From: a virus
Length of the DNA: 26,959 nt
Virus record (IMG/VR): IMGVR_UViG_3300036830_000045
Location: 1-26,959 of that record
Strand: one strand, 5' to 3'
Position 1 is the first letter of the stretch, and each line of letters begins with the position of its first letter. The position numbers were made by a program, and so were the translations under genes. A model generated the notes under the pieces. That model had not been told where the DNA came from. It did no database searches and saw only the letters and a program-made list of their open reading frames with translations. Below are positions 1 to 26,959 of this stretch, one piece after another.

Positions 1-38
1 AACATGGCCGTAATGGGCATAACCAGGTGAAGGAAGTC

Positions 39-962
39 ATGAGACGCATACTGCTGGTCCTGGTAACGGCCGCGACCCTGCTCGTCGTCATTACGGGGAC
101 GGCCGCGCACGCGAGCACCCGTCACGCACGGGTCGCGATCGGATCCAACGTTCGCATCTACCCGGCGTTCCAGGCGAAGATCCCCGCCGCCCGCGCCGTC
201 CGCATCTACTACGACTCCACCGACCCGGCTGACTGGCCGGCGGCGTGCCCGGTCCTGCCGGGGCGGCCGTGGATGCTGATCAGCTTCCGGCCGATGCCGG
301 GGCCGCTGCTGGCCGGCGACTATGACACCTGGTTCCGGCAGTGGTTCGCGACGTGCCCGCATCACACGGACGTGACGATCTGGCATGAGAACGCGGTCGG
401 TAATAACCCGCTCGGGTACGTGCATATCTTGCGTGACCCGGCCCGCTACCGGCGGATGCAGCTCCACATGCTGAAGCTGGCCAGGGGGACGCATGTCAGG
501 TTCGGGACGCTTGGCTGCGGCCCGGTCAATCAGGCGGCGAAGTGGTATGCGCCGGGCCTGGACTGGTACGGCTACGACCTGTACCTGAACGACAAGTACC
601 TGTCCGGCGGCGGGCTCCGCAAGGCAGCCATCCTGCCGGGTGCGACGTCAGGCGGGACACTGGACCGGGCCAAAGTGTGGGCTCGGATGTCGGCGAACCT
701 GGACGCGTTCCGGCGGATCAGCGGCGAACGGTATCCGCGGATTGACCTGGGCGAGTCGAACGCGAGCCCGGACAGTTACCGGCAGGCGTGGTTCACCGAT
801 GTCGTGTCGTGGTTCGATGCGCATGACGGCCGCAGGCCGGGCCGGGTGCTGACGTTCTGGCGGGACGGGAAGTCCGCGAAGGACGGTGGCTTGTCGGGTC
901 CGTGGCCGCCGAAGGCTTCAGTTGAGCGGCTGTTGCAGCGGCTTGCTGCCAGCCACCGGTGA
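39..962 (+). CDS. Secreted glycoside-hydrolase-like protein
   Basis: This 307-residue protein starts with a signal peptide (residues 1-25, cleavage likely after AHA), so it should be exported. The rest reads as a TIM-barrel glycosidase resembling clan-A families such as GH26. WHEN at residues 115-118 supplies a candidate acid/base Glu117, LGES near 237-240 a candidate nucleophile Glu239, and TFWRD near 272-276 fits the last barrel strand. It probably acts on a polysaccharide outside the cell, substrate unknown. I chose the ATG at 39 because it begins directly with the Arg-Arg-hydrophobic signal sequence and has AGGTG and AAGGA upstream; a GTG at 27 would add four residues. It is the first gene of the plus-strand accessory block and there is about 60 bp before the next. 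The family assignment is inferred from motifs only. Confidence 0.6.
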   Translation: MRRILLVLVTAATLLVVITGTAAHASTRHARVAIGSNVRIYPAFQAKIPAARAVRIYYDSTDPADWPAACPVLPGRPWMLISFRPMPGPLLAGDYDTWFRQWFATCPHHTDVTIWHENAVGNNPLGYVHILRDPARYRRMQLHMLKLARGTHVRFGTLGCGPVNQAAKWYAPGLDWYGYDLYLNDKYLSGGGLRKAAILPGATSGGTLDRAKVWARMSANLDAFRRISGERYPRIDLGESNASPDSYRQAWFTDVVSWFDAHDGRRPGRVLTFWRDGKSAKDGGLSGPWPPKASVERLLQRLAASHR

Positions 963-967
963 CACGT

Positions 968-998
968 ATTTACACGTAAGCAACGTGCTCATTAATGT
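968..998 (+). promoter_or_regulatory. Candidate promoter for the Ltp-type gene
   Basis: The 59-bp gap before the Ltp-type gene is AT-rich compared with its surroundings. TTTACA at 969-974 resembles a -35 box (one mismatch to TTGACA), and TAATGT at 993-998 fits the loose actinobacterial -10 pattern TAnnnT with an 18-nt spacer. A short leader and a GAGGAAGAG ribosome-binding site then precede the ATG at 1022. This would start transcription of the small-gene block separately from the glycosidase-like gene. It is a pattern match only. Confidence 0.4.
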
Positions 999-1021
999 AG
1001 AGAACTCGAGGAAGAGAAGCA

Positions 1022-1543
1022 ATGAACCCCTACAGCCCTTCCGGCACCGCCCCGATGATGCCGCCACCCGTGCCGCCGCAAATGCCGCGGCCGAAGAAAC
1101 GGCATCCGATCCGTACCGCGATGCTCGGCATCGGCAGCATCGTCTTCGTCGCCGTGGTCGCCATCTCCGTCCTCGGCTCGGGTACCGTCACGTTCCCGCC
1201 GGCGCAACCCAAGTCCGTCGCGCCACCAGTCCCGTCCGGCCCGGTGTACACGGTGCCGCAGCAACAGGCGATCGCATCAGCGAAGGACTACCTGCAGACT
1301 GAGCCGGGCTGGTCGAAGCTTGGCCTCGCAGGACAACTCCGATACGAGAAGTTCAGCAGCAAGCTCGCTTTGTTCGCCGTCAACCACGTGCACGCCAACT
1401 GGATGCAGCAAGCCGTCTACTCGGCGCAGAGTTACATGAAGTCTGAGCCAGGATGGTCGTTCAGCGGGCTGGTCGGCCAGCTTGAGTATGAGAAGTACAC
1501 CCCGGCTCAGGCAGCGCACGGCGCCCACGCGGTGGGCCTGTGA
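1022..1543 (+). CDS. Ltp-family membrane protein, putative superinfection exclusion
   Basis: The protein has 173 residues: a Pro-rich cytoplasmic N-terminus ending in a basic patch (PRPKKRH), one transmembrane helix at about 33-53, a Pro/Ser linker, and two tandem copies of a roughly 43-residue helical repeat (81-123 and 129-172). Both repeats share the pattern A-x-x-Y-(L/M)-x-(T/S)-EPGWS...GQL-x-YEK. This is the host cell surface-exposed lipoprotein (Ltp) repeat. In Streptococcus phage TP-J34 the Ltp lipoprotein blocks DNA entry of superinfecting phages. Here a membrane helix replaces the lipobox, a form common in actinobacteria. The start has GAGGAAGAG upstream, and the stop overlaps the next gene. 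A role in exclusion is inferred from the family; the repeat assignment is fairly sure. Confidence 0.75.
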   Translation: MNPYSPSGTAPMMPPPVPPQMPRPKKRHPIRTAMLGIGSIVFVAVVAISVLGSGTVTFPPAQPKSVAPPVPSGPVYTVPQQQAIASAKDYLQTEPGWSKLGLAGQLRYEKFSSKLALFAVNHVHANWMQQAVYSAQSYMKSEPGWSFSGLVGQLEYEKYTPAQAAHGAHAVGL

Positions 1544-1701
1544 ACGTCAGCGTGAGCACCGACACGAAGTCGAACGACCGGGTTATCCAGGCGAGCACGT
1601 TCAGCGTCGACGATCAGGGCTGCCTGCGCCTCATGGACAAGGACGGGCTGCTGACGGCCGTGTTCGCGCCGGGCCAGTGGGTGTCGGCGGTGAGCCAGTG
1701 A
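1540..1701 (+). CDS. Small hypothetical protein
   Basis: This 53-residue reading frame starts at a GTG whose GTGA overlaps the stop of the Ltp-type gene, which suggests translational coupling. The protein is mildly acidic and reads as a small beta-rich domain (FSVDDQGCLRLMDKDGLL, then VFAPGQWVSAV). It has no signal peptide or membrane segment. I do not recognise a family. The overlap, G/C-ending codons and the next gene starting 36 bp later support it as real. Confidence 0.6.
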   Translation: MNVSVSTDTKSNDRVIQASTFSVDDQGCLRLMDKDGLLTAVFAPGQWVSAVSQ

Positions 1702-1737
1702 CTGCCCCCCGTCGTGGCCTGACTTGAAGGAGGCGTG

Positions 1738-1839
1738 ATGACTGGCTATCAGTGCGAGGCCTGCCGGGCGGGTGTGTGCTGCTTCGACGCGCACCGCTGC
1801 GTGTGCTGCTCCCGTGAGCCAGCGAAGGCGAACCGGTGA
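1738..1839 (+). CDS. Cys-rich mini-protein
   Basis: The predicted protein has only 33 residues but seven cysteines and a histidine, arranged as CEAC, then VCCF, H and CVCC. This could bind a metal such as zinc. A near-perfect ribosome-binding site, GAAGGAGG at 1726-1733, stands five bases before the ATG and is the best argument that it is translated. Its stop overlaps the next start as GTGA. No family is recognised. Small Cys-rich proteins of this kind are common in actinophage accessory regions, usually without known function. Confidence 0.55.
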   Translation: MTGYQCEACRAGVCCFDAHRCVCCSREPAKANR

Positions 1840-1961
1840 GCCCGCGGCAGCAACGTTTCCCCGAGGACCGGCTATTCGGCTTGGGCGTCCTGCACCCGTT
1901 GCTAACGGGCATAGCGCTGGCGGCAGTGATCTGCATGGCGATCTTCGCCCTGCTGAACTGA
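1836..1961 (+). CDS. Small single-pass membrane protein
   Basis: The 41-residue protein starts at a GTG overlapping the previous stop (GTGA). It has a charged N-terminus (RQQRFPEDR) followed by one hydrophobic helix to the C-terminus (residues about 17-40, LGVLHPLLTGIALAAVICMA then IFALL). It would sit in the host membrane with a short cytoplasmic tail. No function is assigned. The translational coupling and the clear helix support it. Confidence 0.5.
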   Translation: MSPRQQRFPEDRLFGLGVLHPLLTGIALAAVICMAIFALLN

Positions 1962-1975
1962 AAATGAGAAAGAGC

Positions 1976-2239
1976 ATGAGTGAGACGAAGCAGGAACGTG
2001 CCGCACGGCTTGAGGCCGATCGTGAACGCCGCTGGAGCGCACGCAGGCTGAAGGAACTGGACGACGCCATAACCAGTCTCATCATCGACTGGAACAGGGA
2101 TCCTGAAGCCTGCCATGCAGAGTTCGACGGCCACGTTAAGCGTGTGCTTGAGATGGCGGCCGACGGCAAGGACGTGACGAACCTTGCCAGGGTGCTTCTC
2201 CAGGGATACGACGGCGGGCTGGTCAAGTGGATGGCGTGA
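1976..2239 (+). CDS. Small charged hypothetical protein
   Basis: The protein has 87 residues and is mainly helical. The N-terminal third is rich in Arg, Glu and Lys (KQERAARLEADRERRWSARR) and may form a coiled coil; the remainder has a regular amphipathic pattern (EFDGHVKRVLEMAADGKDV). I chose the ATG at 1976, with GAGAAAG just upstream; an in-frame ATG at 1964 would add four residues. The stop overlaps the next gene as GTGA. No known family is recognised, and a cytoplasmic DNA- or protein-binding role is only possible. Confidence 0.6.
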   Translation: MSETKQERAARLEADRERRWSARRLKELDDAITSLIIDWNRDPEACHAEFDGHVKRVLEMAADGKDVTNLARVLLQGYDGGLVKWMA

Positions 2240-2418
2240 CCGCGCTGGCTGCCTGGTATGAGGACATCCGCCGCGCCGACGGACGGCTGCGGCTCCAGCT
2301 GGTTACAGACCTGGCCAGCAAAATCAACGCAGGAGAGTTCGATGGCCAAGAAACTCACCCCCGCGCAGCGGAAGGTGGTCGCGAAGAACGTCCGCATCGA
2401 GAAGATGAACCGCGCTAA
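2236..2418 (+). CDS. Small hypothetical protein overlapping the next gene
   Basis: A GTG at 2236 overlaps the previous stop (GTGA) and opens a 60-residue frame. The first 38 residues look like a genuine helical protein (AWYEDIRRADGRLRLQLVTD). The last part, from about residue 36, lies over the start of the next gene and has the Arg/Glu/Gly-rich look of out-of-frame translation. It may be a short protein with an unstructured tail, or a frame that once ended earlier. Confidence is moderate because the 77-bp overlap is larger than elsewhere in this block. Confidence 0.45.
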   Translation: MTALAAWYEDIRRADGRLRLQLVTDLASKINAGEFDGQETHPRAAEGGREERPHREDEPR

Positions 2419-2530
2419 GCAGCAGCTGAAGACGAAGCAGGCTCGTGCCGCGGCCGACAAGAACGCGAGGCGGGCGCGGGCGAAGGCGACGCGTGACCTC
2501 GGCAGCATCTGGGAGCACCTGGGTGACTAA
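2342..2530 (+). CDS. Small basic helical protein
   Basis: This 62-residue protein begins MAKKLTPAQRKVVAKN and is dominated by Lys, Arg and Ala. It probably forms one or two basic helices ending in a GSIWEHLGD tail. The start is well supported by AGGAGAG at 2330-2336. The high positive charge suggests nucleic-acid binding, which is inference. The next frame starts inside its last codons. Confidence 0.6.
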   Translation: MAKKLTPAQRKVVAKNVRIEKMNRAKQQLKTKQARAAADKNARRARAKATRDLGSIWEHLGD

Positions 2531-2639
2531 CTCACCTTGTGCGCAGCGGCGCACGTCCGGCAGGTTGCGGCGCCGCATTAAGTCACCTGCCGCGCAGTGG
2601 CGGACTTCAGGAAGGTTCCGTCGTCTCACAGCAACATGA
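2523..2639 (+). CDS. Short Arg-rich protein with an internal duplication
   Basis: A GTG at 2523 overlaps the end of the previous gene by 8 bp and opens a 38-residue frame. The protein is two copies of a 17-residue unit, SPCAQRRTSGRLRRRIK and SPAAQWRTSGRFRRLTA, with the duplication also visible at DNA level. It is strongly basic. No family is recognised. It may be a real nucleic-acid-binding mini-protein or a chance frame through a tandem repeat. Confidence 0.35.
   Translation: MTNSPCAQRRTSGRLRRRIKSPAAQWRTSGRFRRLTAT
2532..2633 (+). repeat. Imperfect tandem repeat, 2 x 51 bp
   Basis: Two 51-bp units (2532-2582 and 2583-2633) share CACCT, GCGCAG, GG(A/C)...TC and AGGTT at matching positions. 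Because the period is a multiple of three, the duplication is kept as two similar 17-residue units in the frame starting at 2523. Confidence 0.6.
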
Positions 2640-2653
2640 TGGCATGCGAAAAC

Positions 2654-2682
2654 GCCCGGCCAGCACAGGGGCATGGCCGGGC
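2654..2682 (+). terminator. Stem-loop, possible terminator or processing site
   Basis: GCCCGGCC at 2654-2661 pairs perfectly with GGCCGGGC at 2675-2682 around a 13-nt loop. It lies between the small Arg-rich gene and the next gene, whose ribosome-binding site follows. There is no T-tract, so strong termination is doubtful; attenuation or RNA stabilisation is equally possible. Confidence 0.4.
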
Positions 2683-2706
2683 CGCTGGGAAAGAGAGGGA
2701 AGTTCG

Positions 2707-2907
2707 ATGAGTCGTGCCGGATCAGAGGAAGTCGTTCAGGCTGGACTTGAGATGATGGCCGCCAAAGGCGAGTTGCTTCAGAAGATCGCCAGGATCAACG
2801 GTCCAGGCCTGCACGAGTGCGTTATCTGCTGCGCGCTTCTCTACGGCAACGATTCCGTTGCCTACCATGCCGAATGGCACAAGCGACTAGATGGTGAAGT
2901 TGAATAA
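2707..2907 (+). CDS. Small C2H2 zinc-finger-like protein
   Basis: The 66-residue protein has a helical N-terminal half and a C-terminal CVICCALLYGN...HAEWHKRL segment. That gives a C-x2-C...H-x3-H arrangement typical of a single C2H2 zinc finger, and single-finger proteins of this size are common in actinophages. It probably binds DNA or RNA in the cytoplasm. The ATG follows GAGAGGGAAG. It stands alone, with a stem-loop before it and a 23-bp gap after it. Confidence 0.6.
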   Translation: MSRAGSEEVVQAGLEMMAAKGELLQKIARINGPGLHECVICCALLYGNDSVAYHAEWHKRLDGEVE

Positions 2908-2930
2908 CCAGTGCCGCAAGGGGTAGCTGG

Positions 2931-3083
2931 GTGCCTATGTGGGCACGGTCAAAGATCCTGATGATGCTCGGCGGCGTGTTCTTCGTCATCGCCGCCATCA
3001 CAAGCCATGAGGGCGCGTTCTTGTGGGGTGCGTGGACGTGGGCGTTCCTCGGCTTCGCCGCCTGGATGTTCGCCGCCGTGTGA
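2931..3083 (+). CDS. Small two-helix membrane protein
   Basis: This 50-residue protein begins at a GTG with AAGGGG upstream. It contains two hydrophobic helices, about residues 8-24 (KILMMLGGVFFVIAAI region) and 30-49 (GAFLWGAWTWAFLGFAAWMF region), separated by the short loop TSHEGA. A small two-helix protein could be holin-like, but it lies far from the lysis genes on the other strand, so that is weak. No family is recognised. Confidence 0.5.
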   Translation: MPMWARSKILMMLGGVFFVIAAITSHEGAFLWGAWTWAFLGFAAWMFAAV

Positions 3084-3093
3084 CAATGCGGCT

Positions 3094-3321
3094 ATGCGCC
3101 TGTGGCCGTTCCGCCGCCGCCGCCCGCCGGAACAGTGGGTGATCTTCGGCGGCGAACTGACGCTGACGCCCGAGCTCGGCCGCGAAGACGACCGGCGGCA
3201 GGCGGAAAACTGGCGGCTAATGCACGCCCCCGGCACGCCGTCGTACTACCCGTATCCCGACGATGCTAAGAGCAGTCCACAATCTGACCAGTCTTGTTCG
3301 GATAGTGACGAGTCCCGCTAG
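3094..3321 (+). CDS. Small hypothetical protein, last gene of the plus block
   Basis: The 75-residue protein starts with a basic patch (MRLWPFRRRRPPEQW), continues with a compact middle (IFGGELTLTPELGRE) and ends in a Ser/Asp/Gln-rich tail. The tail lies antisense to the end of the minus-strand lipoprotein gene (a 56-bp convergent overlap), so the last 20 residues may be low-constraint sequence. The ATG at 3094 is chosen over alternatives because its frame stays open through the whole interval. No family is recognised. Confidence 0.45.
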   Translation: MRLWPFRRRRPPEQWVIFGGELTLTPELGREDDRRQAENWRLMHAPGTPSYYPYPDDAKSSPQSDQSCSDSDESR

Positions 3322-3715
3322 TCGGCGTGCCGTCTGACCTGGCACCGTCCCACACGACCTTCATCATCCACCGCAGGTTCTTGTGCTTCGACTGGATGCA
3401 CGGATACCACACGTCAAGCGAACCGTCGTTACCTGATATCCACGGGTTGCCCTTGTGGGCGCGGCCGGAGAACTGCCATTTGTGGAACCTGTTCACCCGG
3501 TGGTACAGGGCGATGGTGACGGTCCCGGACGGGTGGGGGTCGCCGACGTGGTAGCCGAGCCGGGCGTGAACATGTGCCGTGCCGTTGTGCATGTGGCGGG
3601 TGATGGACGGGTCGAAGAACGTTCCCGGCAGGCCTGGTGTGCTGCACGCGCCGAGGCACAAGACGATGCCGATCATCATCACGGCCGCCAGCGCTGCGGG
3701 GAGCCTGTTTATCAT
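3266..3715 (-). CDS. Phage-encoded lipoprotein
   Basis: The 149-residue protein has a type II signal peptide: a basic start, a hydrophobic stretch and the lipobox LGAC with Cys at residue 24. It should be lipid-anchored on the outside of the membrane. The mature part is rich in His, Trp and Gly and reads as a beta domain, including a HVHARLGYHVGDPHPSGT stretch and two further Cys. The ATG follows AAGGAA. It is the last gene of the long minus-strand operon, after two small membrane proteins. Phage lipoproteins are often involved in exclusion or envelope modification, but no specific family is recognised here. Confidence 0.65.
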   Translation of the reverse strand: MINRLPAALAAVMMIGIVLCLGACSTPGLPGTFFDPSITRHMHNGTAHVHARLGYHVGDPHPSGTVTIALYHRVNRFHKWQFSGRAHKGNPWISGNDGSLDVWYPCIQSKHKNLRWMMKVVWDGARSDGTPTSGTRHYPNKTGQIVDCS

Positions 3716-3724
3716 GGGTGTTCC

Positions 3725-4042
3725 TTACCGGTAGCGGACGTGGTAGGTGTGCGCCCACCGGGCGAACTGGCTGGTGGGGTGCTTCAGATGGCCGGGGCAG
3801 CCGAGGCCGTAGAACGCCGTCCGTTCATGGCCGATGAAACTGATCACGAACCGCGACGGGCCTGGCTTGCCCTGCGCGACGGGGAGATTGGCGGCGGCGA
3901 GGTTGCCGAGGTCGCCGTATCCGGCGCACTGGGTGCGGACCGCCTGAATCCGCAGGTTATAGAAGCGGGCGCCGATCAGCAGTGCCGCGATGAGGACGAG
4001 CGCGAACAAGACGTTGATGTACACCTGGGGGCGGTTTTTCAT
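3725..4042 (-). CDS. Small single-pass membrane protein with extracytoplasmic domain
   Basis: The protein has 105 residues. An N-terminal membrane helix (about residues 8-26, YINVLFALVLIAALLIGA) is preceded by only a few charged residues and followed by a soluble domain with two Cys (about 39 and 82). It probably has the domain outside, either as a signal anchor or after signal cleavage. The ATG overlaps the preceding stop (ATGA) and has TGGAGG upstream. Its own stop overlaps the ribosome-binding site of the lipoprotein gene. No family is recognised. Confidence 0.6.
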   Translation of the reverse strand: MKNRPQVYINVLFALVLIAALLIGARFYNLRIQAVRTQCAGYGDLGNLAAANLPVAQGKPGPSRFVISFIGHERTAFYGLGCPGHLKHPTSQFARWAHTYHVRYR

Positions 4043-4314
4043 TCAGTGCCTCCAGATGATGACGGCTGCGGCAGCTCCGGCCCACGCGGCGGCGATGGCA
4101 GCCCAGGTCCACCAGTGCCGGATGCGGCGGAATGTTCCCTCAGCTTGACGTAGGTGGCGGGCGCGGTAAGCGCCAGCCCGGTCCCGAGCAGGCTGATGGA
4201 CACCTGCCGGCCGGTGAACGCGGCGTAGACCTGGCTGTAGATGATCGCTACCCCAGTCAAAGTCAGGATGATGTCGCGGAACAGTTCCCGCCACCACACG
4301 GTCAGCCAATGCAA
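4039..4314 (-). CDS. Small membrane protein, possibly frameshifted
   Basis: I placed the start at a TTG (4314) because GAAGGAAGG stands five bases upstream and the frame then gives two membrane helices: about residues 9-29 (FRDIILTLTGVAIIYS) and 34-54 (VSISLLGTGLALTAPA). The C-terminal 30 residues are Pro/Ser/Gly-rich and look like out-of-frame sequence. The -1 frame over the same bases (4043-4138) encodes RRIRHWW followed by a Trp-flanked Ala/Ile helix and WRH, a convincing third membrane segment with no start codon of its own. So the true product may be a three-helix protein made by frameshifting, or the gene carries an indel. A holin-like role is possible. The stop overlaps the next start. 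Confidence 0.5.
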   Translation of the reverse strand: MHWLTVWWRELFRDIILTLTGVAIIYSQVYAAFTGRQVSISLLGTGLALTAPATYVKLREHSAASGTGGPGLPSPPRGPELPQPSSSGGTE

Positions 4315-4342
4315 CTCTGCCTTCCTTCGGTGATGTTCATGG

Positions 4343-4942
4343 TCACGCCACCTTCTGGAAAATGGTGGAGCGGTTGGTGATGGTCGGCGACCCGGTCGCC
4401 GACGCCCATCCGCATTTGACGACGACGGCGTTCGCTGCGGTGAAGTCAATCGCTGAGGATGCGGCGGTGACGGAGTCGGCGAGGCCGTAGGTGGCCTGTC
4501 CCTGGAAGTTGCCCTGGGTGTAGGTGCCGGGCGGTGCGACCGCGTTCGCGGTTTCCGTCATGTTGATCATGAAGCTGCCCATGACGTTGCCGGTGGCGCC
4601 GCCGGTGTTGACAACGAATTCGGCGCGGCCGGAGAACCGGAACGCCGCCGATGCGGCGAACGCCTGAGCGCCGAGTGACATCGACCCGGAAAACAGGATC
4701 GTGGATCCGATGACGAGGGTGAATGAGATCAGCTGCTGCGTGGATCCCCAGGTACCGGACCCGCCGAAGTTGATGACGTACCCGGATCCGGCGGATGCTT
4801 CGCCGGCCGGGATCGAATAGGACGTGGTGAGCCGGGTCTGGCTGGCGGCGGTAACGGTGGTGGGGGTCGCGTCGGCGTTGCCGTAATACTGGTTCAGTTT
4901 GTCAGCCGTCGGCACTTCGCCTGCGACATACAAGGCACCCAT
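4343..4942 (-). CDS. Probable tail or virion-surface protein
   Basis: The 199-residue protein follows the large minor tail gene by 8 bp and begins with a clear ATG after AAGGAGA. It is rich in Gly, Ser, Thr and Ala with regular beta-strand alternation. The N-terminus, MGALYVAGEVPTADKLNQYY, resembles the start of many phage tail-fibre and base-plate proteins that carry a short (V/A)G(E/T)..TA..LN motif. It is probably a tail-tip or fibre component on the virion surface. The position at the end of the tail module supports this; the exact role is unknown. Confidence 0.55.
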   Translation of the reverse strand: MGALYVAGEVPTADKLNQYYGNADATPTTVTAASQTRLTTSYSIPAGEASAGSGYVINFGGSGTWGSTQQLISFTLVIGSTILFSGSMSLGAQAFAASAAFRFSGRAEFVVNTGGATGNVMGSFMINMTETANAVAPPGTYTQGNFQGQATYGLADSVTAASSAIDFTAANAVVVKCGWASATGSPTITNRSTIFQKVA

Positions 4943-4950
4943 TGTTCTCC

Positions 4951-7900
4951 TTACCAGGCGATGGCGGGTCTGGTGAACAGGTTCACGGCCGCGCCTGACG
5001 ATTGCGCTTTGACGACGCCGTTGACGGAGCGGACGACGAGGAAGGTTTGCGGACTGCTCGAGCCGGTGATTTTCGCGACCGTGATCCGTTCCCCGGCGAT
5101 GTTGATGTCGAACGGGAAGTCGCCGAGGTTCTGGGTGACGACGTCGGGGTTGTTCATGTTGGTGCCCGCGGCGGGGGTGAAGCTGATGTTGACGAACCCG
5201 GCGAACGGCGCCGATATGGCGGTCACCTTGAACGCCTGGCTGGTGTTGGTGGTATCGGTGAAGATGTCGCCGACGCTGATGGAGGCTGACTGGGCGGTGG
5301 TGACGATGAAATGGACGGCGTCTCCGGGGGAGCCGGAGGCAGTGAATGACCAGCCTGCGGTTGCTGTCGTTGTCCACAGGGCGTCGTCGCTGTCGACGGA
5401 CAGGCTGCCGGCGGTGCTGGTGGCGCTCGAGTGCAGGTCTGATCCGCCGGTGTCGATGTGGCCTAGGATGTCGTCTTCGACGGTGAACACCTGGTACGGG
5501 GATGCGGGGGCGCCGGCCCAGTCCATCTGCCAGATGTAGCCCCCGAGCCGTTCAGCTTGCTGCTTGACGATCTGGGTGATGCCGTCCGGGGTGATGTAGT
5601 CCGGGGTGTCGCCGACGGAGTACACGTCGCCGAGGTCGGTGCGCTGCAGGCTGGTGACCAGCGACGCGGTCGCGGCGCGGGCGAGGTCGAACTGGATCAG
5701 CGGCCACCTGTCCTCGTTGACGGTGCCGAGGTGCAGCATCCATCCGGCGGCGTTCATCAGCTGCCCGTCGGCGAACAGGTTCAGGGTGGTGTCAGTGTCG
5801 TAGGTGCCGACCCCGTCCGGGGGTGCCAGGACCGACAGGGGTCCGGATGCGAGGACGGTGCGGAAACTGGAACCATTCGTCCTGGTGGCGGTGACATCGT
5901 TCGCTGTCGTCTGGTCGTCGTCTGTGGGCTGGAATTCGCCGGCGAGATGCGCCGAGGTGTAGGTGAACGCGGCGGCCGGGTCCTGGTCATACAGGCTGGA
6001 GCGGGTGCGGTAGCCGAGTGCGAGGCCGCATTGCCGTGGCTCATACATGATGCCCATGTCGGCGGTGGCGCATTCCTGCAGCAACGTCATCGGCGTCTGC
6101 TCGGTCTGGAATCCCATCGGGGTGCTGGCTGACATCTGGCCCTGGCCGCGGAATGTTATGCCTTCTTCTTCGCACAGCCGCTGGAACCGGTCCCCGGCCG
6201 CTTCGTCCGCGTAGGCGGCCAGGGCACTCAGTGCGTCTTCGAACGCGGCCGTGGATGCGTCGGCGATGACAGCGACATGCCCGACAGCGGTGTCGGTGGC
6301 CAGGGTCAGCTCATAGTTCAGGTCGACGGCGGTGACTTTGCCGAGCGTGATAGCAGAGCCGCCCGTGTCAGTGGCGACGGTCGATGACACGGCACCGGCT
6401 GCGGCGACCCGCAGCGCTGTCGCGCCGGCCGAATCGATGGAGATGCCGACAAGGAGCTGCTGGCCGTTCGCGCCCGCATATCCCGGCGACGTCCCGGCCC
6501 GCAGCTGCCCGCTGTCGGGGGTCCACTGCTCGCACGCCAGCGTCCCTGCCAGCGCCGTCGAATACCGCAGCAGGATCTTCCCGACATCAGGGCTGGTCAT
6601 GTCAGCTTCGAGAAGGATCGTGTTCGTCACATCACCGGCAGCGGGGATGTCGATCAGCGCCATCAGCTGGTGGCCGGTTCCTGCCGTGTAGCCGGGGACT
6701 TTCCCCGTCCACGCGGTGCCGTTGAGGACCGGCAGCGGATCGGAGCATTCAAAGTCGGAGTCGGCCGCGAAGTCAGGTTTCGTGTGGGTGCCGAACACGA
6801 ACTGCATCGCCGGGTCGCCCGCCAGGCCGGACGCGAACCCGGCGGCGTTGCTGCCTTCTTCCATGCTCCAGTAAGCGACGGGGGCGTTCAATGGTGCTTT
6901 CGTCCAGTAGCGGCGCATCGCGGACTGGATCGGCCGGTTGGTGCCGGACAGGCGGCGCAGCAGCCCGTTCGCGGTCACATCCACCCACACGTAGGTGCCG
7001 GTAGGGTCCTGGCCTTTGGGCCATGCTGCGACTTCGCCGTGGAACCGGTAATCCCGGTCGCTGAGCTCGGCGGTGCCGTGAACGGTCCACGTGTTGGTGC
7101 CGTCACTGAATGACCCGGCGCCGGCGGTCTGGGTTGTGAAGTCAGGGTCGGCTTTGACGGTGCCGCCGATGCCGGACAGCAGATTGAATGCGTGGATTTT
7201 GCCGTTCATGCCGGCGACGCCGAACGGGGCCTGGTTATTCGCGATGTAGCCGAGGGTGATGCCGGCGGTGGCGTCGAACACTGTTTTGGCGCCGAGGACC
7301 TGCGCGTCCCCCAGTTGCGTCCACGTGCCGTTGATGTCGCCGGCGGTGTAGTAGGTGACGGTGCCCGTTCCGGTCGCCAGGGTGACTTTGATGGCCTGCC
7401 GCCGCAGCGCGGGGACAGGTACGGGGACGGAAGATTCGGCGTTGAACACGGCACCGGTGGTGCCGTCGCTGGACCAGGAGAACCGCAGGACGCCGTCTTC
7501 CTCCAGCTCGAGCGCCCATGACCGCTGGTTCGATGTTGCGACCCATTTCCCGGCGAGGACCTGATCCTGCCGCCAGTTATCCAGTGTCACATCGATCTGG
7601 ATTTCGGTGTCGCCTGTGATGGACAGGCCAGCGGAGTCGGGGGCGGTGGCGCCGGATACCTGGTCGTCTTCGATCCTCAGATAGCTGGCGCCTTCGGGCA
7701 CCGACACCCGCACCTGCGTGTTCATGACGAGGTCGGGGTAGTAGGCGCCGGACGGGTTCCGTGACGTGAACCGGCCATCGGAGTTATTGAGCCGCATCAC
7801 GCATTCGGATGTGTTCGTAAGCGGGGATTCGTCGGCCTGGCCGCGGGTGATCGTGATGCCAGGACTGTCTTCGTTGTTGAACACGTAATCGCTGATGTCG

Positions 7901-7962
7901 GTCCAGGTGCCGGCGAGCAGCAGTTCGGCGCGCAGGTCAACGATCACGTCGGGGAATGTCAC
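4951..7962 (-). CDS. Minor tail protein with concanavalin/LamG-like domains
   Basis: This is the largest gene, 1003 residues. It starts at a GTG whose GTGA overlaps the tape measure stop; a longer reading would only add residues from inside the tape measure gene. The N-terminal 90 residues (SDYVFNNEDSPGITITRG, then RLNNSDGRF) resemble the base-plate domain of actinophage minor tail proteins. Two regions look like LamG/concanavalin-type beta sandwiches: about 90-265, and one starting near residue 355 at NAPVAYWSMEEGS. The C-terminal part has YSVGDTPDYIT and ends in an all-beta segment. It probably forms part of the tail tip and may bind cell-surface glycans. The role comes from position and domain type. 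Confidence 0.7.
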   Translation of the reverse strand: MTFPDVIVDLRAELLLAGTWTDISDYVFNNEDSPGITITRGQADESPLTNTSECVMRLNNSDGRFTSRNPSGAYYPDLVMNTQVRVSVPEGASYLRIEDDQVSGATAPDSAGLSITGDTEIQIDVTLDNWRQDQVLAGKWVATSNQRSWALELEEDGVLRFSWSSDGTTGAVFNAESSVPVPVPALRRQAIKVTLATGTGTVTYYTAGDINGTWTQLGDAQVLGAKTVFDATAGITLGYIANNQAPFGVAGMNGKIHAFNLLSGIGGTVKADPDFTTQTAGAGSFSDGTNTWTVHGTAELSDRDYRFHGEVAAWPKGQDPTGTYVWVDVTANGLLRRLSGTNRPIQSAMRRYWTKAPLNAPVAYWSMEEGSNAAGFASGLAGDPAMQFVFGTHTKPDFAADSDFECSDPLPVLNGTAWTGKVPGYTAGTGHQLMALIDIPAAGDVTNTILLEADMTSPDVGKILLRYSTALAGTLACEQWTPDSGQLRAGTSPGYAGANGQQLLVGISIDSAGATALRVAAAGAVSSTVATDTGGSAITLGKVTAVDLNYELTLATDTAVGHVAVIADASTAAFEDALSALAAYADEAAGDRFQRLCEEEGITFRGQGQMSASTPMGFQTEQTPMTLLQECATADMGIMYEPRQCGLALGYRTRSSLYDQDPAAAFTYTSAHLAGEFQPTDDDQTTANDVTATRTNGSSFRTVLASGPLSVLAPPDGVGTYDTDTTLNLFADGQLMNAAGWMLHLGTVNEDRWPLIQFDLARAATASLVTSLQRTDLGDVYSVGDTPDYITPDGITQIVKQQAERLGGYIWQMDWAGAPASPYQVFTVEDDILGHIDTGGSDLHSSATSTAGSLSVDSDDALWTTTATAGWSFTASGSPGDAVHFIVTTAQSASISVGDIFTDTTNTSQAFKVTAISAPFAGFVNISFTPAAGTNMNNPDVVTQNLGDFPFDINIAGERITVAKITGSSSPQTFLVVRSVNGVVKAQSSGAAVNLFTRPAIAW

Positions 7963-9548
7963 CGGAACGCTACTTTGCGCTGGAACATCGCCGGGTCGCC
8001 GCCCTGAATGCGGACGCTGCGCTGCATCCACGTCCAGAACAGATGATCCAGTCCGGTCATCCCTGATCCGCCGCGGTACTCGATGACGACCCGTGCCGTG
8101 CCGCCGCCGCCCTGGCCGAGCATCCTTTCGGTGTCCGGGTTGGAGAACACCGTCGATCCGACGGGGAGGCGGACCAGTTCGCGGCCGTGCTCACCGACTT
8201 TGACGAGGCTGCCGCGGATGCCGCCGGATGCGGCCTGCCCGACGGTGCCGCCGTGCGCGAGCCCGAAGTGGGACAGGATCCCGCCGATGCCGCCGCCTAT
8301 TGACCCGATCTTCGATGTGAGGCTGCCGAGCAGGCCGATCGCTGTTTCGATGCCGGAGATGATGCTGCCGATGGTGGCGTCCCACAGGCTCGAGATGGTG
8401 GACGTGACGGTGCCCCACGCGGCGGACAGCCCGGTCGTGAACGTCTGCCATTTCGCGCCGACCTTCGACGCCGCGGCGATGATGTCAAGAAGTTTCCCGA
8501 TGACACGCCCCACCCACGCGGCGACCTGCGACAAGGGGCCGATGTTCTTGGCGAACGCGTTCGACATCAGGTTAATGAATTTCACCAGCGGCGGCATGAT
8601 CGCGTTCAGCAGCCGGGTCAGGGGCGGCAGCAGCGGCTTCAGGCCAGCGTTCAGGAGTTTCAGCATCGCCCCCGTCAGCCGCGCCCATGACGGGATCATC
8701 GGGATCAGGTTCTTCAGCACCGTCGCGAACAGGCGCCCGAGGCCGCGCAGCGACGGCATGATGTCACCGATGTCATTGCCGAACGCCTTAGCTACCCGGC
8801 CGATGATCTTGAATGCGGGGCCGAGTGCCTGCGACACGACGCTGATGATCTTGCCGATCGGCGGCAGCAGGTTCTTCAGGATGCTGCCGAGCGCCCGGAA
8901 AATCTGACTGGCCGGCCGCACCGCGGGTGCCAGTGCTTTGAACAGGCCGCCGAGCCCGTCGCCGGTCATGCCGAGGAACTTGCTGAAATTCCTGACCGCG
9001 GGGCCGGCGGCTTTCATCAGCGTGATGAACCCTGGCAGCACGCCGCGGACCAGCGACCCGATCCCCTGGACGACGGGCGCGATGTCGGGCGCGATGGCTT
9101 TGAACACCTGCCGCAAGCCAGGCAGCACCGACCCGGTGATGATCTGCCGCAGGTCAGCGAACGCCCCGATCAGCGGCGTGATCAGCGGCCGGGCAGCCTG
9201 CCGGAACAACGGCAGGAGACCGCCGAGGAACTGGTGAAACGCGCCGTACAAAGGTCCCTGGGATTTTTTGGTGCCGACCAGGATCCCGGCACCCAGCGCG
9301 ATCCCGGCGAGCACGCCCGACGCCCCCATCACGGCAGGCAGGCTCGCAAGTCCGGCGGTGATGCCGGTCAGGATCGACCCGGCTTTCAGCCCGGCGAGGA
9401 ACCTTTCAGCGAATGACCGGCCGCCGTTCTGCCCGGATTGCCCGATCCGCCGCGACGAGTTATCGACCTCGCGTTCAAACCTGCGGATCTCGGTGACCGC
9501 GCCGGCGTCGTTCATCTTGACGCGGATCTCTATCTCATTCGCCGCCAT
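7959..9548 (-). CDS. Tape measure protein
   Basis: The protein has 529 residues. It begins NEIEIRVKMNDAGAVTEI, the usual start of actinophage tape measures. Long amphipathic and hydrophobic helices rich in Leu, Ile, Gly and Pro follow (repeated LLPPIGKI and LKPLLPPLTRLL style segments), and a small globular C-terminus carries AHGGTVGQAASGG and VGEHGRELVRLP. I chose the ATG at 9548, nine bases after AGGAGG; a GTG three codons upstream lies too close to that site. It overlaps the end of the frameshifted chaperone, as usual. At about 0.15 nm per residue, the family rule predicts a tail of roughly 80 nm. Confidence 0.9.
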   Translation of the reverse strand: MAANEIEIRVKMNDAGAVTEIRRFEREVDNSSRRIGQSGQNGGRSFAERFLAGLKAGSILTGITAGLASLPAVMGASGVLAGIALGAGILVGTKKSQGPLYGAFHQFLGGLLPLFRQAARPLITPLIGAFADLRQIITGSVLPGLRQVFKAIAPDIAPVVQGIGSLVRGVLPGFITLMKAAGPAVRNFSKFLGMTGDGLGGLFKALAPAVRPASQIFRALGSILKNLLPPIGKIISVVSQALGPAFKIIGRVAKAFGNDIGDIMPSLRGLGRLFATVLKNLIPMIPSWARLTGAMLKLLNAGLKPLLPPLTRLLNAIMPPLVKFINLMSNAFAKNIGPLSQVAAWVGRVIGKLLDIIAAASKVGAKWQTFTTGLSAAWGTVTSTISSLWDATIGSIISGIETAIGLLGSLTSKIGSIGGGIGGILSHFGLAHGGTVGQAASGGIRGSLVKVGEHGRELVRLPVGSTVFSNPDTERMLGQGGGGTARVVIEYRGGSGMTGLDHLFWTWMQRSVRIQGGDPAMFQRKVAFR

Positions 9549-10106
9549 ACTCGTCACCTCCTTCCTCAGGCAGCCTGGCCAGGGCTTCTATCTGCAGCAG
9601 CCTCAGCACGCTGGCGTCTTCGGCCAGCACCTCCGACGGCAGCTTGTGCCACCGGTCACACAAACCCAGCACTGTCCTCGCGTACGTCAGCTCACGCGGC
9701 TCGAGACTGGATGCAGGGGCTCCATCGGAAGTGATAGCGCCAGGCCCGAGGGCGGCAATGGGCGCGTACCGTTCGATGGCATCGGCAAAGGGGTATCAAC
9801 GCCGACGACTGCTTCCTGCCATGCTTCGATGATCGCCTTCACGAAGTGGTATTCGAGGGTCAGCAAACCGTCGGCGGTGGCCGGCAGGATCCCGCCGTCA
9901 CCGTCGCCTACGTTCCACGAATGCAGGTATCCGGCGACCCGGCCGAGCAGCTGCCGCACCTGTTCCGTGGTGGCGGCGGTTTCTGTCTGCTCGGTGATGT
10001 CCAGCAGTTCACCGGTCGAGACAGGTTTCATCAGCACTTCAAGGCCGTCGTATTCGGCGCCTTCGAAATGCAGCCGGTACTTTTTGCGCTGCGGTTCATA
10101 CACCAT
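9535..10106 (-). CDS. Tail assembly chaperone, long form made by -1 frameshift
   Basis: A -1 slip at CCCTTTG (9786-9792) in the short chaperone frame joins its first 106 residues to an 84-residue extension. The extension has a conserved-looking PFADAIERYAP start, then EPRELTYARTVLGL, CDRWHKLPSEVL and a LLQIEALARLPEEGG helix, and stops at 9535-9537 inside the tape measure start. The extension frame has a stop just upstream of the slip site (9796-9798) and no good start. It therefore fits the lambda G/GT arrangement, in which a small fraction of ribosomes make the long form that binds the tape measure during tail assembly. The overall product is 190 residues. Confidence 0.85.
9687..10106 (-). 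CDS. Tail assembly chaperone, short form
   Basis: The unshifted product has 139 residues. The first 106 form the chaperone domain (YEPQRKKYRLHFEGAEYDG, then KPVSTGELLDITEQTE and a helical stretch HFVKAIIEAWQEAVVGVDTP). The last 33, after the slippery site, are Pro/Leu/Ser-rich and probably unstructured. It follows a tail-tube-like gene by 3 bp and precedes the tape measure, the classical position for the lambda gpG equivalent. It coats the tape measure before tube polymerisation and is absent from the mature tail. Confidence 0.85.
   Translation of the reverse strand: MVYEPQRKKYRLHFEGAEYDGLEVLMKPVSTGELLDITEQTETAATTEQVRQLLGRVAGYLHSWNVGDGDGGILPATADGLLTLEYHFVKAIIEAWQEAVVGVDTPLPMPSNGTRPLPPSGLALSLPMEPLHPVSSRVS
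9786..9792 (-). other. Programmed -1 frameshift slippery site CCCTTTG
   Basis: Read on the minus strand in the chaperone frame, the heptamer is C CCT TTG, so P- and A-site tRNAs can re-pair as CCC and TTT after a one-base slip. This is a canonical X XXY YYZ motif. It lies just downstream of the stop that closes the extension frame (9796-9798), so the two frames overlap only where slippage is needed. Confidence 0.85.
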
Positions 10107-10109
10107 CGG

Positions 10110-10526
10110 TCACGCCCACGTCGGCACGGTGCCGTCGGACAGGACACCTGGCGCCGATGCGGTGAGCTCGCCGGATGCTGACCGGTTCACCTGATAGTCG
10201 GTGAACAGCACCTCGCACGCAAGCACCGGCGTTGAGCCGCTGGTGGGTTTGATGCTGGTGGTGCGGGCCACCGACGTCGACGGCACCGTGGAGAAGATGG
10301 CATGCTGCCGGTCCGCGTCGTTGTTGAACGCCATGTTGAACGTGACGGAATAGTCGGCGAGGAGCAGCAGCCGTTCGTTCGCCAGTTTGTCGACACCGGT
10401 GACGTCCTGCACGCCGCGGGGGGTGGCGAACTGGAAATCAGTGATGTCGTTGCTGATCGTTTTCGCGGTGCCGCTCGAGTTGTCGACGGCGATGGTGGCG
10501 CCGAGCCCGGTGAGCTTGCCTGCCAT
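10110..10526 (-). CDS. Tail-tube-like protein (second copy)
   Basis: The protein has 138 residues, starts with ATG after GAGGGA, and begins MAGKLTGLG like the larger tail protein encoded two genes upstream. It is all-beta with the features of a siphovirus tail tube subunit: an N-terminal ITDFQFATPRG and VTGVDKLANER segment, a central YSVTFNMAFN strand and a C-terminal VLFTDYQVNRSASGEL. It lies directly before the chaperone genes, where the major tail protein is usual. It could be the main tube subunit or a tube-capping variant. Having two such genes is unusual. Confidence 0.65.
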   Translation of the reverse strand: MAGKLTGLGATIAVDNSSGTAKTISNDITDFQFATPRGVQDVTGVDKLANERLLLLADYSVTFNMAFNNDADRQHAIFSTVPSTSVARTTSIKPTSGSTPVLACEVLFTDYQVNRSASGELTASAPGVLSDGTVPTWA

Positions 10527-10538
10527 TGTGTCCCTCTT

Positions 10539-10973
10539 CTACTGTTGTGCTCTCGCGAGCTTGTCCTGATGGTCGCCGAAGTCGTTAGCCCACGCGTCGA
10601 ACCCGGAATGGCGCAGCGCCGGTGTCTGGCGGGGGTTACCGCGGTAGTCGCCGCCGCGGACCAGGAACACGCCCGGTTCGTCAGCCCAGACCCAGTGCTC
10701 ATGCTGGCCTGCGAACGCTTCCTGACCGGGTCCGAACGTGAACCTGGCCAGGCCGCCAGGGTCGCGTTCCTCCCGCCACGACCTGGACCGGTCATGCCGG
10801 ATGTATTCGGCTTGCGGCGAGTCGGCGGGGACGATGGTCTGCCACCCGAACCGCCAGGCGTCGCATCCGGCTTCGGTGCAGGTGCCCCGGCGGCGGCCAC
10901 GCCGGGACCGTGCGATCACATACGTCTTATAGGCCGCCGCCGGGAGTGCTGGCGGGATCCGGTACAGGCCCAT
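10539..10973 (-). CDS. Hypothetical protein between the two tail-tube-like genes
   Basis: The 144-residue protein is basic at the N-terminus (SRRGRRRG), followed by CTEAGCDAWRFGW with a C-x4-C pair and then a Trp/His/Asp-rich region (HEHWVWADEPGVFLVRGGDY). The start overlaps the previous stop (TGATG). It is cytoplasmic by composition, and the Cys pair with nearby His could bind a metal. No family is recognised, but the tail-module position suggests a structural or assembly role. Confidence 0.6.
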   Translation of the reverse strand: MGLYRIPPALPAAAYKTYVIARSRRGRRRGTCTEAGCDAWRFGWQTIVPADSPQAEYIRHDRSRSWREERDPGGLARFTFGPGQEAFAGQHEHWVWADEPGVFLVRGGDYRGNPRQTPALRHSGFDAWANDFGDHQDKLARAQQ

Positions 10974-11710
10974 CAGAACGTCACCGCCGTCTGGTTGACG
11001 ACGATCATGACGGCGAACGACACCGACGTGAACCCGCCGCTAGTGCTGGTGACGACCTTGAAAAACTCGTTCACCGTCCCGGTTGCGGTGCCCCGCTGCG
11101 CTGTCTGCGCGGCCGTGACCGCGCTGAACGCGATCAGGTCGGCGTAGGTGCCGCCGCTGGTGGCGCAATGCCGGACCTTAATCGTCACGTCGGTGCCAGT
11201 GAACGCAGTCACCTGGAGGTAAGCCTGCGCGCCATTGGAACCCGCGGCGAGGTTGTCGAACGCGGTGCCGGTCGTCGCGGTGGCGTCGGTGCGCAGCCCG
11301 GCCGTCAGCTGGGTGCCCCACTCGAGGCCGAACTGGTCGGAGGTGACTGACACGGCACCCATCAGGGAACCGTCGTTGCCGCGGTTCCAGTCATAGTTGA
11401 CCTGCTTGCCATTACATGACGCGGCCGCGTTCCCCACGACGGTGCCGTTGAAATACGTCGCGATCACATCAGCGGTCGGCAACGGTGACAAGGCTGCGTG
11501 CGCGGCCGCAGTGTCGGCATTCATGAACGTGGCGAAATCCATGCCGCCGTCACGCAGGCCGCCCTGACGTTCATAGGCGGACTTCTTGATGCCGGTGAAG
11601 TCGAGCGCGGCCGGGCCGCCGTGGACGGGGCCGAGGCTGTTGACGTCACCGGACAGGTCGTAGCCGCCGATGTAGAAGTTGTCGCCGAGCCCGGTCAGTT
11701 TCCCGGCCAT
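10973..11710 (-). CDS. Major tail protein candidate
   Basis: The protein has 245 residues, starting at an ATG that overlaps the tail terminator stop (ATGA). I preferred it to an ATG six codons upstream because the paralogue at 10526 begins with the same MAGKLTGLG. The first 150 residues form a tail-tube-like beta domain (YDLSGDVNSLG, GGPAALDFTGI, ERQGGLRDGGMDF, YDWNRGNDGSL, FGLEWGTQLTAG). The C-terminal 90 residues form a separate beta sandwich (QVTAFTGTDVTIKVRH), as in surface-exposed tail domains. This family recurs in actinophages at the major tail protein position. Confidence 0.7.
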   Translation of the reverse strand: MAGKLTGLGDNFYIGGYDLSGDVNSLGPVHGGPAALDFTGIKKSAYERQGGLRDGGMDFATFMNADTAAAHAALSPLPTADVIATYFNGTVVGNAAASCNGKQVNYDWNRGNDGSLMGAVSVTSDQFGLEWGTQLTAGLRTDATATTGTAFDNLAAGSNGAQAYLQVTAFTGTDVTIKVRHCATSGGTYADLIAFSAVTAAQTAQRGTATGTVNEFFKVVTSTSGGFTSVSFAVMIVVNQTAVTF

Positions 11711-12174
11711 CAGGGCACCTCGCTCCACAGGTCATTGATGATGACGGGGATCACGAATTCAGCGACCCGGAACGTCTTGTCCTCAATCTGCAGGTACTGC
11801 GATGTCACCTCGAGTGCCTGCCCTTCCATCCCGATCAGATCCACAGCCCGTGCCTGGCCGGCCAGGCTGAAATCGCCGGACAAGGCCGCGAGGAACGCGC
11901 ACGACGCAGACAGCAGCTGCGGGTCCTGGTTGTCTTCGGCTTTCTCGAGCAGCGACGCGTAGATGCGGGCCTGGAACGTGACCCGGCCGGACACGGCGGC
12001 GAGGCCGGATGACTGGACGGGGTCCAGGGACTGCCACCAGATCGCCAGCGACATCCCGGTGCCGGGCGGCGACTTCGGCTCGTGGGTGATGACACGCCGG
12101 AACTGCCCCAGCCGCTGACCGACAGACTGGAGTTCGGCGAACACCCCCATGACTGCGGCCTGGTTGAATGTCAC
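11710..12174 (-). CDS. Tail terminator
   Basis: This 154-residue protein starts at a GTG overlapping the stop of the HK97 gp10-like gene (GTGA), and its own stop overlaps the next ATG. It has an N-terminal helix (FNQAAVMGVFAELQSVGQRL) and then alternating strands (VTFQARIYASLLEK, LEVTSQYLQIEDKTFRV). Order in the operon (adaptor, gp10-like, this gene, tail tube) matches the tail terminator that caps the tube and joins it to the neck. Assignment rests mainly on order, length and fold pattern. Confidence 0.65.
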   Translation of the reverse strand: MTFNQAAVMGVFAELQSVGQRLGQFRRVITHEPKSPPGTGMSLAIWWQSLDPVQSSGLAAVSGRVTFQARIYASLLEKAEDNQDPQLLSASCAFLAALSGDFSLAGQARAVDLIGMEGQALEVTSQYLQIEDKTFRVAEFVIPVIINDLWSEVP

Positions 12175-12578
12175 ACCCGGCCGCCCATCTCCGGGATGTA
12201 ACGCGCCAGGATTTCCTGCGCCCGTTTCTTCGACTGCCGCTGCACGAGGTTCTTCACGACCCGGAATGTGTGATAACCCTTGAACCGGGTCGTGAAGTTA
12301 CGTTTGCTGGTGCCTTCCAGCCACGGCCACCACACTTCGCCCTTGTTGCTGTCACCATGCACCCAGAACGCGGAGCCGCGTTCGAACACGCGGACATGCC
12401 GGGCAGCGGTCCCGGTGTTACGACCTGATCTGTTCATGCGGCGGGCTCGGCGCTGGATTTCCTGTTGCGCCTGATGCGCTAGTTCTTCTTCGACGGCGCG
12501 GGTGTAGTCCTGCATGGCGTTGATGGCCAGGCCGTCGAACATGGGGCCGCGGACACGCACCGAATAACTGCCGGCCAT
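12171..12578 (-). CDS. HK97 gp10-like neck/tail completion protein
   Basis: The protein has 135 residues. It has the signature of the HK97 gp10 family: a mid helix rich in Arg and Gln (AVEEELAHQAQQEIQRRARR), a long loop with NRSGRNTG, a WVHGDSN and WWPWLEGTSKRNF stretch, and a basic C-terminal helix. It probably binds the neck-tail junction. Start and stop overlap both neighbours (ATGA and GTGA). The order, between head-tail adaptor and tail terminator, agrees. Confidence 0.7.
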   Translation of the reverse strand: MAGSYSVRVRGPMFDGLAINAMQDYTRAVEEELAHQAQQEIQRRARRMNRSGRNTGTAARHVRVFERGSAFWVHGDSNKGEVWWPWLEGTSKRNFTTRFKGYHTFRVVKNLVQRQSKKRAQEILARYIPEMGGRV

Positions 12579-13636
12579 CAGATCACGCCCTTCCGGGCCT
12601 GACGGCCGTATCCGGTGACAGCTTCAGCCCACAAGTCGGCGAGGCCGCCGCCAGGTGCGGGCATCGCCATGTCGGGGCCGCCGACCGTGCGGGCGTAGCC
12701 GGAGGTTTCCTGCAGCACCCTGTTCACGGCTTCAGCGATGGCGAGGTCACGAACCAGCGACGGCGGCCGGTGCCGCGAAACCGTGTCACCGCTGTCGTGG
12801 GTGGCGGCCGTTGACCCGAGCTGGCCGCGCAGCACCGTCAGCGACCGGGCAGCGTAGATCGTGCCGGACGTGTGGGCGGCGAGGACGGTGCCGTCCCATG
12901 CCCGTTTGACGGTCAGGTTGTTGCCGGTGATGTCAGTAACCAGGCACCGTTCCGCGTCGAACTGCAGCACCTCACCGACAGCGAACACGGTGCCGTCAGC
13001 GACCGCCAGCACATTATCTGACGCCGTGTCGGACGTGAACCCGGCGAAACTCACCCCCGTCGACGCCATCTTCTTGTCCGACACGATCATCCGTTCCGTG
13101 CCGACGATGAGGAGGTCACCGACGCCGCATGCGGCGCCGTTGCTGACCGTGACAGTGCCGCTGGTGGTGTCGGTGATATCGGCGGTGAGCGTGCCCGCGG
13201 GGTCACTGTCGTCGGTGAATCCCCACGTCCCGGTCACCGCGACGGACAGCTGCGGCGTGTTGCCGCCGCTGAACGTCGCCGACGTGGACAAGTCAAGCTC
13301 GAGGTGGGTGAACGGGTAACCGGGGCGCCGGTTGTTCGGCAGGAAGAACACCTGGTCGATCGGTACTGCGACGCCGCCGGATGTGACCTCGCTGGCGGTG
13401 ATGAGGTCCCACTGGCCGAACCAGATGCGCCACGGCGCGGTGCCGCGGCTGTCCGGCCAGTCGAACTTGTAGACGGCGTCGATGGGGTAGAACACGCGGT
13501 GCAGGTGGCTTTCGATGGTGCGGGCGACGGACTGGATGGCGCGGTCCACCTGGAGACTGTCGATGGCGGTGTCAGCGAAGTCGGCGGCACGCTGCACGTC
13601 TTCACGGCTGCAGTAACACGGCGTGTACACGGTCAC
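12578..13636 (-). CDS. Head-tail adaptor protein, enlarged
   Basis: The protein has 352 residues, starting at a GTG that overlaps the upstream stop (GTGA) with GGAGG ten bases before; an ATG nine bases upstream would lie too close to that site. The N-terminal 70 residues (CSREDVQRAADFADTAID, SVARTIESHLHRVF) match gp6/gp15-type head-tail connectors, which are helical rings under the portal. Residues about 150-290 are a beta-rich insertion with two similar units ending WDGTVLAAHTSGTIY and LGSTAATHDSGDTV. A helical C-terminus follows (SLVRDLAIAEAVNRVLQETS). Typical adaptors are 100-200 residues, so this one carries an additional domain. Confidence 0.65.
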   Translation of the reverse strand: MTVYTPCYCSREDVQRAADFADTAIDSLQVDRAIQSVARTIESHLHRVFYPIDAVYKFDWPDSRGTAPWRIWFGQWDLITASEVTSGGVAVPIDQVFFLPNNRRPGYPFTHLELDLSTSATFSGGNTPQLSVAVTGTWGFTDDSDPAGTLTADITDTTSGTVTVSNGAACGVGDLLIVGTERMIVSDKKMASTGVSFAGFTSDTASDNVLAVADGTVFAVGEVLQFDAERCLVTDITGNNLTVKRAWDGTVLAAHTSGTIYAARSLTVLRGQLGSTAATHDSGDTVSRHRPPSLVRDLAIAEAVNRVLQETSGYARTVGGPDMAMPAPGGGLADLWAEAVTGYGRQARKGVI

Positions 13637-14133
13637 AGCGCCCATACCTCCTCGATAACCAGTTCCGGCCACTCTGCGGGGTTGAACGGCTCACCCCACG
13701 ACCACCAGATGCCGTTCAGGTCGACAGCGACCGCATGCGGCTCAGGCAGGGCGACACCTAGGATGAGTCCGGCGGCCGGCGACAAGAGGTCCAGGGGACT
13801 TCTTTCCGTGAAGACGGGATAGCTGGCCGTCAGCGCGTCAGCGATGAACACCGGCTCGTCTTGCTCGAACGGGATGCCGAACACGGCCAGGGCTTCAGCG
13901 ACACAGCAGTCCGCGTCGGCTGATGGTGTCCAGCCGCGTTTCTGCCGTCCCTGCTTCGGGTGATGCGCGGCGTGATGCTGATGATGCTGATGTTTCGGCT
14001 TCGGCTGCTGATGCTTATGCCGGGCAGCCGGGTGATGCTTATGGGTGACCGGGTGACGGGGGACGACGGGACCGCCGGAAATCTGGACGCCTTTATGCGG
14101 TTTGTGCTGCGTGCCAACAGTCTTCGACGTCAC
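13633..14133 (-). CDS. His-rich protein with papain-like Cys/His arrangement
   Basis: The 166-residue protein starts at a GTG five bases after GAGGGA; longer readings begin inside the upstream stem-loop without a binding site. Residues 27-58 hold 13 His plus Lys, Gln and Pro (KHHPAARHKHQQPKPKHQHH), a likely disordered, metal-binding linker. The C-terminal domain (70-166) has DCCVAEAL at 75-82, PHAVAVDLNG at 132-141 and WWSWGEPF. Cys77, His133 and Asp138 could form a papain/NlpC-type triad, which is inference only. It lies in the neck module and overlaps the adaptor gene, so it may be a virion-associated hydrolase or neck factor. Confidence 0.5.
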   Translation of the reverse strand: MTSKTVGTQHKPHKGVQISGGPVVPRHPVTHKHHPAARHKHQQPKPKHQHHQHHAAHHPKQGRQKRGWTPSADADCCVAEALAVFGIPFEQDEPVFIADALTASYPVFTERSPLDLLSPAAGLILGVALPEPHAVAVDLNGIWWSWGEPFNPAEWPELVIEEVWAL

Positions 14134-14198
14134 TGCGGTCCCTCGCGGTCGCTTTCTGCCGCCAGGCCCCCCGTAAGAGGCCGGGAACATCGGGCGCC

Positions 14199-14242
14199 AG
14201 GACAAAGCCCGCCGAGGCGAGATGCCTGGCGGGCTTTGTCCT
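14199..14242 (-). terminator. Strong stem-loop after the gene ending at 14254
   Basis: A 15-bp perfect stem (14199-14213 with 14228-14242) closes a 14-nt loop that contains a further 4-bp pairing. It lies 11 bp after the stop of the small head gene and before the next ribosome-binding site, so it may partly terminate or stabilise the virion transcript. No T-tract follows on the minus strand. Its core is close in sequence to the stem-loop at 22269-22308. Confidence 0.6.
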
Positions 14243-14253
14243 AAGCATACGGC

Positions 14254-14565
14254 TTACAGCAGCGGTGGTTCTACCTCCCACTCGTCGTCGCCGATCGCCT
14301 GCACATCACCGGTGCCTGTCCATTGCGTCAGGTCAAGCCGGTTATCGGGACCAGCCCATCCGGTGGTGTCGAAATTGACGTGATACTCCCCGGCGGCGTC
14401 CCTGACTACTTCCTCGTCGGTGCCGTAGGTGAATGTCTGCGCGGCCGCGCCGCCGAGTTTGTATTTGACGACGACGGCGGTGGGGTCGGTTGCGGTGCCG
14501 GCGTCGTCCTGGAACAGCGCCGAGCTGATGACGAGGGTTCCTGACTTGTAGACGGTCCTGCTCAT
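14254..14565 (-). CDS. Small head-proximal structural protein
   Basis: The 103-residue protein starts at an ATG overlapping the stop of the repeat protein (ATGA). It is a compact beta domain: TVYKSGTLVISSALFQDD, then PTAVVVKYKLGG, EYHVNFDTTGWAGPDNRL and WEVEPPLL. It has no signal or membrane segment. The pattern is Ig-like, and small proteins of this kind are common beside actinophage capsid genes. It probably forms a capsid or neck accessory. No specific family is recognised. Confidence 0.55.
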   Translation of the reverse strand: MSRTVYKSGTLVISSALFQDDAGTATDPTAVVVKYKLGGAAAQTFTYGTDEEVVRDAAGEYHVNFDTTGWAGPDNRLDLTQWTGTGDVQAIGDDEWEVEPPLL

Positions 14566-16712
14566 GGCGAATTCCCTATCGTGACGGCACCGGCGGCGGT
14601 ACTGGCAATCGTGACGGAACCAGATGACGTGTTGCTGACGGCCGCTGTTCCGGCTGGCGCGCTGGACACTGTCGCCCGGCCAGACGGGGCGCTGGTGACG
14701 GCCGCAGCGGAGGAAGCGCGGTTGCTGACGGCGACGCTGCCCGGCGTTCCTGTCAGACCTGTGGTGACGTCAGCGGCCGCCGTGATGGTCGCGGCCGTGC
14801 TGACAGCGGCCGCGACGGACGCGGCGGCGGCCGCGGCGGCTGTGATGGCTGCCTGGCTCGCCACGGCGGACGCGGCGAGCCTGCTGCCGGTCCCGGCGGC
14901 CGTTATGGTGGCCACGCTGGCGACGGCTGCTGCTGCCTGTTCAGCGGCCGTCATCGTGGCAGTGATGGTCGCCGTTGCTGAGCGGGCTGCGGCCGCTAGT
15001 TCAGCAGCGGTCATTGCCGCGGTGATCGTGGCGGTGCTCGAGGCGGCGACGTCAGCGGCTATCTGCCCGGTGGTGATCGTCGCTGACGCCGTAATGGTGG
15101 CTGCCGTCGACACGGCAGCCGCACCAGACTCAGCGGCCGTCATCGCCGGCGTGATCGTCGCAGTGCTGGCGACCGCAGCCGCAGCGGGCTGCCCGTAAGT
15201 GCCTGCTGCGGTAATGGTCGCTGTCGTGTTCCGGGCGGCCGCAGCCGACTCCGCCGCGGTCATGGTGGCGGTGATGGTGGCGGTGTTGCTACGCGACGCA
15301 GCGGCTTGTTCAGCGGCCGTCATCGCCGGCGTGATCGTCGCAGTCGTCGACCTCGATGCCGCCGCCAGCCGGCTACCAGTCGCCGCCGCCGTAATCGTGG
15401 CCGTGCTCGAGGCGGCGACATCGGCGGTCACTGATGCGCCGCTGGAAACCGCCTGGATCTCCCACGCGATCAGCGCCGCGTCATCAGCGACGGAGAACCC
15501 GACAGCCGTAGTCCCGCCGGGCGCATAGCCGTCTTCAGCGGCACCGTTACCGGCGCCAGTGCTGTTGTTGACGTTGACCAGGAACACCTGCGTCAGCAGC
15601 GCAGCCTCGCCGCTGCTGCCGGTCCCGATCGCGCCCGCGACCCTGTTACCGGCCGTGGTGGTCAGGTTCGTCGTGATCGGCGTTGTCGGCGACGTGGTGG
15701 ATGTGCTCGCCGGGGTGCCGGTCTGCAGGGTGAACCCGGACGCCGGGGCATACGACCAGGCACCGCCGATCAGCGAACCAGGGGTGCCGCCACCCGTGAT
15801 CGAAATCGACACCGACTTCGCGGCACCCGTCGTCGGGTTGTCGAGTTCGAACACCTGGACGTAGCCGTTGGTGACCGAGTCGGCATGGACCTGACCGGCG
15901 CCGATGTCGGACATGGACACGGTGTCATAAGTGACAGTGACTGTCTGGTTGATGTCGTTCGTCAGGCCCATGACGACCGCGACATAGAGCTTCGTCGCAG
16001 CCGCGCCGCACGTGTGGTTGAACGCCAGGTTCCGGTTACTGGTGACACTCGACGACGCTGATGCGTCGAACAGGACGTTAACCGGGTCGGACTGCTCGAG
16101 GATGCTCGCCGGGGCGAGCAGGAACGCCGCGTTCGTTGACGTGCTGGCTTCGGTGGTGCCGTCATAGAAAAACTGGCAGGCACGGGCGATGCCGTTGCCC
16201 TGCGTGGTGGCGTCACGCCAGATTTCGCAGACCAGGATGTCACCGGCGGCCGTGGTGACCGACCCGCCGCTGATCGTGGCATCTGACACCGCGGCTTCGG
16301 ACGTGCCGGGTTCGCCGGTGCTGGCTGCGGTGGTGTCGAAGATACGGGAACCGACCAGCGCCCCCGTCGACGGCCGCCACACATATACGCAGGCGGTGAA
16401 ATGCAGGTTCGCGTTCGCGTTCGCTTCGATGCCGGCCATCGACAGCTGCCAGTTACCGGCAGCGATCGTCTGAGCGGCCAGCGGCCCGGATTCGAACATC
16501 CGCAGCATCGTCGGCTGCGCTGACGTGTTCGCCAGCGTGCTCCACGACGCGGACGTCTGGCTGCTGCCCGCAGTGCCGTCCATCGACCGCTGCGTGTTCT
16601 TGCCCGTAGGCGTCGACGACTGGGCGTCAGTGGTCGCGGACTGCTTGCCGGACGGCAGTGTTCCGGTGTTGCCGGTGGCTGCGTCGTGCAGGTAAAGCTT
16701 CTGGATTGCCAC
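14562..16712 (-). CDS. Ala/Thr-rich repeat protein of the virion
   Basis: The protein has 716 residues and starts at a GTG with GGAGG six bases before. Residues 1-200 and 210-425 look like two globular beta domains (WQLSMAGIEANANANLHFTA; LYVAVVMGLTNDINQTVTVT). Residues 437-659 are about eleven units of 20 residues with consensus (T/A)ATITAxMTAAExAAAARS, one unit being longer. Residues 658-716 are six units of 10 residues (GSVTIASTAA style). Both repeats suggest a beta-solenoid or fibrous rod. Lying between the capsid and neck genes, it is probably a head fibre or decoration exposed on the particle. Confidence 0.65.
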   Translation of the reverse strand: MAIQKLYLHDAATGNTGTLPSGKQSATTDAQSSTPTGKNTQRSMDGTAGSSQTSASWSTLANTSAQPTMLRMFESGPLAAQTIAAGNWQLSMAGIEANANANLHFTACVYVWRPSTGALVGSRIFDTTAASTGEPGTSEAAVSDATISGGSVTTAAGDILVCEIWRDATTQGNGIARACQFFYDGTTEASTSTNAAFLLAPASILEQSDPVNVLFDASASSSVTSNRNLAFNHTCGAAATKLYVAVVMGLTNDINQTVTVTYDTVSMSDIGAGQVHADSVTNGYVQVFELDNPTTGAAKSVSISITGGGTPGSLIGGAWSYAPASGFTLQTGTPASTSTTSPTTPITTNLTTTAGNRVAGAIGTGSSGEAALLTQVFLVNVNNSTGAGNGAAEDGYAPGGTTAVGFSVADDAALIAWEIQAVSSGASVTADVAASSTATITAAATGSRLAAASRSTTATITPAMTAAEQAAASRSNTATITATMTAAESAAAARNTTATITAAGTYGQPAAAAVASTATITPAMTAAESGAAAVSTAATITASATITTGQIAADVAASSTATITAAMTAAELAAAARSATATITATMTAAEQAAAAVASVATITAAGTGSRLAASAVASQAAITAAAAAAASVAAAVSTAATITAAADVTTGLTGTPGSVAVSNRASSAAAVTSAPSGRATVSSAPAGTAAVSNTSSGSVTIASTAAGAVTIGNSP
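14565..14741 (-). repeat. Decapeptide-coding tandem repeat, about 6 x 30 bp
   Basis: The last 59 codons of the repeat protein read as six units of 10 residues, mostly starting with Gly and containing a (V/A)(T/A)(V/I)S core: GSVAVSNRAS, SAAAVTSAPS, GRATVSSAPA, GTAAVSNTSS, GSVTIASTAA, GAVTIGNSP. The period is exact except for the truncated last unit. Confidence 0.75.
14736..15404 (-). repeat. Icosapeptide-coding tandem repeat, about 11 x 60 bp
   Basis: Eleven units of 60 bp (one of 69-72 bp) encode the (T/A)ATITAxMTAAE... repeat of residues 437-659. Some units are almost identical at DNA level; for example the stretches near 15131 and 15311 share about 33 consecutive bases, indicating recent duplication. 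The repeats keep the opposite strand open in frame as well, producing long false reading frames there. Confidence 0.85.
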
Positions 16713-16741
16713 GGCTCACCTCCGGCCGGGTGAGCCGGCGG

Positions 16742-17134
16742 TCACGCCGCCAGGGGTGTCAGCGCGACGGTGCAGGTGGACAGGGTGAGCGTGTCGCCGC
16801 TGTTGATCGACTTCGACACGGTCAGGGCAGCGGACCAGTAGAACGTGCCTGACGTGGACGCACCCCACGCCGAGATATGCGAGATCGTCTCCGTCGCCGT
16901 CCCCGTGAACTGGGTGGTGCCGGTGATCGCCGCCGACCCGGACGACGCGGCCGCGAAGTTGATCGCCACCCGCGTCGAAGCGTTCGCCACGTTCGCCGTA
17001 CCCGACGCGCCAGGGTCACCGGTGTGGAGCTGGATGAACATGGTGGTGACACCAGTGAACGTCGCTGCTGAGGTGCCGCGGAGCGTGTTAATCCACGCAT
17101 TCGCGGTGTTGGTGGTGCTAATCCCTACCGTCAT
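16742..17134 (-). CDS. Virion structural protein with LHTGDPG motif
   Basis: The 130-residue protein is all-beta and carries FIQLHTGDPGASGTANVA at about residues 33-50, a motif seen in many actinophage virion proteins encoded near the capsid or tail fibres. The rest is Thr/Ser/Ala-rich (GTTQFTGTATETISHISAWG, GTFYWSAALTVSKSI). The start lies inside the end of the preceding small gene (17-bp overlap). It is probably a head decoration or fibre base. The motif is familiar to me but the precise function is not. Confidence 0.6.
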   Translation of the reverse strand: MTVGISTTNTANAWINTLRGTSAATFTGVTTMFIQLHTGDPGASGTANVANASTRVAINFAAASSGSAAITGTTQFTGTATETISHISAWGASTSGTFYWSAALTVSKSINSGDTLTLSTCTVALTPLAA

Positions 17135-17276
17135 CGGCGTCGTCCTTCTCTGCCTTCTCGGCCGCCATCCTGGCGAGTGTTTCCGGCCCTGGTGTCACTT
17201 CGGCCTCGGCGATGATCTCGAACTGAAAAATGTTCCGCGGCTGCTCAGGTTCGAACCCGTCGTCCTCAGTGCTCAT
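17118..17276 (-). CDS. Small acidic hypothetical protein
   Basis: A 52-residue frame runs from an ATG that overlaps the previous stop (TGATG) to a TAG inside the next gene. The protein is acidic and helical (MSTEDDGFEPEQPRNIFQFE, then AEAEVTPGPETLARMAAEKA). It fills the gap between two head-proximal genes with the same coupling as its neighbours, so it is likely translated. Its role is unknown; a capsid assembly or linker role is possible. Confidence 0.6.
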   Translation of the reverse strand: MSTEDDGFEPEQPRNIFQFEIIAEAEVTPGPETLARMAAEKAEKDDADDGRD

Positions 17277-17479
17277 CACATGCCTGCCATCGTCGACGGA
17301 TCCCAGTCCCGCGGATACTGCCAGCCGTCGAACCGGCAGAACAACTCGCTGCCTGAACCGGGCGGCGACGGCAAGAGCGGTTCCCCGTCATTAGGGCACG
17401 CCCTGGGCGGCTGGGATGCCCAGAACTCCCGTTCCTGCCTCGCCGTCTGATAGATGCCGAGCAGGTCGTAAAAACTCAC
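17276..17479 (-). CDS. Small conserved-type actinophage head-region protein
   Basis: This 67-residue protein starts at a GTG overlapping the previous stop (GTGA). It has the typical form of a small actinophage protein: MSFYDLLGIYQTARQEREF, then CPNDGEPLLP, and LFCRFDGWQYPRDWDPSTM. The CPND and FCRFDG pair resembles a minimal zinc ribbon. I recall similar proteins next to capsid or decoration genes in actinophages, without known function. Confidence 0.65.
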   Translation of the reverse strand: MSFYDLLGIYQTARQEREFWASQPPRACPNDGEPLLPSPPGSGSELFCRFDGWQYPRDWDPSTMAGM

Positions 17480-17688
17480 TCGTCACCTTCAGTCGCACCC
17501 TCAGCGGGTGCGTCTGTTGCTTTCGCTGCCGCCCGGCGGTCACGTGCCCGCTGCGCCGCCTTCGCACGCCGGTCCGCGTCCGGGTCCGCTGCGTCGTCTG
17601 CGGCCGCAGGCGTCCCGGCCTCAAGCCTGGCCAGACGGTCCTCAAGTTCGCGGACCTTCGCGACCAGGTAGTCCTCTTCGATGGACAT
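17476..17688 (-). CDS. Small coiled-coil protein
   Basis: The 70-residue protein begins with a heptad-patterned helix (MSIEEDYLVAKVRELEDRLA, residues 1-25), continues with an Ala/Asp-rich linker and ends in a mixed-charge Arg/Ala/Glu region. It probably oligomerises through the N-terminal helix. The ATG lies 10 bp after the upstream stop, and the stop overlaps the next start (GTGA). The function is unknown; scaffold-like or DNA-associated roles in the head module are conceivable. Confidence 0.55.
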   Translation of the reverse strand: MSIEEDYLVAKVRELEDRLARLEAGTPAAADDAADPDADRRAKAAQRARDRRAAAKATDAPAEGATEGDE

Positions 17689-17698
17689 TGCCAGCCTC

Positions 17699-18223
17699 CT
17701 ACGCGGACGGAACGGCCAGGTTCTCCGGTGCGCGCTGCACCTTCAGGCCGTACGGGATAGCGAAGACGCAGCCGGGACGGGTGCCGCCGGAGCCGGGGTC
17801 GGCCTGCGCGATCGACACCCACTCGAACCCGTTCGCGACATCCAGGTCATCGGCGTCGATCTGGCACACGAGCATCAGCTGGGTGGCCGCGTAGGTGGCG
17901 CCGGTCAGGCTGATCTCTGATGCGGCGGCCTGGGTGGTGCGCACCCATGCCTCGTCGCCGTCCAGGGTGGCCTCAGACTTGATCCAGAACTCGGTGACGA
18001 CATCCAGGTCCTTGACGGTGCCGGACGTGAACGCGTTCGCCTGCTGGATGTCGACCACAGCGGTGTCGGTGCCGGCGGACACGGCTGCGTAGTAGGCGCA
18101 GATCGCGATGCCGCCGTAGTTCTTCATGTGAATGTTCGCGCCGGTCAGCGCAACCTCGACGTCGGCGACAGGCGCCACCACATGGCAGATGTCGAAGTCG
18201 TGGCCTAGTCCTCGTACAGCCAT
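17699..18223 (-). CDS. Head-proximal structural protein
   Basis: The 174-residue protein follows the major capsid gene and has a strong ribosome-binding site (GGAGGAAACAAGA then ATG). It begins MAVRGLGHDFDICHVV and is rich in Ala, Thr and Asp with alternating beta strands (VEVALTGANIHMKNYGGIAI, ATQLMLVCQIDADDL) and a C-terminal PGCVFAIPYGLKVQ. The position right after the capsid gene and a terminator suggests a decoration or other abundant virion protein made in different amounts from the capsid. No exact family is assigned. Confidence 0.6.
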   Translation of the reverse strand: MAVRGLGHDFDICHVVAPVADVEVALTGANIHMKNYGGIAICAYYAAVSAGTDTAVVDIQQANAFTSGTVKDLDVVTEFWIKSEATLDGDEAWVRTTQAAASEISLTGATYAATQLMLVCQIDADDLDVANGFEWVSIAQADPGSGGTRPGCVFAIPYGLKVQRAPENLAVPSA

Positions 18224-18265
18224 TCTTGTTTCCTCCTAGCAGGGGGGCGTTACTGCCCCGGTCGG

Positions 18266-18299
18266 CCCCGGCGGCCGGGTGTTAATGCGGCCGCCGGGG
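18266..18299 (-). terminator. Stem-loop after the major capsid gene
   Basis: CCCCGGCGGCC at 18266-18276 pairs with GGCCGCCGGGG at 18289-18299 around a 12-nt loop. On the minus strand it starts 10 bp after the capsid stop. It lacks a T-tract but is very stable, and fits a partial terminator or 3' stabiliser that raises capsid mRNA relative to downstream genes. Confidence 0.6.
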
Positions 18300-18309
18300 T
18301 GGAACTGGC

Positions 18310-19650
18310 TTAGCTCTCGGTGACGCCGACGAACGGTGACAGCGAGTCGCCATGCACGGGGGTCAGCGCGGACTGGATCCACGGACGGCCGTCGACACGC
18401 TCGATCAGCCGCAGCTCGGTTTCGTCGTTCATGAACCGGGAGTGCTCGCTGTAGTCCAGCGAGATCGCCTGACGGTCACCCACCAGGTAGTAGGACAGGT
18501 CAGCGAACACGATGTCGTTGCCGGCGCCGTTGTTGTTGGCTGGCAGCTTCTCCGTGACAACCATCGGACGGCCGAAGATCGTGGTGACCGGGTTGTCCTG
18601 GATGTTGGTGACACCCAGCGGGTAGCCGCCGGTGCCGGTGGACAGGGCGAAAATCTTCGGCACGACCGTCTGGTTGACCAGCCACACAGCCGAACCCAGG
18701 GACTCTGGGAGCATCCTGGCGTACATGCCGGCGAGGTCGTCGATGGTGACGGCGGCGTCGCCGGAACGGTCGAACTGGACCAGCGCGGCCGCGTTCAGCA
18801 AACCGAGGGGCTGACCGACGCCGCCGCCGGCGATGAACGCCAGGTCCTCATAGAACGCGAGACCGCGGGGCGCATTGGCTTCGAGCCACGTCCTGAGCGC
18901 CGAAGCGTCAGCGAACAGCTCGTTCGGGACACGGGCACCGCCGACGAGCTTGTTGGCCTCGAGCTTGACGTTCCCGAACTTCGCGTTCGTCGGCGTGATC
19001 GACGCGGACTCGCCGATCCAGTAGAAGATCATGCCGCCGAACAGGGAACCGCTGTGCGTCGTCTCGTCGACGACCGGGATCCGGGTCGTAAGCGAGTTCA
19101 TGGTGATGACGGTGGCGCGTGACCGTACCACGGACCGCTCGAGCGCCAGCGACATGATGCTGGTCCGCATCTCCTCCGGCACCAGGAACCCGCCGGAGCC
19201 GGGGTCGGTCTCGCTGTAGTTGTTCGACAGCTCGGTGACCTTCTGCCACGCCTCCGGGTTCCCGATCTTCGCACCCGTCTTGTTTGCCCGGTACACGTCC
19301 AGGGCAAAGTCGCCGAGCGATGAATAGGTGCCGTCCAGCGGCGCACCCGGTGCGGCCCGGTTGTACATGGCGTTGCGGACAGCGGAGAACTGCGGCGAAC
19401 CTGGCGTCAGCGTGACCGGCGGCCCGCCCTTCGCCAGCCCGTTGCCCTTGAGCATGTCGGCGAGACCGATCTGAACCTGCTCATTCAGCTGCGCCTTCAG
19501 GTCCGGGTCAAACCCGAACACCTTCCGCGCATAGGTCATCAGGAACTCATCGCGAGTGTCCTTGTTAGCGAAGATCGGCGCTGCCTTCTTCGGGTCATTG
19601 ACAAGTTCCTGCAGCTCCGTGGAGGTCTGCGGGATTACGGGTGTGCTCAT
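18310..19650 (-). CDS. Major capsid protein, HK97 fold
   Basis: The 446-residue protein follows the ClpP-type protease gene with an ATGA overlap and AGGAGG before the start. Residues 1-120 form a helical N-terminal region, probably the scaffold/delta domain cut off at maturation. The HK97-like body begins near YSETDPGSGGFLVPEEMRTS at about 145-165. It continues with LALERSVVRSRATVI, TRIPVVDE, WIGESASITPTNAKFG and NELFADAS, and ends with FGRPMVVTEKLPA, DLSYYLVGDRQAISLDYSE and ERVDGRPW. These are the standard motifs of Phage_capsid (PF05065). Confidence 0.93.
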   Translation of the reverse strand: MSTPVIPQTSTELQELVNDPKKAAPIFANKDTRDEFLMTYARKVFGFDPDLKAQLNEQVQIGLADMLKGNGLAKGGPPVTLTPGSPQFSAVRNAMYNRAAPGAPLDGTYSSLGDFALDVYRANKTGAKIGNPEAWQKVTELSNNYSETDPGSGGFLVPEEMRTSIMSLALERSVVRSRATVITMNSLTTRIPVVDETTHSGSLFGGMIFYWIGESASITPTNAKFGNVKLEANKLVGGARVPNELFADASALRTWLEANAPRGLAFYEDLAFIAGGGVGQPLGLLNAAALVQFDRSGDAAVTIDDLAGMYARMLPESLGSAVWLVNQTVVPKIFALSTGTGGYPLGVTNIQDNPVTTIFGRPMVVTEKLPANNNGAGNDIVFADLSYYLVGDRQAISLDYSEHSRFMNDETELRLIERVDGRPWIQSALTPVHGDSLSPFVGVTES

Positions 19651-20579
19651 GCCTTGGCCTCCTCGAGAGCCATCAGGAACTCGCGGCTCCAGCTGTTGCC
19701 GGTGCCGTCATTCATGGAACCGTCCGAACCCCAGCTGTCAGGGATCCGGGACGACAGCCCTAGAGCGGCTGCCCGCTTGATGATGTGCTTGCGGATCGCG
19801 TCATGCGACCCGCCGCCGCGGCCAACCGCGTGGATCGCGTTGTCCAGATCCTCGGCGTCCGCGATCGGATACGAACCGTCCGGCATTGCCTGCCCGTTCG
19901 ACGCCATCCGCTTCCGGTCGTCGGCGTTGTACTTGGCGTTGTCGACCTTGCGGGGGCCGTTGTAGATGGACAGGTCCCACGCGGCCCGCGGCTCAGCACC
20001 CTGGATGCCGTCAGCCAGACGGACGTCGACGGCTTCCTTCGCCGTGTACCACGTCTCCTGCCGCATCGCGTCCCGCCAGTATTCGACGTCGCGGTTCGTG
20101 CGCTCGGCGTAGATGGACGCGATGTTGTCGCTGGCCTTGTCGACAAGATCGGCGGCCTGACGCAGATCGGCGGCGTTCCCGATCGCGGCCGTGAACCCGT
20201 CGTGGATCATCATCGTGGAGTTCTTCGCCATCAGCAGCCTGCCGGGGCTGGCTGCCATGGCGATGAACGACGCCGCCGACGCCGCCAGGCTGTCGACGAT
20301 GATGGATACCTGGCCGCGGTTCTTCAGGTAGTTGTAGATCGCGATCCCGTCGAACACGTCCCCGCCGGGCGAATTGATATGAACCTCAAGTTCGCCGGTC
20401 ACCGGGGACAGGTCACCGATCAGGTCCGATGCGGTGACACCGAAGTAGCCGATCTCGTTGTAGATCATGAGCTGCGCCGGTGCGTGCTCGGATTTGTCCA
20501 TGATCTTGTACCAGTCGACCTGCCCTTGCCGCAGGTTCGACATGGGCCGGGCGGTGCGCCACGGCTTCTTGTCCGCCAT
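19647..20579 (-). CDS. ClpP-type prohead protease
   Basis: The protein has 310 residues, starting at ATG after GGGAGGACGTGA. Residues about 35-195 form an S14 (ClpP-like) serine protease: INSPGGDVFDG at 68-78 for the oxyanion loop, LAASAASFIAMA around catalytic Ser101, and MMIHDG with His126. The C-terminal part (about 220-310) resembles a DUF6582-like tail (NGQAMPDGSYPIADAEDLDN, then HAVGRGGGSHDAIRKHI), often found in actinophage proteases or capsid-linked proteins. It should cleave the capsid delta domain and scaffold. It overlaps the capsid start and abuts the portal stop. Confidence 0.9.
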   Translation of the reverse strand: MADKKPWRTARPMSNLRQGQVDWYKIMDKSEHAPAQLMIYNEIGYFGVTASDLIGDLSPVTGELEVHINSPGGDVFDGIAIYNYLKNRGQVSIIVDSLAASAASFIAMAASPGRLLMAKNSTMMIHDGFTAAIGNAADLRQAADLVDKASDNIASIYAERTNRDVEYWRDAMRQETWYTAKEAVDVRLADGIQGAEPRAAWDLSIYNGPRKVDNAKYNADDRKRMASNGQAMPDGSYPIADAEDLDNAIHAVGRGGGSHDAIRKHIIKRAAALGLSSRIPDSWGSDGSMNDGTGNSWSREFLMALEEAKA

Positions 20580-21989
20580 TCACGTCCTCCCGGTTGCTAC
20601 CGGCACGTGACCGTTAGCCATCACGCGCCTGAGTCGTTCATGCATGTCGTCTTCGCCGGGCGCGATCCCGGCCATCGCCATCAGCGCCGCCTCGCTCTGC
20701 GTCGCCGGGGCAGGTTCGGGAGCGGCCGCAGGCGGCGGCGCCTCCACGGTGTTCATGTCCGGCAGGCCGACCACCTTCAGGACGTCATGAGGGTCGAACA
20801 CGCCTGGCGTGATCAGCAGGTTCGCGGCCGTCGCTTTCGCCGTCAGCTCGGCGTTGTCCTGCTCGCGGTTCATCGGCGCCTGCAACGCGTAATCGAACTC
20901 GACGTCCTGGCCGGTGACGCCGAACAGCGGCAGGAACTGGTTGTTCAGCACATCGCGCCAGCGGTCCAGCCGCGGCTCGATCTTCCACGACGTGAACACT
21001 TCCTCACCCGTCTGGGCGTTGGCGCGGTTCACGTCATCAGTGACACCCGTCATGACTTTGTGCATGCCGAGTGCTTCGCGGATCTCGTCCCGCATCTCCA
21101 GGCTGAGGTTCGCGAAGTCCATGTCCTTCGGGCTGGTGCCGGTCGGCACCCATTTCGCGCCCGCCTCGAGCACAGCGATGCGATGCGACCGGGAGACGCC
21201 GCGGTGCGCTTCGGCCCACTGGATTTCCATCCGGTCGAAGTCGACGTCCTCCACCGACGGGTCCAGTTCGATGACACCGTCAGGGCGGGCCGAGTTCTCG
21301 AAGAACGACGCATTCCATGCGGTGGCGTACCGGGCGGCGGCGATGTTCGTCATCACCGACCCGATCGGACCCGCACCGCCGTACACGTCCTCAGGGTCCG
21401 GGTAGCAGTTGTAGATGACGTCCTGCACCCGCAGCGGGATCCGCTCACTGCCGTCAGGTGACGTGTAGATCCAGCCGGCCAGGAACGTCTCCGGATGCGG
21501 GACAGGCTGCATCCGCCACGGCGGCACCGGCCACAGGCCCATCGGGAACGGCGCCCGCCCGTACTCCACCACCCAGTGCGCCTTACCGGTCGTCTCCAGC
21601 CAGATCCCCGAAATCTCGAACAGCCGCTTACGGGTGAACACCACATACGTGGCGCCGCCGGATGTGATCGTGGCGGGCTGATTCAGGACGTTCAGGGCCT
21701 GATGCCGCACCACCTGCGTCCGCTGATCACTGCCCGTCTCAGACGTGGAGTAGCGGACGCGGCCGTCGGTGGCTTGCTTGCGGTACAGCGACCACTCAGG
21801 TTTCGCCGCCGAGCTCGCCAGGAGCGCCACATTCGAATGGACGGTGCCCTGCGACTTGAACGCCCGCACCGCCGCCTGATCCGAAGACGCCGAATGGCTC
21901 AGCAACGCAGCCGCGCCATACGGACGGGACGGCGCAAGCGGCACAGGGGACTGGTTACGGACGGCGAGGGCTTTGCCGATCAGGCTCAT
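20580..21989 (-). CDS. Portal protein, HK97 type
   Basis: The 469-residue protein matches the Phage_portal family (PF04860). It has an N-terminal helical region (NVALLASSAAKPEWSLYRK), WVVEYGRAPFPMGLWPVPPW, DVIYNCYPDPEDVYGGAGPI, FFENSARPDGVIELDPS, the stem region (MEIQWAEAHRGVSRSHRIAV, VPTGTSPKDMDF, EMRDEIREALGMHKVMTGV) and FTSWKIEPRLDRW near the C-terminus. The last 60 residues are Pro/Ala-rich. It forms the dodecameric DNA channel at one capsid vertex. The start overlaps the small membrane gene (ATGA), and the stop abuts the protease start. Confidence 0.93.
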   Translation of the reverse strand: MSLIGKALAVRNQSPVPLAPSRPYGAAALLSHSASSDQAAVRAFKSQGTVHSNVALLASSAAKPEWSLYRKQATDGRVRYSTSETGSDQRTQVVRHQALNVLNQPATITSGGATYVVFTRKRLFEISGIWLETTGKAHWVVEYGRAPFPMGLWPVPPWRMQPVPHPETFLAGWIYTSPDGSERIPLRVQDVIYNCYPDPEDVYGGAGPIGSVMTNIAAARYATAWNASFFENSARPDGVIELDPSVEDVDFDRMEIQWAEAHRGVSRSHRIAVLEAGAKWVPTGTSPKDMDFANLSLEMRDEIREALGMHKVMTGVTDDVNRANAQTGEEVFTSWKIEPRLDRWRDVLNNQFLPLFGVTGQDVEFDYALQAPMNREQDNAELTAKATAANLLITPGVFDPHDVLKVVGLPDMNTVEAPPPAAAPEPAPATQSEAALMAMAGIAPGEDDMHERLRRVMANGHVPVATGRT

Positions 21990-22228
21990 CGCCCGGTCAC
22001 CGCGAAGTCAGCCACCAGCAGCGACCCGCCCGTCACGACGAGGCCGCAGAACATCCCCCACCCGCCAGGAACATGAAACGCGCCCACATCGATCGCGGTC
22101 AGCGCCGCCACTGTGACGACATGCTCACGGACCTTCGCCGCCAGCTGGCTCACCCGGCCCGGACGATGCGCCGCCAGGACAGCGCCGATCAGGGAACGGC
22201 GACGCGGCGGGGCGGTGATGCTGGCCAA
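21986..22228 (-). CDS. Small membrane protein at the head of the virion operon
   Basis: The 80-residue protein is read from a TTG preceded by AGGGAGAG, with a basic N-terminus (PPRRRSLIGAVLAAHRPGR). Two hydrophobic stretches follow: a weak one near 36-52 (VVTVAALTAIDVGAFHV) and a better one near 55-77 (GGWGMFCGLVVTGGSLLVA). It is likely in the host membrane. Its stop overlaps the portal start, so it is translated with the portal. Its function is unknown; similar small membrane proteins precede portals in some actinophages. Confidence 0.55.
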   Translation of the reverse strand: MASITAPPRRRSLIGAVLAAHRPGRVSQLAAKVREHVVTVAALTAIDVGAFHVPGGWGMFCGLVVTGGSLLVADFAVTGR

Positions 22229-22237
22229 GTGGCTCTC

Positions 22238-22260
22238 CCTGGCGGGACATGGCCGCCAGG
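22238..22260 (-). promoter_or_regulatory. Stem-loop touching the first ribosome-binding site of the virion operon
   Basis: CCTGGCGG at 22238-22245 pairs with CCGCCAGG at 22253-22260 around a 7-nt loop. On the minus-strand transcript the 3' arm runs into the AGGGAGAG binding site of the gene starting at 22228, so folding could hide part of that site. This suggests translational control, which is an inference from position. Confidence 0.45.
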
Positions 22261-22268
22261 CACAGCCC

Positions 22269-22308
22269 AGAGGCCCGCCAGAGCGAGAGCTATGCCTGGC
22301 GGGCCTCT
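22269..22308 (-). promoter_or_regulatory. Stem-loop near the predicted 5' end of the virion transcript
   Basis: A 13-bp perfect stem (22269-22281 with 22296-22308) closes a 14-nt loop. If the candidate promoter just to the right is real, transcription would begin at about 22310 and the RNA would carry this hairpin at its very 5' end, a known way to protect mRNA. It could also act as a terminator for leftward read-through from the terminase side. The core closely matches 14207-14234. Confidence 0.5.
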
Positions 22309-22316
22309 CACCGTGA

Positions 22317-22346
22317 ATCTTAGACGTGTAAGTGTCACAATCACAA
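22317..22346 (-). promoter_or_regulatory. Candidate promoter of the virion operon
   Basis: On the minus strand TTGTGA (22346-22341) and TAAGAT (22322-22317) are separated by 18 nt, matching a loose actinobacterial -35/-10 pair. TTGTGA occurs twice in tandem here (the second copy at 22340-22335). This is the AT-richest part of the divergent intergenic region and lies before the whole head and tail operon. It is only a sequence pattern. Confidence 0.4.
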
Positions 22347-22379
22347 CATGACGACAGTTAGATGTCGCAGGTGCCAGCG

Positions 22380-22694
22380 ATGACACTCCGGGACGCAGGC
22401 GAATTGCTGCGCACCAGAGTCGACCAGACCATCGAAGCGCTCGAACTGGACGACAAGGACGCCGCGGCCGTGAAGCTGGCACGCGAATACGCCGACCTGA
22501 TCGACCGTGCCTGCATCGACGGCGACAAAGCTGACCGCGGCTGGGCGTTGCGGTGGATCGGCCCCCTGCTGCTCGACACATTGACGGAACTCGGCGCGAC
22601 ACCTGGTGCTAGGGCACGCGTCAAGAAGACAGGACCCGCGCCAGCCGGGCCTGCAGGCAACCTGGCGAAAATCCGTGCCGCCCGCCAGGCGTAA
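22380..22694 (+). CDS. Small terminase subunit
   Basis: This 104-residue helical protein has the actinophage TerS pattern: MTLRDAGELLRTRVDQTI, AVKLAREYADLIDRA, RWIGPLLLDTLTELGATPGA, and a basic Ala/Gly/Pro-rich tail ending KIRAARQA. It recognises the packaging site and loads DNA onto the large subunit. I chose ATG 22380 because AGGTG stands six bases upstream; an in-frame ATG at 22362 has none. The large subunit starts inside its last codons. The plus orientation is opposite to the portal. Confidence 0.75.
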   Translation: MTLRDAGELLRTRVDQTIEALELDDKDAAAVKLAREYADLIDRACIDGDKADRGWALRWIGPLLLDTLTELGATPGARARVKKTGPAPAGPAGNLAKIRAARQA

Positions 22695-24114
22695 ACCCGC
22701 GCTCAAGGGATACACCAAGCCGCTGCACTACACGAAGCCGCTGCGGCCGCTCACCCGCAAGACGACCCGCGGGTTCGAGATCATCGACTTCGCCCGCGAC
22801 GTGGTCGGTGAACCGCTGCTGCCGTGGCAGGAGTTCGTCGTCAAATCAGCGTTCGAACTCCTCCCCAGCGGCCGCTACAGGTTCCGCACCGTCCTCATCG
22901 TCGTCGCCCGCCAGAACGGCAAATCACACCTCCTCCGCATCATCACCTTGTGGCGGGCATACGTGGACGGTGCCCGGCAGATCCTCGGCACCGCCCACCG
23001 CGTCGGCCTCGCCCGCAAGCAGTGGACACTCGTCCAGCGCGCCATCAAAACCGTCCCCGAACTCGCGTCGGAGTGGGAAGGCGTCCGCAACGTCAACGGC
23101 GACGAGAAGTGCTGGTTCGCTGGCTGCGAATACGAGATCATGGCCGGCGGCGACGCAGGCCGCGGTGCCTCCAACGACCTCGTTGTCATCGACGAACTGC
23201 GGGTCCAGTCGAACTGGAAAACGTGGGCGGCCGTCAGCAAGACAACCAGCGCACGCCGCAACGGCCAGACATGGGCCATGTCCAACGCAGGCGACGACTA
23301 CAGCATCGTCCTCAACCAGCTCCAGGAAGTCGGCCGCAACGGCACCGACCCCAGCCTGTGCCTCCTCGAATGGTCCGCACCGGACGGCTGCGAACTCGAC
23401 GACCCCGCCGCGATCTGCCAGGCCAACCCGAGCATCGGCTACGACGTCGGACTCAGCCAGGAAGCCATCTGGTCAGCGCTCGGCACCGACCCGCCAGCCA
23501 TCTACCGCACCGAAGTCTTGTGCCAGCGCGTCCCCAACCTCGACGCAGCCATCGACCTCGGCGCCTGGCGGGACTGCGCCGACGACGCCGGCAACCTCAC
23601 CGCGCTCAAAGGCCGCATCGCGCTCTGCTTCGATGCCGCCGAAGACGGCCAGCACGCAACATTGGCTGCGGCCGCCCAGACCGACGACGGGCGCGTCAGA
23701 GTCGAAATCGTCAAAGCATGGAAATCCACCGAAGACGCACGCAGCGACCTCGACGGACTGTTCGACACCATCAAAGCCCGCGCTATCGGCTGGTACCCCT
23801 CCGGACCCGGCGCAGCCCTCGGCCCCGTCATCCGCAAACGCGGCAAGCAACTCGAAATCGGCGGCACCAAAGCCGGCGAAGCCTGCCAGAACCTGGCCGA
23901 CCTCGTCCGCGGCCGCCAGATCATCCACCCCGCCGACCCGCTCCTGGACGCACACATCGCCGCCGCCACCAAACTCCACACGGGCGATGGCTGGCGGTTC
24001 GTACGCAAAGACGCCGGACACGTTGACGCCGCCTACGCGGCCGCAGGCGCCATCTACGCAGCGCAGACACTCCCCGCACCCCGGCGGCCCCAGATCCGCA
24101 TACTCGGCGCGTAA
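22675..24114 (+). CDS. Large terminase subunit
   Basis: The 479-residue protein starts at a GTG inside the small subunit's 3' end; it has no obvious binding site, so coupling is likely. The ATPase part has VVARQNGKSHLL (Walker A at about 78-84), DLVVIDEL (Walker B at 168-174) and MSNAGDD (coupling motif at about 202-208). The nuclease part has CFDAAEDGQH (Asp320), WYPSGPGAALGPVI and HVDAAYAAAGA (Asp451). It belongs to the Terminase_1 (PF03354) type. It pumps and cuts concatemeric DNA. The codons are strongly C-ending, which creates long false frames on both strands. Confidence 0.93.
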   Translation: MPPARRKPALKGYTKPLHYTKPLRPLTRKTTRGFEIIDFARDVVGEPLLPWQEFVVKSAFELLPSGRYRFRTVLIVVARQNGKSHLLRIITLWRAYVDGARQILGTAHRVGLARKQWTLVQRAIKTVPELASEWEGVRNVNGDEKCWFAGCEYEIMAGGDAGRGASNDLVVIDELRVQSNWKTWAAVSKTTSARRNGQTWAMSNAGDDYSIVLNQLQEVGRNGTDPSLCLLEWSAPDGCELDDPAAICQANPSIGYDVGLSQEAIWSALGTDPPAIYRTEVLCQRVPNLDAAIDLGAWRDCADDAGNLTALKGRIALCFDAAEDGQHATLAAAAQTDDGRVRVEIVKAWKSTEDARSDLDGLFDTIKARAIGWYPSGPGAALGPVIRKRGKQLEIGGTKAGEACQNLADLVRGRQIIHPADPLLDAHIAAATKLHTGDGWRFVRKDAGHVDAAYAAAGAIYAAQTLPAPRRPQIRILGA

Positions 24115-24363
24115 CTACACAGCGTCACGGCAGCATCTGACGCATTCGAACACCTGTTCCGCAAACATATGAAAAGCGTTTTATGTGACCGCAACACCCC
24201 GGCGCAAGGGGGGGAAGGTCAGATGGAGCGGCTCTGGTGCGCGTACTTTTCGCTGGACTTTTTTTCGAACAGTTCATCGACGGTCGCGTGTTCGAATTTC
24301 TGCGGGCGGGGGTGTCACGCATGGTGACCATCCTGTGTTGTGTTTTGCACGCAGCGAGCCGGG
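24115..24363. other. Low-GC intergenic region between terminase and the convergent minus genes
   Basis: No convincing gene was found in this 249-bp region. It has lower GC than its flanks, a T7 run at 24259-24265 and three copies of TTCGAACA or its complement TGTTCGAA (24145-24152, 24264-24271, 24289-24296). The first is followed by CCTGTTCC, giving an LexA-box-like CGAAC-N4-GTTC. The last two form an inverted repeat. Short frames exist on both strands (for example 24237-24428 plus and 24125-24331 minus), but their codon use is not convincing. It may hold terminators, a packaging site or a binding site. Confidence 0.5.
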
Positions 24364-24585
24364 TCAGGACAGGAAGGTCTTGCCGTTCTTGCAGTGCAGG
24401 GCTGAGGTGTTGCCGTTCACCTGGCTGACTCGCTGGCCGAGGCCGTGACAGTCATCGAAGTGTCGGACAGGTCCGAACCGTAGCCAGGTGGCGGGATGGT
24501 GGGTGGTGGCTGCGAACGCCGACGTGATGGACAGCATGATCGCGATGGCTGCGATGGTGACGGCGGCAAGTGCGATGCGTTTCAT
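24364..24585 (-). CDS. Small secreted protein
   Basis: The 73-residue protein has a clear signal peptide (MKRIALAAVTIAAIAIMLS, then a probable cut after SAFA near residue 25), giving a mature peptide of about 48 residues. The mature part has two cysteines (about 46 and 65) that could form a disulfide, with HFDDCHGLGQRV and ALHCKNGKTF. It is the last gene of the lysis-side minus operon, 4 bp after the HNH gene. No family is recognised; it might act in the envelope or outside the cell. Confidence 0.6.
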   Translation of the reverse strand: MKRIALAAVTIAAIAIMLSITSAFAATTHHPATWLRFGPVRHFDDCHGLGQRVSQVNGNTSALHCKNGKTFLS

Positions 24586-24588
24586 GAT

Positions 24589-24900
24589 TCACCATTCTGT
24601 TCTGGTTACGGGTTCGGGGTCGTTGGGCTTGCGATATCCGCCGCCTTCGCCAGCTGTCTTGGTGTCGTGGCATTTGCAGGTGCCTTCGCCTTTGCACAGC
24701 ATGCGGAGGTTGGTGTGATGGTGGGTGCCGCCTTGGCTGCGGGGGACGATGTGGTCGGCCTCGAGCCTGCTATGCAGGTGGTGGCATTGTTCGCAGCGGC
24801 CGCGTGCGCGGCGTCTGGCGATGGCTCGGTTGGTCCGGTATTCGGGTCCGTAGGTTGCTTCGCTGGCGGCGCGCTTAGCGGGTGAGTTATCCCACGGCAT
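24589..24900 (-). CDS. HNH endonuclease
   Basis: The 103-residue protein has an N-terminal basic helix (EYRTNRAIARRRARGRCEQC) and a compact HNH core: CEQC, HSRLEADHIVPRSQGG, HHHTNLRMLC and CKCH. These give the two Cys pairs of the zinc site and the catalytic His of the ADH motif. Short HNH proteins encoded beside terminase are known to help cut DNA during packaging in many phages. Here it lies beside the terminase gene but convergent to it. The ATG at 24900 begins 1 bp after the previous stop; a longer frame would read through its neighbour. Confidence 0.8.
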   Translation of the reverse strand: MPWDNSPAKRAASEATYGPEYRTNRAIARRRARGRCEQCHHLHSRLEADHIVPRSQGGTHHHTNLRMLCKGEGTCKCHDTKTAGEGGGYRKPNDPEPVTRTEW

Positions 24901-24901
24901 G

Positions 24902-25099
24902 TTACCCCCACTCGCCGTCGACGTAGCGATGCCACAGGATGGTGACGCCGAGCGCGAACAGCACCAGTGCGCCCGCGGTGGAATGCCCGGCGGTGATGAT
25001 GGCGCCGTGGTGATAGACGACGTGGCCGGCTGGGTGCAGGTTGGTGGTGAACCCTGCACCATGGTGCGGATGGCAGCCAGCCAGATACGGGCAGGTCAT
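24902..25099 (-). CDS. Small His-rich membrane protein
   Basis: The 65-residue protein has a His-rich N-terminal half (CHPHHGAGF, LHPAGHVVYHHG) with two Cys, followed by one membrane helix (about residues 42-58, AGALVLFALGVTILWHRY) and a short tail. Its start overlaps the previous stop (ATGA). The His and Cys residues could bind metal. No family is recognised; a role in lysis control or metal sensing is speculative. Confidence 0.5.
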   Translation of the reverse strand: MTCPYLAGCHPHHGAGFTTNLHPAGHVVYHHGAIITAGHSTAGALVLFALGVTILWHRYVDGEWG

Positions 25100-25320
25100 G
25101 CGACGACCCCATATCGGACGCGCACTTCTTTCACGACCTTCTTCCCCTGGCCACGCAGATACGTCGAGTTGACGGTGTCCTCAAGGTGTTTGCGGAGCCG
25201 CCGTTCGAGTTCTTTGCGTTTCAGGCGGGCTCGGTCGCGTTGCTTGCGGTGCTTGTCGGCGCGTTTAGCAGAGTTCTGGCCGCGGCCGCCTTGCCCGGCT
25301 TTCCCCTTCGCCCTGCTCAC
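25096..25320 (-). CDS. Small very basic protein
   Basis: The 74-residue protein starts at a GTG overlapping the upstream stop (GTGA). It is dominated by Arg and Lys (SAKRADKHRKQRDRARLKRK, then ELERRLRKHLED) and ends KKVVKEVRVRYGVVA. A long basic helix is likely, suggesting nucleic-acid binding. A longer reading from 25395 is rejected because it crosses the neighbouring small gene. No family is recognised. Confidence 0.55.
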   Translation of the reverse strand: MSRAKGKAGQGGRGQNSAKRADKHRKQRDRARLKRKELERRLRKHLEDTVNSTYLRGQGKKVVKEVRVRYGVVA

Positions 25321-25436
25321 CGGAACCGCCCGAAGAACTGCCGCAACCAGCGCCGCACGATTGAGCATTCGGGGCAGCACAGCGGCGGACTGCATGGCCG
25401 CAGGTGCTCGGTTTCCATCCAGTCGCTGTCGCTCAC
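25317..25436 (-). CDS. Cys-rich mini-protein
   Basis: A 39-residue frame begins at a GTG overlapping the stop of the hydrolase gene (GTGA) and ends in a TGA overlapping the next GTG. It carries four Cys as C-x4-CC-x2-C in LRPCSPPLCCPECSIVRR, a likely metal-binding knot, then a basic amphipathic helix. The start and stop overlaps on both sides are the main reason to believe it. Its function is unknown. Confidence 0.6.
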   Translation of the reverse strand: MSDSDWMETEHLRPCSPPLCCPECSIVRRWLRQFFGRFR

Positions 25437-25954
25437 CGGTTCCACCCTGGGTGCTTGATGATGAGCTGCAGCCAGTCCGCCGGCGTCACAAGCCGGTCAC
25501 CAGCGGGATGGGTGAGCCCTGACTTCTCGTACAGGTACGCGGCCAGGCTCGAGCACACCACGTGGCCGGGCTCAAAGCCGTTCGGATTCCATGCGTCTTT
25601 CAGCGGCATGCCGAGGGACACCATGGCGTCGTCGGCGATGGCGTCCCAGTCGTACGCGGTGCCGATCAGCGCGACCGCACCATCGCAGACGTTGTTCCGT
25701 GACGCCGCTGACTTGCCTTGCCCGGCGTTGTTCACCGTCCACGGCGACCGCAGGTAGTCGCGGGCGTCACGCCAGCCGACCCCGCCGGGGCGGCCTTCGA
25801 GGCACCAGGTGGTGCCGTGCTTGTCGGTGTGGTGGACGATGGCGACGTGGTTGTCCATGTTGGGCCGGTCGAGGAGGGCGGCGCCGAGGCGGATGGCGCG
25901 GCCGAAGATGCCGGGTGAACGGGTGACGAGGATGTCACCAGGCTGGACGTTCAT
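25433..25954 (-). CDS. Permuted NlpC/P60 (YiiX-like) hydrolase
   Basis: The 173-residue protein has the order of a circularly permuted papain-fold amidase/peptidase: VQPGDILVTRSPG at the N-terminus, DNHVAIVHHT with the catalytic His36, CLEGRPGGVGWRDARDYL, and GHVVCSSLAAYLYEKSG with catalytic Cys134 near the C-terminus, then TPADWLQ. It probably cuts peptidoglycan peptides or lipid/peptide amides. It follows the amidase gene with an ATGA overlap, so it may be a second lysis enzyme. Family and active residues are inferred from motif order. Confidence 0.7.
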   Translation of the reverse strand: MNVQPGDILVTRSPGIFGRAIRLGAALLDRPNMDNHVAIVHHTDKHGTTWCLEGRPGGVGWRDARDYLRSPWTVNNAGQGKSAASRNNVCDGAVALIGTAYDWDAIADDAMVSLGMPLKDAWNPNGFEPGHVVCSSLAAYLYEKSGLTHPAGDRLVTPADWLQLIIKHPGWNR

Positions 25955-26673
25955 GGCGTCCGCTTCACGTCGAGCACCACGTCATGCGACTGCGACCGGA
26001 CCGCCACGTGCGGGGTGACGTTCGTCCACGTCTGCGCCGCCGCGTGCACGGTCTGGACGCCGCCGTTCTGGTCCCGGATCGCCTGCGCCCGCTTCAGGAT
26101 CTCGGCCCGCTGGTCGCGGCGGACGTTGTCAGTGAACGACGCGCCAGGACACGAATGCAGCGACAGATTCCACCGGTAGAACTGCCGGTGATACCCGAGC
26201 CCCTGGCCGCCGTATCTGGTGAGCAGTTGCAGCGGGAACCCGGCGAAGTCGGACAGGAACTCATACAGCGCAGCCCACGCCCACAACCCTTTGTCGCTGA
26301 TGGGGGTGGATGGTTTGCCGCCGTCTTCGGTTTCGATGCCGTAGAACTCGAGGTTCGCCGCGTAGGCGTGGTACGTCTCGTATCCCTTGCCGACCGGCAC
26401 GAACTGCATCACCTGGCCGTCATGCTGGCCGAGGGTGCCGACAAGGAAATGCGCCGACCCCGAGTGGTTGGACTTCGATTCGAACAGGTCGACAGCTGAC
26501 TGCCAGTAACCGTCGGTGGTGTGCTCGACAACGCCGCGCATGGTGCCGGTGACGTTAGGGCCGTTGCTGAACGGGATGGGGAACGGGTTCGCGTAGCCGA
26601 TGTTGATGGAGCCGTCGGGGGACTGGAGTTTGCCGGTGGCGTGGTCGATGGTGAGCTTGCCGGGGGTCGTCAT
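25951..26673 (-). CDS. Endolysin, N-acetylmuramoyl-L-alanine amidase
   Basis: The 240-residue protein is an Amidase_2/PGRP-type zinc amidase. Residues about 45-180 hold GVVEHTTDGYW (zinc His51), SAHFLVGTLGQHDGQVMQF, YHAYAANLEFYGIETEDGG, LLTRYGGQGLGYHRQFY (zinc His162) and LSLHSCPG (zinc ligand Cys175). The remaining C-terminal 60 residues are helical and may help binding; no repeated cell-wall-binding domain is visible. It cleaves the bond between muramic acid and the stem peptide. It overlaps the holin-like gene upstream and the NlpC-like gene downstream (ATGA). Confidence 0.9.
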   Translation of the reverse strand: MTTPGKLTIDHATGKLQSPDGSINIGYANPFPIPFSNGPNVTGTMRGVVEHTTDGYWQSAVDLFESKSNHSGSAHFLVGTLGQHDGQVMQFVPVGKGYETYHAYAANLEFYGIETEDGGKPSTPISDKGLWAWAALYEFLSDFAGFPLQLLTRYGGQGLGYHRQFYRWNLSLHSCPGASFTDNVRRDQRAEILKRAQAIRDQNGGVQTVHAAAQTWTNVTPHVAVRSQSHDVVLDVKRTP

Positions 26674-26957
26674 TTGACGCCTCCTGTGGTGGTGGTGCCG
26701 GACTGTGCCAGCTGGACCGGCGGGCGGACGGCGACAGCGGCCTGCAGCTTCGCGATCTGCCCGGCCAGGTCCGCGAGGGGTTCGTCAAGGCCACCCGGCC
26801 GCGCCGTGTGCTTCGCCCAGTACGCAGCCGCAGTGGACAGGATGGTGACGATGAGCGCAACCGTCGCCGGGCTCGGTACCTGGATGGCGGGCCAGTACTG
26901 GTGCAGGACTTCGAACACGCCGGCAACGATGACGCCGGCAGATGCGCCTGCGAACAC
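26670..26957 (-). CDS. Holin-like membrane protein, possibly incomplete at the window edge
   Basis: The reading frame starts at a GTG two bases from the window end, so the true start may lie outside. The visible 95 residues have two membrane helices: about 3-20 (AGASAGVIVAGVFEVL) and 29-47 (PATVALIVTILSTAAAYWA), separated by HQYWPAIQVPS. A charged helical tail and a Thr/Gly end follow. This size and topology, directly before an overlapping amidase gene, fits an actinophage class II holin that permeabilises the membrane for the endolysin. Confidence 0.65.
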   Translation of the reverse strand: MFAGASAGVIVAGVFEVLHQYWPAIQVPSPATVALIVTILSTAAAYWAKHTARPGGLDEPLADLAGQIAKLQAAVAVRPPVQLAQSGTTTTGGVK

Positions 26958-26959
26958 CT

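What the first reader, a model, noticed from the sequence alone, without database searches (positions are those of the whole stretch)
1022..1543. Ltp-type superinfection exclusion candidate with a membrane anchor
Two tandem Ltp repeats sit behind a single transmembrane helix rather than a lipobox, with a likely promoter of its own on the strand opposite the virion genes. The family (TP-J34 Ltp) blocks injection of competing phage DNA, often targeting the tape measure protein. If expressed in lysogeny, this would be an immunity function.
Basis: partly seen in the sequence, partly recalled or inferred. Interest (0 to 1): 0.6.

Follow-up and report, generated by a model that had tools for sequence, protein, structure and literature searches.

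The report
Membrane-tethered Ltp-type phage-exclusion protein candidate
A fragment of an actinobacterial phage genome carries a gene for a small protein tethered outside the cell membrane whose outer part folds like Ltp, a known blocker of competing phages; it is a credible but largely ordinary member of a widespread family, unusual mainly in lacking the acidic surface that the known blocker is thought to use.

Summary
ORF 1022-1543 (+, 173 aa) carries two PF07553 repeats above the curated cut-off. They follow one transmembrane helix (residues 33-51) with no lipobox. The modelled outer domain matches TP-J34 Ltp (4eqq: TM-score 0.83-0.87, 1.5-1.8 A). The gene runs opposite to portal, capsid and tail genes, but the terminase shares its strand. 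A promoter-like site lies in the AT-rich gap before the gene; it is suggestive only.

Superinfection exclusion is the best reading. However, the membrane anchor is no oddity: by a crude rule, most relatives I fetched use a helix rather than a lipobox. Lysogeny is unproven: this 27-kb fragment has no integrase or recombinase and no recognised repressor. In 27 of 48 related viral records an integrase or recombinase lies within 2.5 kb of the Ltp gene; in the window's own clade only 1 of 8 records has one at all. A distant structural relative does carry an integrase.

The real difference is charge. The Ltp domain is neutral to basic (pI 8.2), whereas acidic pI is listed as a family trait and the proposed tape-measure binding is electrostatic. 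A different target or contact is therefore likely. Modest interest.

The parts
1022..1543 (+). ltp-like gene, 173 aa: inside N-tail, one transmembrane helix, linker, two Ltp repeats
   Evidence: PF07553 E 3.2e-14, over cut-off; phrog_4980 E 7.8e-21; codon-position GC and RBS
1022..1117 (+). N-terminal tail, residues 1-32, proline-rich and ending in KKRHPIR; presumed cytoplasmic by the positive-inside rule
   Evidence: sequence; topology is inference
1118..1174 (+). single transmembrane helix, residues 33-51 (signal anchor); no cysteine, so no lipobox
   Evidence: hydropathy 2.62 over 19 residues
1175..1252 (+). extracytoplasmic Pro/Val-rich linker, residues 52-77
   Evidence: sequence; low-to-moderate pLDDT in the model
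1259..1390 (+). Ltp repeat 1 (PF07553)
   Evidence: 29.9 bits, over cut-off; helices 78-93, 99-108, 113-122 in the model
1397..1522 (+). Ltp repeat 2 (PF07553)
   Evidence: 28.2 bits, over cut-off; helices 127-141, 147-156, 161-170 in the model
969..998 (+). promoter-like site TTTACA-N18-TAATGT in an AT-rich gap (not proven)
   Evidence: only such match in the window by a loose actinobacterial rule; not found by the strict sigma-70 scan
973..987 (+). short inverted repeat CACGT-N5-ACGTG inside the promoter-like spacer; possible operator, speculative
   Evidence: the only perfect copy; near-matches are not above chance
1009..1014 (+). ribosome-binding site AGGAAG
   Evidence: sequence
1540..1701 (+). 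53-aa ORF of unknown function overlapping the ltp stop by 4 nt; probably translationally coupled
   Evidence: weak hits to unknown PHROG families
27..962 (+). upstream secreted 311-aa protein without known relatives, 59 nt before ltp; may or may not share its transcript
   Evidence: no relatives

Best explanation
The gene encodes a phage superinfection-exclusion protein built on the Ltp fold. A short positively charged tail stays inside the cell, one helix anchors the protein in the membrane, and a flexible linker presents two tandem three-helix Ltp repeats in the wall space. There it would bind part of an incoming siphophage's tail-tip or ejection machinery and stop DNA entry, protecting the cell and the resident phage. 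Shown: the two-repeat fold, the helix anchor without lipobox, and a phage genome. Inferred: outside orientation, exclusion activity, and action at DNA entry. Because the domain is neutral to basic, I think its target or contact surface differs from the acidic-Ltp to basic-tape-measure contact proposed for TP-J34. Timing (prophage state, early lytic phase, or both) is open.
For: PF07553 twice above the curated cut-off. PHROG 'superinfection exclusion'. AlphaFold model pLDDT 97-99 over residues 80-173; best PDB match is TP-J34 Ltp 4eqq, TM-score 0.83-0.87 on the target, 1.5-1.8 A, then a large drop to RecX-type helices. 106 isolate phage records hold relatives, annotated lipoprotein or superinfection exclusion. 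In related viral records an integrase/recombinase lies within 2.5 kb of ltp in 27 of 48, the place of ltp in TP-J34 (PMC3952083). The TM-anchored relatives L092 and L134 follow a tyrosine integrase on the same strand. A lipid anchor is not needed for activity: TP-J34 Ltp expressed without it inhibits further phages (PMC3952083).
Against: No test of function here. Domain pI 8.2, net +1; median pI of 68 relatives 4.6. Cellular members of the same clade (Actinoplanes, Nocardioides) are short secreted proteins in regions with no obvious phage genes, so the fold has other uses. No integrase, serine recombinase or recognised repressor in the 27 kb.
Confidence: 0.62

Rival explanations
1. It works exactly as TP-J34 Ltp: the repeats bind the C-terminal part of the incoming phage's tape measure protein by charge and stall ejection, expressed from a prophage promoter as lysogenic immunity.
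For: Same fold; promoter-like site of its own; a distant structural relative, contig C315 of G096, carries a tyrosine integrase and an HTH regulator; ltp lies only 1 kb from the contig end, so an integrase could be just off it.
Against: Acidic residues conserved in the family are lost here: columns 104, 107, 115, 121, 126, 140, 152 are 62-79% acidic in relatives but G, R, L, N, N, K, G here. pI 8.2 against 5.1 for the TP-J34 stretch. Lysogeny genes are not seen in the window.
Confidence: 0.25
2. Lytic-cycle exclusion: the phage is virulent or pseudolysogenic and makes the protein early in infection to keep later arrivals out.
For: Among viral records of the window's clade only 1 of 8 has an integrase/recombinase against 34 of 40 others (Fisher p 1.6e-4), including records of 48, 56 and 112 kb without one. 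Gordonia phages carry ltp between terminase and portal on the virion strand, and the 59-kb relative G010 has no detected integrase. Ltp was reported in an apparently obligately lytic Gordonia phage (PMC4524720). The Ltp-like gp41 of C. acnes phages is expressed in infection (PMC11480721).
Against: Several clade records are short fragments; sequences are related, so the p value is optimistic; the grouping was made after seeing the tree; C315, a relative by structural genes, has an integrase.
Confidence: 0.35
3. Not an exclusion protein: a cell-envelope protein of actinobacteria picked up by the phage, with a wall or surface role.
For: Basic relatives in Actinoplanes and Nocardioides are chromosomal secreted proteins with no obvious phage genes nearby. 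PF07553 also occurs in pneumococcal CbpL, a wall-bound protein that is not a lipoprotein (PMC5137146). Over 400 relatives were found in cellular genome contigs.
Against: Phage-borne copies recur beside integrases; the only function shown for the fold is exclusion; the cellular copies may themselves be antiphage.
Confidence: 0.15

Closest known systems
TP-J34 Ltp (Streptococcus thermophilus phage; PDB 4EQQ; PMC3952083)
   Same: Two tandem helix-turn-helix-type repeats, membrane-tethered outside the cytoplasm, phage-borne; modelled fold matches at TM-score 0.83-0.87.
   Different: Helix anchor instead of lipid; neutral-to-basic rather than acidic; 24-25% identity in the structural alignment; one extra residue (PGW) in the same loop of both repeats; no integrase seen beside it.
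Vividuovirus (Gordonia) Ltp, e.g. Brandonk123 gp12
   Same: Actinophage, two repeats, no lipobox, 41% identity over residues 56-173.
   Different: Strongly acidic (pI 4.05); encoded between terminase and portal on the virion strand; different tree position.
Ltp-like proteins of viral contigs L092 and L134 (IMG/VR)
   Same: Near-identical layout: proline-rich tail, KKKRH/KKRH, one helix, linker, two repeats; L092 is in the same clade.
   Different: Directly downstream of a tyrosine integrase on the same strand; domain net charge -4 (L092) and -5 (L134); no match to the window's capsid.
Cutibacterium acnes phage gp41 (Aquarius; PMC11480721)
   Same: Proposed Ltp-like exclusion protein of an actinophage with a helix anchor; expressed in infection and pseudolysogeny.
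   Different: Predicted mostly beta, cystatin-like fold, so not clearly the Ltp fold; negative patch on the surface.
Basic secreted Ltp proteins of Actinoplanes and Nocardioides (L026, L071)
   Same: Same clade and basic charge.
   Different: Short, with signal-peptide-like N-termini, chromosomal and with no obvious phage genes nearby; function unknown.

Membership tests
Pfam PF07553 (Lipoprotein_Ltp domain family) | Profile match above the curated cut-off | tested here: met
   53.2 bits against 23.2; both repeats over the cut-off on their own
[quoted passage not shown]
   Six helices, two three-helix repeats, fold match to 4eqq
Ltp superinfection-exclusion family as defined in PMC5137146 | Membrane-anchoring N-terminal region | tested here: met
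   Transmembrane helix, residues 33-51
Ltp superinfection-exclusion family as defined in PMC5137146 | Lipobox cysteine (stated there for all reported members except CbpL) | tested here: not met
   No cysteine in the protein. My survey finds lipoboxes in only about a third of relatives, so this feature does not define the family in practice
Ltp superinfection-exclusion family as defined in PMC5137146 | Acidic pI | tested here: not met
   Domain pI 8.2, outer part 8.9; 10 of 68 relatives also have domain pI of 8 or more
TP-J34 Ltp mechanism | Binds the tape measure protein and blocks DNA injection | not testable with these tools
   Needs expression, binding and infection tests
Prophage-expressed exclusion gene (lysogeny module) | Next to integrase/repressor and transcribed in the lysogen | tested here: inconclusive
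   No integrase or recombinase in the 26,959-base fragment, but ltp is 1 kb from its left end

The most novel reading that the evidence does not exclude
Soil actinophages, many apparently without an integrase, carry a distinct clade of helix-anchored or secreted Ltp proteins that has lost the acidic face. These exclude rivals during lytic growth by gripping something other than the basic tape measure tail, and their nearest cellular kin are secreted chromosomal proteins of actinobacteria that may be antiphage defences.
Probability: 0.2. Interest if true: 0.5.

Novelty: new variant of a known kind. Interest (0 to 1): 0.3.

Why it matters
If it excludes phages, the case would show that Ltp-fold exclusion works without a lipid anchor and without the acidic face in actinobacteria, a group with many phages and few characterised exclusion proteins. 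It also makes testable whether charge decides which phages an Ltp blocks. The wider point is corrective: the published description 'acidic lipoprotein' fits only part of PF07553.

Tried and rejected
Strict sigma-70 promoter scan: nothing near ltp. CACGT-N5-ACGTG as a repeated operator: other copies only at chance level. NCBIfam and PADLOC: no meaningful hit (the BrxA hit, like the Cmr3 hit, is noise). PDB by sequence alone: only a sub-threshold hit to 4eqq; the fold search settled it. Upstream gene 27-962: no relatives in Pfam, PHROGs, phages, PDB or IMG/VR and one weak partial hit in 396 actinobacterial genomes; its single-sequence model is too poor to use (pLDDT 42.7), so no fold search was run. 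Capsid search in the clade's viral records: none, so the window's relatives by ltp are not shown to be relatives by virion. Two searches failed on handle limits, two on handle type and one alignment on frame. No positive control was available for the transmembrane/lipobox classifier; at least five 'TM' calls look like missed lipoboxes (L018, L025, L041, L085, L094) and some are probably cleavable signal peptides.

Full report
Observation. The window is a whole IMG/VR virus record of 26,959 bases, 65.7% GC, probably a fragment. ORF 1022-1543 (+) encodes 173 aa. Codon-position GC (0.63/0.50/0.83) and an AGGAAG ribosome-binding site 7 nt upstream support a real gene. PF07553 matches at E 3.2e-14, 53.2 bits against a cut-off of 23.2. 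Both repeats pass on their own at 1259-1390 and 1397-1522. PHROG 4980, annotated superinfection exclusion, matches at E 7.8e-21. Residues 33-51 form one strongly hydrophobic stretch after KKRHPIR, and there is no cysteine anywhere, so no lipobox. Inside tail and outside repeats follow from the positive-inside rule; that is inference.

Fold. An AlphaFold model on 69 aligned sequences gives pLDDT of about 97-99 over residues 80-173, with six helices in two repeats; the tail, helix and linker are less certain, overall pTM 0.60. The two best PDB matches are the two chains of TP-J34 Ltp (4eqq), E about 4e-4, TM-score 0.83 and 0.87 by target length, rmsd 1.5 and 1.8 A, 24-25% identity. The next hits have E above 1. 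Identity of the fold is therefore settled; function is not.

Anchor. In 143 distinct relatives from cellular and viral contigs, a crude rule helix-type against 28 lipobox in cellular loci and 36 against 19 in viral loci. At least five of the helix calls look like missed lipoboxes and some like cleavable signal peptides, but many have the same internal helix after a polar tail (for example L092 and L134). The Gordonia phage protein also lacks a lipobox. TP-J34 Ltp without its lipid anchor inhibits further phages (PMC3952083), so a lipid is not needed for activity.

Strand and promoter. Portal, protease, capsid, tail and lysis genes are on the minus strand; both terminase genes are on plus. The plus-strand block from 27 to about 3,321 converges on the tail end of the minus block. 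The gap 963-1021 is AT-rich (42% GC over 963-1010, lowest 0.15% of such stretches) and holds TTTACA-N18-TAATGT at 969-998, the only match in the window on either strand to 5-of-6 TTGACA, 16-19 nt, TANNNT. About one match per strand is expected by chance, the strict scan finds nothing, and I chose the loose rule after seeing the site, so the promoter is plausible, not established.

Genomic setting of relatives. Of 48 viral records with an Ltp relative, 35 carry a tyrosine integrase or serine recombinase and in 27 it lies within 2.5 kb of the Ltp gene. This agrees with ltp lying next to int in the lysogeny module of TP-J34 and being transcribed in the prophage (PMC3952083). L092 and L134 have the same protein layout as the window and lie just downstream of a tyrosine integrase on the same strand. 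The window has no integrase or recombinase, but ltp is only 1 kb from its left end, so absence means little.

Tree. The window row is a long branch (0.89) within a starred set of 16 (support 96/92): L087, L089, L092, L093, L095, L104, L105, L118 from viral contigs, and Actinoplanes-type, Nocardioides and Solirubrobacter cellular rows. Placement within the set is unsure (94 columns, 70 rows). Only 1 of these 8 viral records has an integrase or recombinase against 34 of 40 others (Fisher p 1.6e-4). This is exploratory: several are fragments, rows are related, and the grouping was made after seeing the tree. In L095, L105 and L118, Ltp is on the strand opposite to, and converging on, minus-strand genes that include a holin (L118) and a peptidoglycan-binding protein (L095), as in the window. 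None of eleven records tested has a detectable relative of the window's capsid, so ltp appears to have moved between phage lineages.

Phage lineage. The portal is 39% identical to Streptomyces phage Dagobah, which is predicted temperate (PMC7650747) but has no annotated integrase, and about 71% to a short contig, L156. Contig C315 of actinobacterial genome G096 (44,790 bases) shares portal, protease, capsid, terminase and several head-tail proteins at 33-61% identity; the capsid match wraps round its ends, so it is a circularly permuted phage genome. It has a tyrosine integrase and an HTH regulator but no Ltp. The lineage thus includes at least one probable temperate phage, without ltp.

Charge. 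One paper's description of the family lists two helix-turn-helix repeats, acidic pI and an anchoring N-terminus as traits (PMC5137146), and the tape-measure contact is described as negative Ltp residues meeting positive tape-measure peptides (PMC11480721, citing Bebeacua 2013). The window domain has pI 8.2, net +1; the printed TP-J34 stretch 5.1; the Gordonia protein 4.05; median of 68 relatives 4.6; 10 of 68 are at 8 or above. Positions acidic in 62-79% of relatives are G, R, L, N, N, K, G here. The loss is partly shared by the clade, so it is not an accident of this one sequence. I take this as the one feature that separates the protein from the prototype.

Conclusion. It is a PF07553 protein with the Ltp fold, helix-anchored. 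It fails two traits of the published Ltp lipoprotein definition (lipobox, acidic pI), so I file it as a variant, not as a TP-J34-type lipoprotein. That it works like Ltp, blocking DNA entry from outside the membrane, remains the best explanation at about 0.6. Lysogenic expression and tape-measure binding are each weaker claims. Interest is modest.

Noticed in passing
window 22362-24114 (+) against 18310-21989 (-); L156; G096 contig C315 (L165-L167): The terminase genes run opposite to portal, protease and capsid, as in L156; in C315 terminase and portal together run opposite to protease and capsid. The packaging block seems to flip between relatives.
   Followed up: partly
window 27-962 (+): Secreted 311-aa protein with no relatives in phages, Pfam, PHROGs, PDB or IMG/VR. 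Its WHE and LGES motifs recall family-26 glycoside hydrolases from memory only.
   Followed up: partly
G096 contig C315, 44,790 bases: Circularly permuted phage genome binned in an actinobacterial assembly: structural genes related to the window, tyrosine integrase, HTH regulator, C5 DNA methylase and a portal frame with one TGA.
   Followed up: partly
L026, L019, L056, L059, L071, L006: Short basic secreted Ltp proteins on actinobacterial chromosomes in regions with no obvious phage genes; function unknown.
   Followed up: partly
L003 7485-8276 (+) and 15253-15975 (-): Two different-looking Ltp proteins on one contig, one with a lipobox and one helix-anchored.
   Followed up: no
window 14562-16712 (-): 716-aa protein with many degenerate repeats around ATITA and a weak minor-tail match.
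   Followed up: no
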